Positions 1-64,000 of a DNA stretch of 64,000 nt are shown one piece after another. The position numbers and the translations under genes are program-made. This DNA is from Halorientalis persicus (GTDB taxonomy: Archaea; Halobacteriota; Halobacteria; Halobacteriales; Haloarculaceae). A model generated the notes under the pieces. It worked only from the letters and a program-made list of their open reading frames with translations. It was not told where the DNA came from and did not search any database. The DNA lies in NCBI RefSeq assembly GCF_900110215.1, contig NZ_FOCX01000002.1, positions 248,001-312,000 on the forward strand, read 5' to 3'. Positions within the stretch are counted from its first letter, which is position 1. Each line of letters begins with the position of its first letter.

Positions 1-1723
1 GATCGGGGTCGACCAGTGACCGGGCGTTCAGGTCCGCGCTGTCGGGCTGTTCGACGTGATCCTCGGCGTCTTCCGGCCCGCCCCAGTTCGGGATGGAAGA
101 GTCGAGTTCGTCGGCGGCCGCGAGCAGATGTGACTCGCCGATCTCCTCGCCGGCCCGTAGTGCCTTCCGGGCGGCGTTCTCCGCGATCAGTTCGAGGTCG
201 CTGGCCGCGTAGCCCGCCGTCGTCTCGACGACCCCCTCCAGATCGATTTCGTCGGCCGTCGGACGACCGGCGAGGTGGACCTCGACGATCTCGCGGCGGG
301 CGTCGGTGTCCGGCGGCGGTACCTCGACGCGCTCGTCGAACCGGCCCGACCGCCGGATCGCGCCGTCCACGTCGTCGACGAGGTTGGTCGCGCCCATCAC
401 GACCACGTCGTCGTCGCTGGCGCCCTCCAGTTCGGTCAGCAACTGGTTGACCATCTGCTGTTCGCTGGAGTTCATGTTCGCGTCGCCGTCCCGGGTCCCC
501 GCGATGGCGTCGATCTCGTCGATAAAGAGCAGGCACGGCTGGTTCGCGCGGGCGATCTCGAACAGTTCCTCGACCTTCTGGGCGGGTTCGCCCATGTACT
601 TGCTCGTCAGGTCGGCGGGACCGATCTCGATGAAGTCGTGACCCACTTCGCCGGCGAGCGCCTCCGCGATGTAGGTCTTCCCACAGCCCGGCGGGCCGTG
701 CAGGAGGACGCCGTTGACGACGCCGATGCCGTACTCCTCGAACGCCGCGGGGTCTTCGAGCGGGCGGATCACCTTGTGCCGGAGCGTGTCTTTGAGGTCG
801 TCCATCCCGCCCACGTCGCCAAAGCCCCGTTCGACCTGTTTGGTGACCAGCGACTCGGCGTCCATCTCGACGCCGTCGGGCTGGACGATCTCGTCCTCGC
901 CGGCCGTATCCTCGCCGCCGAACGAGCGGTCGGGCGAACGGTCCGTGGCGCCGCTGGTTCCGCGATCGTCGCTCCCGCCACCTTCGTTCGAGAGCTGTTT
1001 CTGGACCCGGTCCAGCGAGAGGTCGTAGCCGTACTCGGCCAGCCGGGTCGGGTCGTCCGCGATGAACTCCGAGAGCCAGCCGTGGCGCTTGAACTCCCGT
1101 TCGCTGGCGTCGGGTTCGCGGAAGGCGAGCATGATCGAGTGATCGGCCGTCTCGCCACGGTACTCTGCGAGCCAGAAGGGGAGATAGACCCGCGTGACCT
1201 CGGTCACCTCGTCGAATCCGGCCGGATCGAACTCGCCGGGCAAGCCGTAGTTCTCGCGGAGTTTCTGGAGGAACACGTCGGCCCGATCGCCCCGGCCGGC
1301 GTCGCGCTGGCGCGCCCAGTCGGCGACCCGCTCGGGGATGAGGTCGCCGGCGGTGTCGTTGTCCACCTGAAACTGGAGCAACACGGAGGGACCGAGGCCG
1401 GGGCCGTCCCCGAAGTCGAAGTCGCCGGTCGCGACGTTCTGCAGCTTCCCGGTGTCCTCGGCATAGCGAGAGACGTGGGCGTCGTTGTCCGCCCACAGGC
1501 CGTCGAGGAAGACGGTGTCCTCGCGTTCTTCGCTCCCGAACCACTGGCCCTCGTCGGACTCGTAGCGGACGGTGACCCGGAACACGGGATAGAACACGCG
1601 GTGGAGGCGTTCGAGGCGTTCCGCCTCGCCCAACGGCGTGAGCGTCCGCCCTTCCAGCACGTCCCGCACCGTGTCGGCGTCGGGGAGCCGGTGATCCACG
1701 TAGATGTACGGCGGCAGTGACAT
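1..1723 (-). CDS. AAA+ ATPase, Cdc48-like (3' end off window)
   Basis: The reading frame starts with ATG at 1723 and stays open to base 2, so the C-terminus is missing. Residues 1 to about 300 form an N-terminal region with no motif I recognise, followed by an acidic linker. One AAA+ module follows: Walker A GPPGCGKT near residue 345, Walker B LLFIDEID near 400 and an arginine-finger-type SGRFDE near 460. A C-terminal AAA lid and a second acidic stretch come next. Only one ATPase ring domain is visible, unlike the two in canonical Cdc48/VAT. The role is probably protein unfolding or remodelling, but the substrate is unknown. The start codon overlaps the stop of the upstream phosphopantothenate synthetase gene (TGATG), so the two are probably co-transcribed. 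Confidence 0.85.
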   Translation of the reverse strand, partial: MSLPPYIYVDHRLPDADTVRDVLEGRTLTPLGEAERLERLHRVFYPVFRVTVRYESDEGQWFGSEEREDTVFLDGLWADNDAHVSRYAEDTGKLQNVATGDFDFGDGPGLGPSVLLQFQVDNDTAGDLIPERVADWARQRDAGRGDRADVFLQKLRENYGLPGEFDPAGFDEVTEVTRVYLPFWLAEYRGETADHSIMLAFREPDASEREFKRHGWLSEFIADDPTRLAEYGYDLSLDRVQKQLSNEGGGSDDRGTSGATDRSPDRSFGGEDTAGEDEIVQPDGVEMDAESLVTKQVERGFGDVGGMDDLKDTLRHKVIRPLEDPAAFEEYGIGVVNGVLLHGPPGCGKTYIAEALAGEVGHDFIEIGPADLTSKYMGEPAQKVEELFEIARANQPCLLFIDEIDAIAGTRDGDANMNSSEQQMVNQLLTELEGASDDDVVVMGATNLVDDVDGAIRRSGRFDERVEVPPPDTDARREIVEVHLAGRPTADEIDLEGVVETTAGYAASDLELIAENAARKALRAGEEIGESHLLAAADELDSSIPNWGGPEDAEDHVEQPDSADLNARSLVDPD

Positions 1724-2469
1724 CACAGATCACCGCTGCGGATCGCGTCCTCGGCCGCCGACAGCGCCGCCTCGCGGTCGAACTCCTCGACGATGCCGTC
1801 GAGTTCGTCGGGGGAGGCGTCCGCGAGGTCGCGGGCGTGTTCGGTGATCCCCGGCACCGCGCGGATGATGTTGTCGATTATGGGGACCGTCGCGGTCTGA
1901 GCGGAGCGGGAGAGCGGATTCAGGTCGATGACGAGTTCGGTCTTGCCCATCTCCGCGAGGGCTTCGGCGCGGTCGCCGTCTTCGAGGGGGACCAGCACCA
2001 CGTCGGCGTCGCCGATGCCGGTGGCGTCGACCTTCGCGCGTTCGTGGTCGAGACCCGGAATCCGACCGTCGGCCGCCAGACCTTTTACCTCGTCCGCGCC
2101 GTGCTCGCGGAGGTGGTCGGCGATCCGTTCCATGCGTTCCTCGGTACGGTTGAACAGGTTGACCTCCAGATCCGCGTCGGTCGCGGCCGCCAGTTCGACC
2201 AGTTCGCCGGGCACGAGGGCGGCGGCGTTGCCGTTGACCGAGAGGACCGGGTGGGCGGCGCGCAGGAGGTGGGCGGCGGCGGCGCGTTCGGCCCGGTCGG
2301 CGCTCTCGGTGGTTCGCTCGCCGAGCAGGTAGTCGTAGGCCTCACCCCGACCCTGTGCGATCAATCCCTGCCGAGAGGTGATCCCCAGATCGACGCCGTG
2401 TTCGATCCGGTGTCGCGTCAGCAGCGACTCGTAGCGGGGGTGGCTCTCTGGCACGTCGATCTCGTCCAT
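1723..2469 (-). CDS. 4-phosphopantoate--beta-alanine ligase (archaeal phosphopantothenate synthetase)
   Basis: This 248-residue protein matches the archaeal PPS family (formerly DUF137) along its whole length. The N-terminus is MDEIDVPESHPRYESLL, and the C-terminal half contains LVPLEDGDR and VIDLNPLSR. The family joins 4-phosphopantoate to beta-alanine with ATP in the archaeal route to coenzyme A, replacing bacterial PanC plus pantothenate kinase. Pantoate kinase, which makes its substrate, lies on the same strand 3 kb upstream at 5520-6347, separated by the DUF1508-repeat gene. The stop codon shares a base with the start of the AAA ATPase. Family assignment is confident. Confidence 0.93.
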   Translation of the reverse strand: MDEIDVPESHPRYESLLTRHRIEHGVDLGITSRQGLIAQGRGEAYDYLLGERTTESADRAERAAAAHLLRAAHPVLSVNGNAAALVPGELVELAAATDADLEVNLFNRTEERMERIADHLREHGADEVKGLAADGRIPGLDHERAKVDATGIGDADVVLVPLEDGDRAEALAEMGKTELVIDLNPLSRSAQTATVPIIDNIIRAVPGITEHARDLADASPDELDGIVEEFDREAALSAAEDAIRSGDL

Positions 2470-2548
2470 ACTCGATCACGTTTGCGCTGGTGTGAAAAAT
2501 CGCCCGGTGCGCCGGCGAAATCAACCGTTCCTCGCCGCCCTCCCCAGG

Positions 2549-5440
2549 TCAGGCCTGTGTCTCGGTCGCGGCGTCGGGGCCGAACGCCCGGAGCCCGCCC
2601 AGTGCCTCTCGGGCCTCGCGGCGGGTAGGATAGGTCCGTTTGCTCTCGGCGACGGTGCTGCCGTCGGTGTCGACGAGTCGCCACCGCCAGCCGTCGTCCC
2701 CATCGCCCTCGTGGAGTTCGAAGGCCGGTGACTCGATCTCAAGCAGGCTCGCCGGTGTCAGCACGTCCCGGACGGACGCGAGCGCGCGCTCGGCCGCGCT
2801 CCGGGACTCGAAGGTCGGACCGCTGACGCCGACGGTGTTGCCAGCGGTGTCGACGAACCGCCAGATCCAGCCGTCCTGACGTTCGGTGACCTCGAACGCC
2901 GCCAGGTCGAAGTCGAGCAGGCCGGCACCGCCGGCGAGTTCGCGGGCCCGCGAGAGGTCCTCACGCGCGCTCTGGCGGCTCTCGTGGGTTCGAGCCCCGA
3001 CGGCCAGCGTGTCTCGGTCGGGATCGACCAGCCGCCAGCGCCACTCGTCGGTCCCGCTGTCCTCGTCGGTGACCGTCTCGAGTCGGAACGCGGCGGGGTC
3101 GACCGCGAAGACGCTCGCGCCGCCGGCGTTGTCCCGGACCAGACGCGCGGTCGTGGCCACGGCGTCACGGGACGGGAACTGTTCGGTGCCGACCGCCAGG
3201 GGCTCACGCTCGCGGTCGACGATTCCCCACGCCCAGGTCTCGCCCTCCTCGCCGTCCGTGACCGAGAAGCGGATCGCGATGTCCTCGACGGTGTGGACGG
3301 CCGCATCGGCGGCGAAATCGGCGACCGACTCGGCGGCCTCGGTGGCGCTCTCCCGGTCGGTGAACCCGTCGAGACTCCGGGCGATCGTGCTGCCGTCGGG
3401 GTGGATCAACCGCCAGCACCACTGCCGACGCTCGCCCTCGCCGACGTAGACCTGGAAGAGGGCGGCGTCCATCTGCCGCGTCTCGGCCTCGGGGGCCAGA
3501 AGCGAGAGGGCGTCCATCGCCTCGCGGGCGGTTTCGTCGCTGTCGTAGCGACCGGGACTGGTCGCCAGCGTGTCGCCGCTGGCGTCGACCAGTCGCCAGT
3601 GCCACTCCGACTCGGCCTCGTACAGCTCCAGGGCAGCACTCCCGATCTCGACCAGATCGGCCTCGGGTGCGTGCTGTTTCATCGTGTTCATTGCCGCCGC
3701 GGCGTCCTCGCGGGAGGCGTGTTCCTGTCCGCTGTCGGAGACGACGCTCCCGTCGGCGTCGACCAGCCGCCAGTTCCAGCCGCCGTCGTCGGCCTCGTAG
3801 AGGTGGAACGCGGCGCTGTCGAACTCGATGCGGTCGGCGGTCCCGATCTCCTCGCGCAGTTGCTCGACGGCCGCCGCCGCCTCCTCCGGGTCCGCGAAGG
3901 TCGCGCTGGCTGGACTGCGCGCGACGGTCTCGCGGTCCTCGGTGACCAGCCGCCAGGCCCACCGGTCGCCCTCGGGGTAGATCTCGTACTCGGCGTCGTC
4001 GAGTTCGACGACCGGCGCGTCCGTGACGACCTCCTTGACGCGGCCGACGACCGACCGGCCGCTCTCCTCGGAGGGCACTGCGCCCTCGCTTCGGGCGACC
4101 ACCTCGTCCTCGCCGTCGACCAGCCGCCAGCGCCAGCCGCCCGCCTCGTCCTCGACGATCTCGTAGGCTGGCGACCTGGATTCGAGGAACGGCATATCGA
4201 TGGCCCCCTCCATGATCCGACGGACGGCCCCCTCGACCGCCTCCCGGCTCTCGAACTCGTCGCTGGACTCGGCGATGGTCTCGTCGGCGGCATCGACCAG
4301 CTCCCAGCGCCAGGTGTCGTCGTCCTCGATCAACTCGATGCCGACCCCTTCGACGTCCATCACCGGCGACTCGCGCGCGGCCTCCCGGATCGACCGGACC
4401 GAGGCCTCGGCGTCGTCGCGGTCCTCGTAACTGGTCGGGCTCTCGCCGAGGACGCCCCGGTTCTCGTCGACCAGCCGCCAGCGCCAGTCCGAGCCGTCGC
4501 CGTAGACCTCGAAGGCACCGTCGTCCACGTCGAGCAGCGAGGCTCCCGGCCCGTGTTCTTTCAACAGGTTCACCGCACTCTCGGCCTTCTCTCGGTCGGC
4601 GTAGTGCCCGTCGCTGTCGGCCAGCACGACGCCGTCCTCGTCGACCAGCGTCCAGCGGGCAGTCGACTCGCCGTCTTCCCCCTCCTCACGGTACAGGCGG
4701 AAGGCGGCGTGGTTGATCTCCAACAGGCTCGCGCCCGCCACCTTCGCCTTTATCTCCTCCAGGGCGGCCTCGGCGTCGGTCTGGCTCTCGTAGGCCCGGA
4801 TTCCGTCCGCGACGGCCGTCTGCTCGACGAACCACCAGTGCCAGCCCGACTCGCCGGGGAAGACCGCGAACACGCCGTCGCGGTCGGCCTCGCCGACCAG
4901 CACATCGGAGACACGGGCCTCCGTGTCGTCCTCGACGACCCACCCCATCGCGGCCGCGTCCTCGTCGGCCAGGAAGTAACTCCGTCGCCCGGCCACCACG
5001 GGCACCAGCGCGGCGACAAGCGCAAGGAGTGCCAGTCCGCCGCCGTAGCCCGCCAGGAACAGTTGACCCGAGGTCCGCCCGACCCCCCACTGCCCCGGAT
5101 AGATCTGCAGGAAGTATCCCACCGCCGCGACGGAGACGAGCGCGCCGAGTACCGCGACCGGGACCGCCCGCCTTCGGAGGGGCAACTGGAGGACGGTCCC
5201 CAGCAGGAACACGGGGAATCCGGCGGCGGCGAGTATCAGCGTGAGTTCCGTGACCGCCACAGGCCGGAGCGAGAGCAGTCCCGTGCGACCGGCGGCGAAC
5301 ACCCCCCCAGCCGCAAGTATCGCCACCAGCCCGATCACCAGCACCCAGTAGCCGTACACCTCCGGTTTCGTCCGCGCTTCCCCCATGTACTCGTCGTAGA
5401 ACCCGTAGAAAGCGCTGTCCGGCTGCGATCCCGTTGCCAT
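2549..5440 (-). CDS. Membrane protein with 13 tandem DUF1508/YegP-like repeats
   Basis: I chose ATG at 5440 (MATGSQPDS), eight codons inside the longest frame, giving 963 residues. Four hydrophobic segments lie at about 30-50, 64-86, 92-112 and 128-152. From about residue 165 to the end the protein is a string of units of roughly 55-65 residues. Each has the core W-x-W-R-L-V-D-x-(D/A)-G and then a Ser/Ala-rich helix start. I count 13 cores, including WRWRLVDENR, WNWRLVDADG, WCWRLIHPDG, WIWRFVDTAG and WRWRLVDTDG. This core is typical of the small DUF1508/UPF0339 (YegP) domain, which normally occurs once or twice. The function is unknown. It lies between the two CoA-biosynthesis genes on the same strand, with no obvious link to CoA. 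Confidence 0.85.
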   Translation of the reverse strand: MATGSQPDSAFYGFYDEYMGEARTKPEVYGYWVLVIGLVAILAAGGVFAAGRTGLLSLRPVAVTELTLILAAAGFPVFLLGTVLQLPLRRRAVPVAVLGALVSVAAVGYFLQIYPGQWGVGRTSGQLFLAGYGGGLALLALVAALVPVVAGRRSYFLADEDAAAMGWVVEDDTEARVSDVLVGEADRDGVFAVFPGESGWHWWFVEQTAVADGIRAYESQTDAEAALEEIKAKVAGASLLEINHAAFRLYREEGEDGESTARWTLVDEDGVVLADSDGHYADREKAESAVNLLKEHGPGASLLDVDDGAFEVYGDGSDWRWRLVDENRGVLGESPTSYEDRDDAEASVRSIREAARESPVMDVEGVGIELIEDDDTWRWELVDAADETIAESSDEFESREAVEGAVRRIMEGAIDMPFLESRSPAYEIVEDEAGGWRWRLVDGEDEVVARSEGAVPSEESGRSVVGRVKEVVTDAPVVELDDAEYEIYPEGDRWAWRLVTEDRETVARSPASATFADPEEAAAAVEQLREEIGTADRIEFDSAAFHLYEADDGGWNWRLVDADGSVVSDSGQEHASREDAAAAMNTMKQHAPEADLVEIGSAALELYEAESEWHWRLVDASGDTLATSPGRYDSDETAREAMDALSLLAPEAETRQMDAALFQVYVGEGERRQWCWRLIHPDGSTIARSLDGFTDRESATEAAESVADFAADAAVHTVEDIAIRFSVTDGEEGETWAWGIVDREREPLAVGTEQFPSRDAVATTARLVRDNAGGASVFAVDPAAFRLETVTDEDSGTDEWRWRLVDPDRDTLAVGARTHESRQSAREDLSRARELAGGAGLLDFDLAAFEVTERQDGWIWRFVDTAGNTVGVSGPTFESRSAAERALASVRDVLTPASLLEIESPAFELHEGDGDDGWRWRLVDTDGSTVAESKRTYPTRREAREALGGLRAFGPDAATETQA

Positions 5441-5519
5441 GGTTACAGTTCGACGTTGGACCACTCGGTACCTTAAACGTGGGGTTGGTTCACACGTCCC
5501 TCGGCGACTGACAAGACGG

Positions 5520-6347
5520 CTAGTCGAGCAACCGCGCGCCCGTCGAGTCGATCCGGCAGGTCGAAGGCTCGTAGCCGGCCGCCGAGAGCCCGCCGTCGAT
5601 TGAGAACACCGTTTTGCCGAGCATCGCCATCGACGCGTCGCCGCCGGCCTCGTTCACGTCCAGGATTACGTCCCTGATCTCGGGCGTGAGCAGTTCGGCC
5701 TCGCGGGCGAACTGCCGGGACGCGCGCATGAACGAGGACAGTGTGGGCTCCTCGACGACCCGGGAGAGGCTCCGCTTGCCGGCCTGATCCAGCAGATCGG
5801 TGTCGCCGGAGATGACCTCCTCCGTCGAGAGTTCGCCCAGCGTGTGATACTCGATGGGCCCGCGTGCCGGGATGGCGTCCAGCAGGTTGTCCTGTGGCCC
5901 GCCCGGCTCCAGCCGGATCGGGACCCCGCCGCGAGCCTGAGCCACCACGTCGCCCAGCCCCGTCCCGGCCTGTACTTCCGCGCCGTGGGCGATGGTGACG
6001 AGTTCGTTCTCGGAGAGTCGGCGGTCGAACGCCTCGTTGACCGCCAGGGCGGTGCCCAGCGCCATCGCGCCGGAGACGCCGAAGCCCGACCCGATGGGCA
6101 GGGGCGTCTGGCCGTCGACGCGAGCGGTCGCCTGCAGGGTGTCCAGCACCGTCTCGACGGCGTCCATCTCGACGGGCACGTCGTTACAGCGCACGCTCGT
6201 CTCCTCGGCCGGCCGGACGGTGACGGTCACCCCGTCGGTCAGGGCCAGCCCCGCGCCCTGCGAGCCCGCTTTCGTCGGATCGTCGTCCCGGTGAATGGTG
6301 AAAAAGCCGGTCACGTGGCCCGGGACGAACGCTTCGGCTTCAGTCAT
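5520..6347 (-). CDS. Pantoate kinase (GHMP family)
   Basis: This 275-residue protein is a GHMP-superfamily kinase of the archaeal pantoate kinase type. The ATP-binding motif PIGSGFGVSGAMALG lies near residues 86-100, the N-terminus is EAFVPGHVTGFF, and a GTGLGDVVAQ segment is present. It phosphorylates pantoate to 4-phosphopantoate, the substrate of the ligase at 1723-2469. It is transcribed towards the DUF1508-repeat gene. A TATA-like box at 6371-6380 sits about 27 bp before the ATG, consistent with a leaderless haloarchaeal transcript. Family assignment is confident. Confidence 0.93.
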   Translation of the reverse strand: MTEAEAFVPGHVTGFFTIHRDDDPTKAGSQGAGLALTDGVTVTVRPAEETSVRCNDVPVEMDAVETVLDTLQATARVDGQTPLPIGSGFGVSGAMALGTALAVNEAFDRRLSENELVTIAHGAEVQAGTGLGDVVAQARGGVPIRLEPGGPQDNLLDAIPARGPIEYHTLGELSTEEVISGDTDLLDQAGKRSLSRVVEEPTLSSFMRASRQFAREAELLTPEIRDVILDVNEAGGDASMAMLGKTVFSIDGGLSAAGYEPSTCRIDSTGARLLD

Positions 6348-6370
6348 GCCTCCCGGTCGGGGCCCCGGGT

Positions 6371-6380
6371 GAATAAAAGG
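6371..6380 (-). promoter_or_regulatory. TATA-like box for pantoate kinase
   Basis: Read on the minus strand the site is CCTTTTATTC, centred about 27 bp before the pantoate kinase ATG at 6347. That is the usual archaeal TATA-to-start distance for a leaderless mRNA. It lies in the 105-bp divergent region shared with the hydrolase gene. Confidence 0.5.
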
Positions 6381-6420
6381 TGGTCGTCGCGGGCGGCCCG
6401 TGGGGCCCCACAGCCGACAC

Positions 6421-6430
6421 CGACTTTACT
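6421..6430 (+). promoter_or_regulatory. TATA-like box for BAAT hydrolase
   Basis: CGACTTTACT lies about 27 bp before the ATG at 6453 and combines a BRE-like CGA with a CTTTA core. It faces away from the pantoate kinase promoter, so the two genes are divergently transcribed. Confidence 0.45.
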
Positions 6431-6452
6431 CCGGCCCCGCAGGTCGGGGGCA

Positions 6453-7766
6453 ATGGACGACAGTCCACTGATCGTCGTCGACCCTGCTCGTCCGCTGGTC
6501 GACGAGCGGTTCGCGGTCCGGCTCGCTGGTTTCCCGCCACGGCGACGAGTGACCGTCCGCGCTCGGATGCCGCTCGACGGCGGGCTCTGGGCGGCCAGTG
6601 TGACGATCCGGACCGATGACGACGGGACCGCCGACCTCGACAGCCAGCGCCCGCTCGCCGGCACGTACGACACCGCCGACACGATGGGGCTCGTCTGGTC
6701 GGCCGAACGGATCGGCGACCGACCCGCGGCCCACGAACGTACGCGAACCGACGGCAACGTCTCGCTCACCGCGACTGTCGGCGGGCGACGCGTCGCCAGC
6801 GCCACCGTCGAACACCGCTTCCAGCGCGAGGGCGTCACCGTCGAGTCGGTCGACCACCCGAAACTCGTCGCGCGACTGTACGAGCCACCCGCTGCGGCCG
6901 TGGACGACGACGGACATCACCCCGGCGTCGTCCTCCTCGGAGGCTCCAGCGGCGGCTTCCCGTCCCGTCGAGTCGCCTCGTTGCTGGCCTCGCGTGGCTA
7001 CGCCGTACTGGCGCTGGCGTACTTCGGCCGCGACGGTCTTCCGGACCGACTCGTCGAGGTTCCGCTGGAGTACGTCGAGTCGGCGGTCGAGTGGCTCGCC
7101 GCCCGTAACCACGTTCGACCCGACCCCCTGGGAGTCGTCGGCTGGTCGCGGGGCGGCGAACTCGCCTTGCTCGCGGCCACCCGCTGTGACCGACTCCGGA
7201 CCGCCGTCGGCTACGCGCCAAGCGCTGTTACCTTCCAGGGCAACAAGCTGCTGTCGGACCCCGGGTCGGCCTGGACGGTCGACGGCGAGGGGGTGCCGTA
7301 CGTGCCGCTGGCCCGGCCCACTGGATTTCGATGCCGGGCCGTCGCCGGGTGGCTCCAGGGACAGCCACTCTCGGTTCGGCCGCTGTTCGAGCGCGGACTG
7401 GCACAGGCGAGCGAAAAGCGAGTCCGCGCGGCGACGATCCCCGTCGAGGAGATCGGTGGTCCCGTCTTGCTGGTGACCGGCGACGACGACCGGGTCTGGC
7501 CGGCCGACACGCTCGCCACGCGGGCGATGGCACGGCTGGACGCGGCGTCGTACCCACACACCTACGACCACCTCAGGGTTCCCGGGGCTGGCCACGACAT
7601 CAAGGTCCCATATCACCCGACGACCGAGCGTGCGACACGACCGTTTCCGCTACCCGGTCGGCCCCTCGCACTCGACATGGGCGGCACCCCTGCAGGGTAC
7701 GCCCGCGCCGACGCGCAGGCGTGGGAGCGGACGCTGGAGGTGTTAGACGAGGGGCTGTACCCCTAG
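6453..7766 (+). CDS. Acyl-CoA thioester hydrolase / bile-acid-CoA:amino acid N-acyltransferase-type alpha/beta hydrolase
   Basis: I use ATG at 6453 (MDDSPLIVV), giving 437 residues; the longer open frame upstream overlaps pantoate kinase antisense. Residues 1 to about 135 look like the immunoglobulin-like Acyl-CoA_thio_N domain (VTVRARMPLDGGLWAA). The rest is an alpha/beta hydrolase with an oxyanion segment LLGGSSGGFPS, nucleophile Ser232 in GWSRGGE, an acidic residue in TGDDDRVW (about 344-346) and His381 in GAGHDIK. The BAAT/thioesterase family acts on acyl-CoA thioesters, and many members use Cys instead of Ser. The substrate is unknown. The stop codon overlaps the stop of the convergent gene at 7763. 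Confidence 0.8.
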   Translation: MDDSPLIVVDPARPLVDERFAVRLAGFPPRRRVTVRARMPLDGGLWAASVTIRTDDDGTADLDSQRPLAGTYDTADTMGLVWSAERIGDRPAAHERTRTDGNVSLTATVGGRRVASATVEHRFQREGVTVESVDHPKLVARLYEPPAAAVDDDGHHPGVVLLGGSSGGFPSRRVASLLASRGYAVLALAYFGRDGLPDRLVEVPLEYVESAVEWLAARNHVRPDPLGVVGWSRGGELALLAATRCDRLRTAVGYAPSAVTFQGNKLLSDPGSAWTVDGEGVPYVPLARPTGFRCRAVAGWLQGQPLSVRPLFERGLAQASEKRVRAATIPVEEIGGPVLLVTGDDDRVWPADTLATRAMARLDAASYPHTYDHLRVPGAGHDIKVPYHPTTERATRPFPLPGRPLALDMGGTPAGYARADAQAWERTLEVLDEGLYP

Positions 7767-8059
7767 TCTTCGGTCGCGTCGGCGGCGTCGGACGTTGCGG
7801 CCGTGTCGTCCGCGTCGACATCGTCGGCCCCCTCCTCGGAGAGCCGGTCGAGCAGTGCCGCTCGCTGACTCCGGGACAGGTCTTCGGCGAGACACCCGAC
7901 GAACGACGCCACGAGGTCCTCGCGGACTCGGAGGTCGACGTGTTCCATCCGGCCGTCGACGACGACGGCGTCGAGTTCCCACTCGCCTGCCTCTGGATCG
8001 GTCATCCGGATGTCTACCCACTCGTCCGTGGTCGGGTCGGTCGACGCTAACGTTGACAT
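7763..8059 (-). CDS. Small acidic haloarchaeal protein, unknown function
   Basis: The chosen ATG at 8059 gives MSTLASTDPT and 98 residues. A core of about 60 residues (TDEWVDIRMTDPEAGEWELD, then a helical region containing LSRSQRAALLDRLSEE) is followed by an Asp/Ala-rich low-complexity tail. I do not recognise the family. The gene converges on the BAAT hydrolase with a 4-bp overlap of the stop codons. It points away from the toxin-antitoxin pair that starts at 8184, so the 8060-8183 region may carry divergent promoters. Codon use and acidity look like those of its neighbours. Confidence 0.65.
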   Translation of the reverse strand: MSTLASTDPTTDEWVDIRMTDPEAGEWELDAVVVDGRMEHVDLRVREDLVASFVGCLAEDLSRSQRAALLDRLSEEGADDVDADDTAATSDAADATED

Positions 8060-8157
8060 AACGACTCTAGTACGACGGAATTCGACATAACTGTATCCGC
8101 AGGCGGATGATAGCACCCGTCAGCCCCGAAAGCGAGTGCCCGGGGGCGATAGTTCTT

Positions 8158-8184
8158 TGTATACGTGGTAATACGACGTACACA
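8158..8184. promoter_or_regulatory. Inverted-repeat operator over the antitoxin promoter
   Basis: TGTATACGT at 8158-8166 and ACGTACACA at 8176-8184 form an inverted repeat with one mismatch and a 9-bp spacer. The repeat covers the TATA position (about 26 bp before the ATG) and ends on the first base of the antitoxin start codon. Ribbon-helix-helix antitoxins normally bind such repeats in their own promoter, so autoregulation is a reasonable inference. Confidence 0.5.
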
Positions 8185-8486
8185 TGGCGACGATCAGCGC
8201 GCGGCTGTCGGAGGAGGAGCTGGCGGAACTGGAGCGGGTCGCGGAGCTTCTGGACGACGACCGCAGTACGACGATCAGGAAGGCCCTCGAAGAGGGGCTG
8301 GCGGAGTTACGTATCCGCGAGGCGGTCGGGCGCTACCAGCAGGGTGACGTGGCGGTCACCGAGGCGTCCCGGATCGCCGGCCTCTCGGTCGCGGAGTGGC
8401 TCGAAGTCGCCCGCGAGCGCAACCTCACCACACAGCTGCGCGCGGCAGACCTCCGGCGGGACGCCGACAACGCGAGGGAGCTGTGA
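8184..8486 (+). CDS. Antitoxin: RHH-like N-terminus with UPF0175-like helix-turn-helix
   Basis: This 100-residue protein has two recognisable parts. Residues 1 to about 45 (ATISARLSEEELAELERVAE, then DRSTTIRKALEEGL) look like a ribbon-helix-helix DNA-binding fold. Residues about 46-82 (AVGRYQQGDVAVTEASRIAG, then LSVAEWLEVARERNL) match the UPF0175-type helix-turn-helix seen in antitoxins paired with PIN toxins. It overlaps the downstream PIN gene by 4 bp (GTGA), the usual arrangement for translational coupling of antitoxin and toxin. It probably neutralises the PIN protein and represses its own promoter through the inverted repeat at 8158-8184. Confidence 0.8.
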   Translation: MATISARLSEEELAELERVAELLDDDRSTTIRKALEEGLAELRIREAVGRYQQGDVAVTEASRIAGLSVAEWLEVARERNLTTQLRAADLRRDADNAREL

Positions 8487-9037
8487 GCGACATTTTCGTC
8501 GACGCCACGGTCCTGGTGGCCCTCGGAGCGGTCGGCGAACTCGACCTGCTCGGTGCCTTCGACGGCACCGTCGCCATCCCCGACGCCGTCCGGGCGGAGG
8601 TGACGACCGAACCGGCTCGGACGAACGTCGACCGATTCGTCGAGGACCACGATATCGTGACCGGGCCGGTCGAGACCGAGTGGACCGACGACGCGATGCG
8701 CGTGCTGGACGAACCGGAGCCGACCAGCGACGTGCGCGTGATCGAGGGCATCCTCGACGCGACGGACGGAGCGGAGACGGCCGCCGAGGATACGGTGGAC
8801 GGGAACGGGGACGCTGGCGTGACCGTCGGACTGGTCTCGGAGGACCGGCGGCTCCGGACGGTCGCAGAGGGGTTCGGCGCGACGGTCACCGGCACCTTCG
8901 GCGTCGTCGTCCGCGCGGCGGTCTCGGACAAGTACTTCTCCCAGTCACAGGCCAAACGCGTCGTCCGCCGGATCGACAGCCACGGCCTGCACCTGACCGG
9001 CGAGTTGCGCGAGCAGGCCGTCGGAGAAGCGGAGTAA
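8483..9037 (+). CDS. PIN-domain toxin, VapC-like
   Basis: The start is GTG at 8483, overlapping the antitoxin stop (GTGA), and gives 184 residues. The N-terminus DIFVDATVLVALGAVGELDL carries the first PIN aspartate. Other acidic positions follow in the DVRVIEGIL region and in LVSEDRRLRTVAEGFG, which is the usual late PIN motif with its conserved Asp. The C-terminal extension (YFSQSQAKRVVRRIDSHGLH) is typical of the UPF0175-associated DUF3368-type PIN proteins. PIN toxins are metal-dependent RNases, and the target cannot be read from the sequence. It forms a two-gene operon with the antitoxin. Confidence 0.83.
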   Translation: MSDIFVDATVLVALGAVGELDLLGAFDGTVAIPDAVRAEVTTEPARTNVDRFVEDHDIVTGPVETEWTDDAMRVLDEPEPTSDVRVIEGILDATDGAETAAEDTVDGNGDAGVTVGLVSEDRRLRTVAEGFGATVTGTFGVVVRAAVSDKYFSQSQAKRVVRRIDSHGLHLTGELREQAVGEAE

Positions 9038-9257
9038 GCCGCGTCGCTTACGGCGACAGGCCTGGCGATCTGACGAGAGTCGCGTCGTTCACGGCTTCGC
9101 CGTTCGCGTCTCCGAGGTACTCCCGTCGGTCCCACCTCGCACCCTCGTCTCGTTGGCCCGCAACGTCTTCGTCAGGGACTCAGACGCTGGCGATCTCGCG
9201 GGAACCCGGTCGCAGCAGAGCTGTTCTCTGCTCCCGCTCGCCAGGGACGGCTTCGCC
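9038..9257. other. Gene-free spacer between PIN toxin and aspS
   Basis: The spacer is 220 bp between convergent genes. No supported reading frame or RNA motif is visible. It contains a 10-bp direct repeat, CTGGCGATCT, at 9062-9071 and 9187-9196, plus several GGCTTCGCC-type short stems. Nothing beyond these is recognisable. Confidence 0.4.
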
Positions 9258-10562
9258 CTACGGGCTCAGCCGTTGCCGGTCTCGCGGGAAGAGCACGGCC
9301 TCTCGGATGTTGCCCAGCCCGAGCATCGTCATGATGAGGCGCTCGCCACCGAGCCCCCAGCCGGCGTGGGGCGGCATCCCGTACTTGAACATCTTGGTGT
9401 AGTACTCGAAAGCCTCGGGATCGAGTCCCTGCTGTTCGAAGCCCTCGACCAGCTTGTCGTAGCGGTGTTCACGCTGGCCGCCCGAGACCAGTTCCATCGA
9501 CGGGTGCATCATGTCGAAGCCCGTCGAGACCTCCGCGTCGTCGTCGTGATCCTTGATGTAGAACGGCTTGATCTCGCTGGGCCAGTCGGTGATGAAGTAG
9601 TGTTCGCCGACCTCGTCGCCGAGGACGTGTTCGGCCTCCGTCGAGAGGTCGTCACCCCACACGAGGACTTCGTCCAGTTCGCCCGTCGCGTTGATCTTTT
9701 CGAGGGCCTCCTCGTAGGTGAGCCGCGGGAAGTCACCGTCGGGAACCTCGAACCCGTCCTGCAGATCGAGGGCTTCGAGTTCCTCCTGACAGTTCTCGGC
9801 GACGCCCTCGTAGGCGGCTTTCACGATGGTCTCGCAGGCGTCCATCGCCTCGGTGTGGTCGTAGAAGGCCGACTCGAAGTCGATGGAGGTCGCCTCGTTG
9901 AGGTGCCGCGGCGTGTTGTGTTCTTCGGCGCGGAAGATCGGGCCGATCTCGAAGACGCGTTCCAGACCGGAGCCGACCATCAGCTGCTTGAACAGCTGTG
10001 GACTCTGGTTCATGAACGCCTCCTGGCCGAAGTACGTGATCGGGAACAGTTCCGTCCCGCCCTCGGTCCCGGTGGCGACGATCTTGGGTGTGTTGATCTC
10101 CGTGGATCCGAGGTCGCGGAACGCGTCCCGGACCGCCTCCAGGGCCGCCGCGCGGATCTCGAAGATGGCCTTGACCTCGGGCTTGCGCAGGTCGAGCGTC
10201 CGGTTGTCGAGTCGTGTCGGGAGTTCGGCGTCGACCTTGCCGGAGGGGTCCAGCGGCAATTCTGGGTCGGCCTCGGCGACGACTTCCAGCGACTCGGGGA
10301 CGATCTCGACGCCGGTCGGGGCGCGCTCTTCTTCCTCCACGTCACCGGTCACGGCGACGACGCTCTCGCGGTGGACATCGAGGCCTTTCTCGACGAGTTC
10401 GTCGTCCATCTCGTCTTTCTCGAATTTGACCTGGATCTTGCCAGTGGTGTCGCGAACGATCAGGAAGGCGATGCCGCCGAGGTCGCGGATCTCGTGGACC
10501 CAGCCGGCGACGGTGACCGTGTCGCCCGGCTCGGCGTCCGCGGTGTAGGTGCGGTCGTCCAT
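9258..10562 (-). CDS. aspS: Aspartate--tRNA ligase, archaeal type
   Basis: This 434-residue class II synthetase has an N-terminal OB-fold anticodon-binding domain ([20 protein letters not shown], residues about 15-100). Class II motif 2 is present ([20 protein letters not shown]), as is motif 3 near the C-terminus ([20 protein letters not shown], ending PRDRQRLSP). Length and layout match archaeal AspRS, which charges tRNA-Asp. Archaea that use GatCAB often have a non-discriminating AspRS that also charges tRNA-Asn; a gatB gene lies at 21668-23185, but discrimination cannot be judged here. The gene is divergent from the Lrp regulator. Confidence 0.96.
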
Positions 10563-10660
10563 GCTGTCGGATATCGGCGGCCGGGACTTAAGCCCCCTCG
10601 TTTCCCGTGGCTATCTCTCGACGACGGTACACTTTTTGTCGGGTGCCCAGTCCACTCGCT

Positions 10661-11152
10661 ATGAGCGACAGAGACGATATCGTCGAACTCGACGCGCTGG
10701 ATCGGCACATCATCTACCGGCTCCAGCACGACGCGCGCAACACGTCCGCGAGCGCGATCGCGGAGGAGATGGACGTGGCGGCGAGTACCGTCCGCAACCG
10801 GATCAACCGACTCGAGGACCGCGACGTTATCAAGGGCTACTACCTCGACATCGACTACGAGCGGACCGGGTTCCAGCTCCACACGCTCATCATCTGTAAC
10901 GCCGATATTCCAGAGCGTGAGGAACTGGCCAGCCAGGCTCTGGAAATCGAGGGCGTCGTCGCCGTCCAGGAAGTGATGACCGGAAACGAGAACGTCCACG
11001 TGGAGGTCGTCGGGAGCGACGGCGACGACCTCAGCCGCATCGGTCGTGAACTCGACGCGCTCGGCCTGGACGTCCTCGACGAGGACCTCATCCGAAACGA
11101 GTACGTCCACCCGTACGAGGGGTTCGCCCCGGATCGAGATAGCCCGCAATAG
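10661..11152 (+). CDS. Lrp/AsnC-family transcriptional regulator
   Basis: ATG at 10661 (MSDRDDIVELDALDRHII) gives 163 residues. The N-terminal winged helix-turn-helix is clear (LDALDRHIIYRLQHDARNTS, then a recognition helix in AASTVRNRINRLEDRDVI). A RAM/AsnC-type effector domain follows (IEGVVAVQEVMTGNENVHVE). Family members sense amino acids or related metabolites and regulate transport or metabolism. The next genes encode a nucleotide-binding-like protein and an amino-acid permease, which fits a role in amino-acid uptake, although co-regulation is inferred only from position. A perfect palindrome follows the gene at 11190-11201. Confidence 0.9.
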   Translation: MSDRDDIVELDALDRHIIYRLQHDARNTSASAIAEEMDVAASTVRNRINRLEDRDVIKGYYLDIDYERTGFQLHTLIICNADIPEREELASQALEIEGVVAVQEVMTGNENVHVEVVGSDGDDLSRIGRELDALGLDVLDEDLIRNEYVHPYEGFAPDRDSPQ

Positions 11153-11189
11153 GATAGCGAATCGTCTTTTCACACACGCTTATTTTCCG

Positions 11190-11201
11190 TTTTGCGCAAA
11201 A
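11190..11201. promoter_or_regulatory. Perfect 12-bp palindrome, candidate operator
   Basis: TTTTGCGCAAAA lies 38 bp after the Lrp stop and 119 bp before the next gene. It sits next to a TATA-like TTATTTT at 11180-11186. A palindrome with an A/T edge and GC centre fits an Lrp- or TrmB-type binding site, but nothing in the sequence identifies the protein that binds it. Confidence 0.35.
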
Positions 11202-11320
11202 TAATCGGTCAGTTTATGGCGTTCCAGCAACGACTAGCGACCAGACGGCTGACGGACCACGATATTCGGGCGGGCAGGGCCCCCGAATAGAGCTGCGTCT
11301 GTCGATCGAACACGCCAACG

Positions 11321-11770
11321 ATGACGACACAGAACCGACCGACGTCCGGCAATATACTCGCTGACGACGGACCGATCCTGATCGTCGGCAGTGACGATGC
11401 GAGAGGGGTCGCTGCACAACTTGCCGAATCCGCAACGGTTCGATTCGCCAGCACCGATGCGGGACTCGTTCGGCAGGCGACCGCCGCCGGACTGGACGCC
11501 AGTCGCGTCGACGTGACCGACGCGGCGAGTCTCCGTCGGGTGACGGCGAGGATCGACACGGCAGTCGTCGCCTTCGACCCGGACCGCACGGCGCTGTTGA
11601 CGGCGCAGTTGCTCCGCGTGAGCTGTGGCGTGGAGACCGTGATCGCGTGTATCGCCGAACGGGCGTACCGCGACGCGTTCGAGAACGCGGACGTTCACTT
11701 CCTCGACGCGTCGTCGTTGCTGGCCGGTGCCGTCCGCGATCAGCTCTCGTCCCGGGAGTCGGAGGTCTGA
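11321..11770 (+). CDS. TrkA-N/Rossmann-like small protein beside the permease
   Basis: This 149-residue protein has a Rossmann-like start (DDGPILIVGSDDARGVAAQL, with an alternating beta-strand and helix pattern) and resembles a single TrkA-N (RCK) domain. The usual GxGxxG is degraded to VGSDDARG, so NAD binding is doubtful. It lies 39 bp upstream of the amino-acid permease on the same strand and is probably co-transcribed with it. A gating or regulatory role for that transporter is plausible by analogy with TrkA-type subunits, but it is inferred. There is no transmembrane segment. Confidence 0.65.
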   Translation: MTTQNRPTSGNILADDGPILIVGSDDARGVAAQLAESATVRFASTDAGLVRQATAAGLDASRVDVTDAASLRRVTARIDTAVVAFDPDRTALLTAQLLRVSCGVETVIACIAERAYRDAFENADVHFLDASSLLAGAVRDQLSSRESEV

Positions 11771-11809
11771 GGTCGACGCGATCCGTCGCTGTCATTTCCA
11801 ATCCAGACA

Positions 11810-14020
11810 ATGCCAAAAGAACTCGAACGTGATCTCGGACTGCCTGCGGTAATCGCGATCAGCGTCGGTGCGATGGTCGGGAGCGGCATCTTCATTCTAC
11901 CCGGGCTCGCGTTGAAGACCGCCGGCCCGGCGGTTATCCTGGCGTATCTGGTCGCCGGAATCCTCGTCTTGCCCGCGGCCCTGAGCAAGGCGGAGATGGC
12001 GACGGCGATGCCCGAAGCCGGCGGGACGTACATCTACATCGAGCGCGGGATGGGACCGTTGCTCGGGACGATCGCCGGCGTGGGGACGTGGTTCTCGCTC
12101 GCGTTCAAGGGCGCGTTCGCGCTCATCGGCGGTGTCCCCTACCTGCTGTACCTGTTCGATCTCCCCGTCAAGCCCGTCGCGCTCGCGCTGGCGGCGGTCC
12201 TGATCGTCGTCAACCTCGTCGGCGCGAAACAGACCGGGCGGCTCCAGATCGGCATCGTCGTCGTCATGCTCCTGGCGATGGTGTGGTTCGTCGTCGGTGG
12301 GCTGCCGAGTACGACCGGGAGCTACTACGGTGGGTTCTTCGAGAAGGGAGCCGGTGGGTTGCTCGCGGCGACGGGGCTGGTGTTCGTCTCCTACGCCGGG
12401 GTGACCAAGGTCGCGAGCATCGCCGAGGAGATCGAAGACCCCGACCGGAACATCCCCCTCGGAATTTTGGTCTCGCTCGGGTTCACGACGCTGTTGTACG
12501 TCCTCATCGTCGTCGTCATGGTCGGCGTGACGCCGCCGGACCTGCTGCGCGACTCGGCGGTGCCGATGATCAACGCGGCCGAAGCGACGCTCGCCTTCCC
12601 GGGCGTGGTCGCCGTCATCGTCGCCGCCGTCCTCGCACTCATCAGCACCGCCAACGCGGGGATCCTCTCCTCGTCGCGGTACCCCTTCGCGATGGCCCGG
12701 GACAAACTCGCGCCCCCGTCGTTGACCGAGATCCACGAGTCCTGGGGGACCCCCTCGAAGGCGATTACGCTCACGGGTGCCGTCATGCTGGTCCTGATCG
12801 CGTTCGTCCCCGTCGAGGAGATCGCGAAGCTGGCGAGTGCCTTCCAGATCGTCGTCTTCGCGCTGGTCAACGGGGCGGTCGTGGCCTTCCGCGAGGGTGA
12901 CGTGGGCGAGTACGACCCGAGTTTCGAGTCGCCGCTGTACCCCTGGACGCAGATCGCCGGGATCGTCGGTGGACTCGCGCTCATCGGGTTCATGGGGACG
13001 ATCCCGCTGGTCGGCGCGGTCGTCATCACCGTCGGGTCGATCCTCTGGTACTTCGTCTACGCCCGCGGGAAGGTAGAGCGGGAGGGCGCGGCGACGGACG
13101 TGCTCCGGCGGGCGATCGGGCAGGAGGCCATCGAGCGCACCAAGTCGACGTTCGAGGAGATCGAGGGGTACGAGGTGGTGGTCGCGATCACGGAGGACAC
13201 GAGCGCCAGGCGGGAACGCTCGCTGGTCCGGATCGCCGCCGACATCGCCCGGAAAAACGACGGGAGCGTCACCGTCGTGCAGTTCGACGAGGTACCCGAT
13301 CAGGCCCCACTCGGCCACGCCTCGGAGACCCTGTCGGCGTCCGACGAGGACTTCGAGCGACGCACGGCCGAACTCACCGAGGCGTTCGACGTGCCGATCC
13401 AGTACGGGGAGATCGTCAGCCACGACGTCGAGCGCGCGGTCGTCAACTTCGCCGAGGACGAGGCCGCCGACTTCCTCCTGCTCGAACGCGAGGACGAGCC
13501 GCTGTACGCCTCGGTGTTCGGTACGGGCGTCGAGTGGATCACGCGAAACGCCCCCTGTGACGTGTTGCTGATCGAAGAGCGCGATCTCGCGGACATCCAC
13601 TCGATCACCGTCGTGACGGATCGAGGCCCGTTCGACCCCCAGAAGATCGCCATCGCCAACGCCCTGGCGAGCGAGACCGGATCGCGCATCGACCTGCGCT
13701 ATCCCGTGGACGGGAGCGCGACCGAGACCCAGCGCGAGACGCTCGACGAGTACCTCGCGGAACTGGAGGAACTCTGTTCGGTCCCGGTGTATCGCTCGGT
13801 CGTGGAGAGCGACGACCACACGCGGGACTTCGTGTCCGCGACCGACCCCACCGACGTGTTGATCATTGGCACCGACGGTGGTCGCCTCCGGAGCAACCTG
13901 TTCGGCCGCCCGGCCGACTGGATCGTCGACAGCGTCGACTGTACCGCCGTCCAGATCGAGCCCGCCGGGTCCGACGGCCCCGGCGTCATCCGCCGGTTGG
14001 TCGAGCGACTCGTCTTCTGA
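11810..14020 (+). CDS. APC-family amino-acid permease fused to two universal-stress-protein domains
   Basis: This 736-residue protein has about 12 hydrophobic segments in residues 1-425. The first contains the APC-superfamily signature ISVGAMVGSGIFILPG and a later one NAGILSSSRYPFAMARDK. After a short charged linker (KVEREGAATDVLRRAI) come two cytosolic UspA-like domains at about 455-590 (VVVAITEDTSARRERSLVRI) and 605-730 (ITVVTDRGPFDPQKIAIANA; TDPTDVLIIGTDGG). Fusion of APC or cation-antiporter transporters to Usp domains is known in haloarchaea and is thought to couple transport to nucleotide or stress sensing. Substrate specificity is unknown. The Lrp regulator and TrkA-N-like protein lie directly upstream. 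Confidence 0.88.
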   Translation: MPKELERDLGLPAVIAISVGAMVGSGIFILPGLALKTAGPAVILAYLVAGILVLPAALSKAEMATAMPEAGGTYIYIERGMGPLLGTIAGVGTWFSLAFKGAFALIGGVPYLLYLFDLPVKPVALALAAVLIVVNLVGAKQTGRLQIGIVVVMLLAMVWFVVGGLPSTTGSYYGGFFEKGAGGLLAATGLVFVSYAGVTKVASIAEEIEDPDRNIPLGILVSLGFTTLLYVLIVVVMVGVTPPDLLRDSAVPMINAAEATLAFPGVVAVIVAAVLALISTANAGILSSSRYPFAMARDKLAPPSLTEIHESWGTPSKAITLTGAVMLVLIAFVPVEEIAKLASAFQIVVFALVNGAVVAFREGDVGEYDPSFESPLYPWTQIAGIVGGLALIGFMGTIPLVGAVVITVGSILWYFVYARGKVEREGAATDVLRRAIGQEAIERTKSTFEEIEGYEVVVAITEDTSARRERSLVRIAADIARKNDGSVTVVQFDEVPDQAPLGHASETLSASDEDFERRTAELTEAFDVPIQYGEIVSHDVERAVVNFAEDEAADFLLLEREDEPLYASVFGTGVEWITRNAPCDVLLIEERDLADIHSITVVTDRGPFDPQKIAIANALASETGSRIDLRYPVDGSATETQRETLDEYLAELEELCSVPVYRSVVESDDHTRDFVSATDPTDVLIIGTDGGRLRSNLFGRPADWIVDSVDCTAVQIEPAGSDGPGVIRRLVERLVF

Positions 14021-14134
14021 AATCGAACAGCCGGGTGTCGCTCCCGTCGACCACCTGGCCGCATCGCCGGTCTCCGTCCCGGAACCTGCCGGTAGCGGTC
14101 GCGCTGTGTGAGCGGGCGGTTATCTCGACCGTAT

Positions 14135-14150
14135 TTTAGGCGAACCGAAA
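14135..14150. promoter_or_regulatory. DtxR/IdeR-like iron box 1 (overlaps TATA region)
   Basis: TTTAGGCGAACCGAAA has a perfect TTTAGG left half and a degenerate right half (CCGAAA for CCTAAA). It overlaps the TATA-like GTATTTTAGG about 50 bp before the siderophore-binding protein start. It lies exactly 30 bp before box 2, so the two sites are on nearly the same helical face. Confidence 0.55.
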
Positions 14151-14164
14151 CCACTAAGCCCGTG

Positions 14165-14180
14165 TTTAGGTATGCCTAAA
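14165..14180. promoter_or_regulatory. DtxR/IdeR-like iron box 2
   Basis: TTTAGGTATGCCTAAA is a near-perfect palindrome ending 5 bp before the ATG of the iron-transport operon. It matches the TTAGG...CCTAA operator type used by DtxR/IdeR/SirR-family metal-dependent repressors, including haloarchaeal Idr-type regulators. Repression by Fe(II)-loaded repressor is a strong inference from both the motif and the gene it precedes. Confidence 0.75.
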
Positions 14181-14185
14181 TCAAG

Positions 14186-15316
14186 ATGGAGACGACACAC
14201 ACCGCGCCGACGCGACGACAGTACATCGCAGGCGGAAGCGCACTGGCGGCCGGCGGCCTGCTCGCGGGCTGTTCGAACATGGTGGGTCAAGGGGACGGCG
14301 CGGAAGACGAGACACAATCGGACGGTTCGTACACGGTGTCGATGGAGCCGGTGGGCGAGGTCGGCTTCGATTCGGTTCCCGAGACGTGGGTCGCCAACAA
14401 CGGTAGCTGGGCGGATATGGGGATCGCACTCGGTCTCGAACCGCCGAAGGGGGTCTGGCTCACGGGCCGCTACCACACGAACTACTACGACGCGGTCGAC
14501 GGCGTCTCGGTCGACAAATCCGACACGGTCAGCCTCTACCAGGACGGAGTCGGCAAGGAACAGTTCTACTCGCTCGACGCGGACATCCACGTCATCGATC
14601 CGAACTTCCTCATGAACCGGTTCGACGGGTGGAGCAAGTCGGACGTGGACGAGATCAGGGATCGGGTGGCACCCTTTTTCGGCAACAGCATCTTCTCGAC
14701 GGGCTACGGCTGGCACGAGGACTATCCGTACCTCGATCTCTACGAAGCGTTCGGGAAGCTCGCCGAGGTGTTCCAGCGGACCGACCGGTACGAGGCCTTC
14801 CAGTCGCTCCATCGGGAGTTCCAGTCGACGGTCGAGGAGGTGGTCCCCTCGGCGGGCGAGCGCCCCCGTGTCGCGATCATGTGGGCCGGCGGACCCCAGC
14901 CCGAGAGCTTCTCGCCGTACCTGATCGGCGAGGGAACGAGCTTCAAGCAGTGGCGTGACCTCCGGGTCCGGGACGCACTGGCGGAGACCAGCGTGCGGGA
15001 CTTCCACGCCAATCGCGGTTCGGTCGACTACGAGACGCTCCTGGAGATCGACCCCGACGTGCTCCTCCTGCGTGGCCACGAAGACAAGACCGCGACGGAG
15101 TTCCGGAACACCGTCGTCTCGTTCATGCAGAACCACGACGTGGCGAGCCGACTGACTGCCGTCCAGAACGGCGACGTTTACCGTGGCGGCGGCCTCTACC
15201 AGGGGCCGATCACGAACCTCGTGCTCACCGAACGGGCCACACAACAGGTCTACGGGGTCGAGCGGGAACTGTTCGACCGGAGTCGCGTCGCCGAGATCGT
15301 CGACGGAGAGATCTGA
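14186..15316 (+). CDS. Iron-siderophore ABC transporter substrate-binding lipoprotein
   Basis: This 376-residue protein begins with a Tat signal (TRRQYIAGGSALAAGG) and a lipobox LLAGC, so it should be a folded, lipid-anchored extracellular binding protein. The body matches the Fe3+-hydroxamate/BtuF-like class III binding fold (VGEVGFDSVPETWVANNGSW; later LEIDPDVLLLRGHEDKT and NGDVYRGGGLYQGP). It captures ferric siderophore or a related corrinoid/heme ligand and passes it to the permease encoded 1 bp downstream. The operon continues with permease and ATPase. The two iron boxes at 14135-14180 favour an iron ligand over cobalamin. Confidence 0.88.
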   Translation: METTHTAPTRRQYIAGGSALAAGGLLAGCSNMVGQGDGAEDETQSDGSYTVSMEPVGEVGFDSVPETWVANNGSWADMGIALGLEPPKGVWLTGRYHTNYYDAVDGVSVDKSDTVSLYQDGVGKEQFYSLDADIHVIDPNFLMNRFDGWSKSDVDEIRDRVAPFFGNSIFSTGYGWHEDYPYLDLYEAFGKLAEVFQRTDRYEAFQSLHREFQSTVEEVVPSAGERPRVAIMWAGGPQPESFSPYLIGEGTSFKQWRDLRVRDALAETSVRDFHANRGSVDYETLLEIDPDVLLLRGHEDKTATEFRNTVVSFMQNHDVASRLTAVQNGDVYRGGGLYQGPITNLVLTERATQQVYGVERELFDRSRVAEIVDGEI

Positions 15317-15317
15317 G

Positions 15318-16499
15318 ATGACCGAGGACGGACCGACCGGCGAGGACGGACGCCGGGGCTTCGGTGATCGAGTCAGGGCCTGGCGCGGCGACACCGCGGA
15401 GACCGGACGGGGGACTCCGGACCGGATCGGCCGAGTGCCCACACTGCTCGATCCCTCCCTCGTCGCGCTCGCGGTCGCGAGCACGATCGTCGTGATGGTG
15501 GGCGGACTGATCCAGGTCAGCCACGGTTCGTACTCGATGACCATCGAACAGGCGTGGGCGGCCGTGTTCAACCCGAACGTGATCTTCAACCCGCAAGCGT
15601 GGGACGCGTTCCTGCTCGGCGAGGCGGTCCCCGAGATGAGCACCGAGAGCCTCATCGTCTGGAACATCCGCCTCCCGCGGGTGCTGGTCGCGGTGCTTGC
15701 CGGGATGTGTCTCGCGGTCTCGGGAGCCATCTTCCAGGCGGTGACCCGAAACGAACTCGCCAGCCCGTTCGTTCTCGGAGTCTCCTCCGGAGCGGGCTTT
15801 ACCGTCCTGTTGACGCTGGTCGTGTTCAGCAGTCTCACGCCGTTCCTCCCGCTGCTGGCGGCCGTCGGTGGGACTCTCGCGTTCCTGATCGTGTACTTCA
15901 TCGCCTGGAAAGACGGAACCAGCCCGATCCGGTTGGTGCTCGCCGGCGTGATCGTGAACATGGTCTTCCAGTCGCTCCAGCGGGCGATGTTTTTCTTCGC
16001 CGACGACCTCGGCACCGTCCAGTCGGCGATGGCGTGGATCACCGGCTCGCTGACCGGCGTCGGGTGGGAGGAGTTCCGTATCGCGGCGATCCCGACGCTC
16101 TTTGCGGTCCTGTTCGCACTCGCCGGTGCCCGTCAGTTGAACGTCCTCCTGCTGGGTGAGCAAACGGCCGGTTCGCTGGGGATGCGCGTCGAGCGCGTCC
16201 GATTTCTGCTGTCGGCCGTGGCCATCCTGGCCGCGAGCGCCGCCATCGCCGTCGCCGGCATCATCAGCTTCTTCGGACTCGTGGTCCCCCACATCGTGCG
16301 TCTCACGGTCGGCAGCGACTACCGGAAGCTGATCGTCGGGTGCGTCTTCGCCGGGCCGGCCCTGATGGTCGCCGCCGACGTGGGCGCACGGCTCGCGTTA
16401 CGGCCCGCACAGATCCCCGTCGGCGTCGTCACTGGCGTCGTCGGCGGACCGTACTTCCTCTACCTGATGCGCAGACAGGAGACACTGGGTGAAATATGA
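15318..16499 (+). CDS. FecCD-family iron-siderophore ABC permease
   Basis: ATG at 15318 (MTEDGPTGEDGRRGF) follows the binding-protein stop by 1 bp and gives 393 residues. After a hydrophilic N-terminal extension of about 45 residues there are roughly ten membrane spans. FecCD/BtuC signatures are clear: WNIRLPRVLVAVLAGMCLAV, SGAIFQAVTRNELASPFVLG and FFGLVVPHIVRLTVGSDYRK. Such permeases dimerise and form the channel through which siderophore-bound iron crosses the membrane. Its last codons overlap the start of the ATPase gene (ATGA), so all three genes are probably one transcript. Confidence 0.93.
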   Translation: MTEDGPTGEDGRRGFGDRVRAWRGDTAETGRGTPDRIGRVPTLLDPSLVALAVASTIVVMVGGLIQVSHGSYSMTIEQAWAAVFNPNVIFNPQAWDAFLLGEAVPEMSTESLIVWNIRLPRVLVAVLAGMCLAVSGAIFQAVTRNELASPFVLGVSSGAGFTVLLTLVVFSSLTPFLPLLAAVGGTLAFLIVYFIAWKDGTSPIRLVLAGVIVNMVFQSLQRAMFFFADDLGTVQSAMAWITGSLTGVGWEEFRIAAIPTLFAVLFALAGARQLNVLLLGEQTAGSLGMRVERVRFLLSAVAILAASAAIAVAGIISFFGLVVPHIVRLTVGSDYRKLIVGCVFAGPALMVAADVGARLALRPAQIPVGVVTGVVGGPYFLYLMRRQETLGEI

Positions 16500-17446
16500 C
16501 GGGCGAGAACGGATGCACGACGGACGGCGGCACCGGATCACTGCTGAGCGAAAAAGACGACGCCGATGGAGCCGACGGCACGCCGACCGAGGACGAACTC
16601 AACGAGGCCCCCGCCGCGGCCGCCAGCGAGTTCGCCGGCGACGACCTCGTCATCGGCTATCCCAGCACCGACGAACCGGTGGTCGACGGCGAGTCGATCA
16701 GTGTCCCGCCGGGCGAGGTGACCGCCCTGGTCGGTCCGAACGGGAGCGGCAAGAGTACCCTGCTGAAAGGGCTTGCCGACCAGCTATCGCTGGACCGGGG
16801 CACCGTCCGGGTCGACGGCGCGGACGTGCACGACCTCGGCGCGAAGCGACTCGCCCGGAAACTCGGCCTGCTCTCCCAGGACAGCACCGCGCCCAACAGC
16901 ATCAGCGTCGAGAAACTGGTCGCACATGGCCGGTACCCCCACCGCGGCGCGTTCGAGTCCCTGACCGACGCGGATCGGGACGCCATCGACCGCGCGATCG
17001 CGATGGCCGACGTCGACCACCTCCGGGATCGCGACATCGGCAGCCTCAGCGGTGGCCAACAGCAGTTGGCCTGGATCGCGATGGCGCTGGCCCAAGAGAC
17101 CGACGTGCTCTTGCTCGACGAACCGACCACCTTCCTCGACCTGCGCCACCAGCTCCAGGTGCTGGAGATCGTCGAACGCCTCCGCGACGAGAGCGAAACG
17201 ACCGTGGTGCTCGTCCTGCACGACATCGAACAGGCGGCCCAGTACGCCGATCACGTCGTCGCCCTCGAAGACGGCGAAATCTACGCCCGCGGCCCGCCCG
17301 AGTCGGTCGTCACCGAGGCCCTGCTGGCCGACGTGTTCGGCATCGACGCCGCGGTCACGCGGACCGACCACGGTCCGCAGGTGACGCCGTTGCGGCCGCT
17401 CGCCGACGGGGACGAAACAGGTGGGCCGGACGGACAGCGAGACTGA
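16496..17446 (+). CDS. Iron-siderophore ABC transporter ATP-binding protein
   Basis: This 316-residue FecE/BtuD-type ATPase has Walker A GPNGSGKST (near residue 81), Q-loop LLSQDSTAPNSISV, the family's HGRYPH segment, signature LSGGQQQLAW, Walker B VLLLDEP and H-loop LVLHDIEQAAQYADHV. An acidic, Gly/Ala-rich N-terminal extension of about 45 residues precedes the domain and is unusual in length. It powers the permease encoded upstream, with which it overlaps by 4 bp. The gene ends directly against the convergent GGGP synthase gene with no spacer. Confidence 0.93.
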   Translation: MTGENGCTTDGGTGSLLSEKDDADGADGTPTEDELNEAPAAAASEFAGDDLVIGYPSTDEPVVDGESISVPPGEVTALVGPNGSGKSTLLKGLADQLSLDRGTVRVDGADVHDLGAKRLARKLGLLSQDSTAPNSISVEKLVAHGRYPHRGAFESLTDADRDAIDRAIAMADVDHLRDRDIGSLSGGQQQLAWIAMALAQETDVLLLDEPTTFLDLRHQLQVLEIVERLRDESETTVVLVLHDIEQAAQYADHVVALEDGEIYARGPPESVVTEALLADVFGIDAAVTRTDHGPQVTPLRPLADGDETGGPDGQRD

Positions 17447-18151
17447 TCAGTTCGCGTCTCGCGCGCCTTCGACGGTCTCGCGGACGGCGTCGACACCCTC
17501 GTCGTGGACGAGGTCGCCGACGATCACCACGTCCGATTCCTGGGCCATCTGGTGGGCCGAGTCGTAGTCGTGGATGCCGCCGCCGTAGAACAGCGTGGCC
17601 TCGTCCAGTGCCTCGTTGGCCGCTCGGACCTTCGATGGATCGCCCAGCGTGCCGGAATACTCGACGTAGACGATCTCCTGGCCGAACATCTGTTCGGCGA
17701 CCTCGGCGTAGGCGGCCACGTCGTCGGCGTCCTGTTCGCAGTCGGCCCCGGTGTAGGTGGCCACGGAGGCCTCGGGGTTGAGGACGATGTACGCCTCCGT
17801 CCAGGTGCGCGACCAGTCGATGTCGTCGTCCAGTCGGACCCACTCCTTGTGCGCGCCGGTCGTCCACGTCACGTCGCCGGCGTTCATCACGATGGGGACG
17901 AGGTAGCCGTCGTGAGCGTCGCTGTGGACGACCGAGGACGGGTTGGACGGCTCGATGTACATCGGGATGTCGTACTTCCCGCAGGCCTCGACGACCCGCT
18001 GCATCTTCTCTTCGGTCATCCCGGTGGTCCCGCCCACCTCGATGGCGTCGGTCCCGGTCGCCGCCACGTCCTCGAACGTCTCACCGTCGACCAGCGACTT
18101 GTCCGGGTCGATCTTCAAAACGTGATCCCACTCCGTCCATGGCCCGCTCAT
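17447..18151 (-). CDS. Geranylgeranylglyceryl phosphate synthase
   Basis: ATG at 18151 ([19 protein letters not shown]) gives 234 residues, typical of archaeal group I GGGPS/PcrB. Visible family features are [52 protein letters not shown] and the phosphate-binding [13 protein letters not shown]. It joins geranylgeranyl diphosphate to sn-glycerol-1-phosphate, the first ether bond of archaeal membrane lipids. The next gene upstream on the same strand is topA, 50 bp away, and the two may be co-transcribed. Family assignment is confident. Confidence 0.93.
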
Positions 18152-18201
18152 ACCGGGGCATTCCGACCGACCGTGAAAACTACTTCGGAAAGCCAGCCCG
18201 C

Positions 18202-20694
18202 TCAGTCGGCGGCTTCCGCGCCCACCTGCTGTTGCCACTCCCGTATCTGGTCGGCGCTGACCCCCTGCACCGTCGTCGCGACCTCGTCGGGGTCGACGGT
18301 CTCCAAGTCGGCCAACGTCTCGATGTCGGCCTCGGCCAACTTCTCGGCCGTGCGCTCGCCCAGTCCGTCCAGATCCACCAGATCGTCGACCGCCTGCCGT
18401 GCCTGATACTCCTGGTAGTTACAGATCGGACAGCCCAGTTCCCAGGGCTCGTCACCGTTGTGGACGACCAGTTCCGGCAGATCGTGCTCGTCACAGCGCT
18501 CGTCGGTCACCTCGATCTCGCCCCGGCGCGGGAGCGGCAGGGAGTACTCACAGTCGGGGTAGCGCGTACACCCGACCAACCGCGACCCGTTCCGGAGCTG
18601 TTTGATGGCGAGGTCGCCACCGTGGGACTCACCACAGTCCGGACAGTCACCGATCACTTCGTCCTCGCTCTCGTCGGCCTCGTCGGCCCTACACTGCGGA
18701 CAGCCGTGGACGAACGTGTCCCGTCCGGCGAGCATCTTGACGTGCCGGAGCCCGTGTTCCTCACACTCCTCGTCGAGCACCTGTGGCTTGCCGGTACTGG
18801 GCAACGGGAGCGTGTACCGACAGTCCGGGAAGCCGTCACAGCCGACGAAGTGGGAGCCGTGGCGGCTCTGCCGGATCAGCAGGTCGTGATCGCTCTCGGG
18901 ACAGGGGCCCAGCGTCCGGTCGGCCTTCAGCGACTGCTGGAGGTGGTCACCGACCTCCTCGCGTGACTCGTGGAGTTCCTCGAACACGCGTTCGAGCATC
19001 TCTCTGGACTCCTCGGTCACGTCGTCGAGCGTGGCCTCGCCGCCCGCGATGGCTGCCATGTCCGCCTCCAGTTCCGCGGTCATCTCCTCGCTGACGACGT
19101 GGTCGGCGAACTCCTCGGCGGCCTCGACGACGGCTTTGGCCAGCGTCGTCGGCCGCGGCGGGTCGTTCTCGATGTACCCCCGGTCGTAGAGCTTCTCGAT
19201 CGTGTTGTGTCGCGTCGACTTCGTTCCGAGGCCGAGATCCTCCATGCGCTCGATCAGCCGCGACTGGCCGTAGCGACGGGGCGGCTGGGTCTGTTTCGCC
19301 GCCAGTTCCACGTCGCTGACTGCCAGTTCCGCACCCTCTTCCACGTCGGGCACGAAGTTCTCGCTCGCGCTGGAGTAGGGATAGACCGCGTGATACCCCG
19401 GTTCCACCAGGCGCTTGCCGTTGGCCTTCAGCTGACAGCCGTTGGCCTCGGCGACCACGCGCAGGTGTTCCCAGGTGGCCGGTTCCGCGACGGTCGCGAA
19501 AAAGCGGCGGACGATCAGTTCGTAGACTTCCCACTCGTCGTCGTCGAGTTCGCTCCGGTTCGGGAGTTCGCCGGTCGGGTGGATCGGCGGGTGGTCGGTC
19601 GTCTCCTCGTCGCCCCGCGTGGGTTCGATCTCGTCGAGGTTGAGGAGACCGGCGGCGTCCTCGCCGAAGGCTCCGGTGTCGGTAAAGGCCGCGAGCAGTT
19701 CCTCGGGGTCGAGGTCCTCGGGGTACACAGTGTTGTCCGTCCGCGGGTACGTGACGTAACCGGCGGTGTACAGCTCCTCGGCCATGCTCATCGCGCGCTG
19801 GGCGGAGTAGCCCAGCGAGCCCGCGGCGCTGATGAACGCCGTGGTGTTGAACGGCGCGGGCGGGTCGTCGGTCCGGGTACGCCGTCGGACTTCGGTGACG
19901 GTCGCGCTGGACGCGTCCTGCAACCGTTCGTGAGCGTCCTCGGCGGCGTCCTCGTCCCAGACGCGTTCGGCCTCCTTGCCGTCGTCGTCGTAGAAGTACT
20001 GGGCCTCGAAGGACTGGTCGTCCTCGGTGAGGTCCGCGAACAGCTCCCAGTAGTCGTCGGGCTCGAAGGCCTCGATCTCGCGTTCGCGGTCGACGATCAG
20101 CTTCAGCGTCGGCGACTGCACCCGCCCGACGGAGATGAAGTCCTCACCCAGTTGCCGGGCCGACAGCGAGAGAAAGCGCGTGAGCGCCGCGCCCCAGATC
20201 AGATCGATGATCTGGCGGGCCTCGCCCGCCGCCGCCAGATCGAAGTCCAGATCGTCCGGGTCCGCGAAGGCGTCTTTCACCTCGCGCTCGGTGATCGAGG
20301 AGAAGCGCACCCGCTTGATCGGCACGTCGGTCTCGTCGCGGATGATCTCGTAGGCCTCCTTGCCGATCAACTCGCCCTCGCGGTCGTAGTCGGTCGCGAT
20401 GACGGCCTCGTCGGCCCGGCCCGCGAGCTGGCGGAGCGTGCGGACGATGTTCTCCTTGGTCGCGGACTTGGTGATGTCGGCGTCGATCAGCTCGACGGGT
20501 TCGACGTCGCGCCAGTCCGAATACTCCGGCGGGAAGTCGACGCCGACGACGTGACCCGAGAGGCCGACGACGCGCTTGTCGCCCCAGCGGTAGACGTTGA
20601 CGCCGTTCTGGCGTTCGACCTCGGCGCTGTCCTCGCTGAGGATCTCGGCGATGCGCCGCGCGGCGTTGTCCTTCTCGGTGATTATCAACTCCAC
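18202..20694 (-). CDS. topA: DNA topoisomerase I (type IA)
   Basis: I prefer GTG at 20694 ([15 protein letters not shown]). It follows a good Shine-Dalgarno (GGGAGGTG, 20702-20709) with a 7-base spacer, and family members begin at LIITEK; an ATG 13 codons upstream (20733) is the alternative. The protein has 830 residues: a TOPRIM domain with [14 protein letters not shown], the RTDNT region with active-site Tyr316 in YVTYPRTDN, and a long C-terminal tail with several zinc-ribbon motifs (CPESDHD...[16 protein letters not shown]...GCTRYPDC). A final helix-hairpin-helix ([20 protein letters not shown]) ends the protein. It relaxes negatively supercoiled DNA. Confidence 0.95.
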
Positions 20695-20701
20695 GGCGGC
20701 C

Positions 20702-20709
20702 CACCTCCC
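20702..20709 (-). promoter_or_regulatory. Shine-Dalgarno supporting the topA GTG start
   Basis: On the minus strand the site reads GGGAGGTG, complementary to the 16S rRNA 3' end, with 7 bases before GTG at 20694. The competing upstream ATG at 20733 has no comparable site. Confidence 0.6.
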
Positions 20710-20869
20710 GATACGTGGGTGGTCATTCGCCAACTCCTATGCGCAGACCGCTTCTAAAGCTTTCGCCAGGGAGAGGCGCGAAATCGCCGGACTACGCGGG
20801 TACGCGCGCCCACGCGCCGGCGAGCGCACACGTTCAACGCTTATCCGTCGCGGCCGCCACTGTCCGACG

Positions 20870-21631
20870 ATGCTCCGCCGCCTGCTGTCGTGGCTTCCGG
20901 GCCCGGGTGAGGCCAACCGCGACCGACCGTCCCCCGAACAGCGAGCCGACCGCATCCGCGAGATCGGCCGCGATCCGCTGGCCCACGGCCACGACGCGAC
21001 CGAGGAGGTCCTCGCGGCGCTTTCCGACGAGTCCCCGCTCGTGCGGACCACCGCCGCGGAGGTGCTTGGCTCGGTCGAGGTGTACCACGAACTGGTCGCC
21101 GCCGACCCGCTGGTCGACCTGCTGGAGGACCCGGAGCGGCGGGTCCGATATGCGGCCGCCGAGGCGCTGACGGTCACGACCGACGCGACGGTCGTCGACG
21201 ATATTCTGCCGTACGCACTCGCCGACGACCCCGGCGTCCGCGCCGCCGGCGCAGTGGGACTGTACCACGCACTTTCACGGGTCACCTACGAGTTCACGCC
21301 GGCACAGGTCGAGGCCCTGCTCGACGCGTTCGCCGCCGCGATCGAGGGCGACACGACGACGGAGGACAACACGCTCACCCGGGAGTACCTGCTCTCGGCG
21401 ATCGACCGCGGTGCGGCGAGTCGGGATCTGGCGAGCCTCGACGCAGACCGGACGGCGGCCCTCGTCGACGCGCTCGACGACGAGTCGATTGCTGTCGGCG
21501 GGCAGGCCGCCGCCCTGCTCGGCCACGTCGGCAACGAGCAGGCGCGCGCGGCGCTTCGGGACGCCCGCGAGAGCCACCCCGACGAACGGGTCCGGAATGC
21601 CGCGAGCGAGGCGCTGGCCGACGGTACGTAA
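20870..21631 (+). CDS. HEAT-repeat protein
   Basis: ATG at 20870 (MLRRLLSWLPGPGEANRDRP) gives 253 residues. The protein is built from helical pairs with HEAT/PBS-lyase-like character, for example ESPLVRTTAAEVLGSVEVYH, DPERRVRYAAAEALTV, DPGVRAAGAVGLYHAL and the last repeat ESHPDERVRNAASEALADGT. There are no catalytic motifs. Such proteins usually serve as protein-binding scaffolds. The gene is divergent from topA and convergent with gatB, which gives no clear functional hint. Confidence 0.82.
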   Translation: MLRRLLSWLPGPGEANRDRPSPEQRADRIREIGRDPLAHGHDATEEVLAALSDESPLVRTTAAEVLGSVEVYHELVAADPLVDLLEDPERRVRYAAAEALTVTTDATVVDDILPYALADDPGVRAAGAVGLYHALSRVTYEFTPAQVEALLDAFAAAIEGDTTTEDNTLTREYLLSAIDRGAASRDLASLDADRTAALVDALDDESIAVGGQAAALLGHVGNEQARAALRDARESHPDERVRNAASEALADGT

Positions 21632-21667
21632 TCGGGACGCAGAAAAGCGGCGGCGTCAGTAGGATGC

Positions 21668-23185
21668 TTACTCGGCCAGCTCTTCACGCAGCAGTTGATT
21701 CACGTCGCCCGGATCGGCACTGCCGCCGGTCTTTTGCATCACCTGGCCGACGAGGAAGTTGATCGCGTTGTCGTCGCCGTCGTGATAGTCCTCGACGGCA
21801 CCGGGGTTCTCGTCGATGGCCTCGGTGACCGCCGCGGCCACCTCGTCGCCGCTGGTCTTGCCCAGATCCTCCGCCTCGACGATCTCGTCGGGGGCGTCTC
21901 CGTCGTCGAGCATCCCCCGGAGAACCGTCTCGCGCGCGTTCTTCGCGGTGATCTCGTCCTCTGCGACGAGTTCGACCAGCCGCATGGCTTCGTCGAACCG
22001 GTCGTCGATGTCCGTGATGGCCATGTCGCGGTAGTTCAGTTCACCCAGGAGGTTGTCCGCGACCCACGTCGCCGCCAGATCGGGATCGAACTCCTCGGCC
22101 ACGTCCTCGAAGAAGTCCGCGACCTGTTTCGTGCTGGTGAGTTTCGAGGCCGCCTCCTCGCTGAGTCCGTACTCGGCCTCGAAGCGCTCGCGGCGGGCGT
22201 CGGGCAGTTCCGGGATGGCGATCTCCTCTTTCCAGTCGGCGACCTGGAGCGGCGGGAGGTCGGCCTCCCGGAAGTAGCGGTAGTCTTTCTCCTCTTCCTT
22301 CGAGCGCATCGAGACCGTGTTGCCGTGGGTCTCGTTGAAGTGGCGCGTCTCCTGTTCGACCGCGCGCCCCGACTCGACGAGTTTCTTCTGCCGGGACTGC
22401 TCGAAGGCCAGGGCCTTCTCCGCGCCCTTGTGACTGGAGATGTTCTTGACCTCGGTGCGGTTGGCCTCCTCCAGCACGGACTCGGGAATCTCGCCGTCCT
22501 CGTCGACTTCCTCGGCGGGAACCATCGAGAGGTTGGCGTCGATACGGAGCGACCCGTCGCGGCCGGGGTCGAACACGCCGAGGTATTCCAGCACTTCTTC
22601 GAGTTTTTCGAGGAACTTCCGGACTTCGGCAGGTTCGCGGAAGTCCGGTTCGGTGACGATCTCCATCAGCGGCGTGCCGGCGCGGTTGTAGTCGATCAGG
22701 GTGTAGTCGGCGCGCTCGATGGAGACGGTGCGGCTCTCCAGCCCCTCGGTACCTTCCCGGACGTGTTTGATACTGCCGGGGTCCTCTTCGAGGTGAGCCC
22801 GGCGGATGTCGACGCTCCGACGCTGGTCGTCGACGGCAAATTCGAGTTCCCCGTCCTGACAGATCGGCGCGTCGTACTGGGTGATCTGGAAGTTCTTGGG
22901 CAGGTCGGGGTAGTAGTAGTTCTTCCGGTGGAACGTCGTTTCCTCGGGAATCTCGGCGTCGATGGCCTTCCCCACCTTGACGGCGGCCTCGACGGCCCCC
23001 TCGTTGAGGACCGGCAGGGAACCGGGGAGACCGAGACAGACGGGGCAGGTGTGGGTGTTCGGCCCGTCGTCGCCGACGTCGGTCGAACAGCCACAGAAGA
23101 TCTTCGTCGCCGTCTCCAGCTGGACGTGGACCTCCAGCCCGATGACGGCGACGAGATCCCCCGTTTCGGCAGCCTGTGCAGTCAT
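21668..23185 (-). CDS. gatB: Asp-tRNA(Asn)/Glu-tRNA(Gln) amidotransferase subunit B
   Basis: This 505-residue protein has GatB hallmarks: GLEVHVQLETATKIFCGC and CPVCLGLPGSLPVLN with the zinc-site cysteines, then FHRKNYYYPDLPKNFQITQ, YNRAGTPLMEIVTEPD and RIDANLSM. The C-terminal YqeY-like tail ends NFLVGQVMQKTGGSADPG. GatB phosphorylates the side chain of the mischarged aminoacyl-tRNA and receives ammonia from GatA. In archaea GatCAB mainly forms Asn-tRNA, because Gln-tRNA is made by GatDE. gatA and gatC are not in this window. Confidence 0.96.
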   Translation of the reverse strand: MTAQAAETGDLVAVIGLEVHVQLETATKIFCGCSTDVGDDGPNTHTCPVCLGLPGSLPVLNEGAVEAAVKVGKAIDAEIPEETTFHRKNYYYPDLPKNFQITQYDAPICQDGELEFAVDDQRRSVDIRRAHLEEDPGSIKHVREGTEGLESRTVSIERADYTLIDYNRAGTPLMEIVTEPDFREPAEVRKFLEKLEEVLEYLGVFDPGRDGSLRIDANLSMVPAEEVDEDGEIPESVLEEANRTEVKNISSHKGAEKALAFEQSRQKKLVESGRAVEQETRHFNETHGNTVSMRSKEEEKDYRYFREADLPPLQVADWKEEIAIPELPDARRERFEAEYGLSEEAASKLTSTKQVADFFEDVAEEFDPDLAATWVADNLLGELNYRDMAITDIDDRFDEAMRLVELVAEDEITAKNARETVLRGMLDDGDAPDEIVEAEDLGKTSGDEVAAAVTEAIDENPGAVEDYHDGDDNAINFLVGQVMQKTGGSADPGDVNQLLREELAE

Positions 23186-23321
23186 TACTCGCGGTTCGTG
23201 AGCCGCCGGCTAAAGGCTAACGACCCGGGCGAGTGCTGTGGCCGACGGTTCGTCGGCCTGCCACCGTCGCCACGGCGACCGCAGACGCACCTTTCTTGTC
23301 CGTCCTCGCCCAAGTTCGGGT

Positions 23322-23621
23322 ATGGTCTGTGACAAACTGCGCCGCCTGAGTTACGGCTGGCTGCTCGTCCAGGGACTGCTGGCCGCCGCCAGCCCGAAAC
23401 GGAGTATCGATCTGAACGCCAAGCTGTGGGGGCTCGCTTTCGAGAACGCCGACGAGCTGGAGCCGAAACCCTGGTACGTCCGCTCGGTCCGCGCGGCGGG
23501 CGTCGGGATGCTCGCGGCCGGCGGCGTCGGCCTCCTGCTCGAAGAACGGGCCAGCGAGGACGGTGACGACGGGGTCGACGAACCGGACGAACCGATCACG
23601 GTCGAGACCGACGACGCGTAA
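23322..23621 (+). CDS. Small hypothetical protein with hydrophobic segment
   Basis: ATG at 23322 ([20 protein letters not shown]) gives 99 residues. The N-terminal half is amphipathic to hydrophobic. A second hydrophobic stretch ([18 protein letters not shown]) could cross the membrane once, and an acidic tail ends [10 protein letters not shown] do not recognise the family. The gene lies between gatB and the RNA ligase gene and converges with the latter. Base composition and acidity are normal for the region, so I take it as real. Confidence 0.65.
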
Positions 23622-23644
23622 CGCGGGCAGGGACGCCGAGGCCG

Positions 23645-24766
23645 TCACTCCCGGACGATCTGGCCGTCCAGATACGCCCGAACCTTGTCGTTGGTCGCCT
23701 GGGTCTTCTTTGTGAACGTGACGACGCGTTCGCCAGCCTCGCGCTCGTCGGTCTCGATTTCCAGTTGCAGGCCCATGCTCCGGAAGTGCTCGAACAGTTC
23801 GTCGACGATCTCGGGGGGCGCGCGGACGGTGTGGCGCTCGCCGACGGTCGCGCCGCCGTCGATCCGCTCGATGGTGTCGGTCATCGAACAGAGGATCGCC
23901 TCCCCGAGTTCGTGAGCGCGCTCCCGGCGGGCCCGTTCGTCCTCGTCCCACTCGACGGACTGGAAGGCCTCGCGGATGAGCCGCCGGAACATGAACGCCT
24001 GACCGTAGTCGAAGGGCAGGGAGAAGGCGTATTCGAGATTCCCCTGGTTGGCGGCCGACGTGGTGTACTTGAGTTGCTGGTCCACCGAGAGCGTCTTCAT
24101 CACGACGCCCTCGCGGCCGCCGGCGTCCAGTTCCTCGACGATACCCGGGAGTTTCTCGACCGCTTCCTCGGGCGTGAAGACGCCGTGGAAGGGGACCTGC
24201 GGGATGTCGTAGTCGGCACAGAGGTCGCGGCGCTCACGGACGGGCACCGACCCGCCCGTCTCACGGTCGCGCACGTCGAACACCCGGAAATCGAGCGAGT
24301 CGACGTCGGCGTACTCGTGATCGGTGTAGGGGTTCTCCGGGCCGACCATCTCGCCACAGAGCATCAGGTCGGGGTGGTCGGCGAAGAACTCGGCGACGGG
24401 GAGGAGTTCGCGCGCCTGGTAGGTCGTGAACGGGCAGACGATGCCGCTCCGAGTGAACGCGAGGGGTTCGTCGGCGGAATCGTCGCCGACGCGTGCGACA
24501 CGGACGTTGAACCCGTCGAGTTTCTCCTCGACGGCGAGTTCCTCCTCGAAGTGGCGGGGGACGCCGGTCTCGATCACCAGCGTCCGGGGAATCTTCGGGA
24601 AGCCGTCGACGACGGTGTCCTCGATCAGGACCACGCCGCGGTTGAGGTCGCTCCGGTAGTCCGGCAGGTGTTCGTACTCCCGACCGCGGAACGAACGTGT
24701 CTCGAAGTACTCCCGGAGTTCGGCGAACCGCTCGGCCGAGACCGGCAGGGGCTCGTGGTAGTCCAT
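23645..24766 (-). CDS. ATP-dependent RNA ligase, archaeal Rnl3 (Pab1020/MthRnl) family
   Basis: ATG at 24766 ([17 protein letters not shown]) gives 373 residues. The nucleotidyltransferase motif I is [13 protein letters not shown], with Lys82 as the adenylation site. Other conserved segments are [24 protein letters not shown] (motif III/IIIa region), [17 protein letters not shown] (motif IV) and [17 protein letters not shown] (motif V region). Family enzymes are homodimeric archaeal RNA ligases able to join or circularise RNA ends; the natural substrate is unsettled. It is divergent from the PIN-like partner gene at 24899, the arrangement expected for this pair. Confidence 0.9.
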
Positions 24767-24898
24767 ACTGGGACAAGGCCAGTCGGGCCAAAGAAACTCC
24801 GTCGACCTCCCAGTTTCCGGGAATCGCCGGGAGCGATGGGGCGAGGATCCCTCACGACACGCCGTGGACATATTACCCCGGAGGTACTGCGATCAGGT

Positions 24899-25561
24899 AT
24901 GGCAGGCCATCCGCTCAAACAGCGGTTCGTCGTCGACACGTCCGCCTTCCTCACCGACGAGATCAGGCGGGACGGCGAGGACGCCAACGACGCCGTGAAC
25001 CGGTTGCTCGACCTGATCGCGGAGGCGAAACTCGAGCTGAACATCTCCTGTTATATGCCGCCGTCGATCTACGAGGAACTGCACCCGATGCTCGAGGACC
25101 GCGAGATCGACGACGAGGTGTTCTCGAAGCTCAACACCTGGGTCATCAAGAAGAACCCGGCGCGTTACGAGGTGATGATCCCCGCCGAGATCGTCTACGA
25201 GTTCATCGACGAGATGTCCGACCGCGTGGATCGAGGGCTGCGCGTCTCCGAGAAAGCCGTCCGGAAGGCCGAACAGTCCCGCGCCGACGAGATCGAGGAA
25301 CACGAGTACATGACCGAGGTCGACAAGGTGATCTCGGACCTGCGCTCGGAGTACCGCACGACGCTCCGGCAGGGCGTCCTCGACTCCCGTGAGGACTTCG
25401 ACCTGCTGATCCTCGCCCGGGAACTCGACGCCGGCGTCGTCACCGAGGACCAGGGCATCATCAACTGGGCCGAGGACTTCGGTCTGCGCTATCTGAAGGG
25501 CCGGGACTTCCCGACCCTGCTGGAGGAGTACCTGCAGGCGACCGACCGAAGGGAGGACTGA
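24899..25561 (+). CDS. RNA ligase partner protein, PIN domain
   Basis: ATG at 24899 ([20 protein letters not shown]) gives 220 residues. The protein matches the RNA-ligase-partner family (MJ0950-like): [13 protein letters not shown] supplies the first PIN aspartate, [20 protein letters not shown] the later acidic cluster, and [17 protein letters not shown] the C-terminus. It is divergently paired with the Rnl3-family RNA ligase, with 132 bp between the starts. PIN domains are usually metal-dependent RNases, so a cut-and-rejoin system for RNA is an attractive inference. No substrate can be read from the sequence. Confidence 0.9.
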
Positions 25562-25660
25562 CGGCTCCGGCTCCTCGGGGCCGTCCCGCGGATGGCCGGC
25601 GACACCGACGACCGTTTTCACCGCCGCCATTCCTATCAGAAGCTATGTGAATGTCTGACG

Positions 25661-25671
25661 TAACTTTATGC
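25661..25671 (+). promoter_or_regulatory. TATA-like box for the coiled-coil/smc operon
   Basis: TAACTTTATGC is centred about 29 bp before the ATG at 25695, a standard distance for a leaderless archaeal start. It probably drives the short coiled-coil gene and perhaps smc-scpA. Confidence 0.45.
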
Positions 25672-25694
25672 CGACAGGGGCGGGTTGTGTCCCT

Positions 25695-26036
25695 ATGGCG
25701 AGCGGCAATCGCGTCGAGGAACTCGAATCGCGCGTGAACGAACTCGAGGCCACGGTCGACGGCCTGACCGACGAACTCGTCGAGTGCAAGGTACGCATCC
25801 GCGAACTCGAAAACGTCGTCGACGATCAGGTCGGTCTGGACACCATCGACGGGAGCGGCGTCGGCTCGTCGACGCCCCCGGCGGAACGCGAAGCCGACGA
25901 CGCACCGTCCGAGCCCGAACCGGAACCGGAGCCCGAACCGGCACCGGACGCGGAGCCGGCCGAAGCGCCTAAATCCGAGGCCGCCGACGCGGAAGACGAG
26001 ACGGAGTCCGAGGGCAGCGACATCATCGTCGCCTGA
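25695..26036 (+). CDS. Short coiled-coil protein upstream of smc (DUF7518-like)
   Basis: ATG at 25695 (MASGNRVEELESRVNELEAT) gives 113 residues. Residues about 5-45 form a clear heptad coiled coil similar to a leucine zipper. The rest is a low-complexity acidic, Pro/Glu-rich tail with a PEPEPEPEP run. I recall haloarchaeal DUF7518 proteins of this form placed next to smc, but this is from memory. It lies 24 bp upstream of smc on the same strand, so it may assist condensin function; that is inferred from position only. Confidence 0.75.
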   Translation: MASGNRVEELESRVNELEATVDGLTDELVECKVRIRELENVVDDQVGLDTIDGSGVGSSTPPAEREADDAPSEPEPEPEPEPAPDAEPAEAPKSEAADAEDETESEGSDIIVA

Positions 26037-26060
26037 CGGGCTCCGGCCACGAGCACCCCC

Positions 26061-29000
26061 ATGCACATCAAAGAGCTCGTCCTCGACAATTTCAAGAGTT
26101 TCGGCCGGAAGACGCGAATCCCGTTTTACGAGGATTTCACCACCGTGAGCGGCCCGAACGGCTCGGGCAAATCCAACATCATCGATTCGATCCTGTTCGC
26201 GCTGGGCCTGGCCCGCACGTCGGGTATCCGCGCGGAGAAGCTGACCGACCTCATTTACAACCCCGGTCACCAGGACGGCGAGCGTGAGGGCGACGAGGAA
26301 CGCGAAGCCAGCGTCGAGGTCATCCTCGACAACAGCGACAGCACCCTCGAACGAGGGACCGTCGTCAACGCCGCCGGCACCGAAGACGTGGGCGACTGTT
26401 CGGAGATTTCCATCAAGCGCCGCGTCAAAGAGACCGAGGACAACTACTACTCGTACTACTACATCAACGGCCGCTCGGTCAACCTCTCGGACATTCAGGA
26501 CCTGCTGGCACAGGCCGGCGTCACGCCCGAAGGGTACAACGTCGTCATGCAGGGCGACGTGACCGAGATTATCAATATGACCCCGCACGCGCGCAGGGAG
26601 ATCATCGACGAGATCGCCGGGGTCGCCCAGTTCGACGAAAAGAAAGAGGACGCCTTCGAGGAACTGGACGTCGTCGAGGAACGCATCGAGGAGGCCCAAC
26701 TGCGGATCGAGGAGAAACGCGATCGGCTGAGCCAGCTCGAAGACGAACGCGAGACCGCCCTGGAATATCAGGACCTCCGGGAGGACAAGGAGGAGTACGA
26801 ATCCTACCGGAAAGCCGCCGAACTCGAGGACAAGCGCGCGGAACTCGCGGGCGTTCGCGAGGAGATCACCGACCTCGAAGACGAACTCGAGGGTCTCCAG
26901 CGCGAACTCGACGAGCGCCAGGGGAAAGTGGTCCGCCTCGAAGAGGACCTCGAAGACCTAAACGCCGAGATCGAGCGCAAAGGCGAGGACGAGCAGTTAC
27001 GGATCAAACGCGAGATCGAGGAGGTCAAAGGCGAGATCTCCCGTCTGGAAGACGCCGTCGAGAGCGCCGAAGAGAAGATCGAGGACGCCGAGAACGAGCG
27101 CCGACAGGCGTTCGTCCAGATCGACCGGAAACAGGAGGAGATCGACGAGTTGGAGGGCGATATCCGCGAGACGAAGGTCGCCAAGTCCGGCGTCAAAGCC
27201 GACATCCAGGAGAAAGAGGACGAACTCGCCGGACTGGAGGAGCGCATCGAGGAGGTCGGCGCGGAGTTCGAGGAGGTCAAAGACGAACTCGACGAGAAAC
27301 GGGCCGCGCTCGAAGAGGAAAAGAGCGAGAAAAACGACCTCCAGCGCGAGCAAGACCGATTGCTCGACGAGGCGCGCCGGCGCTCGAACCAGCAACGCGA
27401 GAAAGAGGAAGCCATCGAGGAGGCCGAGGCCAGGCTCCCCGAGATCGACGCCGAGATCTCCGACCTGGAGGACGAACTGGAGAAGGCAGCGGAGAACCGC
27501 TCGACCATCTCGGGCGTCGTCGAGGACCTCAAACAGGAGAAACGCGAGTTGCAGTCGGATCTGGACGACATCGAGGACGAGATATCGGCCAAACAGCAGG
27601 AGTACGCCGAACTCGAAGCCAAGGCCGGACAGGACGGCGATTCCTCCTACGGCCGGGCGGTGACGACGATCCTCAACGGGGGCATCGACGGCGTCCACGG
27701 CACGGTCGGTCAGCTGGGTGGCGTCGACCCCGAGTACGCGACGGCGTGTGAGACGGCCGCCGGCGGCCGACTGGCCCACGTCGTCGTCGACGACGACGGC
27801 ATCGGACAGCACTGCATCGAGTACCTGAAATCGCGCAACGCGGGGCGGGCGACCTTCCTGCCGATCACGAAGATGCAGCGGCGGTCGCGCCCGAACCTGC
27901 CGAGTCACGACGGCGTCGTCGACTTCGCGTACAACCTCGTCGACTTCGACCAGGAGTACGCGGGCGTGTTCTCCTACGTCCTGGGCGATACGCTGATCGT
28001 CGACGAGATGGACACGGCCCGGGACCTGATGGGCGACTACCGGATGGTGACCCTCGAAGGCGACCTCGTGGAGAAGTCCGGCGCGATGACCGGCGGGTCC
28101 TCGAAGGGGACCCGGTACTCCTTCTCGGGCGGGCAGGGGCAACTCGAACGGGTCGCCGCGCGGATCAACGACCTCGAAGACGAGCGCCAGTCGATCCGGT
28201 CGGACCTCCGGGACGTGGAGAACCGACTGGACGACGCCCGCGACCGGAAGTCAGACGCCGCGGAGCAGGTCCGGGAGATCGAAAGCGAGATCGAAGCGCT
28301 CGAAACCGAGCGCGAGGAGACCAACGAGCGGATCGAACGGCTGGAGGCCGAACTCGACGAGATCGAGAACGATCGGGAGGCGGTCTCCGACCGGATGGAC
28401 GAACTCGAAGGCGAGATCGAGGAGCGAACGGCCCGTATCGAGGCCATCGAAGACGAGATCGCCGAACTGGAGAGCGAGATCGAGGACTCGGAACTGCCGA
28501 AACTGACGAGTCGGGCCGACGAGGTGCGCGAGGACATCGCGGACCTCGAGGACCGCCGGGACGATCTGGACGGCGACCTGAACGAACTGCAACTGGAAAA
28601 GCAGTACGCCGAGGACGCCATCGAAGAACTCCACGACGACATCGAGGCGGCCCAGAACCGCAAGGCCGACCAGGAGGAACGGATCGAGGACCTGGAAGCG
28701 GAGATCGACGAGCAGGCGGAACTGCTCGAAGCGAAAGAGGCGGCGGTCGCCGATCTGGAGGACGAACTCGCGGACCTCAAAGACGAGCGCGAAGACCTCA
28801 AAGACGAGCTCAAGGAGGCAAAGCAGGTTCGTGACGAACAGCAGTCGAAGGTCACCAGTGTCGAGGACGATCTCGACGACCTGCGGGACGACGAGGACCG
28901 ACTCGACTGGGAGGTCGACGAACTCGAAGGGCAGGTCGGCGACTACGATCCCGAGGACGTGCCCGACCACGACGAGGTCGAGCGCGAGATCGACCGCCTC

Positions 29001-29648
29001 GAAACCGAGATGGAGAAGCTCGAACCCGTCAATATGCTCGCCATCGAGGAGTACGACGAGGTGGCCGACGATCTCGAGGACCTCGAAGGGAAAAAGGAGA
29101 CGTTGGTCGAGGAGGCCGACGGCATCCGCGACCGGATCGACACCTACGAGGCCAGAAAGAAGGAGACGTTCATGGATGCCTACGAAGGTATCAACGAGCA
29201 GTTCGAGGACATCTTCGAGCGGCTCTCGAACGGGACCGGGACGCTTCACCTCGAAGACGAGGACGATCCGTTCGACGGTGGGCTGACGATGAAGGCCCAG
29301 CCCAAGGACAAGCCGATCCAGCGGCTGGCGGCGATGTCCGGCGGGGAGAAGTCCCTGACGGCGCTGGCGTTCATCTTCGCCATCCAGCGGTACAACCCCG
29401 CGCCCTTCTACGCGCTCGACGAGGTGGACGCCTTCCTCGATGCGGCCAACGCCGAGATGGTCGGGGAGATGGTCGACGAACTCGCGGGCGAGGCGCAGTT
29501 CGTCGTGGTGTCGCACCGGTCGGCGCTGCTGGAGCGGTCCGAGCGGGCCATCGGCGTCACGATGCAGGAGGACAACATCTCCGCCGTGACGGGGATCGAC
29601 CTGAGTAGCGTCGGGGACGGCGACGAGGAGGTGCCCGCGGATGATTGA
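26061..29648 (+). CDS. smc: Chromosome segregation protein SMC
   Basis: This 1195-residue protein has complete SMC architecture. Walker A GPNGSGKSN is at residues 31-39, followed by a long coiled coil (about 170-510) and a hinge (about 525-650, including GRAVTTILNGGIDGVHGTVG). A second coiled coil runs to about 1000, then come the signature MSGGEKSLTALAF and Walker B FYALDEVDAFLD. It forms the ATP-driven ring that compacts and resolves chromosomes. The kleisin gene scpA follows with an 8-bp overlap, so SMC and ScpA are probably made together. No scpB is visible here. Confidence 0.97.
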   Translation: MHIKELVLDNFKSFGRKTRIPFYEDFTTVSGPNGSGKSNIIDSILFALGLARTSGIRAEKLTDLIYNPGHQDGEREGDEEREASVEVILDNSDSTLERGTVVNAAGTEDVGDCSEISIKRRVKETEDNYYSYYYINGRSVNLSDIQDLLAQAGVTPEGYNVVMQGDVTEIINMTPHARREIIDEIAGVAQFDEKKEDAFEELDVVEERIEEAQLRIEEKRDRLSQLEDERETALEYQDLREDKEEYESYRKAAELEDKRAELAGVREEITDLEDELEGLQRELDERQGKVVRLEEDLEDLNAEIERKGEDEQLRIKREIEEVKGEISRLEDAVESAEEKIEDAENERRQAFVQIDRKQEEIDELEGDIRETKVAKSGVKADIQEKEDELAGLEERIEEVGAEFEEVKDELDEKRAALEEEKSEKNDLQREQDRLLDEARRRSNQQREKEEAIEEAEARLPEIDAEISDLEDELEKAAENRSTISGVVEDLKQEKRELQSDLDDIEDEISAKQQEYAELEAKAGQDGDSSYGRAVTTILNGGIDGVHGTVGQLGGVDPEYATACETAAGGRLAHVVVDDDGIGQHCIEYLKSRNAGRATFLPITKMQRRSRPNLPSHDGVVDFAYNLVDFDQEYAGVFSYVLGDTLIVDEMDTARDLMGDYRMVTLEGDLVEKSGAMTGGSSKGTRYSFSGGQGQLERVAARINDLEDERQSIRSDLRDVENRLDDARDRKSDAAEQVREIESEIEALETEREETNERIERLEAELDEIENDREAVSDRMDELEGEIEERTARIEAIEDEIAELESEIEDSELPKLTSRADEVREDIADLEDRRDDLDGDLNELQLEKQYAEDAIEELHDDIEAAQNRKADQEERIEDLEAEIDEQAELLEAKEAAVADLEDELADLKDEREDLKDELKEAKQVRDEQQSKVTSVEDDLDDLRDDEDRLDWEVDELEGQVGDYDPEDVPDHDEVEREIDRLETEMEKLEPVNMLAIEEYDEVADDLEDLEGKKETLVEEADGIRDRIDTYEARKKETFMDAYEGINEQFEDIFERLSNGTGTLHLEDEDDPFDGGLTMKAQPKDKPIQRLAAMSGGEKSLTALAFIFAIQRYNPAPFYALDEVDAFLDAANAEMVGEMVDELAGEAQFVVVSHRSALLERSERAIGVTMQEDNISAVTGIDLSSVGDGDEEVPADD

Positions 29649-30627
29649 CGGTGACGGGGACGGAGCGGACGACAGTGAGGACGACATCCCGCTGAACATC
29701 GCGGGGCACGAGGATCGGGAGCGGCCCGAGGGCGCGTCGTCGATGCTCGGCAGGGACGATGCCGAGGCCGGCGACGACGGACCCGAAACAGCAGACGCTC
29801 CCGCCGTCGACCGACCGAAACCGCCGAGCGAAGCGGACGAGGACGACGTACGGCCGGTCGAGGTCCTGGTCCAACTGGCCAAAGACGACGAGATCGAACC
29901 CTGGGACATCGACATCGTGACGGTGACGGACAAGTTCCTCGACCGGCTGGACGAGGCGGATTTGCGTACGTCGGGTCGGGCGCTGTTCTACGCGAGCGTC
30001 CTCCTGCGGATGAAGAGTGACGCGATGCTGAACGACGACGAGGACGAGGAACCCGAACCCGAGCCCTGGGAGGCGGCGGCGATGGGCGAAGACACGCCGC
30101 TGGATCCGGAGGCCGACCCCTTCGCCTCCCTGGAGCAGGAGATGGACCGCCGGCTCGAACGAAAACGGGCCCGCGGGATGCCCCAGACGCTGGACGAACT
30201 CGTCCGGGACCTCCGGGAGGCAGAACGGGACACCTGGTGGAAAGAGTCCAGAGAGTACGACACCAGCGACAGTCCCGGCACGTACCAGCGGGGGACCCAG
30301 GAACTGGACTACCGGAGCGGCGACGAGTTCCGGATGGACGACGAGCCGACGGCAGCGGACGTGACCGGGACCGCCCACGGCGAGGACATCGACGCGATCA
30401 TCGACGACGTGTACGCGGCCTGCCTCGAACAGTGGGAGGCCGGCCGCGAGGAGGTCCTCTACGCCGAGATCGAGGACGCGGGCGGCTCCCGCGTCGAAAC
30501 CTTCCTCGGGTTGCTCTTTCTGTCCCACCGCGGGCAGGTCTACCTCCAGCAGGACGATCTGTTCGGCGACCTCTGGATCCAGGACCCCAACGCGACGAAA
30601 GGCTCCGAAGAGGCCATCGCGGACTAA
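29641..30627 (+). CDS. scpA: Segregation and condensation protein A (kleisin)
   Basis: This 328-residue protein overlaps smc by 8 bp. After an acidic N-terminal stretch of about 70 residues, the ScpA core is visible: VRPVEVLVQLAKDDEIEPWD, IDIVTVTDKFLDRLDEADL and ALFYASVLLRMKSDAML. A long acidic linker follows, then a C-terminal winged-helix-like part (VETFLGLLFLSHRGQVYLQQ) that should contact the SMC head. It closes the SMC ring as the kleisin subunit. The C-terminal end converges with the DUF7521-like gene, overlapping it by 4 bp. Confidence 0.92.
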   Translation: MIDGDGDGADDSEDDIPLNIAGHEDRERPEGASSMLGRDDAEAGDDGPETADAPAVDRPKPPSEADEDDVRPVEVLVQLAKDDEIEPWDIDIVTVTDKFLDRLDEADLRTSGRALFYASVLLRMKSDAMLNDDEDEEPEPEPWEAAAMGEDTPLDPEADPFASLEQEMDRRLERKRARGMPQTLDELVRDLREAERDTWWKESREYDTSDSPGTYQRGTQELDYRSGDEFRMDDEPTAADVTGTAHGEDIDAIIDDVYAACLEQWEAGREEVLYAEIEDAGGSRVETFLGLLFLSHRGQVYLQQDDLFGDLWIQDPNATKGSEEAIAD

Positions 30628-30965
30628 TCGCGCGGCATCCAGAGGCCATAGAGCAGGCACAGGAGGCCGACGAGCGTGCTCACGTCGCCCGCGAGCGACA
30701 GCGCCACCTCGACGGTCGTCGACATTCCGGGCGCGTAGGTGGCGACCCGGTCGAGGACGACGGTGATTCCGAGCAGGAGGCCGGGGGCCCAGAAGGTCAG
30801 CAGGAAGCCGGTCGCGACGAACAACATCGGGAGGCTCTCGTTGCGCCGGTACCCCCGGAAGGCGACGTAGCCGACCAGAAAGCCGAGGATCGCGATGGCG
30901 AAGGTGAGCGCTGCCGACACGGAGCCGATCTCTCGGACGGTGAACTGGAGCAGGGGATTACTCAT
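30624..30965 (-). CDS. Small membrane protein, DUF7521-like
   Basis: This 113-residue protein has three or four hydrophobic segments: SAALTFAIAILGFLVGYVAF, LPMLFVATGFLLTFWAPGLL, and a C-terminal pair including TLVGLLCLLYGLW. It starts with ATG overlapping the stop of the winged-helix regulator gene (ATGA). The regulator plus small hydrophobic protein pair is common in haloarchaea, and I recall the membrane partner as DUF7521. Possibly the regulator controls the membrane protein, or the pair senses a membrane signal. No catalytic residues are visible. Confidence 0.75.
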   Translation of the reverse strand: MSNPLLQFTVREIGSVSAALTFAIAILGFLVGYVAFRGYRRNESLPMLFVATGFLLTFWAPGLLLGITVVLDRVATYAPGMSTTVEVALSLAGDVSTLVGLLCLLYGLWMPRD

Positions 30966-31306
30966 CTGAGATCCTCCACGAATTGCGTGAATCGGTCGGC
31001 CATGCGGTCCCGTCTCGACAGGCGGATCGTGAGTCCGTCGGCCGAGAGGTCGACGACGACGCGGTCGAGGCTGGCGGTAAAGACCTTGTAGTGGTGGCCG
31101 TCCGCGTCGGCCCGGGTCTGTTCGGTGACCAGATCGTGGGCACGGAGGTCCTCCAGTCGGCGGTAGACGGTCGGCTGGGAGACGCCACAGCGGTCGCTGA
31201 GTTCCTCGGCCGACAGGGCGTCCGCGGCGGTCGCTTCGAGGATCGTCCGCGCACAGTCGTCGGCCAAAAGCGTCGCGATGGCGTCGACATCGCTGTCTGC
31301 ATCCAC
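30962..31306 (-). CDS. ArsR-like winged-helix regulator
   Basis: The start is GTG at 31306 (read as MDADSDVDAIATLLADDCAR) and gives 114 residues. The helix-turn-helix is clear: LSAEELSDRCGVSQPTVYRR with the wing after LEDLRAHDLVTEQT. The C-terminal part (SLDRVVVDLSADGLTIRLSR) resembles the effector end of haloarchaeal ArsR-type regulators paired with DUF7521 membrane proteins. There is no obvious metal-binding cysteine pair. It forms an overlapping operon with the membrane gene at 30624. Confidence 0.82.
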   Translation of the reverse strand: MDADSDVDAIATLLADDCARTILEATAADALSAEELSDRCGVSQPTVYRRLEDLRAHDLVTEQTRADADGHHYKVFTASLDRVVVDLSADGLTIRLSRRDRMADRFTQFVEDLR

Positions 31307-31406
31307 AGTACCACCACTCGGGGACGGATCATCAACCGCGCCGCACGGCTTCAGTCGCTGAAACCGGGGCTACCGGCTTATATCCACGGGCATCCTCCAC
31401 GTAGAT

Positions 31407-31562
31407 ATGGTCGCGATCAACGAAACGACCCTCGGGCTGACCTTCGCCGTCCTCGGCGTGGTCTTCTCGGTCGCGTGGCTGCTCCTCGGCCTGTACGGCA
31501 TCAACAGCCTCCGGGAGATCAAAGAGAAACTGGACGAGAACGAGGGGGACACGGAGCCGTAG
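31407..31562 (+). CDS. Single-span membrane microprotein (51 residues)
   Basis: ATG at 31407 opens a 51-residue frame starting MVAINETTLGLTFAVLGVVF. One hydrophobic helix (about residues 8-31) is followed by a charged amphipathic stretch (INSLREIKEKLDENEGD) and a TAG stop. The hydrophobic-then-acidic composition looks like a real haloarchaeal small membrane protein, and no gene occupies the other strand. Function is unknown. It is divergent from the winged-helix regulator, with about 100 bp between the starts. Confidence 0.55.
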   Translation: MVAINETTLGLTFAVLGVVFSVAWLLLGLYGINSLREIKEKLDENEGDTEP

Positions 31563-31669
31563 GACGGGTCACCGCACCGAACGTTCGGTGAGCGTTATTC
31601 GTCGCGCTCGTCATCTCAGTCCGCCAAGAACGGGTGATTAACCGTCTGGACGTGGAAGTCAGTGACGCG

Positions 31670-31894
31670 ATGGCAGACCACTCGTTCGGCCCGCTGGGCT
31701 GGGTCTCGGCCGCGGGCTTCGTCATCCTGAGTCTGTTGTACGTCGTCGACGCGTGGGGCATCGCCCAGTGGCCAATGTCACTCGCCGTGACCGGTGCAGT
31801 CGCGCTCCTGGCGGCCGCGGGCGCGATCCTGCTCTGGTACGGCAACGACCCGACCGCCACCGAAGAGGAGTACGGCGCGACCGAAACCCGGTGA
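31670..31894 (+). CDS. Two-span small membrane protein
   Basis: ATG at 31670 (MADHSFGPLGWVSAAGFVIL) gives 74 residues; an in-frame GTG at 31634 would add 12. Two hydrophobic helices are visible (WVSAAGFVILSLLYVVDAWG and SLAVTGAVALLAAAGAILLW), with a short acidic tail EEEYGATETR. I do not recognise the family. It stands alone on the plus strand between small genes. Confidence 0.6.
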   Translation: MADHSFGPLGWVSAAGFVILSLLYVVDAWGIAQWPMSLAVTGAVALLAAAGAILLWYGNDPTATEEEYGATETR

Positions 31895-31968
31895 TCGTGA
31901 CCTTTTTTCGACACCGACTGGCCCGGCGAAAGAGCTATGACAGTTCGTGTTGTATGGTAGCTATACCC

Positions 31969-32076
31969 ATGACACCGACCAAATTCCAGGAGCGGCTGGC
32001 CGAGAGCGAGGATCGAGTCGACACCGAACAGTTCCTCCAGGCGCTCCAGTACGTCCGGGACGACGGCCATCGGTGA
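31969..32076 (+). CDS. Possible 35-residue acidic peptide
   Basis: A short frame from ATG at 31969 reads MTPTKFQERLAESEDRVDTE and ends LQYVRDDGHR; an in-frame ATG at 31954 would add five residues. The composition is acidic and helix-forming like other haloarchaeal microproteins. The opposite strand holds no better candidate. Without a homologue the call is weak. Confidence 0.35.
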   Translation: MTPTKFQERLAESEDRVDTEQFLQALQYVRDDGHR

Positions 32077-32185
32077 TTCCCGGAGCAGGCCGCGCGAGGG
32101 GGGCAAGCGGCTGGTCGGTGAGTGACGTGAGATCACCGCGCGGACCGACGGTAAGTTAATCCGACCCCTCTCCGAACCCGGAGGT

Positions 32186-33085
32186 ATGGACACGCGACAG
32201 GCGCTTCTGGTCGACGCGTTCACCGACGAGCCCCTCACGGGCAACCCCGCGGGCGTCGTGCCCGACGGCGACGATCTCGACGACGAACAGATGCAGGCCA
32301 TCGCGTCGGAGTTGGGCGCGAGCGAGACCGCCTTCCTTCGGTCCTCCGAAGAGGCAGATCGGGCGGTGCGTTACTTCACGCCCGAGACGGAAGTCGATAT
32401 GTGCGGGCACGCGACCATCGCCAGCCACGCCCACCTCTACGAGCGCGACGAGATCGACGCCGGCGAGCACACCCTCGAAACGCAGGCGGGCATCCTCGAC
32501 ATCGAGGTCACCGAGGACGGCGGCGTCTGGATGACACAGAACCAGCCCGAGATCCGACGCGTCGACCTCGAATACGACCGGGTGGCCGACGCGCTCGGCG
32601 TCGACGTGGCGGCGCTGGAGGACGTGGGCGCGGACCTCCCGCTGGCACGCAGTACGACGGGTCTGCCCTTCCTCGTGATCCCCGTGAACTTCCTCGAACA
32701 CATCAGCAATCTCGACCCGGACATGGCCGCCATCACGGAATTGAGCCGCGAAGTGGACACCGCCGGCGTGTACGCCTTTACTTTCGACACGCTGGAACAG
32801 GAGTCGACGCTGCACGGGCGGATGTTCGCGCCGAAGGCCGGCGTCCCCGAGGACCCCGTGACCGGGACCGCCAGCGGCGCGGTTGGGGCCTACCTGCGGG
32901 AGTTCCAGGCCTTCGACGACCTGCCCGACGAGCTGATCTTCGAGCAGGGACACTTCGTCGACCGCCCGGGGACGGTGTACGTCCGGGTCGGCGCGGAGAT
33001 CGAGGTCGGCGGGTGGGCGGTGACCGCGCTGGACGGGGATCTGGTGGTTCCCGAGACCGAAGACGACGAGATCATCGAGGCCTGA
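32186..33085 (+). CDS. PhzF-family isomerase
   Basis: This 299-residue protein matches the PhzF/DapF-like fold. It opens VDAFTDEPLTGNPAGVV, has the catalytic Glu47 in ELGASETAFLR, PETEVDMCGHATIASHAHLY in the first half, and EDPVTGTASGAVGAYL in the second half. PhzF itself isomerises a phenazine precursor, but most archaeal members have unknown substrates. No phenazine genes are nearby, so phenazine synthesis should not be inferred. The gene is monocistronic and followed by PEP synthase on the same strand. Confidence 0.9.
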   Translation: MDTRQALLVDAFTDEPLTGNPAGVVPDGDDLDDEQMQAIASELGASETAFLRSSEEADRAVRYFTPETEVDMCGHATIASHAHLYERDEIDAGEHTLETQAGILDIEVTEDGGVWMTQNQPEIRRVDLEYDRVADALGVDVAALEDVGADLPLARSTTGLPFLVIPVNFLEHISNLDPDMAAITELSREVDTAGVYAFTFDTLEQESTLHGRMFAPKAGVPEDPVTGTASGAVGAYLREFQAFDDLPDELIFEQGHFVDRPGTVYVRVGAEIEVGGWAVTALDGDLVVPETEDDEIIEA

Positions 33086-33203
33086 TTTCGGCCGTTTCGG
33101 GGAGCCTGCATCCCGTCTCGGCCCGTCGGGGGTGGCAAGCGTTGCACGCCACGCTCGGTTCGGAACCTTCTTTATCGGTGTTCTGTACTTCCCAGGTGAG
33201 GAC

Positions 33204-35477
33204 ATGGCTGTACTCTGGCTGGACGAAATCGGGGCAGACGACCTCGAGTCGGTCGGCGGGAAGGCGGCTTCGTTAGGGGAACTGACGGCCGCAGGCCTGC
33301 CGGTTCCCCCGGGGTTCGTCGTCACAGCGGGGACCTACCGACGATTCATCGAGGAGACAGGTATCGACGAGGAACTGTTCGAGGCGGTCGACGTGGACGC
33401 GGAGGACTCGAAGGCACTGGCCGAGGCCGAGGCCCGCGCACAGGAGCTCATTCTGGAGACGGAGATGCCCGAGGACCTGCGCGAGGAGATTCTGGCCTCC
33501 TACGAGGACATCGGCGACGACGAGGCGTTCGTCGCGGTGCGCTCCTCGGCGACCGCCGAGGACCTGCCCGACGCCTCCTTCGCCGGCCAGCAGGAGACGT
33601 TCCTGAACGTCACCGGGCAGGACCTGCTGGATCGGGTCAAGCGCTGCTGGGCCTCCCTCTTTACCCAGCGGGCGACCTACTACCGGCAGGAACAGGGCTT
33701 TTCACACGACAAGGTCGACATCGCGGTCGTCGTCCAGCAGATGGTCGAAGCCGAGAAGTCGGGCGTGATGTTCACGTCTCACCCCTCGACCGGGGAACGA
33801 CAGGTCATCATCGAGGCCGCCTGGGGACTCGGTGAGGGCGTCGTCTCCGGGTCGGTCACGCCGGACAACTACGTGATCGACCGGGAAACCGGCGCGGTGA
33901 CCGACGTGGAGGTCGCCGACAAGAAGACGATGTACTCCAAGGATCCCGAGACCGGTGAGACCAACGAGCGACCCGTCCCGGAGGAAAAGCGCAACGAACG
34001 GGTCATCGACGATACCGAGATCGAGCGGCTGGTCGAGCTCGGCGAGCAGGTCGAGGACCACTACGACACTCCACAGGACGTGGAGTGGGCTATCTTCGAG
34101 GGCGAAGTGTATATGCTGCAGTCCCGACCGATCACCACGATCTCGGAGGACGGGGAGTCGGCCGCGACCGCCGACGGCTCCGGCGCGGCGGCCACCCAGA
34201 AAGACGAGGAGGACGTGCTGCTCTCCGGCCTGGGCGCGAGCCCGGGCATCGCCTCGGGCGCAGTGCGGATCGTCGACAAGCTCGACCAGCTCGACAAGGT
34301 CGGCGAGGGCGACATCATCGTCACCGAGATGACGACGCCGGACATGGTGCCCGCGATGAAACGCGCCGCCGGGATCGTCACCAGCGAGGGTGGGATGACC
34401 TCCCACGCCGCCATCGTCGCGCGCGAACTCGGTGCGCCCGCGGTCGTCGGGACCGGCGGGGCGACCGACGCGCTCGAAGACGATCAGCTGGTCACCCTGG
34501 ACGGTGACAAGGGGACCATCCGCGAGGGCGTCGAGACCGAGGACGAGACCGAACCCGTCGAGGAGGTCCGACCGCAGGCCCCCGTCAAGCCCATGACGGC
34601 GACGGAGGTCAAGGTCAACGTCTCGATTCCCGAAGCGGCCGAGCGTGCCGCGGCGACCGGTGCCGACGGCGTCGGCCTGCTCCGGATCGAGCACATGATC
34701 CTCTCGACGAACAAGACGCCCGAACGCTACATCGAGGATCACGGCGAAGACGCCTACATCGAGGAGATCGTCGACGGCGTCCGCGGAGTCGCAGACGAGT
34801 TCTACCCGCGTCCGGTCCGGGTCCGCACGCTCGACGCGCCGACCGACGAGTTCCGCCAGCTGGAAGGTGGCGAGAACGAGCCCGAGGAACACAACCCGAT
34901 GTTGGGCTACCGGGGCATCCGTCGGAGTCTCGACACGCCGGACGTGTTCAAACACGAACTCGAAGCCTTCCGGCAACTGTTCGAGATGGGCTACGACAAC
35001 GTCGAGATCATGTTCCCCCTCGTCAACGACGCCGAGGACGTGCTACGGGCCAAGGGCCTCATGGAGGAGGCCGGCATCGACCCCGAGAAACGCTCCTGGG
35101 GTGTCATGATAGAGACGCCCGCCGCGGCCCTGGGCGTCGAGAAGATGGCCGAAGCCGGCATCGACTTCGCCTCCTTCGGCACGAACGACCTCACACAGTA
35201 CACGCTCGCCGTCGACCGCAACAACGGGAACGTCGCCGATCGGTTCGACGAACTCCACCCTGCCGTTCTCGATCTGATCAGCCAGACCATCGAGACCTGC
35301 CGCGACCACGACGTGAACACCTCGATCTGTGGCCAGGCCGGCTCCAAGCCCCGGATGGTCAAACACCTCGTCAACGAGGGTGCGACCTCCATCTCGGCCA
35401 ACATCGACGCCGTTCGCGACGTCCAGCACGAAGTCAAGCGCGTCGAGCAGAAACTCCTGCTCGACTCGGTCCGCTAA
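33204..35477 (+). CDS. ppsA: Phosphoenolpyruvate synthase
   Basis: ATG at 33204 (MAVLWLDEIGADDLESVGGK) gives 757 residues; the open frame upstream adds only 24 unconvincing codons. The N-terminal ATP-grasp domain has VGGKAASLGELTAAGLPVPP and AVRSSATAEDLPDASFAGQQ. The swivelling phosphohistidine domain has GGMTSHAAIVAREL with His401. The C-terminal TIM barrel has FGTNDLTQYTLAVDRNNGN and the catalytic cysteine in VNTSICGQAGSKP. It converts pyruvate and ATP to PEP, AMP and phosphate for gluconeogenesis. CTTTATC near 33169-33175, about 32 bp before the start, is a likely TATA box. Confidence 0.95.
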   Translation: MAVLWLDEIGADDLESVGGKAASLGELTAAGLPVPPGFVVTAGTYRRFIEETGIDEELFEAVDVDAEDSKALAEAEARAQELILETEMPEDLREEILASYEDIGDDEAFVAVRSSATAEDLPDASFAGQQETFLNVTGQDLLDRVKRCWASLFTQRATYYRQEQGFSHDKVDIAVVVQQMVEAEKSGVMFTSHPSTGERQVIIEAAWGLGEGVVSGSVTPDNYVIDRETGAVTDVEVADKKTMYSKDPETGETNERPVPEEKRNERVIDDTEIERLVELGEQVEDHYDTPQDVEWAIFEGEVYMLQSRPITTISEDGESAATADGSGAAATQKDEEDVLLSGLGASPGIASGAVRIVDKLDQLDKVGEGDIIVTEMTTPDMVPAMKRAAGIVTSEGGMTSHAAIVARELGAPAVVGTGGATDALEDDQLVTLDGDKGTIREGVETEDETEPVEEVRPQAPVKPMTATEVKVNVSIPEAAERAAATGADGVGLLRIEHMILSTNKTPERYIEDHGEDAYIEEIVDGVRGVADEFYPRPVRVRTLDAPTDEFRQLEGGENEPEEHNPMLGYRGIRRSLDTPDVFKHELEAFRQLFEMGYDNVEIMFPLVNDAEDVLRAKGLMEEAGIDPEKRSWGVMIETPAAALGVEKMAEAGIDFASFGTNDLTQYTLAVDRNNGNVADRFDELHPAVLDLISQTIETCRDHDVNTSICGQAGSKPRMVKHLVNEGATSISANIDAVRDVQHEVKRVEQKLLLDSVR

Positions 35478-35502
35478 CCAGCCAGGGACTGTTTTCGCCG
35501 TC

Positions 35503-36246
35503 TTACCGCCCGAACATCTCGAACTTGTCCCGCCGGTAGAGGTCGATCTCCGCGGCCATCGAGGGCGACTGTCTGGCCGCGAAGGCGATGGCCTCGGCAA
35601 TCTCGGCCGGTTCGCTGGCCTCGCCCTCGTCGAACCGTTCTTTGAACGGCGTGCCTTCCTCGTAGCCGAACTCCGTTCGGACCTCGGCGGGGTTGACGAC
35701 GGTCACGGCGAAGTCGTCGCCGACCTGCGCGGAGAGGCTCTTGGCGAACCCGCGGGTCCACCACTTGCTCGCGGCGTAGACGGGGTTGGACGGACGCGGG
35801 TACTCGCCGGCGAAACTCCCGAGGAAGACCATCGTCCCGCTCGATTCCCGGAGGTGCGGGATGGCGGCGCGGGCGGCGAAGAACATCCCGTCGACGTTCG
35901 TGTCCATCATCGTCCGGTACTGGTCCGTGCTCATGTCCTCGATGGGGCCGCCGCGGGCGAGGCCGGCGTTGTTGACCAGTACGTCGAGGCCGCCGAACTC
36001 CTCGACCGTGGCGTCGATGAGGGCCGCCACGGCGTCTTCGTCGGTCACGTCGGTCGGGACGACCAGCGCGGCGGTGTCGTACTCCTCGCGGACGGTCGCG
36101 GCGAGGTCTTCGAGCCTGTCCTCGCTCCGGGCCGCGAGGACGACGTTGGCACCCTCGCGGGCGAGCGCGTGAGCGGTCGCACGGCCGATGCCCGCGCTCG
36201 CGCCGGTGACGACCGCGGTGTCGCCGTCGAGTGAACTCCGTCGCAT
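35503..36246 (-). CDS. Short-chain dehydrogenase/reductase (SDR)
   Basis: This 247-residue classical SDR has the cofactor motif TGASAGIG at residues 14-21, NNAG at 92-95, Ser144 and the catalytic YAASK (Tyr157, Lys161). Arg40 after the second beta strand (LAARSEDRL) suggests NADP preference. The family oxidises or reduces alcohols and ketones, and the substrate is not predictable. It is convergent with PEP synthase and divergent from the decarboxylase gene at 36372, with no evident shared pathway. Confidence 0.9.
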
Positions 36247-36371
36247 CGCCCCCGGCTACGACGGGGCAGTTGTTAACCGTTCGTGCCGTCGCGGTGAACA
36301 GCGTATATACTGCGGTGGTGGGCAGTGAACAGAGCGCAACCCCTAAGCCGGTGCCATCACTTGGATGGAGT

Positions 36372-37424
36372 ATGCAGCGGGTCGAACCGCAGGACTTCAG
36401 CCGCGTTCTCTCCTCGATGTGTACCAAGCCACATCCAGCGGCCCGCGAGGCCGCCGAGGAGTTTCTGGCGACGAATCCCGGCGACCCGGGCACCTACGAG
36501 ACGGTCTCGGAACTGGAGAACGAGGCCGTCGAGATGCTCGGGACGGTCACCGGCCTGCCCAATCCCGCGGGGTACGTTACCTCCGGCGGGACGGAAGCCA
36601 ACATCCAGGCGGTTCGCATCGCCCGCAACCGGGCCGACACCGACCGGCCGAACATGGTCGCGCCCGACAGCGCCCACTTCTCCTTTAACAAGGCCGCGGA
36701 CATCCTCAACGTCGAGTTGCGGACGGCCCCAACCGACGACGACCACCGCGCCGACCCGGAGGCCGTCGCCCGGGCCGTCGACGAGGACACAGTCGTCGTG
36801 GTCGGCGTCGCCGGCTCCACCGAGTACGGCCGCGTCGATCCCATCCCGGAACTGGCCGAGCTGGCCAACGAGGTCGACGCACTCTGTCACGTCGACGCCG
36901 CCTGGGGCGGGTTCGTCCTGCCCTTCACCGACCACCGGTGGCACTTCGGCCACGCGGACATCGACACGATGACCATCGACCCGCACAAGATGGGCCAGGC
37001 CGCCATCCCCTCGGGCGGGCTGGTCACCCACTCGAAGTCCCTGCTGGACGAACTCGCCGTCGAGACGCCGTATCTGGAGTCCAAATCCCAGGCGACGTTG
37101 ACCGGGACCCGGAGCGGTGCGGGCGTCGCCAGCGCCGTCGCCGCGATGGACGCGTTATGGCCCGTCGGCTACCGCGAGCAGTACCACGAGTCGATGGACA
37201 ACGCCGAGTGGCTGGCCGACCGCCTGGCCGCCCGGGGTCACGAGGTGGTCGAACCGGAACTTCCCATCGTCGCCGCCGATATGTCGATGCCCGTCACGGA
37301 GGACCTGCGCCGCCGGGGCTGGCGGGTCACCAAGACCGGGGCAGGCGAGATGCGGGTGGTCTGTATGCCCCACGTCACCCGGTCGATGCTCCGGTCGTTC
37401 GTGGCCGAACTCGACTGGTTCTGA
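36372..37424 (+). CDS. mfnA: Aspartate 1-decarboxylase / L-tyrosine decarboxylase (MfnA family, PLP-dependent)
   Basis: ATG at 36372 ([20 protein letters not shown]) gives 350 residues, typical of archaeal MfnA. The group II PLP decarboxylase features are present: [44 protein letters not shown] and the PLP lysine Lys206 in [16 protein letters not shown]. In methanogens MfnA makes tyramine for methanofuran. In archaea without methanofuran the same family is thought to decarboxylate aspartate to beta-alanine for CoA. The latter fits a haloarchaeon and the pantoate kinase and phosphopantothenate synthetase genes at the left end of this window. Confidence 0.88.
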
Positions 37425-37516
37425 CGGGCCGGCGACAGAGTCGGCGCGACCGGTTCCGGAGGTCTCTGTAGTACAAATATGAAAGCTTACAGCACCAGCA
37501 CAAAAATCAGGACGTA

Positions 37517-38068
37517 GTGCCCGCCGTGACGCTTGCAGTCCTGGAGTGGTTCCTCCAGTTCGAGGTCGTCGAGGGAGCGGTCCGGACGGCCACCGGTCCG
37601 GCAGGGCTGGGTATCATCGCCGTCTACTCGTTTCTGATCGCGTTCGTACTCCCCTTGCCCAGCGAGGTCGTCCTCGCGGCACCGCTCGATCTCGGCCTTC
37701 CCTACTGGGGGACGCTGGGCGTCATCGTCCTCGTCAGCGGTCTCGGGAAGGCCGCCGGGAGCGTCTTCGCCTTCCACATCGGACAGGAAGTCAAAGACTC
37801 CGGACCGGTCATCCGCTTTCTGCGGCGCTCGCGGTTCGACGTAGTGGAGTGGTCCGAAAGCAAAACCGTCGAAATCGCCCAGAAGTGGGGGTACATCGGG
37901 CTGGCGCTCGCGCTCTGTGTGCCCGGGTTTCCCGACACCATCTCGATCTACGCGTTCACCGTTCTCGAGGAGGACTACTACAAGTTCGCGCTGGCGACCT
38001 TCGCCGGGAGTGTCGGCCGACTGCTCGTGACCATCTCGTTTGGAGTCGCCGCGTTCGCGATCATCTAG
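37517..38068 (+). CDS. VTT/DedA-like (YqaA-type) membrane protein
   Basis: The start is GTG at 37517, with a second GTG at 37526 equally possible; the protein is about 180 residues. The SNARE-associated (VTT) fold pattern is visible, with a re-entrant-type segment FLIAFVLPLPSEVVLAAPLD near residue 40, GLGKAAGSVFAFHIGQ, and C-terminal membrane helices (GLALALCVPGFPDTISIYAF; GRLLVTISFGVAAFAI). VTT proteins are implicated in lipid scrambling and membrane homeostasis. The substrate is unknown. It is followed 68 bp later by a soluble protein of unknown function. Confidence 0.8.
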   Translation: MPAVTLAVLEWFLQFEVVEGAVRTATGPAGLGIIAVYSFLIAFVLPLPSEVVLAAPLDLGLPYWGTLGVIVLVSGLGKAAGSVFAFHIGQEVKDSGPVIRFLRRSRFDVVEWSESKTVEIAQKWGYIGLALALCVPGFPDTISIYAFTVLEEDYYKFALATFAGSVGRLLVTISFGVAAFAII

Positions 38069-38136
38069 TTTGGTTCGTGTCGAAACGACCGAAAGCTATT
38101 CGATGGTTCCGACGAAAGTTCGGGGTAGATCGCGGG

Positions 38137-38718
38137 ATGGCATCACAGCCCACAACCCAGTCGGTCCGGGACCGTCAGCGGGCGCTCGTGCTGGCGTCGT
38201 CGGCCGACGTGGCGGCGGACGACCTCTGTGTCGACCTGCTTTCGGGTGACAGCCCCGAGCGCCAGCGCGTGCTGTCGCTGTCGTACACGCGCCGACCGAC
38301 CCGGATCGTCGATCACTGGCGGGCGGCCCACGACTCCTTGCCGGCGTCGATGGCCATCGTCTGCCCGGAGTCACACGCCGACCGAGAGCCGCCGGACGGT
38401 GTCCACACGACACACGTCCCGGCCAGCGACCTCACGGGCGCGAGCATCGCCGTCTCGCGGTATCTGGACCGCTGGGACGGCGACGCGCCCATCACGGTCT
38501 GTCTGAACTCGCTCACGTCACTGCTCCGGGACGCCGACCGAGACCGGGTGTTTCGCTTTCTGCACACGCTCACCAGTCGGTGTCTGGCGGTCGACGCGTC
38601 CGTCCACGCCCACCTCGACCCCGCGACACAGGACGAGCAGACGGTCGCGACGATCGCGACGTTGTTCGACAGCATCGTCCGCCGCGAGGACGGCGAGGGC
38701 TGGACCGTCGAGCAGTAG
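38137..38718 (+). CDS. Soluble haloarchaeal protein, DUF7504-like
   Basis: ATG at 38137 (MASQPTTQSVRDRQRALVLA) gives 193 residues; an in-frame basic leader upstream looks non-coding. The pattern of strands (ALVLASSADVAADDLCVDLL, RVLSLSYTRRPTRIVDHWRA, PITVCLNSLTSLL) suggests a degraded RecA/KaiC-like alpha/beta core without a Walker A motif. I recall the related haloarchaeal family as DUF7504. Function is unknown. It sits between the VTT protein and metG. Confidence 0.68.
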   Translation: MASQPTTQSVRDRQRALVLASSADVAADDLCVDLLSGDSPERQRVLSLSYTRRPTRIVDHWRAAHDSLPASMAIVCPESHADREPPDGVHTTHVPASDLTGASIAVSRYLDRWDGDAPITVCLNSLTSLLRDADRDRVFRFLHTLTSRCLAVDASVHAHLDPATQDEQTVATIATLFDSIVRREDGEGWTVEQ

Positions 38719-38772
38719 CGACCCCGCCCGCGAACCGGCGGGTTTTAGGCCGTTTGTCGGGACCGTAGGGAT

Positions 38773-40860
38773 ATGAGCCACGAGGAGTTCCCCACCGACA
38801 ATCCCGCGGTGGTGACGGTCGGGTTGCCCTACGCCAACGGCGACCTGCACGTCGGCCACCTCCGGGGCTACGTCACCGGCGATACGGCCGCCCGCGCGCT
38901 CCGGCGCGTCGGCCAGCAGACCGCCTTCGTCTGCGGGTCGGATATGCACGGGACACCCATCGCCGTCAACGCCGCCGAGGAAGGCGTCTCACCCGAGGCG
39001 TTCGCGATGGAGTACCACGAGGAGTACGCCGAGACCTTCCCGAAGTTCAACGTCGAGTTCGACAACTACGGGCACACCCACGACGAGACGAACGTCGAGA
39101 CGACCCGGGAGTTCGTCCGCTCGTGGATCGACGACGACCACGTCGTCGAGAAGGAGATTCAGGTCGCCTACGACCCCGACGCCGACCAGTGGCTCCCGGA
39201 CCGACTGGTCGAGGGGACCTGTCCCTACTGTGGCGAACACGCCCGCGGCGACGAGTGCGACGAGGGCTGTCAACGCCACCTCGAACCCGGGGAGGTCGAA
39301 GACCCCGTCTCGACGCTCACCGGCAACCCCGCCGAGTACCGCGAGCGCGAGCACAAGTTCCTGCGCCTCTCTCACTTCCAGGACTACCTGCAGGACTTTA
39401 TCGACCGGATGGAGGGCACCGACAACGCCAAAAACCAGCCCCGCGAGTGGATCGAGGGCGAGTTGCAGGATCTCTGTATCACACGCGACATGGACTGGGG
39501 GATCGACTACCCAGGTGACGACGAGGAGGCCGAGGATCTGGTCCTCTACGTCTGGGTCGACGCCCCCATCGAGTACGTCTCCTCGACCAAACAGTACACC
39601 GAGCGGGTGGGTGCCGAGGAGTACGACTGGGAGGAGGTCTGGACGGTCGAGGACGAGGCCGAACTCACCGGCGAGGACAACGGCGAGATCGTCCACGTGA
39701 TCGGGCGGGACATCATCCAGCACCACGCCGTCTTCTGGCCCGCCATGCTCCGGGGCGCGGGCTACAACGAGCCCCGGGCGATCCTGGCGACGGGCTTCGT
39801 CGGCATCGACGGAAAGGCCCTCTCCACGTCGCGTAATCGCGCAGTCTGGGCCGACGAGTACCTCGACGAGGGGTTCCACCCCGACCTGTTCCGCTACTAC
39901 ATGATCGACGGGAGCGGGATGGAGACCGACGTGGACTTCTCCTGGGACCGCTTCGCCGAGCGGGTGAATGGCGAGCTCGTGGGGAACCTCGGGAACTTCG
40001 CGTACCGATCCTTGCTGTTCGCCCACCGCAACTTCGACGGGACGCCCGATACCGAGGTCAGCGACGACGTGCGCGACCGCATCGAGACGGCCATCGACGA
40101 GTTCGAGGCGGCGCTGAACGACTACCGCATCCGCGACGTGGGCGCGGCCGCAGTCGAACTCGCGGACTTCGGCAACGAGTACATCCAGCGCAACGAGCCC
40201 TGGAAGCTCACCGACGACGACCCCGAGGAAGCCGCCCAGGTCATCCGGGACTGCGTGCAACTCGCGAAGGCCTGTGCCGTGTTGATGCAGCCGGTGATGC
40301 CGGGGAAGGCCGCCGACCTCTGGGACCAGCTCGGCGAGGACGGCTCCGTCCACGAGGCGAGTCTGGACGACGCGCTGGTCGCGCCGCCGGCCGAATTCGG
40401 TGAGCCCGACGAGCTGTTCGCCAAGATCGAGGACGAGCGCATCGAGGAGTTGAACGAGAAACTGCAGGAACGGGTCGAGGAAGCGACCGAGGACGAGGAC
40501 GACGACGAGTCCGCGGCCGCCGACATCGAAGCGCTGGCCGACGAGCGGATCGGCTTCGAGGACTTCGGCGACCTCGATATGCGGGTCGGGCAAATCGAGG
40601 TGGCCGAGCCCATCGAGGGCGCGGACGACCTCGCGCGGCTGGAGGTCGACATCGGCGTCGAGACCAGACAGGTCGTCGCCGGCATCAAACAGCTCCACGA
40701 CCTCGACGAACTGCCGGGCGAGCGGTGTATCCTGCTGGCGAACATGGAGAAAGCGGAGCTGTTCGGCGTCGAGTCCAACGGGATGATCCTGGCGGCCGGC
40801 GACGAGGCCGACCTGTTGACGACCCACGGCGACGCACCGCTTGGCTCGAAGGTTCAGTAG
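38773..40860 (+). CDS. metG: Methionine--tRNA ligase
   Basis: This 695-residue class I synthetase has the HIGH-type motif HVGHLRGY near residue 24 and a KMSKS-type KALSTSRNR near 350. A zinc-binding insert contains CPYCGEHARGDECDEGC. The C-terminal OB-fold tRNA-binding domain (FGDLDMRVGQIEVAEPIEGA ... ANMEKAELFGVESNGMILAA) is fused rather than separate. It charges initiator and elongator tRNA-Met. ATG at 38773 (MSHEEFPTDNPAVVTVGLPY) is the natural start. Family assignment is certain. Confidence 0.97.
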   Translation: MSHEEFPTDNPAVVTVGLPYANGDLHVGHLRGYVTGDTAARALRRVGQQTAFVCGSDMHGTPIAVNAAEEGVSPEAFAMEYHEEYAETFPKFNVEFDNYGHTHDETNVETTREFVRSWIDDDHVVEKEIQVAYDPDADQWLPDRLVEGTCPYCGEHARGDECDEGCQRHLEPGEVEDPVSTLTGNPAEYREREHKFLRLSHFQDYLQDFIDRMEGTDNAKNQPREWIEGELQDLCITRDMDWGIDYPGDDEEAEDLVLYVWVDAPIEYVSSTKQYTERVGAEEYDWEEVWTVEDEAELTGEDNGEIVHVIGRDIIQHHAVFWPAMLRGAGYNEPRAILATGFVGIDGKALSTSRNRAVWADEYLDEGFHPDLFRYYMIDGSGMETDVDFSWDRFAERVNGELVGNLGNFAYRSLLFAHRNFDGTPDTEVSDDVRDRIETAIDEFEAALNDYRIRDVGAAAVELADFGNEYIQRNEPWKLTDDDPEEAAQVIRDCVQLAKACAVLMQPVMPGKAADLWDQLGEDGSVHEASLDDALVAPPAEFGEPDELFAKIEDERIEELNEKLQERVEEATEDEDDDESAAADIEALADERIGFEDFGDLDMRVGQIEVAEPIEGADDLARLEVDIGVETRQVVAGIKQLHDLDELPGERCILLANMEKAELFGVESNGMILAAGDEADLLTTHGDAPLGSKVQ

Positions 40861-40926
40861 CGCGGCCGGGGATCGACCGCGGACGCGGACCGTGTGCTTT
40901 TGGTCGTGAGGCCAGTACAGTCGTGT

Positions 40927-41193
40927 ATGTCCGAGGCGGACGACGAGGGCGGCTGGAAGTTCGAACTCGAGGACCTACCCGAGGAGGACGGCGACGGGTC
41001 GGCGAGGACCGACGAGGGCGAGGGCGAGGACGAGGACGAGGACGAGGACGGCGAGGAGGGGAACGTCGCCGGGTCGATGGTCCTCGATCAGCCGCTCGAA
41101 CCGGGATCGCCCTCGATGGAGAACACGGCGTTCGTCCTGCTCGGCGCGCTGTGTACCGTCCTGTTTTTCATGGCGATCCTGGGACTGATCTGA
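40927..41193 (+). CDS. Small acidic tail-anchored protein, DUF7312-like
   Basis: ATG at 40927 (MSEADDEGGWKFELEDLPEE) gives 88 residues. A very acidic N-terminal half with an EDEDEDED run is followed by GSMVLDQPLEPGSPSMENTA and one C-terminal hydrophobic helix (FVLLGALCTVLFFMAILGLI). This is a tail-anchor topology with the acidic part probably cytosolic. I recall a haloarchaeal family, DUF7312, of this form. It lies just upstream of the NfeD-like gene. Function is unknown. Confidence 0.7.
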   Translation: MSEADDEGGWKFELEDLPEEDGDGSARTDEGEGEDEDEDEDGEEGNVAGSMVLDQPLEPGSPSMENTAFVLLGALCTVLFFMAILGLI

Positions 41194-41239
41194 ACCGCCG
41201 ACCCCGAAGCTTAACCCCGGGGCGGCCCTACCCGCGGGT

Positions 41240-41827
41240 ATGGTATCCTGGTTGTTCGCACAGGCCTCGGTGCTGGGACAGGACCTGGCCTTGCTCCTCG
41301 TGATCGCGGGGGCAGGGCTGGTGATCGCCGAGGCGCTGGCCCCCGGTGCCCACTTCATCGTCCTGGGCGTCGCCCTCCTGGTCGCCGGCATCGCCGGCCT
41401 CCTCTTGCCCACGAGTATCGGCATCTTCGCGCCGCTCGTGCTGGCGGCGCTGGTACTGGTCGTCGGCGGGCTCACCCTCTACGGGTACCGCCAGTTCGAC
41501 TTCTACGGCGGGAAGGGGTCGGGCCAGACCAGTTCCTCGGACGACCTGCGGGGCCAGACCGGCCGCGTCACCGAGCGCGTCACCGAGACCGGCGGCGAGG
41601 TGAAACTCGACGAGGGCGGCTTCAACCCCCACTACCGGGCCCGCTCCGTCGACGGCGAGATCGCCGAAGGGACCGAGATCATCGTCATCGACCCCGGCGG
41701 GGGCAACGTCGTCACGGTCGAAGCCATCGAGGACATCGCCGACGACATCGACCGCGAACTCGCAGCGGAAGCCCGCAAACGGGAGACCGAGACGGGCGAA
41801 CCCGACGCGGACCCGGACGCGGCCTGA
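41240..41827 (+). CDS. NfeD-like membrane protein
   Basis: This 195-residue protein has three hydrophobic segments in residues 10-85 (VLGQDLALLLVIAGAGLVIA; FIVLGVALLVAGIAGLLLPT; FAPLVLAALVLVVGGLTLYG). A cytosolic OB-fold-like domain follows (LRGQTGRVTERVTETGGEVK; RARSVDGEIAEGTEIIVIDP), as in NfeD proteins. NfeD proteins usually partner with SPFH/stomatin proteins in membrane quality control. The stomatin-like gene is the next gene at 42403, after a long non-coding gap. Confidence 0.85.
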   Translation: MVSWLFAQASVLGQDLALLLVIAGAGLVIAEALAPGAHFIVLGVALLVAGIAGLLLPTSIGIFAPLVLAALVLVVGGLTLYGYRQFDFYGGKGSGQTSSSDDLRGQTGRVTERVTETGGEVKLDEGGFNPHYRARSVDGEIAEGTEIIVIDPGGGNVVTVEAIEDIADDIDRELAAEARKRETETGEPDADPDAA

Positions 41828-42402
41828 CCACGGACAGACGCTCAGTTTTACCCCCGCGAGATCGACTCGATCCGCCGATCCACAACCGAACCGGACGTAT
41901 AGTTTTACGATCGCCTTCTTTCTCCGAGGTAATCAGTATGACCAAACACTAATATTCGATATTACTTTCCTTATACCCAATCTTTATTATCCTCCTCGGA
42001 CATACGTGTAGATGTAATGTTCAGACGACGACGGGCGTACAGGAACGGGAGACACGCCGCACGTTCGGTCAGTTCCCGTGTGGCGAGAGGGGTCGCCGGC
42101 GCTACCGGCACGGGAGGTGGTCGGTGAGGTAGTCACACCCCACAGTGCGCTGTCAGCGACTACGTGGCTGGTCACCACTGGTGTCAGTGGTTCCGTTGTC
42201 CACGAGCGCGGCGAGCTCCCACGTCGGCTCGCCCCGTTCCGGTTTCGCTCCCCCCAACCCAACCATCACGGAGCCACTTTCCCGACCGTACCGAACCCTT
42301 TTGCGTTCCTGTCCGGTGTCGTTCGCGTCCTGTAGTACTGACGAGACCACGGGACCCCGTTGGACCGAACCCTTTTCTGTTGTTCGTCCGAAAGTCGAAG
42401 TA
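41828..42402. other. 575-bp intergenic region before the SPFH gene
   Basis: No reading frame here is convincing. Bases 41930-42015 are markedly A+T-rich for this genome. A hairpin with a 7-bp stem (ACCACTG / CAGTGGT, loop GTGT) lies at 42174-42191. ACCGAACCCTTTT occurs twice, at 42290-42302 and 42364-42376; the second copy sits 27-39 bp before the SPFH ATG, where a BRE plus TATA element is expected. An unannotated small RNA is possible, but I recognise no RNA family. Confidence 0.45.
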
Positions 42403-43581
42403 ATGTTCCCCGCGACAGTACTACAACTCGGCGGTGGCACCATCAGCATCGTCCTGATCTTGGTGTTGATGCTCGCCGTGGTCACCGTCTACCAGATGGT
42501 CGAGATCGTCGACGCGACGGAAAAGCGCGCGTTGACCGTCTTCGGTGAGTACCGCAAACTGCTCGAACCGGGTATCAGCTTCGTCCCGCCGTTCGTCTCG
42601 CGAACCCACACGTTCGATATGCGGACGCAGACGCTGGACGTGCCCCGGCAGGAGGCGATCACCCGCGACAACTCGCCGGTGACCGCCGACGCCGTCGTCT
42701 ACATCAAGGTGATGGACGCGAAGAAGGCCTACCTCGAAGTCGACGACTACAAGCGCGCCGTCTCCAACCTCGCCCAGACCACCCTCCGTGCCGTGCTGGG
42801 CGACATGGAACTCGACGACACGCTGAACAAGCGCCAGGAGATCAACGCGAAGATCCGCCGCGAGCTCGACGAACCGACCGACGAGTGGGGGATCCGCGTC
42901 GAGTCCGTCGAGGTCCGCGAGGTCAACCCCTCCCAGGACGTTCAGCAGGCCATGGAGCAACAGACCTCCGCCGAGCGTCGCCGCCGTGCGATGATCCTCG
43001 AAGCGCAGGGTGAACGACGCTCCGCAGTCGAGAAGGCCGAGGGTGACAAACAGTCCAACATCATCCGCGCACAGGGTGAAAAGCAGAGCCAGATCCTCGA
43101 AGCACAGGGTGACGCGATTTCGACCGTGCTGCGTGCCAAATCCGCCGAGTCGATGGGCGAACGCGCCGTCATCGAGAAAGGCATGGAGACGCTGGAGAAC
43201 ATCGGCCAGGGCGAGTCGAACACCTTCGTCCTGCCCCAGGAGCTGACGTCGATGGTCGGCCGCTACGGCAAGCACCTCTCCGGCAGCGACGTCCAGACCA
43301 ACGGCGAGGGCACCCTCGACAGTCTGGATTTCGACTCGGAGACCCGCGAGATGCTCGGGCTCGACAACATCGAGGAGATCCTCGGCCAGATCGACCAGGA
43401 GGCCGAGGTCGACGTCGAGGCCATGGAAGAACAGGCCAAAGCCGTCAAGCAGGGGAACAACCCCGCCGAGATCAAAGATCCCGACGACGTCATCGAGGAG
43501 ATGGACGACGACTTCGAGACCGGCGGTGGCGGCGGAACGAGCGTCGACGGCGACACCGACGGCGAGGGCGACGGCAAGTAG
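42403..43581 (+). CDS. SPFH/stomatin-like membrane protein
   Basis: ATG at 42403 (MFPATVLQLGGGTISIVLIL) gives 392 residues. One N-terminal membrane helix is followed by the SPFH/PHB domain (RALTVFGEYRKLLEPGISFV; RTQTLDVPRQEAITRDNSPV; YIKVMDAKKAYLEVDDYKRA). An Ala/Glu-rich coiled coil (AMEQQTSAERRRRAMILEAQ; AEGDKQSNIIRAQGEKQSQI) and a long acidic tail with a Gly run follow. Stomatin-like proteins form membrane scaffolds and usually work with NfeD, encoded immediately upstream. Confidence 0.92.
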   Translation: MFPATVLQLGGGTISIVLILVLMLAVVTVYQMVEIVDATEKRALTVFGEYRKLLEPGISFVPPFVSRTHTFDMRTQTLDVPRQEAITRDNSPVTADAVVYIKVMDAKKAYLEVDDYKRAVSNLAQTTLRAVLGDMELDDTLNKRQEINAKIRRELDEPTDEWGIRVESVEVREVNPSQDVQQAMEQQTSAERRRRAMILEAQGERRSAVEKAEGDKQSNIIRAQGEKQSQILEAQGDAISTVLRAKSAESMGERAVIEKGMETLENIGQGESNTFVLPQELTSMVGRYGKHLSGSDVQTNGEGTLDSLDFDSETREMLGLDNIEEILGQIDQEAEVDVEAMEEQAKAVKQGNNPAEIKDPDDVIEEMDDDFETGGGGGTSVDGDTDGEGDGK

Positions 43582-43692
43582 CGCTGCGACGTTTCCGCAA
43601 CCGACGCGCACGGACGGCGCACCCGTCCGGACGCGAATGGGCCAGGATGGCTAGTCGAAGCCGTTTTATCTACGTCTTACCAACGGATAGGT

Positions 43693-44298
43693 ATGCCTGA
43701 GGAGGGGGTGGACGAGTCCAAGCGGTCGACGTTGCGCCGGTTCGCAGCGATCGGCGCGGCCAGCCCCCTCGCTCGCTTCCAGTCCGACGAACGGAGCGAC
43801 AGCGACGCACCCGACGCCATCGCGGGCTACGTCGCCGCGACACCCGGCGCACACTTCTCGAAGCTCCGGGACGACCTGCAACTGGGCACCGGCGAGACCC
43901 AGCACCACCTCCGTCGGCTCGTCCGGGAGGGAGTCGTCGAGAGCCGCAAGGACGGCGACTACCGCCGGTACTTCCCGGCCGACCGGTTCTCGGAGTTCGA
44001 ACAGGTCGCGCTGGGGTACCTGCGCCGGGAGACACCGCGAGGGATGCTCGTCGCGCTGTTGCGCGACCCGGCGCTGACCGCGAGCGGCCTGGCCGACCGA
44101 CTGGATGTCTCGACGCCGACGGTCAGCAAGTACGCGAGCGAACTCGAGACGGCGGGTCTGCTCTCGCGGACGGACGGCTACGCCGTCGAAAGCCCGGAGA
44201 CGATCATGCTCTTGCTCGTGCGGTACGCCGACTCGTTCGACTCGGACGCCGCGGCGCTGGCGGCCGAGGCCGATACGCTACTCAGTTACGACGCGTAG
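43693..44298 (+). CDS. Double winged-helix transcriptional regulator
   Basis: This 201-residue protein has two winged-helix units. The first has HFSKLRDDLQLGTGETQHHL with wing RKDGDYRRYFPA (about residues 45-100). The second has LTASGLADRLDVSTPTVSKY with wing LLSRTDGYAVESPE (about 125-175). The N-terminus (SKRSTLRRFAAIGAASPLAR) resembles a short Tat-like or membrane-associating segment, which is odd for a soluble regulator. The target is unknown. It converges on the DUF7123-like gene with a 26-bp spacer. Confidence 0.82.
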   Translation: MPEEGVDESKRSTLRRFAAIGAASPLARFQSDERSDSDAPDAIAGYVAATPGAHFSKLRDDLQLGTGETQHHLRRLVREGVVESRKDGDYRRYFPADRFSEFEQVALGYLRRETPRGMLVALLRDPALTASGLADRLDVSTPTVSKYASELETAGLLSRTDGYAVESPETIMLLLVRYADSFDSDAAALAAEADTLLSYDA

Positions 44299-44324
44299 AA
44301 AACGAGCGGACGCGGACGTGGGCT

Positions 44325-44576
44325 TCAGGCCGTGACTTTCCAGGTCGTCGAGGAGGAGTAGCCCCACTTCTCGACGTCGACCTCGAAGTCGCCGTTCTGG
44401 ATGGCGGGCATATTGGTGCCGACTTCCTTGGCGGACAGATCCAGTGCGTCGCCGATGAGGCGTGATTTGAAGTAGGTCTGGGTGTCGGCGTTCTCACGGA
44501 GGTACTCGAGGATGCGGGACTGTTTCTCGGAAAGGCTGGTCGCCGCCTGGGTCGTCGCAGTCGCGGTCGCGCTCAT
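44325..44576 (-). CDS. Small DUF7123-like protein with wHTH character
   Basis: This 83-residue protein contains LSEKQSRILEYLRENADTQT, YFKSRLIGDALDLSAKEVG and a C-terminal WGYSSSTTWKVTA, matching the short haloarchaeal DUF7123 family. The helical core resembles a winged-helix fold without an obvious recognition helix charge. Such proteins are conserved in haloarchaea and may be DNA-binding, but that is inference. It is convergent with the regulator at 43693. Confidence 0.82.
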   Translation of the reverse strand: MSATATATTQAATSLSEKQSRILEYLRENADTQTYFKSRLIGDALDLSAKEVGTNMPAIQNGDFEVDVEKWGYSSSTTWKVTA

Positions 44577-44625
44577 ACTAATCCGTACGGTAAGGTTCCC
44601 TTTAGCGGGTTTGGTACAGACGGTT

Positions 44626-44647
44626 AACCGCCTGCTGTCTGGCGGTT
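44626..44647. terminator. Stem-loop between TRAM and DUF7123 genes
   Basis: AACCGCC at 44626-44632 pairs perfectly with GGCGGTT at 44641-44647 around an 8-base loop. It lies about 75 bp downstream of the TRAM gene stop and 50 bp upstream of the DUF7123 start, both on the minus strand. A T-rich tail follows only on the plus strand, so it could equally be an operator. Confidence 0.3.
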
Positions 44648-44720
44648 TTGCGCATCCGTCGGAGAGAGAACGGTCCGGGATCGATGACGAGGCGGGTCCG
44701 TTGGTACAGCCGGGTAACGG

Positions 44721-45116
44721 TCAGAGGTCCTCTTCGATGATCTCGCCGACCGCGAAGTTGGACTTGACTTCGGTAACCTCGACTTTCACGCGTTCCCCGA
44801 TCTCGGCACCGGGGACGATGATGACGTAGCCGCGTTCGACGCGGGCGATCCCATCGCCCTGTTTGCCGATGTCCTCGATCTCGACGTAGCGGATCTCGCC
44901 GGCCTCGACCGGGGGCTGGGGCTCCGACGAGGGCGTTTCGGGCTCGTCCTCGGACGGTTCTTCCCGCTCGCTCTCGATGAGCGCCACCCGGTAAGTGTCC
45001 CCGGCTTCGACCGAACCAGTGTCGAGTTCGCGCTGTGGTACCTCGATCACGTACCCGTCCTCGCTCCGCTCGACTTCGGCGCTGAACAAACACAGGAGTT
45101 TATCAGATATCTCCAA
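44721..45116 (-). CDS. TRAM-domain protein with TTG start
   Basis: The start is TTG at 45116 (read as MEISDKLLCLFSAEVERSED), supported by a GGAGGT Shine-Dalgarno and by the family's conserved N-terminus; it gives 131 residues. The N-terminal 40 residues form a small beta-rich domain (SEDGYVIEVPQRELDTGSVE). An acidic Pro/Glu linker follows, then a TRAM domain (IRYVEIEDIGKQGDGIARVE ... GYVIIVPGAEIGERVKVEVT). TRAM is an OB-like RNA-binding fold. Stand-alone archaeal TRAM proteins are RNA-binding and some act as cold-responsive RNA chaperones. Confidence 0.9.
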   Translation of the reverse strand: MEISDKLLCLFSAEVERSEDGYVIEVPQRELDTGSVEAGDTYRVALIESEREEPSEDEPETPSSEPQPPVEAGEIRYVEIEDIGKQGDGIARVERGYVIIVPGAEIGERVKVEVTEVKSNFAVGEIIEEDL

Positions 45117-45122
45117 GGTTAG

Positions 45123-45128
45123 ACCTCC
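45123..45128 (-). promoter_or_regulatory. Shine-Dalgarno for the TTG start of the TRAM gene
   Basis: GGAGGT on the minus strand stands 6 bases before TTG at 45116. An ATG directly over it (45130) runs into TAA after two codons, so the TTG start is the only one that fits. Confidence 0.6.
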
Positions 45129-45197
45129 ATGGGTATGTGGTAGGCCTACAGTAAAGAACTTGCCCGTGGCTCGGCCCTTGACCGGCGCTCTGTCCCC

Positions 45198-45917
45198 TCA
45201 GTCCAGCGGCGTCCCGTCCGGTCGCTTCTGTCCCTCCGAATCGTGGACGACGACCTCGCCCGGCCCCGTCTCGACCGGTTCGTACGCGTCCCGAACCGCG
45301 ATGGCCTCCTCTATCTCCCGGATCGCTCGCTCTTTCAGCGCCGCGGCCAGATCCTCGGCCTCGGCCCGCGAGATGTCCCGTCCCAGCCCCTCACACTCGT
45401 GGGCCCGGACCATACCCTCGCTATCCACGGCCTCCCCCATCGGCTGGCTGGTGCCCCCGAGTGCGACGGAGAACGGGTAGGTCCGGCAGATCAGCGGTCG
45501 ATCCTCGTGGACCGTACAGGCCCCCGTACCGGCGTCTCCGTGAGGCGTCTCCGACGCCTCTCGCTCCTCGTAGAAGGTGCAGTCGCCACAGTCGTCGGTC
45601 TGGAGCGCCCACTCGAACGTCTCGCCCTCCGGACCCGCTGGCCCGTCTTCGAGGCCGTAGGGCATCGGCCGGGCCACGTCACGGAAGTCGTACTCCTCGT
45701 CGCCGGTATCCTGTACCCGCCGAATCTCGTCGGGGAAGACCGTCGCCGTGTGGGGTTCGGACTCCCCGTTCTCGTCTCCGTCCTCGCTTCCGCAGGTTTC
45801 GGCCTTGCAACAGGCTCCACAGCGTGTACACTCGAACCCGATTTCGACGATGGCGTCGGCGAGGGCGGCCACGTCGAGGTCGCGCGCCCGGTCGAGTTCG
45901 GCTTCGAGGCTCTCCAT
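45198..45917 (-). CDS. YkgJ-family cysteine-cluster protein
   Basis: ATG at 45917 (MESLEAELDRARDLDVAALA) gives 239 residues. The cysteine cluster is FECTRCGACCKAETCG near residues 30-45. Further cysteines are in DDCGDCTFY and GACTVHEDRPLICRTYPFSV, the typical YkgJ/DUF3109 layout that suggests bound zinc or an iron-sulfur cluster. The insert between them is long and acidic. Function is unknown. It lies alone on the minus strand between the TRAM gene and the membrane gene at 46087. Confidence 0.85.
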   Translation of the reverse strand: MESLEAELDRARDLDVAALADAIVEIGFECTRCGACCKAETCGSEDGDENGESEPHTATVFPDEIRRVQDTGDEEYDFRDVARPMPYGLEDGPAGPEGETFEWALQTDDCGDCTFYEEREASETPHGDAGTGACTVHEDRPLICRTYPFSVALGGTSQPMGEAVDSEGMVRAHECEGLGRDISRAEAEDLAAALKERAIREIEEAIAVRDAYEPVETGPGEVVVHDSEGQKRPDGTPLD

Positions 45918-46086
45918 GGGCGTCGTTGTCGGTCGACGCCCAAAAGGAGGCGGTCTCGGGTCCGCCGACGTCGACACCCGGCAAGGCGGGTTCGTCCCCG
46001 GTCAGCCCGGAGACGCGGAAACAGCCCGGTATCGACAACGTCTGTCAACGTTCACCTTTATTACCTGTCTATTGAATGTAACACTC

Positions 46087-46779
46087 ATGAGTTCGGACGA
46101 CGATCCGACGGGGAACGACGAGGGTGGACAGACAGCCCAGGGCGGGCAGACCGGCGGCCAGACGGGTGGCCAGACCGGTGGACAGCCCGGACAGGCTGGC
46201 CAGGCTAGCGGGCAGACTGGCGGACAGCCAGGGCAGACCCAGCCCGGCCAGGGGCGTGCCCAGCAGGTCCAGACCGGCCCGAGCGCGACCGACGTGCTGA
46301 ACCGGCCGGCCGGTCAGTCGGTCGTGAAGTACGTCGTCGGCATCTTCGCCGTCGTCGGCGTCGGTATCGGTCTCACCGCCATCCTCGCCGACTCGCTTCT
46401 CGGTGGCGGAGGCACAGCCAGCTCCACGGGTTTCATCAGCTTCGGCATCACGCTGATGGCGTTCGGCGTCGCGATCTTCGGTGGGAGCATCCTGGCGGCA
46501 GTCATCGGGTTGCAGGACTTTCTCCAGATCGGCAAGGTCGACAACCAGACGTACTTCCTCGCGTTCGTCAGCAACGCCGCGGGCTTCGTCGTGATGGGCA
46601 TCATCGTGGCCCTCCTCATCACCGTTCTCGGCGGCAGCGGTGGCGGTGCGGGCGGTGGCAGCGGTGGCAGCCTCGGTGATTTCATCGTCGGCTCCATCGT
46701 CATGGCGATCCCAGCCGGACTCGTCGGCGCTGGCGTCACCTGGCTGCGCGACTGGCAGCCCGGGATCGCCAAGAACTGA
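46087..46779 (+). CDS. Four-span membrane protein with Gly/Gln/Thr repeat N-terminus
   Basis: ATG at 46087 (MSSDDDPTGNDEGGQTAQGG) gives 230 residues. Residues about 10-60 are a low-complexity GGQTGGQ/GQPGQ repeat. Four hydrophobic helices follow (VVKYVVGIFAVVGVGIGLTA; FISFGITLMAFGVAIFGGSI; TYFLAFVSNAAGFVVMGIIV; FIVGSIVMAIPAGLVGAGVT), with a Gly/Ser-rich loop before the last. I do not recognise a named family. TTTATTA at 46058-46064 is a plausible TATA box. It is convergent with the polymerase gene at 46798. Confidence 0.72.
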   Translation: MSSDDDPTGNDEGGQTAQGGQTGGQTGGQTGGQPGQAGQASGQTGGQPGQTQPGQGRAQQVQTGPSATDVLNRPAGQSVVKYVVGIFAVVGVGIGLTAILADSLLGGGGTASSTGFISFGITLMAFGVAIFGGSILAAVIGLQDFLQIGKVDNQTYFLAFVSNAAGFVVMGIIVALLITVLGGSGGGAGGGSGGSLGDFIVGSIVMAIPAGLVGAGVTWLRDWQPGIAKN

Positions 46780-46797
46780 TCGGCACCAAATTTTCCG

Positions 46798-49005
46798 CTA
46801 TCGACCGAACGCCGACAGCGACGCGTCCGTCCGCTCCGCGAGGTAGTCCTCGATGTCTCCGCGACGCCAGCCAAGCGGTGCACAGACGCTCTCGGCCGCC
46901 CGAACGAGCCGGTCGGCGTAGCACTCGGCGTCGTAGTCGGTCGGGGACTCGCGGGCCAGACGCACCCGCTCGCGGGAATCACAGTCGTCGTCGGTGACGA
47001 CGTAGCGTACGCGCTGACCGGCGTGGCGGTCGATTCCCGCGTCGGCGAGTCGATCCAGTGCGGCGACCGAGTGGGTGTACTGGTCGTAGGCTGCCCGATC
47101 CTTCGAGACGCGCTTCTCCACGATCAGGTCGCCGGGATCCACGGCACCGGTCCGGAGGTCCCGGAGCTGGCCGGCGAGCCGATCACAGATCGGTTCTGGC
47201 TCGTGGTGTGTGTCGAACGTCCGGATCAACTCGCGCTGGCAGTCGGCGACGAACGGCGGCGTGCTGTCCTGCCGGCACTCGATGCCGCGGTAGGTGTAGC
47301 CGTCGTCGGACGAGTCGGGATCGGTGACCTTCCCGAAGTACTTCGTCAGCGCGCCGGACTCGCTGTCGGCCCGGGGCACGAACGCGATCCAGTCGTAAGC
47401 CGCCTCGTACTCCAGCGGGACACCGGACGAGCGTTGCTCTCCCGGGCCCTCACTCGCTCCGCTCGCGGGGACGCCCGCCTCGGTGGAGACCCGCTCGGCC
47501 AACTCGTCGAGGGGCGTCCGATCGCGGTCGGGTACGTCCGGCGCGGCGGTCACCCACAGGCTGTCGACGATGCCGTGCAGCACGCGCCAGCCGCCGGCTT
47601 CCAGTTCGGCTTTCGCGTCCAGCAGGATCTCGCGGGCGTAGGCGTTGATCGCCTCGTGGCACTCGATCCGACCGAACTTGGCGTTGGAAAAGCCCTGATA
47701 GCCAAAGCAGGAGACGAGGATCCACTTGATCGCCTCGATTTTCCGGTCGAGTGCCTGCCGGCGTTCGGGGTCGTCGGTCGCCGCTCGCTCGCGTTTCATC
47801 GCCCGGCGGTCGGTGACGAGCGGGGCGAGCACGTCCGGGAGGTAGCCCCGGTCGTCACAGACACTGTAGCCCAGTCCAGGCACGTCCGCACGGTCGTGAC
47901 AGTCACAGCAGACCGTCTCGGGGCTCAGGTTGTACTCGATCATGATCGACGGGTAGAGGCTCCCGAAGTCGAGTTCGTGCACGTCCTCGTGGACGCCCAC
48001 CGCGGGTTCGAGGGTGTGGCCGCCGCGGTCGGCGTCGGCGAGCGTGCGCGCGGACTTGAACCGCTCGTGGCGGTAGGAGCGCCAGGGCACCAGCACGCCC
48101 CGGTCGCGAGCCTCGCGGATCTGGATCGCCGTCAACACGTTCCCGATGGAGGCCCAGGCGAGTTCCTGCAGGGGTTTCCACGACCGTGCGACCAGATCGA
48201 GACAGCCGTCCAGCCCGGCCTGCTCGTAGAAGAACGTGTTCGAGCGGTCGACGACGGCCCGACCCGGAACGGTGTACCGCGCGGGCGAGTGATGGACCTG
48301 CCCGTAGCTCTCGTAGGTCGAGTCCCCGGCCAGACGCTTCCAGCCCGGCCGGCGGCCCAGTTGCAGGGTCTGGCCGGTCGTCGCCGCCGCCTCGTACAGC
48401 GTCGGAATCGTCGCGCCCGCGTCCAGGACCAGCACGTCGGGGTCAGTCTCGGCCACGGCGTCGGCGACCAGCGTGACGAGATCACCCGTATTTCCTTCGT
48501 GGGAATCACCGTCGACGGTCACCGAATCGAGCGGGTCGCCGTTGCGAGCCGCTTCGGGCGTGCCGAGTTCGAGCGTCCGCAACTCGCGGTCGGGCACCGG
48601 CGACAGACCCCGATCCAGACAGTACCGGAAGCCGGGCGAGAGGTCCACGCCGTAACAGCGGTACTCGCCGGGGCGGCCGAGGTCGACGAGTTTGGTCGCT
48701 ACGGACCGAACTCGGTCCACGCGGTCGACGGTGACCCGGAGGACAGGTTCGGGGTCGGCACGCCACCCGCGACGGCGGCGCTCGACGGTCGTGGCGGTCA
48801 CGTCGAGCATATCGGCGACGGTCTCGCGGGCGGCCGCGACGGGGCCGTCCTCGCGGGTGACCCACAGCGTCGGCGCGTAGTCGGTGTCACGGGTCGCCGT
48901 CGCGCCGTCGTCGGTACACTCCCAGACGAGCGGGTCGCCGGACCGCGTCCGGCCGCCAGCGGCGCTTCGCGCCTCGCCGTCCGCGAAGTCGACGGTCAAC
49001 GTCAT
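46798..49005 (-). CDS. B-family DNA polymerase, PolB2-like, with altered motif C
   Basis: This 735-residue protein is shorter than replicative haloarchaeal PolB. Motif A is intact as ELDFGSLYPSIMI with Asp346. Motif B reads KWILVSCFGYQGFSNAKFGR, where the usual Asn of Kx3NSxYG is Val. Motif C reads HGIVDSLW in place of YGDTDS: the first catalytic Asp is Ile (residue 479), while the second (Asp481) remains. The exonuclease motifs are not evident. This pattern fits the PolB2 lineage of archaeal B-family polymerases, long considered inactivated, although some members are reported active. The start overlaps the DUF8156-like gene by 4 bp, so it is the last gene of a three-gene operon. Confidence 0.87.
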   Translation of the reverse strand: MTLTVDFADGEARSAAGGRTRSGDPLVWECTDDGATATRDTDYAPTLWVTREDGPVAAARETVADMLDVTATTVERRRRGWRADPEPVLRVTVDRVDRVRSVATKLVDLGRPGEYRCYGVDLSPGFRYCLDRGLSPVPDRELRTLELGTPEAARNGDPLDSVTVDGDSHEGNTGDLVTLVADAVAETDPDVLVLDAGATIPTLYEAAATTGQTLQLGRRPGWKRLAGDSTYESYGQVHHSPARYTVPGRAVVDRSNTFFYEQAGLDGCLDLVARSWKPLQELAWASIGNVLTAIQIREARDRGVLVPWRSYRHERFKSARTLADADRGGHTLEPAVGVHEDVHELDFGSLYPSIMIEYNLSPETVCCDCHDRADVPGLGYSVCDDRGYLPDVLAPLVTDRRAMKRERAATDDPERRQALDRKIEAIKWILVSCFGYQGFSNAKFGRIECHEAINAYAREILLDAKAELEAGGWRVLHGIVDSLWVTAAPDVPDRDRTPLDELAERVSTEAGVPASGASEGPGEQRSSGVPLEYEAAYDWIAFVPRADSESGALTKYFGKVTDPDSSDDGYTYRGIECRQDSTPPFVADCQRELIRTFDTHHEPEPICDRLAGQLRDLRTGAVDPGDLIVEKRVSKDRAAYDQYTHSVAALDRLADAGIDRHAGQRVRYVVTDDDCDSRERVRLARESPTDYDAECYADRLVRAAESVCAPLGWRRGDIEDYLAERTDASLSAFGR

Positions 49006-49334
49006 TCGTCGACCCCGCCCGGCCAGGGGCGCTCGATCGCGGTCTGGCAGGCGTCGACCTCGCGCCCGCTGTCGTCCTCAGCGGCTTCCAGCGCGGCCAC
49101 CCGCTCTTCGAGGGCGGCGATGGTCGCCTGCTGTTCCAGCGCTACCGACAGCAGGACCGGGACGATGGGCGAGTCGTGGTTCAGGTAGCCGCAGGCGTCG
49201 GCGTGGGCGCGAGCGTGCTCGAACAGCCGGTCGAAGTGTGGCTCGTCGCGTCGGCGGAGCGCCCGCCGGTAGTCGCTCCAGTCGGCGCGCAGTCGCTCCA
49301 GCCGATCCCGGAAGGTCGGGTTAGTGCGCCCCAT
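49002..49334 (-). CDS. Small conserved protein between RecA-like and PolB genes, DUF8156-like
   Basis: This 110-residue protein begins MGRTNPTFRDRLERLRADWS and has a basic N-terminal half (DYRRALRRRDEPHFDRLFEH). The middle, HADACGYLNHDSPIVPVLLS, is followed by a coiled-coil-like ALEQQATIAALEERVAALEA. It matches a haloarchaeal family I recall as DUF8156. It overlaps the RecA-like gene upstream by 14 bp and the polymerase gene downstream by 4 bp. The overlaps argue that the three products act together. The basic surface suggests nucleic-acid or protein-bridging roles, as inference. Confidence 0.78.
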   Translation of the reverse strand: MGRTNPTFRDRLERLRADWSDYRRALRRRDEPHFDRLFEHARAHADACGYLNHDSPIVPVLLSVALEQQATIAALEERVAALEAAEDDSGREVDACQTAIERPWPGGVDE

Positions 49335-50007
49335 CGACGGTCACCTCCGCGGGGCGGGGGTAGTCGTCCTGAGCGGGCCCGTCGCCGGCGGCCGGCGCGC
49401 GGGCGGCCAGCACGCGCCGCCAGAACGCGAGCGTCGTCTGGACGATACCGTCCCCCTGCGGGTAGACCAGCGTCTCGAAGTCGTCGGTGACGAACCGTGG
49501 CCCCTGTGGCGTCTGCCGGCACTCCACGGTGCGGTCGGCGGCCGCCGCGAGGGGTTCGCCGAGGCCCTCGGGATCGGTCCGGGTCACCAGCACCGGGACC
49601 GCGTGGTCGCGGGCGACCCGGGCGACGGTGGCGAGACTCCGGAGCAGGAGGACACGGCCCCGGGACACGTCGTCGGCCCGGTAGGGTGCGTCCATCGCCG
49701 GCAGGACGACCAGCGCGGTGTCGTCGGTCACCACGTCTGGCAGTCGGCGCACCAGCGCGACGTGCTGATGCGCGGTGAACCCGCGAGCGATCCGGATGCG
49801 GTCGAGCGCCCGCGGGTCCGGGGCGAGTCGGGCCAGCCGGTCGGTGCGTGCGTACCCGCGGCTGTCGACCCAGCGGACCTGTCCACCGCCGAGCGCGTGG
49901 TCGAGGACGAGCGCACGGAGCGGTTCGCCGGCTCGCTGGCCGTCGGTCGCGAGCAACTGGATCCCGGAGTCGAGCGTCGGCAGTTCGGGGAGTCGAGTGC
50001 GATCCAT
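49321..50007 (-). CDS. RecA/RadA-like protein lacking a P-loop, first gene of the PolB operon
   Basis: ATG at 50007 (MDRTRLPELPTLDSGIQLLA) gives 228 residues. The alternating strand/helix pattern resembles a RecA fold: GGGQVRWVDSRGYARTDRLA after the first strand, ALVVLPAMDAPYRADDVSRG in the Walker-B position, then RGRVLLLRSLATVARVARDH and VPVLVTRTDPEG. No GxxxxGKT is present, so ATP binding is doubtful. A degenerate RecA-like protein encoded with a polymerase recalls bacterial ImuA with its mutagenic polymerase, an analogy and not homology shown here. The 28-bp element at 50043-50070 precedes it. Confidence 0.72.
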   Translation of the reverse strand: MDRTRLPELPTLDSGIQLLATDGQRAGEPLRALVLDHALGGGQVRWVDSRGYARTDRLARLAPDPRALDRIRIARGFTAHQHVALVRRLPDVVTDDTALVVLPAMDAPYRADDVSRGRVLLLRSLATVARVARDHAVPVLVTRTDPEGLGEPLAAAADRTVECRQTPQGPRFVTDDFETLVYPQGDGIVQTTLAFWRRVLAARAPAAGDGPAQDDYPRPAEVTVDGAH

Positions 50008-50042
50008 ACCCGGACCGAGTGGGGCCATCGAAAAGGGCGCTG

Positions 50043-50070
50043 GCGCGTCGTTTCCGGAAGTTCCGGAAAG
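50043..50070. promoter_or_regulatory. 28-bp TTCCGGAA-type element upstream of RecA-like/PolB operon
   Basis: The element contains TTTCCGGAAGTTCCGGAAAG (50051-50070), two TTCCGGAA palindromes. It matches 24 of 28 bases of the element at 51611-51638 and lies exactly 36 bp before its gene's ATG, as the other does. A weaker third site, 15/18 identical over TTCCAGAAGAGTTGTCAC, is at 50126-50143. Confidence 0.6.
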
Positions 50071-50175
50071 CCCGGTCCCGGTCACGAGCGGAGGTTCGCG
50101 GCCCTGAACGGAAGGTTTCGCGGGTTTCCAGAAGAGTTGTCACGGTGCGGGGTCGCCGTCGCGGTCGCCGGTGGC

Positions 50176-50481
50176 TCAGGCGTGTTTGGCCGCGAGCACG
50201 TCGACCTCCTCGATCTGGGGGTCTTCGGCGAGCAGGTCGTCGGCCTGCTCCAGCAGCGCGGCGGCGATCTCGCCGTCGAGGTGGGCCTGCCGGCCGTCCT
50301 CGTCGGGGAACGTGTCGAAGATGCCGAACGTCGACTCGCCCATCCGGAGGGCGAACCAGGTCGTCGTGTCGGGTTCGTCTTCGGCCATCGGGAGCGCCGA
50401 CTCCAGGAACTCCTGGACCTCGGATTCTTTGCCGTCCTTGGCTTCGAGTCGTGCCAGCAACGCGTACTCGGAGTCACTCAT
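50176..50481 (-). CDS. Antibiotic-biosynthesis-monooxygenase-type (ABM) protein
   Basis: This 101-residue protein has the dimeric ferredoxin-like ABM pattern: YALLARLEAKDGKESEVQEF, DTTTWFALRMGESTFGIFDT and GRQAHLDGEIAAALL. Related proteins include putative quinol monooxygenases and small stress proteins that need no cofactor. The substrate is unknown. It stands on the same strand as the RecA-like/PolB operon but is separated from it by 168 bp holding the shared regulatory elements, so it is probably a separate unit. Confidence 0.82.
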   Translation of the reverse strand: MSDSEYALLARLEAKDGKESEVQEFLESALPMAEDEPDTTTWFALRMGESTFGIFDTFPDEDGRQAHLDGEIAAALLEQADDLLAEDPQIEEVDVLAAKHA

Positions 50482-50552
50482 GGGAGCGCGTTCTAGTTGG
50501 CCGAGAGCGGAATAAACCTGTCCGTGGCGGAAATCGGTCTGTGGCGCCGGCG

Positions 50553-51575
50553 TCAGCCCTCGTCGGCCGCGGGCTCGACGACCCGATATGTGCGGTCGCG
50601 GCTCGTGCCCTCCGCGACCAGCAGGTCGTACTGGACCATCTTCCCGAGGTAGTTCCTGACGGTGCGGTCGGTCTTCGGGTCGTCGACGGCTTCCCGATAG
50701 CGCCGGTACAGCGTCGAGGGGTCGATCCGGCCGGCGTCTTCGACGATCTCGTAGACGGCCCGCTGGTGGGGCGTGAGGGTGTCGAGGGTGCGCCGGTGGA
50801 CCGCCGACCGGCCGGCCGGGACCGCTTCCGCGACGATTTCGTCGGTGATCGTCGCCGCAGTCGTCCGCTGGGCGCGCCGGGCGGCGTTCCGGAGGATGCT
50901 GATCGCCACGCGGGCGTCCCCCGCGGCGGCGTCGGCGATGTCGCGCAACTGGTCGGGCGTCACGGCGTCCGCCGTCAGCCCCCAGCGGGCACGCGCCTGC
51001 AGGATCGACGTGAGCTCGTCGATCCCGTAGCGGTCGAAGCCGATCCGCTCGCTCCCCCGGAGGCGACTGCGCAGTCGGTCGTCGGCCCCGGCGAACAGGT
51101 CCGCCTCGCGGTTGGCGATCAACACGAGCGAGACGGTCGACAGCGCGTGCAGGTCGTAGAGCACGTCCGCCGACTCCAGCTGGTCGGCCTCGTCCAGCAC
51201 GACCACACAGGGGGGCCCGTCGTACCGGCGGAGCCGTTCGAGGAGTTCGTCGTGGGGCGTCGACTGCCGGTGGATGTCGACGGTCTTGCCCAGCCCTTCG
51301 AGGACGCGATACAGCGCGCGAAACCGCGAGTAGTTCTGCCAGCAGTTGACGTACTGGGACGCCACGTCCAGGTGCTGTTCGCGCAACTGCTCGACGGTGT
51401 AGCGAGCCACGCAGGTCTTGCCCACGCCCGACGGGCCGGTGATGATCGCCGGGCCCGCGGGCTCGCCCCGCGTCACCGGTTCGAGGACCTGTGACAGGTG
51501 TGTCACCTCGCCGTCCCGATGTTCGAGTTCGTGCGGGACGAACTCCGCACGCAACACTCGGGCGTCCTCGATCAT
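50553..51575 (-). CDS. Orc1/Cdc6-family AAA+ ATPase
   Basis: This 340-residue protein has Walker A GPSGVGKT near residue 46, Walker B VVVLDEADQL near 125, a sensor-1-type LVLIANREADLF and an RLRGSERIGFDRYG arginine region. A lid with DAAAGDARVAISILRNAARR follows, and a C-terminal winged helix (LTPHQRAVYEIVEDAGRIDP; RTVRNYLGKMVQYDLL). It is compact for haloarchaeal Orc proteins. Orc1/Cdc6 proteins mark origins and load MCM, but haloarchaea carry extra copies not tied to an origin. No origin boxes flank it: the upstream spacer is only 87 bp and holds the 28-bp element shared with the PolB operon. Confidence 0.88.
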   Translation of the reverse strand: MIEDARVLRAEFVPHELEHRDGEVTHLSQVLEPVTRGEPAGPAIITGPSGVGKTCVARYTVEQLREQHLDVASQYVNCWQNYSRFRALYRVLEGLGKTVDIHRQSTPHDELLERLRRYDGPPCVVVLDEADQLESADVLYDLHALSTVSLVLIANREADLFAGADDRLRSRLRGSERIGFDRYGIDELTSILQARARWGLTADAVTPDQLRDIADAAAGDARVAISILRNAARRAQRTTAATITDEIVAEAVPAGRSAVHRRTLDTLTPHQRAVYEIVEDAGRIDPSTLYRRYREAVDDPKTDRTVRNYLGKMVQYDLLVAEGTSRDRTYRVVEPAADEG

Positions 51576-51610
51576 GTCAGACCCCTGTGGTGCCAGCGGC
51601 TTAACTGGTG

Positions 51611-51638
51611 GCGTGTCGCTTCCGGAATTTCCAGAAAG
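51611..51638. promoter_or_regulatory. 28-bp TTCCGGAA-type element upstream of orc1/cdc6
   Basis: GCTTCCGGAATTTCCAGAAA (51618-51637) forms the core. The element matches the one at 50043-50070 at 24 of 28 positions and lies at the identical distance of 36 bp before the Orc start codon at 51575. TTCCAGAAAGGCTGTCAC at 51629-51646 also resembles the third site at 50126-50143. Confidence 0.6.
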
Positions 51639-51662
51639 GCTGTCACACGCTCACCCGTCCGC

Positions 51663-52304
51663 TCACAGCACCGCGTCCTCGTCGATATCGCCCGGCTCGG
51701 CCGCGACCAGTCGGCCCTCGACGGCGCGGGCCTCGACCAGCACGTCTTCCACGTCGCCGAGGTGGACGGGCGCACGCTCGTGGTACGCCCGTTCCTCGAC
51801 GCCGTCTGTGACGGCCGAGGGGCCAGCGACGAGAACGTCCCCGGTGTCGTCGGCGGTCACCGCCGGGACGTGCGCGTCGGACTCGAGGCGTACGTCCTCG
51901 GCGCGTTCGACCCGGACCGAGTCCCCGCGGCTGACGCCGCCCCGGAGGTACACGTCGTCGACAGCGTCGAGAACGACGGCGTCGGTGACGGCGGTGAACA
52001 CGTCGTCGCGGGTGTCCTCGATCACGAGGTCGCCGTCGACTGCACCGCGTGTAATCAGCACGTCCTGGCAGGTCTCGATCCGGGTGTCGTCCCCGCCGGA
52101 GACGACACAATCGCGATACGGCTCCGTGAAGTCGTCGTTCGAGGCGGTCAGGTACACGTCCCCCACCGACTCGATGCGACACTCGCCGGCGACGGCGCGG
52201 CGTTCGACGAACACGTCCTGGGGGTTCGAGAGGACCAGATCGTCGGCGTCCTCGACCACCACGTCCTCGACGTCTTCGTAGGAATCACTCCCCAGCCCGA
52301 ACAT
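51663..52304 (-). CDS. Beta-helix-like repetitive acidic protein
   Basis: ATG at 52304 (MFGLGSDSYEDVEDVVVEDA) gives 213 residues. The sequence is almost entirely short beta strands with DV turns, for example DDLVLSNPQDVFVERRAVAG, ESVGDVYLTASNDD, CQDVLITRGAVDGDLVIEDT and DAVDDVYLRGGVSRGDSVRV. This suggests a parallel beta-helix or bactofilin-like polymer-forming fold. I recognise no named family. The N-terminus has no signal peptide. It lies 25 bp downstream of a membrane-anchored helix-turn-helix gene on the same strand, probably in one operon. Confidence 0.65.
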   Translation of the reverse strand: MFGLGSDSYEDVEDVVVEDADDLVLSNPQDVFVERRAVAGECRIESVGDVYLTASNDDFTEPYRDCVVSGGDDTRIETCQDVLITRGAVDGDLVIEDTRDDVFTAVTDAVVLDAVDDVYLRGGVSRGDSVRVERAEDVRLESDAHVPAVTADDTGDVLVAGPSAVTDGVEERAYHERAPVHLGDVEDVLVEARAVEGRLVAAEPGDIDEDAVL

Positions 52305-52329
52305 ACCCGTCCGATGACACGCCACGCAC

Positions 52330-52818
52330 CTAACCCTTCGGGGACTCGTCGTCGAACGGGCTGCCGGCGTGTTCCGGCACGTCACCGGGTCGCGTGACGA
52401 GGTTCTCGCGCCCGAGGCGGATCTTGCGGACCTGTTCGTCCTCGGCCATCGCCGAGAGGACGCGACTCACTTTCGATTTCGACCAGCCGGTCCGCTCGAC
52501 GATCTCGGACTGGGGGAGCCGGCCGCCGTGTTCGTCCAGCAGTCGGCGGACCCGCCAGGCGTCGGGATGTGCCGGCGCGTCCGCGTCGTCGGCCTCGGTG
52601 GACTCCGTGGTCGTCCGGGTCCGAATCGTCGCGACCGTCAACACACCGGCCAGGAGGACGACTACGGACAGGCCCCCGAACAGCAGTACGGGACGGGCGG
52701 ACGTGACCGTCAGCACCGGGGCCACACCGGCGATGGCGGGCGACCGCCGAACGCGACCCGAGACCGCATCTGTACGGAGACTCGCGTCTGCGTCCGTGTG
52801 AGGGAGTGACCGGAACAT
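52330..52818 (-). CDS. Membrane-anchored helix-turn-helix regulator
   Basis: ATG at 52818 (MFRSLPHTDADASLRTDAVS) gives 162 residues. One transmembrane segment (PVLLFGGLSVVVLLAGVLTV, about residues 44-63) precedes a cytosolic winged helix: DAWRVRRLLDEHGGRLPQSE, then recognition helix IVERTGWSKSKVSRVLSAMA and wing KIRLGRENLVTRPGD. Haloarchaea have many such one-span regulators (IclR/MarR-type winged helix at the C-terminus). It may sense an envelope signal. The beta-helix-like gene follows it directly. Confidence 0.78.
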   Translation of the reverse strand: MFRSLPHTDADASLRTDAVSGRVRRSPAIAGVAPVLTVTSARPVLLFGGLSVVVLLAGVLTVATIRTRTTTESTEADDADAPAHPDAWRVRRLLDEHGGRLPQSEIVERTGWSKSKVSRVLSAMAEDEQVRKIRLGRENLVTRPGDVPEHAGSPFDDESPKG

Positions 52819-52916
52819 CGGGGCCGACTGGTAGCACACCGGCCGCGAACATAGGCGTCCTTGCGGGAAGGCCACCGGACGGGTACGGGTTTCGGCGGGA
52901 ACAGTGCCGGACGGTT

Positions 52917-53846
52917 TCACTCGAAGGGGAACTCCACGTCCTCGGCCTGCCGGAGGTGTTTCAGGTCCGTCACCGTCGAGCGGATCGTCATCCGGGACAC
53001 GTCGGCCAGGTCGGCCGCCCGGGTCTGTGTCACCTCGACGCCGTGGTCGTAGGCCGCCTTGTAGAGGCAGGCGGCCGCGACGCCGCTGGGATTTTTCCCA
53101 CCCATGCGGCCGGTCTCGACGAGCGTGACGGCGTACTCCCGCGCCCGACTCTCCACGTCGGCCTCCAGACCCAGTTCCGAGGCGTACCGGGGCAGGTAGT
53201 CCGTCGGGTCGATGGGACCGATGGGGAGCCCGAGTTCGCGGTTCAATGCGTCGTAGGCGACCTTGAGTTCGCTCCGATCGGCGCGGGCGATGTCCACGAC
53301 CTCGTCCATCGTCCGGGCGATGGAGTTGGTCCGACAGGTCGCGTACACGCCCGCCGCCGCGAACCCTTCGAGCGAGCGGCCACAGAGCAGGTCCTCGGAC
53401 TGGGCCGACTCGAACAGCGAACACGCCTGCTCGCGGATCGTCGTCGGGAGCCCCAGTACCGACACGATCCGCCTGATCTCGGTGAACGCGTACAGCCGGT
53501 TGCGCTCCCGTTTCGGGGAGAGCCGTGCCCGGTTGTGCTGGCGGCGCATCCGAACGAGCTGGCGCTGTCGCCGACCCGAAACCTCCGAACCCGTGCCGTA
53601 GCCGATTTCCGTCGACAGCCCCTTGTCGTGACGGGCCCGCGTCAGCGGCGCGCCCGTCCGGCGCTCGTCGCTCTCCTCGTCACCCGAGCGCCACTCCGGT
53701 CCCCGATCGATCGCGTCCTCGTCGACGACGAGCCCACAATCGTCACAGACTGTTTCCGTCCCCGTGCGTCGTACCGATCCACCACACTCGGTGCAGGAAA
53801 CACCGTCGTTTACACCACCCATTTGTAGTCCACCGAATCGCGACAT
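52917..53846 (-). CDS. tfb: Transcription initiation factor IIB (TFB paralogue)
   Basis: I prefer ATG at 53846 (MSRFGGLQMGGVNDG; 309 residues) because the TATA box at 53868-53875 is centred about 26 bp upstream, the leaderless distance. ATGs at 53852 and 53822 are alternatives. The N-terminal zinc ribbon has CTECGG and CDDCGLVVDED. A B-reader region follows (GPEWRSGDEESDERRTGAPL; LSTEIGYGTG), then two cyclin-like repeats (RNRLYAFTEIRRIVSVLGLP; FAAAGVYATCRTN; and GLEADVESRAREYAVTLVET, GVAAACLYKAAYDHG). It recruits RNA polymerase to TATA/BRE promoters. Haloarchaea have several TFBs with different promoter sets. Confidence 0.94.
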   Translation of the reverse strand: MSRFGGLQMGGVNDGVSCTECGGSVRRTGTETVCDDCGLVVDEDAIDRGPEWRSGDEESDERRTGAPLTRARHDKGLSTEIGYGTGSEVSGRRQRQLVRMRRQHNRARLSPKRERNRLYAFTEIRRIVSVLGLPTTIREQACSLFESAQSEDLLCGRSLEGFAAAGVYATCRTNSIARTMDEVVDIARADRSELKVAYDALNRELGLPIGPIDPTDYLPRYASELGLEADVESRAREYAVTLVETGRMGGKNPSGVAAACLYKAAYDHGVEVTQTRAADLADVSRMTIRSTVTDLKHLRQAEDVEFPFE

Positions 53847-53867
53847 ATCCATAGCGGGAGATTTGAA

Positions 53868-53875
53868 GTATAAAC
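53868..53875 (-). promoter_or_regulatory. TATA box of the tfb gene
   Basis: GTTTATAC on the minus strand, centred about 26 bp before ATG 53846, is close to the haloarchaeal TATA consensus. It decides between the three possible tfb starts. Confidence 0.55.
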
Positions 53876-54097
53876 GTTACTACTTGTTCCGAGAGTAGAA
53901 TATCAGACTCGATTTAATAAAACGCGTATACCCGGGTGATGTGCGGCAGTTAAGACAGCAGCTATCGGGTCTGAATACAGTAATATGGCCGTCTACGTCC
54001 GGTATTTCGACAGCTCCGGCCACGGGCACCAAACACACATCCAGCCGTTCGTGTCATATTCTGATTATTATCGAGCGGATTCGTCCTGCACACCGAC
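53876..54097. other. A+T-rich spacer between tfb and accessory cassettes
   Basis: This spacer is visibly richer in A and T than the genes to its left. No supported gene, RNA or inverted repeat end is seen. It marks the boundary between the housekeeping block and the duplicated accessory cassettes. Confidence 0.4.
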
Positions 54098-54193
54098 CTA
54101 CCAGGTGTCTACCGACAGGTCCCAGAACGTCGGCCACGGGACGATCGGCAGGCTGGGATAGGCGATCAGATCGTCGTTCTTGACCGCGATCCC
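54098..54193 (-). pseudogene. Remnant of the large DUF7286-like gene (about 30 codons)
   Basis: Translated on the minus strand, 54193 to 54098 reads VKNDDLIAYPSLPIV and then PWPTFWDLSVDTW before TAG. This is plainly related to VRNRDLIAYPGLPII and PWPTFWYLSVDAW in the 1177-residue protein at 60444-64000. Nothing else of that gene survives: the similarity ends just where the promoter box of the adjacent lipoprotein gene begins. It is a deletion scar from a third copy of the duplicated cassette. Confidence 0.8.
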
Positions 54194-54208
54194 CGACGCT
54201 TATTTTAC
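54191..54208 (+). promoter_or_regulatory. Conserved promoter of lipoprotein gene, copy A
   Basis: CCCCGACGCTTATTTTAC is identical over 18 bases to 58055-58072. The TTATTTTA core is centred about 27 bp before the ATG at 54232, as expected for a leaderless transcript. It begins exactly where the pseudogene similarity ends. Confidence 0.6.
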
Positions 54209-54231
54209 GCCGCTCCGGAGCGATAGTTAGC

Positions 54232-55461
54232 ATGACAGACCAGCGACAGTGGAGCCGCCGCCAGTGGCTGGCGACCGCCGGCAGTACCGCCGCAGTCGGC
54301 CTCGCAGGCTGTTCCAGCGACGACGGGAGTACCGACGGCACCGACGACGACGGCAGCACACCCGGCGGGAACAGGGGCAACGGCGACACGTCCAATCCCG
54401 GTGAGACGAATACACAGTCGTTCGAGGGACCAGTCACCGCCGACGGTGAGTGGCCGATGCGATATCTCGATGCCGGTAACACCCGCGCGACCGAGGCAGT
54501 TAGCGGCCCACCGGTGCCCGTGCAGGAGCGGTGGTCGAAAGATGTCGGAGATACCGTCGCACGTCCCGCTGTTAGTGGGAAAACGGTATACATCGCAACC
54601 AAGGAGAATTCTTGCTACGCGTTCGACCTCCTCTCCGGCGATCAGCGATGGGAGCGGTCGATGGGGAACGGGAGAGTGTACGATATCGCTGCCATCGGAG
54701 ATCGCATCTACGTGGCCCAGCAGGGCAGCGTGACGGCGTTGACGAAGGACAACAGCGTCGAGTGGACCTTTGAGGACATTACCTCCCCAGCCGACGTTCT
54801 CGTCTCGGACGGAACAGTCTACACGCGGAGCGGGAAGACGCTGTACGCCCGCGACGCTGCATCGGGTGACGAGCTCTGGACCACGACGGTTGATACCGGA
54901 CAGTCACGACCAGCTGTAGCTGGCGGGTCGGTACTCACCAAGGACCAACAGTATCTCCGAGCGTTCGACGCCGAAACGGGCGACCAACGCTATCAGGTCG
55001 AACACGGCGGCAGCATCGCACTCAACAGCGTTTCCGTCGCCGACGGCACAGCCTACTTCATGGCCGACACCAACATCGAAGCTCGCTCCATCGAGGACGG
55101 CTCTCTTGAGTGGCGGTGGACCGATGGCGCTGCCGAAGAGACCCCGCCAACCGTCGCCGACGGCGTCGTCTACGCTAACCCACATGGCAGAACCGGCCCA
55201 TACCGCATCGACGCCGAAACCGGGGAGAACCTCGGCGCGATCGACATCGACGGGTACACCATGCCCCCAGTCGTCGCCGACGGGACGGTCTTTGTCAGCC
55301 GACCGTGGACCCGAGAGACGAACGCTCGACTGTACGCTATCGACGCGGAGACGAACGCGGTGAAATGGGAGATGCAACCCCCGGACAAGTTGGGCCAGAC
55401 ACCCATCGTCCTCGAAGACCTGTTGGTCTACGGCGTCCCCTCCGTCTTCGAACCGGCCTGA
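54232..55461 (+). CDS. Tat-exported PQQ-like beta-propeller lipoprotein, copy A
   Basis: This 409-residue protein opens with a Tat signal and lipobox (RRQWLATAGSTAAVGLAGC). A Gly/Asp/Thr-rich linker to about residue 65 is followed by a PQQ/BamB-type propeller. Blades show the DG-VY-A-D---G-WT pattern, for example TVYIATKENSCYAFDLLSGD, TVYTRSGKTLYARDAASGDE and DGVVYANPHGRTGPYRIDAE. It is a paralogue of the protein at 58096, with the same promoter and near-identical first 60 residues. The C-terminus (VYGVPSVFEPA) lacks about three residues found in copy B. It should be a lipid-anchored surface protein, with an interaction role in the cassette inferred. Confidence 0.85.
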   Translation: MTDQRQWSRRQWLATAGSTAAVGLAGCSSDDGSTDGTDDDGSTPGGNRGNGDTSNPGETNTQSFEGPVTADGEWPMRYLDAGNTRATEAVSGPPVPVQERWSKDVGDTVARPAVSGKTVYIATKENSCYAFDLLSGDQRWERSMGNGRVYDIAAIGDRIYVAQQGSVTALTKDNSVEWTFEDITSPADVLVSDGTVYTRSGKTLYARDAASGDELWTTTVDTGQSRPAVAGGSVLTKDQQYLRAFDAETGDQRYQVEHGGSIALNSVSVADGTAYFMADTNIEARSIEDGSLEWRWTDGAAEETPPTVADGVVYANPHGRTGPYRIDAETGENLGAIDIDGYTMPPVVADGTVFVSRPWTRETNARLYAIDAETNAVKWEMQPPDKLGQTPIVLEDLLVYGVPSVFEPA

Positions 55462-55503
55462 GCGAGTCCTTCGCCGCAGCCAGTGTCGCGACCCGGCCTC
55501 AGG

Positions 55504-56190
55504 TCATTCGTCGACGTATTGCTGGCCGTACTCCCCACCGAGGATCTGTTCAACAATCTTCCCGGTCTCGGTATCCAACACGAATTCCATCTCTTTTCCA
55601 CGTCTTGGCCGTTGCCAGATGATGAACCGGTCTTCTTCCGGGATGAGCCCCCACCCAGGATCGTCCCTGCGCTCCCACAGTTTCGTCCCGTCCGGCTCGA
55701 ACCCGAACAGGTCCTTTCTCGTCGTCTGAATGAGTATCCTTCCATCGAACCACTCGATCTGGGCAACCTCACCCCGCGGGAAGGAAAACGTCCGATCGCC
55801 GAACTGAAACTCCGTCCCCGGCCAGTCGGACAGAATCTCACCGGTTTCGGGATCAACATTGTGGCAGTGGTTCGTGTCCGACCGGGCGATAATTCGATCG
55901 CCCAAAGTGTCGAGAGTATCGTACCGAGTCGACTCCGATTCACGCGGTGTTTCGATCGTCCAGATGTGGCCGGGCTCCGGACTGATTCCAACGATGTTTC
56001 TGTCCTCCGGAACCACGATGTCGGGGGACGAGACTTTTTCAGGCATCCCGATACGCAGAAGTAACAACCCATCGTCAAACCGCGCAGCACTCACTATTTT
56101 CGGGGCGATTCGTAGGGAAGTAGTGTCACTGCTCAAGATACCATCGTAATCGATGGAAATAGATTTGCCGCCCAATTCGACCGTTTCCAT
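55504..56190 (-). CDS. Small propeller-like protein, copy A
   Basis: This 228-residue protein is mostly beta strand, with ILSDWPGTEFQFGDRTFSFP, DLFGFEPDGTKLWERRDDPG and DTETGKIVEQILGG. It aligns with the N-terminal leader plus the second half of the 345-residue paralogue at 59359 (there DQFEFGGERFSFGS, ELYGFADDGTQLWHRSD and DEMTGKIIEKL). It is thus half-length compared with copy B. There is no signal peptide, so it is probably cytosolic. It lies immediately downstream of the truncated large gene on the same strand and converges with lipoprotein copy A. Function is unknown; an immunity- or chaperone-like role for the upstream product is only a hypothesis. Confidence 0.7.
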   Translation of the reverse strand: METVELGGKSISIDYDGILSSDTTSLRIAPKIVSAARFDDGLLLLRIGMPEKVSSPDIVVPEDRNIVGISPEPGHIWTIETPRESESTRYDTLDTLGDRIIARSDTNHCHNVDPETGEILSDWPGTEFQFGDRTFSFPRGEVAQIEWFDGRILIQTTRKDLFGFEPDGTKLWERRDDPGWGLIPEEDRFIIWQRPRRGKEMEFVLDTETGKIVEQILGGEYGQQYVDE

Positions 56191-56263
56191 ACAGTGGAGT
56201 ATTTATTCCCCCGATAGAATGGTTTTGGTCGACAGTACGAGTGGATGAGCCGTGAAACGTCTG

Positions 56264-57910
56264 TTAACAGGCACTTGAGAGATCATCTCCCTGGCTTGCT
56301 GAACCCATTTGACTGCGTAGATACGACGGGTCATCTGCGAACCGTTCGATCGGTCCCAGGGGTACCATATTCTGCGATTCTTCAAACGGCCATTCGGAAT
56401 GAGTGTGATCGATGAGAATCTGGAATTGTTTCACTCCACCCTCAAGCCTCGGCCGTCCATCTGGGTTCACTCGTTTCACCTGCGCAGGCAGGAGCGGATC
56501 GCGTACCCGAGCGCTGAATCCGCCGACCGTGCTCACAGTCATATCAACGTCGTCTTCCTGTTCTATGAACATTTTTGCAATGCAGTCGTAGTCGCCCCAT
56601 TTGTCATCCGAGTCCGCACTCGGCTTCACGACCCGATCGTCCCAGAGTGCGAACGTATTGATGACATTGTGTTCGTCTTTTCCGGTGAGCGAGTATGTCC
56701 TTGCCAGCCAGTTTCCGCTCGGCGCGTGGGAGCCATCGCTGTCGTAAACGCGAGCGAACGAGTCGGGCTCTTCGGTCGTCAAGTAGATCACGATCCCGGG
56801 CGTTTCGTGGGACGGCACGCCGTCTTCGACCCGGTTGACGTTTTCAGCGAGGCGGAACTCGGTAATGTCGTGTTGCTCGTCCAGCGGCTCACCCGGATCG
56901 TCGACGACGTAGTTGATCGTCTCTCTGACTTCTCCAACCCGGATATCCGTCTGTTTGACCGAACGCTCCCAGCTCCGGTGGACATCGTCGTCGCCGCTTC
57001 CGAGGAACTCCGCGAACTGCGTCCTGTACTCCGGCCGCAACAGCCGACAATACTTCTTCCAGACCGGATCGTCGATGTCGTCGGCACTGCTGTAGCGGTT
57101 CTCCGGCTGGTCGTTGAGCGCGTCGTACAGCGTGTCCTCGTCACAGCTTGGATCCGCAGACACGCCCTCGTACTCGAACCCGTCGTCGTCGATCTCGACG
57201 CCGGCCGCCTGAAATTCCAGGCCACCATCATCCCAGGAGACGCCACTGTTCGACCCGGGTAGCCACTGACTTCCGAACGACCCCGACGACCCCGGCCGCG
57301 CGCAGTTCGGGCCAGTCGAAGCTTTGCTCTGGTCGAAGCCCGGCCCGACGTGCCCCCACGTCTTCGAACACTTCTTTTTGACCACGCCGGTCCCATGGCC
57401 ATGGATCCGATCGCCGACACCCATACTCCCACGGCCTGGCAGGACCGTCCCGCCGGGAACCGGGATCGCAACCAGGGTGTCGCTGTCGAAACTGATCGGC
57501 TCGACCGTCCCGACCCGCCGGTTTCGTCCGGCGATATCGACTGTGACCGGCTGCTGCTGGCGCACGTACGTCGTCGCGCCCGTCGTCGACGGATCACCCT
57601 TGTTCGCGCTTACCGCGAACCGCGCGTACTCCCCTTTCACATGAACGCTCCAGGCGTCCACCGACAGGTACCAGAACGTCGGCCAGGGGATGATCGGCAA
57701 GCCGGGATGAGCCACGAGGTCGTGATTCCGAACCGACATCGACGAGTGAAGCGTGTTCTGCGGGCTGGACACGTTCGCGTATCCGGGGCGAACCTGCGGG
57801 ACTGTCGCCCGAGTTACCGGTCGTGTCGTCAAATACGTCGGTGAGCCGTGCACCGAGTACGTGATGTCCTCGGTCAGCGGTGTCTCCGCGACCGTCCCTC
57901 GGTTGGCCAT
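56264..57910 (-). CDS. C-terminal module of the large DUF7286-like protein, 5'-truncated copy A
   Basis: From ATG 57910 the protein has 548 residues. MANRGTVAETPLTEDITYSV, GLPIIPWPTFWYLSVDAW and KKKCSKTW match the large protein's residues from about 640 onward. Similarity to the large protein continues upstream to 57979 (GIDVLN, QEALSGDTSLS), and the frame then hits a TAG at 58004-58006 with no start codon between. The copy therefore lost its first 600 or more codons, including any export region. Divergence rises towards the C-terminus (shared YCRL, FAEFLGS, YDCI-K). It may be a pseudogene or an orphan C-terminal module; the long intact frame favours expression or recent truncation. Confidence 0.7.
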   Translation of the reverse strand: MANRGTVAETPLTEDITYSVHGSPTYLTTRPVTRATVPQVRPGYANVSSPQNTLHSSMSVRNHDLVAHPGLPIIPWPTFWYLSVDAWSVHVKGEYARFAVSANKGDPSTTGATTYVRQQQPVTVDIAGRNRRVGTVEPISFDSDTLVAIPVPGGTVLPGRGSMGVGDRIHGHGTGVVKKKCSKTWGHVGPGFDQSKASTGPNCARPGSSGSFGSQWLPGSNSGVSWDDGGLEFQAAGVEIDDDGFEYEGVSADPSCDEDTLYDALNDQPENRYSSADDIDDPVWKKYCRLLRPEYRTQFAEFLGSGDDDVHRSWERSVKQTDIRVGEVRETINYVVDDPGEPLDEQHDITEFRLAENVNRVEDGVPSHETPGIVIYLTTEEPDSFARVYDSDGSHAPSGNWLARTYSLTGKDEHNVINTFALWDDRVVKPSADSDDKWGDYDCIAKMFIEQEDDVDMTVSTVGGFSARVRDPLLPAQVKRVNPDGRPRLEGGVKQFQILIDHTHSEWPFEESQNMVPLGPIERFADDPSYLRSQMGSASQGDDLSSAC

Positions 57911-58054
57911 CGACAGTGACGTATCGCCACTGAGCGCTTCCTGTGCAAATCCGAGACCCCCGTTGAGAACGTCGATCCCGCAGGCATCGTAGTCACAGCG
58001 TCGCTATCGATTCGAGTGATCGGCGCCGTTCTGCCATCCATTCGGATCACGCTT

Positions 58055-58072
58055 CCCCGACGCTTATTTTAC
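58055..58072 (+). promoter_or_regulatory. Conserved promoter of lipoprotein gene, copy B
   Basis: CCCCGACGCTTATTTTAC is identical over 18 bases to the copy A promoter at 54191-54208. Its TATA core is centred about 28 bp before ATG 58096. Confidence 0.6.
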
Positions 58073-58095
58073 TCCGCTTCGCACCGAGAGGTAGC

Positions 58096-59331
58096 ATGAC
58101 AAACCAGCGACAGTGGAGCCGCCGCCGATGGCTCGCCGCCGCCGGCAGTACCGCCGCAGTCGGCCTCGCCGGCTGTTCCAGCGACGACGGCACTGGAGGC
58201 ACCGACGACGACGGCAGCACACCCGGCGGGAACAGTGGTAACGGCGACACGTCCAATCCCGACGGCGGAACGAGCGAGCAATCCTTCGAGGGACCGGTCA
58301 CCGCCAATGGTGAATGGACACATCTGGACTACGACGCCGCGAACACCCGCGCCACCACCGCCAGTGGCCCGCCGGTTGCCGTTCAGGAGCGCTGGTCGAA
58401 CACGCTCGATTCGATTGCGAGCGTCCCTCTCGTTAGCGGTGAGACGGTCTATGCCGCCACCGAAGGGGGCAGTTGCTACGCTTTCGATCTGCTGTCCGGT
58501 GAGAAACAGTGGGAACAGAATCTGGGTCCCGAGACGATATTCAGTCTCGCCACGGACGACAGCAGAGTCTACGTCGGCTGGGCAGGCGGAGTGAGTGCGA
58601 TTACGGCCGACAACACCGTCGCCTGGGACAAGTCCCTGGAGGAGTTCATCTTCGATCTCGTTGTCACTGACGGGACAGTGTACGCCAGAGGGCAGGAGCG
58701 ACTGTTCGCTCGCGATGCCGAAACTGGCGACGAACTCTGGACGACAGCCGTCCCGGATGGACTCAGCGATCTGGCAGTCACCAACGACTCCGTGTTGGTG
58801 AAGGACCGTCAGCAGCTCAAGGCCTACGAGACCGGAAGCGGCGACCGACAGTGGACAGTCGAACACGCGGGGATCCAGAACGACGTGGGTGTCTCCGTCG
58901 CCGACGGTACAGCTTACTTCGTGACCGACGGTCGGATCGAGGCCCGCTCGACTGCAGATGGATCGCTGTCGTGGGAGTGGACCGATGGAACGATGATTCG
59001 CACCGTCCCAACAATCGCCGATGGTATGGTCTATGCCGGCGGCCGGGGAGAACCCGGTCCATACCGAATCGACGCCGGGAACGGCCAGACTCTCGACCAG
59101 ATCGACATCGACGGCTACACTGGCCAGCCGGTCGTGGCGGATGGGACAGTCTACTTCAGCGTCCAGCCGGATCTCGACGCCGATCTGAGACTGTACGCCG
59201 TCGACGCAGACTCCTTGGAGACTCGCTGGCAGACGATAGTGCCGGGATACATCGAGAACTTCCCGATGGTGCTCGAAGACCTCGTCGTCTACGGCACCGA
59301 GAGCGCAGTGTACGTGCTCGAACCTGCCTGA
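58096..59331 (+). CDS. Tat-exported PQQ-like beta-propeller lipoprotein, copy B
   Basis: This 411-residue paralogue of the protein at 54232 has Tat signal and lipobox RRRWLAAAGSTAAVGLAGC, a Gly/Asp/Thr linker, then propeller blades such as GGSCYAFDLLSGEKQWEQNL, DGTVYARGQERLFARDAETG and DGMVYAGGRGEPGPYRIDAG, closing with TESAVYVLEPA. PQQ/BamB-type propellers on the cell surface usually act as binding platforms; no PQQ enzyme residues are evident. It converges with the 345-residue propeller-like gene, 27 bp apart. Confidence 0.87.
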   Translation: MTNQRQWSRRRWLAAAGSTAAVGLAGCSSDDGTGGTDDDGSTPGGNSGNGDTSNPDGGTSEQSFEGPVTANGEWTHLDYDAANTRATTASGPPVAVQERWSNTLDSIASVPLVSGETVYAATEGGSCYAFDLLSGEKQWEQNLGPETIFSLATDDSRVYVGWAGGVSAITADNTVAWDKSLEEFIFDLVVTDGTVYARGQERLFARDAETGDELWTTAVPDGLSDLAVTNDSVLVKDRQQLKAYETGSGDRQWTVEHAGIQNDVGVSVADGTAYFVTDGRIEARSTADGSLSWEWTDGTMIRTVPTIADGMVYAGGRGEPGPYRIDAGNGQTLDQIDIDGYTGQPVVADGTVYFSVQPDLDADLRLYAVDADSLETRWQTIVPGYIENFPMVLEDLVVYGTESAVYVLEPA

Positions 59332-59358
59332 CGATCACTCGTCGACGAACTGCCGATC

Positions 59359-60396
59359 CTAGCCCGATCCAGTGAGTTTTTCTATAATTTTACCAGTCAT
59401 CTCGTCGAATCTGAACCGCGTCGGGCGGCCACGGGTCGTCTCATCCCAGAGCCGGATTTCGCCCTCCTTCTTGAGCAGCCGCCAGCGCGTCTCGTCGGAT
59501 CTGTGCCATAGCTGTGTGCCGTCGTCCGCGAAGCCATAGAGCTCGTGGCCCCTGTTCGGCCCGTCCGTCTTCAGGACCGTCACTCCATCGCACCACTTGA
59601 GGCCAATGACCGGAGACCCGAACGAGAAGCGCTCGCCACCGAACTCGAACTGGTCGTGCGGCCAAACCGCACGCTCTTCCCCCGTCTCCGGGTCGAATTC
59701 GTGATAGTGGTCCGTCACCGATCGGATGATAATACGGTCCCCGAGACAGTAGGGCTTCAGCAGCGAGTAGTCGTCTTCAAGGGTCGTAACGCCGCTGGCG
59801 ACCCACCGCAACGCCCCGTCCGGCCCCACTGCGATGGCGTTGTTCGGCGGCGACACCGAGACGTCCGGGTCGTCGGCCCCCTCGGTCCCGGAACCTACCA
59901 CAACGACGAACGTGTCGGTCGAGCCATCCCACATACTAGGCTTCAGCGGGAGGGCGAGCCGCGAGTTGGCGGTTGAGATCGTACTCCCGTCGATCCAGAC
60001 CTCGCGCCAGGTGTACTCGCGCCAAGAGTCGACGAGTTCCCCCGTCGCCGTGTCGATCCGGTGGAACTGGCGGTCGGTCGATTTCGCCGTAAGCTTGCCC
60101 TTCGAGACCGAGAGTATCGAGTAGTAGTCGTCGGTGTCTCCCGTCGGCGGCTCCTCGACGACCCACGAGAGCTGACAGTCGGGACCGAGCGCGACCACGT
60201 TCCGGCAGCGCTGGACTGTCACATCCGGGTCAAGGTCGAGCGTTTCGGTCGGGTCGAGAGCGACGACGAGCAGCCCGTCGAGAATGACCTGACTTTTGAT
60301 CGGCATGGGAAACTGGAATTTGCCGCTTCGGCTGAAGACAGTTCCACCAGACCCCGAAACAGAAACCGTCGAGTTCCCGACCGTGTGCTGAGTCAT
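59359..60396 (-). CDS. Propeller-like protein with internal duplication, copy B
   Basis: This 345-residue protein has two similar halves. Residues about 60-150 (CRNVVALGPDCQLSWVVEEP; FHRIDTATGELVDSW) and about 180-260 (NNAIAVGPDGALRWVASGVT; YHEFDPETGEERAVW) align with each other. The C-terminal half aligns with the whole of the 228-residue copy A protein. No signal peptide or catalytic motif is seen. It is 47 bp downstream of the large DUF7286-like gene on the same strand and probably co-transcribed. Function is unknown. Confidence 0.72.
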   Translation of the reverse strand: MTQHTVGNSTVSVSGSGGTVFSRSGKFQFPMPIKSQVILDGLLVVALDPTETLDLDPDVTVQRCRNVVALGPDCQLSWVVEEPPTGDTDDYYSILSVSKGKLTAKSTDRQFHRIDTATGELVDSWREYTWREVWIDGSTISTANSRLALPLKPSMWDGSTDTFVVVVGSGTEGADDPDVSVSPPNNAIAVGPDGALRWVASGVTTLEDDYSLLKPYCLGDRIIIRSVTDHYHEFDPETGEERAVWPHDQFEFGGERFSFGSPVIGLKWCDGVTVLKTDGPNRGHELYGFADDGTQLWHRSDETRWRLLKKEGEIRLWDETTRGRPTRFRFDEMTGKIIEKLTGSG

Positions 60397-60443
60397 ACTA
60401 GAGTTACTCGGGGAATCGATGTGAAAGTTATCCGGTCGCCCAG

Positions 60444-63400
60444 TCAGGGGGTGGACCGGCAGACATTATCGGTTCCCACGACGTGGTCGTCAGGACCGTC
60501 CACGTCGTCCCAGCGGTCCTCGAGTTTATCGGGATTCTGCCTGAAGTACCCGATCGTGCCGAGTGGAACCCAGTGATCGGGGTCGATATTTTCTTCACTA
60601 CTGCCGTCGTGGTGACTGATCTCGAACTGTATCGTGGATCCCGGCAGGTCCCGCTTGAGCTCTTCTAAGTAGAACCCGCTCGTGTAATCGATGCTAAGAT
60701 CGTATCCACCCTTTGGAACGAACGTCTTTCCGATACAGTCGTAGACTCCCCAGCCCATCTCGTCTTTCGACCCGGACTTGACAGTCCGGTTGTCGATGAG
60801 TGCGAGATCTCCGACGATCTGTTGCCAATCTTTCCCCTCCAGATCGCCCGGCCGGCCGAAGAATTTCCCAGGCATCCATGGACCATCGTATACCCGGGCG
60901 AGAGCCTCCGTATCGTCTGTTTCAACCTCGGTGACGATGCCGCCCCGTTTGTGGGGTGGACGCTCGCCGTCGTCGATGTGTGGTTCGTTAGCTTCCTCGG
61001 CGGTCGTGAACCGCACGATATCGAACCGGTCGACGACCGATCCCGTTCCATCGAAGTCGCCGTCTCCGTCATCGAGGAGGTAATACATCGTCCGTCGCAG
61101 ACTGTTTTCGTCCACTTCGGGGACGACGGTCCGCCAGGAGTCCTGAACAGAATCGTCCGAACTGCCCAGGAACTCGGCGAACTGCGACTTGTAGGTGGGT
61201 TTGTACAGGCGACAGTAGCTCTCCCAGATCTCGTCCGTGATGTCCTCGGCGCTGCTGTATGGATTGTCTGGCTGGGATTCCAGTTCCTCGTAGAGGTCGC
61301 TGGCGTCACAGCCAGCCTCCTCGCCCTCGTATTCGAGGCCTTCGTCGGTCGAGTACTCGAAGCCGGACGCCTCGAACTCGAGCCCGTCACCGTCCCAGGC
61401 GACATCGCCGCCACCGGGTACCAGGTCCGTCGAGAGCGACGTGCTACCGGTATTCCCGCCGTCATCACACTTGTCTGGTCCAGCGGCCCTGTTCGGCCGG
61501 AATCCCGGCCCCGTGTAGTCCCACGTCTTCGAACACTTCTTCCTGACCAGACTGGGTCTGCCAGGAACGTCGACTCGGTCACCGACACCCATGTTGCCTT
61601 TCCCGGGCATGACCGTCCCACCGGGTACCGGAATGATCACCAGCGTGTCGCTGTCGAAGGTGATCGGATCGACCGTCCCAGCACGGCGGCCACGTCCCGC
61701 GATCCCGATCGTCACCGGTTGCGCCTGGCGGACGTAGGTCGTCCCACCGGTCGTCGACGGATCCCCGCGGTTCGCGCTTACCGCAAAGCGGGCATACTCG
61801 CCCTGGACGTTGACCTGCCAGGCGTCCACCGATAGGTACCAGAACGTCGGCCACGGGATGATCGGCAGCCCGGGATACGCGATCAGATCGCGGTTCCGGA
61901 CCGCCATCGACGCATGCATCGTGTCCATCGGCTCGGTCACGTTGGCGTATTCGGGACGTATCGCCGGTACCGTCGCCCGAGTCAACGGCGATTTCGTCAG
62001 ATACGTCGGTGACCCGTGGACGGAGTAGGTGATGTCTTCGGTCAGCGGCGTCTCCGCGACGGTTCCCCGGTTGGCCATCGACAACGACGTGTCACCACTC
62101 ATCGCCTCCTGTGCGAATCCGAGACCCTTGTTGAGAACGTCGATTCCGCCGGAGAGCCCGTCCATCGCACCGCCGAGTGCGTCGGTGATCTTGTTGTCGG
62201 CCTTGTCGCGGGCCTCGTTCCGGGTGCTGTTGATCTCGTCGATCCAGTGGTAGAGCCGCTGAATGTAGATCCGCCGAGCCTCGATTTTCGCCTTCCGCCG
62301 TGCACTGCTGTAATCGTTCGTCGGCGTTCGGTCGTGATGGACCAGCGCCCGCTGGTCGACGTTGTTCTTGAGTTCCTCGAACGGGCCCTTCCCCGTCGCC
62401 ATGCCGAGCCGTGAGAAACTCGCGTTGCTGACTTCCGATTTGACGACGCCCCGGAAGTCCTCTATGTCGCTCTCGATCGATCCTTCGAGCCCGCCGGGCG
62501 CACTGAGGTCGTGTGTCTTCTGTGAGCCGTCCAAACTGACCGCATCGACGACTTCGTCTTCGACCTCCGATGCCGATGTACTCGATCCGAGATCAGTCCC
62601 CGACGCTCCGTTCACGTCACCTTCGATCGAACCCTCTCCGTCGTCAGCGATGTGGGCCGAGACCGCCTTGTCCAGCGCGGCTTTGAAGTTGCTGTCAGAG
62701 CCGTAATCGCTGTCGACGCCGTTGCGGAGGACGCCGGTTCCCGTGCTGTGTTTCCCGTCGATCTCGACGTCGAAGCTGACCGATCCCGAGGACGTGTCGG
62801 ATCCAGACCCGGAGAACGGCGCATTGCTGTCGTTTTTCTCGTCGTGAGAGCTACAGGAGAAGTCGACCGATGTCTCGACCGTCACGTCGGCGTCGACGTC
62901 GAACCGAACGACCGGCTTCCGACTGCCGTCGGCGTCGGAGTTCCAGACGTCGTTTCGCGAGGCACTGACGCTGTCGACGCTGTCGATCGAGTAGTCGGTA
63001 CTGTCGGCGCTACAGCCGCTGAGGTCGTCGTCGTCCGGACTGCTCACGCTCGGAATGGAGATGCTCGAACTCTCGTCGGTCGTCTCCGCCCAAGATTTGA
63101 CCTCGTATGTGCGGTCGATCGCGGTCTCGATACGGCCGTCACCCATGTCCTCGGGCAACTCCTCTTCGATATCTGGCATCTTGTCTTTGCCCTGAACCTC
63201 GTCGATGATGTCGGGTTTAGCCAGCCAATTGTCACCGCTCATCCCGCCGCCGGTCATGTCCTCGTAGGCCGCTTCCGCGAAACGGTCGATGGCGATGTCG
63301 TGTTCGGAGGAAACACCCGTCGACGGGCCGAAGAGGGCGTTGATACGACGGTCGACGAAATCGCCCGGCGTCGGAATCTTGGGGAGGTTTCCGTTTGCGT

Positions 63401-64000
63401 CACCGAAGAGTGCCTTGGCACCCGAACAGAAGGTGCTGGCAGAGAGTGGACCCGAAATGCCGGAGACGTTACTCGAAATCTTGTCGGATGCTCGTCCGCT
63501 ACTCAGGTCTTGGACGACCTTCGCACCCATACAGGCCCACTCGCCTTTCATCGTCCGGGCGGCGTAGGGGTCAGTGGCATCGAAAGTCTGCTTCTGGATT
63601 CCGAATATTGCGTCGTTAGCCAGCACTTCCGAGTGTTTGTTCTTGTTTATCCGCTCGAAGATGTCTTCGGTTCCGGGAGGGACATCACCGAACACCCGCT
63701 CGTAGTACGCCTTCGCGTAGGCCATCGGATACAGGCGTGCAGCAAATTTCCTCCCGAACCCGTCCATCAGGCTATTGGCCTCGAAGAAGCCCCGGTTGAG
63801 CCGGTTCTCGTACTCCGTGACCTTCTCGTCAAGCGCGAAGGCCGTCGAACTCACTGTCACGGAGACCGTCCGGGTGTCGCTGGCGACCTGCGAGCCGTTG
63901 TCGCGAACCGTCACATCGATCCCGCTGATCTCCGCGGTGACCTTCCCGGCGTCGAGCGACCCGGACTCGTGGCCCACGGTCAGGTCGACCCGGTCGATGG
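60444..64000 (-). CDS. Very large DUF7286-like protein (5' end off window)
   Basis: The frame is open to the right edge (codons above 63977 read DRVDLTV), so the N-terminus is missing; about 1185 residues are visible. A GTG at 63977 is possible but unlikely to be the start. The visible N-terminal part has beta-rich SGIDVTVRDNGSQVASDTRT, then helices (FFEANSLMDGFGRKFAARLY). A long Ser/Asp-rich middle follows (about 280-500), then a helical stretch RRKAKIEARRIYIQRLYHWI. The C-terminal module (from about 640) has PWPTFWYLSVDAW, KKCSKTW and VYDCIGKTF. I recall large haloarchaeal proteins called DUF7286, often near type IV pilus/secretion genes, but cannot confirm it here. It is probably a secreted or envelope protein. 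Confidence 0.75.
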   Translation of the reverse strand, partial: IDRVDLTVGHESGSLDAGKVTAEISGIDVTVRDNGSQVASDTRTVSVTVSSTAFALDEKVTEYENRLNRGFFEANSLMDGFGRKFAARLYPMAYAKAYYERVFGDVPPGTEDIFERINKNKHSEVLANDAIFGIQKQTFDATDPYAARTMKGEWACMGAKVVQDLSSGRASDKISSNVSGISGPLSASTFCSGAKALFGDANGNLPKIPTPGDFVDRRINALFGPSTGVSSEHDIAIDRFAEAAYEDMTGGGMSGDNWLAKPDIIDEVQGKDKMPDIEEELPEDMGDGRIETAIDRTYEVKSWAETTDESSSISIPSVSSPDDDDLSGCSADSTDYSIDSVDSVSASRNDVWNSDADGSRKPVVRFDVDADVTVETSVDFSCSSHDEKNDSNAPFSGSGSDTSSGSVSFDVEIDGKHSTGTGVLRNGVDSDYGSDSNFKAALDKAVSAHIADDGEGSIEGDVNGASGTDLGSSTSASEVEDEVVDAVSLDGSQKTHDLSAPGGLEGSIESDIEDFRGVVKSEVSNASFSRLGMATGKGPFEELKNNVDQRALVHHDRTPTNDYSSARRKAKIEARRIYIQRLYHWIDEINSTRNEARDKADNKITDALGGAMDGLSGGIDVLNKGLGFAQEAMSGDTSLSMANRGTVAETPLTEDITYSVHGSPTYLTKSPLTRATVPAIRPEYANVTEPMDTMHASMAVRNRDLIAYPGLPIIPWPTFWYLSVDAWQVNVQGEYARFAVSANRGDPSTTGGTTYVRQAQPVTIGIAGRGRRAGTVDPITFDSDTLVIIPVPGGTVMPGKGNMGVGDRVDVPGRPSLVRKKCSKTWDYTGPGFRPNRAAGPDKCDDGGNTGSTSLSTDLVPGGGDVAWDGDGLEFEASGFEYSTDEGLEYEGEEAGCDASDLYEELESQPDNPYSSAEDITDEIWESYCRLYKPTYKSQFAEFLGSSDDSVQDSWRTVVPEVDENSLRRTMYYLLDDGDGDFDGTGSVVDRFDIVRFTTAEEANEPHIDDGERPPHKRGGIVTEVETDDTEALARVYDGPWMPGKFFGRPGDLEGKDWQQIVGDLALIDNRTVKSGSKDEMGWGVYDCIGKTFVPKGGYDLSIDYTSGFYLEELKRDLPGSTIQFEISHHDGSSEENIDPDHWVPLGTIGYFRQNPDKLEDRWDDVDGPDDHVVGTDNVCRSTP

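Follow-up and report, generated by a model that had tools for sequence, protein, structure and literature searches.

A replaceable C-terminal domain and its partner gene at a haloarchaeal type IV pilus-like locus suggest a polymorphic toxin-immunity system

Why does Halorientalis persicus carry the C-terminal end of a giant protein twice, each time with its own small gene and lipoprotein, and could these units belong to a toxin-immunity system? The DNA studied was the forward strand of NZ_FOCX01000002.1 (GCF_900110215.1), positions 248,001–312,000, a stretch of 64,000 nt referred to here as the window and numbered from its first letter. As the initial annotation had claimed, a unit consisting of a Tat lipoprotein propeller (+), a small gene (-) and a giant gene or giant C-terminus (-) was present twice. 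The features are as follows, with CT denoting the C-terminal domain of the giant or orphan protein and partner the small gene beside it.

54068–54196, minus strand: relic of the DUF7286 core, 43 codons with two stops, recognised by homology to the giant
54232–55461, plus strand: lipoprotein A, Tat-type, PQQ/BamB-like propeller (Pfam PQQ_2, E = 7e-31)
55504–56190, minus strand: partner A, 228 aa, blade family, putative immunity protein for CT A
56264–57910, minus strand: orphan cassette A, 548 aa, DUF7286 core plus putative TNT-like CT (Pfam DUF7286 positions 896–989, E = 2e-31)
56426–56428, minus strand: Gln495 of CT A (GGVKQF motif), invariant among 16 CTs
56750–56752, minus strand: Arg387 of CT A (FARVY motif), invariant among 16 CTs
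58096–59331, plus strand: lipoprotein B, same family as lipoprotein A (58.5% aa identity)
59359–60396, minus strand: partner B, 345 aa, blade family with an additional blade at its N-terminus; putative immunity protein for CT B
60444–64000 within the window, minus strand: giant B, DUF7286 protein of 1331 aa, ATG at ~64439 in the flank (Pfam DUF7286, E = 1.6e-126)
60444–61559, minus strand: C-terminal module B, putative TNT-like NADase toxin domain (CT profile, E = 8e-149)
60627–60629, minus strand: Gln1271 of CT B, invariant among 16 CTs
60894–60896, minus strand: Arg1182 of CT B, invariant among 16 CTs

The right-hand giant proved to be full length, as proposed, with a complete ORF of 1331 aa in the flanking sequence (L011:8444-12439). 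The left copy does correspond to the C-terminal end of the giant, although its length is 548 codons from the ATG, or 579 in the open frame, against the ~570 first reported. Its start ATG aligns with the internal Met788 of giant B, and its core shares 80% DNA identity with the giant. Similarity between the two copies falls towards the C-terminus, again as claimed, from 62–88% in the core (40-aa blocks) to 28–62% in the CT; orphan A nonetheless matched the CT profile at E = 5e-160. No transmembrane (TM) segment or export anchor was detected in orphan A by hydropathy scan, and this cassette is predicted to be silent. A bacterial promoter scan returned chance-level counts, which are not meaningful for archaea. 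The scar of a third giant gene also exists, with 43 codons and two stops rather than the 30 codons first given. It aligned with giant residues 696–738 (P0006 numbering) at 67% identity (E = 1.6e-13), and its minus-strand translation (54068–54196) reads SGIAVKNDDLIAYPSLPIVPWPTFWDLSVDTW*VGVQDESAR*.

A third orphan cassette lies 1.5 kb right of the window (L011:15965-17659) and has its own lipoprotein. Here, the core is joined to a metallo-beta-lactamase (MBL) domain, which replaces the TNT-like CT, is not homologous to it and retains an HxHxDH metal site. In three other genomes, MBL-type CTs are paired with a partner family distinct from the blade family. The gene p236 adjoins the MBL orphan and was rejected as a candidate immunity gene for it, since it lies on the opposite strand and is an ORFan with no homologues to support such a role.

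Exchange of the CT was apparent between close relatives. The giant of a congener shares ~91% identity with that of H. persicus up to residue 960 and ~43% beyond it, with a sharp breakpoint at ~960. In the congener, the locus is the same but the CT/partner pair differs, and the system extends beyond one strain. Although its backbone matches B, its CT and partner are closer to A (51/48%) than to B (42/34%), and CT A is therefore not simply a drifting copy of CT B. The CT domain occurred in 15/392 haloarchaeal genomes. Beyond DUF7286, it terminates unrelated carriers, namely secreted VWA/TSP3 giants and short proteins (L073, L087). A plasmid search with CT B gave no match.

Each C-terminal module in the window has its own diverged small gene, as the initial annotation had noted, with partners A and B being 35% identical and partner B starting 47 nt downstream of giant B. 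Partner B matched the partner profile (E = 2.7e-102) and contains an additional N-terminal repeat (E = 7.4e-18). The AF2 model of partner A (pLDDT 72) had BamB propellers as its top Foldseek matches, and the protein, in which the hydropathy scan detected no TM segment, is predicted to be cytoplasmic. A blade-family partner was found directly downstream and on the same strand in 14/17 unbiased CT hits (chance expectation ~0.0001), often with a 4-nt overlap at the junction. Divergence of CT and partner was correlated (Mantel r = 0.45, P = 1e-4, 17 pairs), including among the 12 pairs outside DUF7286 (P = 0.017). Together with the different partner family accompanying MBL-type CTs, this adjacency and correlated divergence bear out the expectation that C-terminal type and partner type co-vary, and they do so across unrelated carriers.

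A TNT-like NAD(P) glycohydrolase is the likeliest identity of the CT, a putative assignment based on motifs. An Arg and a Gln were the only invariant residues among the 16 CTs. An invariant Arg and Gln, and an aromatic residue 8–16 positions after the Arg, are common to these CTs and the known enzymes of this group (PF14021; Tne/Rhs1CT, PMC10539506); the pair is R757/Q822 in TNT and R129/Q194 in AfNADase (PMC10539506). The R-to-Q spacing is 65–66 residues in the known enzymes versus 67–71 in short haloarchaeal members, whereas DUF7286-borne CTs have long insertions (89–110 residues) and those in the window a spacing of 89–108. No match to Pfam TNT (PF14021) exceeded the cut-off in 30 genomes, the best score being 12.7 bits (L089) against a cut-off of 27. 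These low scores and the long spacing in the DUF7286-borne CTs count against this reading. Pfam/NCBIfam searches assigned no family to either CT or partner, no solved structure in the PDB matched the CT profile by sequence, and the AF2 model of CT A, built from a three-row alignment, reached a pLDDT of 30.5.

The decisive evidence for a toxin-immunity system is outside the window. The annotation had pointed to the DNA on the right for the N-terminus of the giant and for secretion-type genes, and both were found there. Giant B has a single N-terminal TM helix (residues 15–33, hydropathy scan) and is surrounded by a T2SSE ATPase (E = 7.7e-21), a TadC-like protein, DUF7283/7284/7285 (one N-terminal helix each), a DUF7310 coiled coil and DUF7311. 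The TadC-like assignment is made from position and resemblance, with no Pfam match. The locus thus combines a secretion ATPase, a TadC-like membrane protein and TM-anchored pilin-like proteins, as in archaeal type IV pilus-like loci. The DUF7286 core was present in 299/392 haloarchaeal genomes, and in nearly all of the ~45 loci inspected the protein ends soon after it. CT extensions, amounting to 370–480 additional residues, were restricted among these loci to G000, G058, G161, G266, G301 and Halosimplex aquaticum; a set of 20 DUF7286 loci, picked mainly for long or short open frames, yielded no additional extension.

We place the probability at roughly two in three that the cassettes represent a polymorphic toxin-immunity system on a haloarchaeal type IV pilus-like (Tad-like) machine, with toxicity, immunity and pilus delivery predicted from sequence. 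The secretion-type neighbours and the CT/partner co-variation support the original suggestion of a partner-switching surface system of the toxin/immunity kind. The giant would be anchored by its one N-terminal helix in a (pseudo)pilin-like manner and exported, placing the core and the variable CT outside the cell. Once in the cytoplasm of a neighbouring cell, the current CT would kill or arrest that cell as a TNT-like NAD(P) glycohydrolase, whilst the small downstream gene would provide a cytoplasmic propeller-blade immunity protein that neutralises it. The orphan units downstream (core, a different CT, partner and lipoprotein), lacking an export anchor, may serve as a silent reserve: recombination through the common core of ~170 residues would install another toxin along with its immunity gene.

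In CDI (CdiA-CT/CdiI) and Rhs loci, orphan CT/partner cassettes follow a full-length gene, and a homologous region upstream of the CT serves recombination. The cassette order here resembles that geometry, but in an archaeal cell envelope; Pfam recognised DUF7286 alone on the giant, and neither a TPS/FhaB domain with CdiB nor Rhs repeats were found. Polymorphic toxin systems as described by Zhang et al. (2012, PMC3482391) share a long carrier with a conserved N-terminal part and a variable C-terminal domain, a partner gene directly 3' and orphan cassettes with a common pre-toxin region. Correspondingly, the carrier here is conserved whilst its C-terminal domain is replaced between close relatives, a co-varying partner lies immediately downstream, and the orphans (A, MBL and the 43-codon relic) share carrier sequence; the CT is also common to DUF7286, VWA/TSP3 and short carriers, which differ in trafficking. 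The differences are a carrier in an archaeal type IV pilus-like locus and a propeller-blade partner of a family unrecognised by Pfam, which also sets the pairs apart from TNT-like toxins; a text search of Zhang et al. (PMC3482391) found no mention of type IV pilus or TadE. By gene content, the locus resembles those of the halobacterial type IV pili of subclade 4F (PMC4858521), with a secretion ATPase having a cysteine-rich N-terminus, TadC, an intracellular coiled-coil protein and, in some loci, an FtsZ-family neighbour; the word 'toxin' is absent from the main text of that paper. Haloarchaeal T6SS-like contractile injection pairs (PMC11566945) also place an immunity gene downstream of the toxin, but differ in delivery apparatus. 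The Myxococcus Kil system (PMC12075869) likewise ties a Tad-type pilus, whose large tip proteins vary, to contact-dependent killing. It is bacterial, however, its tips are minor-pilin complexes, most needing a T3SS-like partner, and the available part of that account mentions no toxin-immunity cassettes.

A different interpretation involves no toxin: the CT would be a binding domain displayed by the pilus, either a variable tip adhesin or a module for self-recognition, the small gene its dedicated chaperone or assembly factor, and the orphans a source of variation in antigen or specificity. The carrier is encoded in a pilus locus and predicted to lie at the cell surface, its propeller partner has a common binding fold, and Myxococcus Tad pili have interchangeable tips exposing variable domains (PMC12075869). 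We nevertheless consider this unlikely. One CT/partner pair occurs on unrelated carriers, short proteins included, conservation of little else than the Arg and Gln fits an enzyme better than an adhesin, and the alternative MBL domain keeps its metal site; in L071 the partner family occurs as tandem extra copies with no toxin detected, as orphan immunity genes would. Against the toxin-immunity reading itself, the MBL orphan has no cognate partner in its genome and one CT carrier (L085) lacks a partner. Simple tandem duplication and decay of the giant 3' end, small gene and lipoprotein, drifting with no switching function, would account for the relic and for a 96-aa core remnant that lies beside a lipoprotein without any toxin in G077. 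It appears very improbable, given that orphan A has stayed open over 548 codons and preserves the R/Q motif, that its partner is kept and has a start of its own, that CT A is nearer to the full-length CT of the congener than to CT B, and that the third orphan bears a non-homologous CT.

A true toxin-immunity pair could also be exported by another route (Sec/Tat secretion, vesicles), leaving the pilus-like locus as a mere neighbour or scaffold. This has a lesser but appreciable chance of being correct: the VWA/TSP3 secreted giants bear the CT with no pilus-like locus, and the pilus ATPase does not adjoin the giant in G161 or Halosimplex. Against it, the CT is fused to DUF7286 within the ATPase/TadC/DUF7283/7285/7284 gene set in G000, G058 and G266, and DUF7286 has a single N-terminal helix, as its neighbours do. 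None of the papers found establishes that archaea use a pilus to deliver toxins into recipient cells. The more ambitious proposal, that the machine delivers exchangeable toxins (a TNT-like NADase, an MBL-fold enzyme) fused to giant DUF7286 into neighbours and maintains a recombination-ready bank of toxin/immunity cassettes, with no description in the accessible literature, a body that lacks Makarova et al. 2019, the main survey of archaeal polymorphic toxins, is advanced tentatively and at somewhat less than even odds.

Haloarchaea are noted for cell fusion and gene exchange. The polymorphic toxin-immunity reading suggests that archaeal pilus-type machines may be armed with toxins aimed at other cells. 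If true, it would give type IV pilus-like machines of archaea a role as weapons, DUF7286, found in about three quarters of the haloarchaeal genomes sampled, a function, and haloarchaea a testable toxin/immunity pair with a possible kin-discrimination mechanism. Congeners with one backbone and different toxins would make direct competition tests possible.

Finally, the lipoprotein is indeed part of the duplicated unit, but is probably not a member of the toxin/immunity pair. Its relatives also follow DUF7286 genes without a CT extension, and it was therefore rejected as an immunity factor; it is an accessory component of these pilus loci more generally.

The full-length giants of this genome and its congener (G058) were 82-98% identical in every 60-residue block through residue 960 and 37-52% identical beyond it, and their flanking pilus genes were 86-94% identical. 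The congener's C-terminal domain beyond the DUF7286 core (CT) was closest to that of orphan cassette A (51% identity versus 42% to the CT of orthologue B). Its partner was likewise closest to the partner of cassette A (48% versus 34% to that of orthologue B). As both are nearest cassette A and not orthologue B, the CT and its partner, judged by these identities, travel as a pair, discordant with the giant backbone.

The assembly (haloarchaeal, 4.87 Mb, 121 contigs; window, C51:248001-312000) bore out the two repeated units of the initial annotation, and the giant's N-terminus and secretion genes, sought right of the window, were located there as a complete gene, a T2SSE ATPase and a TadC-like protein.

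L011 8444-12439, complete giant B, right flank included, 1331 aa
L011 15159-15869, opposite strand, ORFan of 236 aa adjoining the MBL orphan cassette

Upstream from the giant lie DUF7284, a lipoprotein, the ORFan, the MBL orphan (a third orphan cassette, made up of the core and a metallo-beta-lactamase domain), DUF7285, DUF7283, the TadC-like protein, the T2SSE ATPase (cysteine-rich N-terminus), DUF7311, the coiled-coil DUF7310 and a HerA-like ATPase. This gene set is similar to subclade 4F of halobacterial type IV pili (PMC4858521), a placement by gene content and not by tree. A second, canonical DUF7283-7286 pilus-like locus in this genome (L022 196-8744; C51:138-147k) encodes a DUF7286 without C-terminal extension. 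Another contig bears a degraded fragment of DUF7286 that contains a stop codon (L023; G000:C30:11850-12916). A TFB-type transcription factor gene stands beside the cassettes (window 52917-53852), and the locus of the congener is likewise bordered by a similar TFB gene (L024 14390-15319).

The DUF7286 core was present in 299/392 haloarchaeal genomes. The protein stops at most ~60 residues past the core in most of ~45 loci opened, which were picked by similarity or frame length, so extension counts are not true frequencies; this shorter terminus often reads C-x-x-x-W...GP...C. Extensions of 370-480 residues occurred in this genome, G058, G161, G266, G301 (one contig) and Halosimplex aquaticum, and within the genus only two genomes out of eight carried the extended locus. 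In G301 (L028 3769-8013), the 475-residue extension resembles neither the TNT-like nor the MBL type, and directly downstream there is no partner on the same strand. A toxin-free locus of G077 (L032 11933-12223) carries a 96-aa core remnant followed by a lipoprotein, thus 3'-end duplication occurs without CT extension too.

A profile search matched the CT at 17 places in 15/392 genomes; outside DUF7286 it is the terminal domain of secreted VWA/TSP3 giants and shorter carriers. A partner-family gene followed directly downstream on the same strand at 14 of the 17 places (gap -101 to +124 nt), where ~0.0001 such pairs were expected by chance. The other three were one tail to tail (L093 4014-12014), one with a partner nearby but not directly downstream, and one partnerless (L085 3602-9277), adjoined by a glutaredoxin-like gene. 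CT and partner similarities were correlated (rank-based Mantel r = 0.45, P = 1e-4, n = 17 pairs; outside DUF7286, r = 0.31, P = 0.017, n = 12), a relationship that partly reflects shared ancestry of pairs, some of them found via the partner. This adjacency and correlation support co-variation of C-terminal variant and partner type, for which a test was proposed initially. Partner-family genes also occurred alone or in tandem, as orphan immunity genes do. Four stand in tandem with no toxin detected at L071 7474-9050, perhaps an orphan immunity array.

Only one Arg (in F-x-R-V-Y) and one Gln (in G-G-x-T-Q-F/Y) were invariant among 16 aligned CTs, spaced 67-71 residues apart in short members and 89-110 in DUF7286-borne CTs. 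The corresponding residues of TNT-like NADases are R757/Y765/Q822 (TNT), R129/F137/Q194 (AfNADase) and R1401/F1417/Q1467 (Serratia Rhs1CT) (PMC10539506). The Pfam TNT model gave sub-threshold scores only, three of them at the C-terminal end of CT carriers (L066, L065, L089). That the CT is a TNT-like NADase is our leading hypothesis from sequence (probability roughly 0.6), and not a family assignment. The partner's AF2 model (pLDDT 72) is all-beta with a propeller-like fold, its top Foldseek matches being BamB and designed propellers; partner B has one extra blade repeat. A hydropathy scan found no TM segment, and the predicted cytoplasmic immunity role fits a toxin attacking a cytoplasmic substrate, e.g. 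NAD.

The MBL domain keeps its HNHGDH metal site; its best NCBIfam match, ComEC, was far below cut-off. A different partner family, with a related blade in its C-terminal part, comes after the MBL-type CTs of G266, G053 and G106. Apart from partner B's blade repeat, no member was found in this genome, and its MBL orphan may therefore be unprotected and silent.

No mention of DUF7283, DUF7284 or DUF7286 was found in the literature searched, which excluded the archaeal survey of Makarova et al. 2019; that survey has possibly noticed haloarchaeal carriers already and may well cover part of the VWA-giant family. A text search of the polymorphic toxin paper of Zhang et al. 2012 (PMC3482391) found no type IV pilus route. 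Myxococcus Kil, a Tad pilus with interchangeable tips, is the nearest functional parallel with experiments (PMC12075869).

We infer delivery into other cells, CT toxicity and neutralisation by the partner. The giant has a single N-terminal helix, as do DUF7283, DUF7284 and DUF7285, which suggests pilin-like insertion into the machine. Orphan A starts at a Met matching giant residue 788 and both orphans lack the helix, so neither could be exported in the giant's manner. The core DNA shared by giant and orphan A (80% identity, 498 aligned bases) would offer a crossover track. Third-position G+C was 0.66-0.80 in the variable parts versus 0.85-0.90 in the pilus genes, in line with separate acquisition of the former, despite 0.80 in the giant's own N-terminal part.
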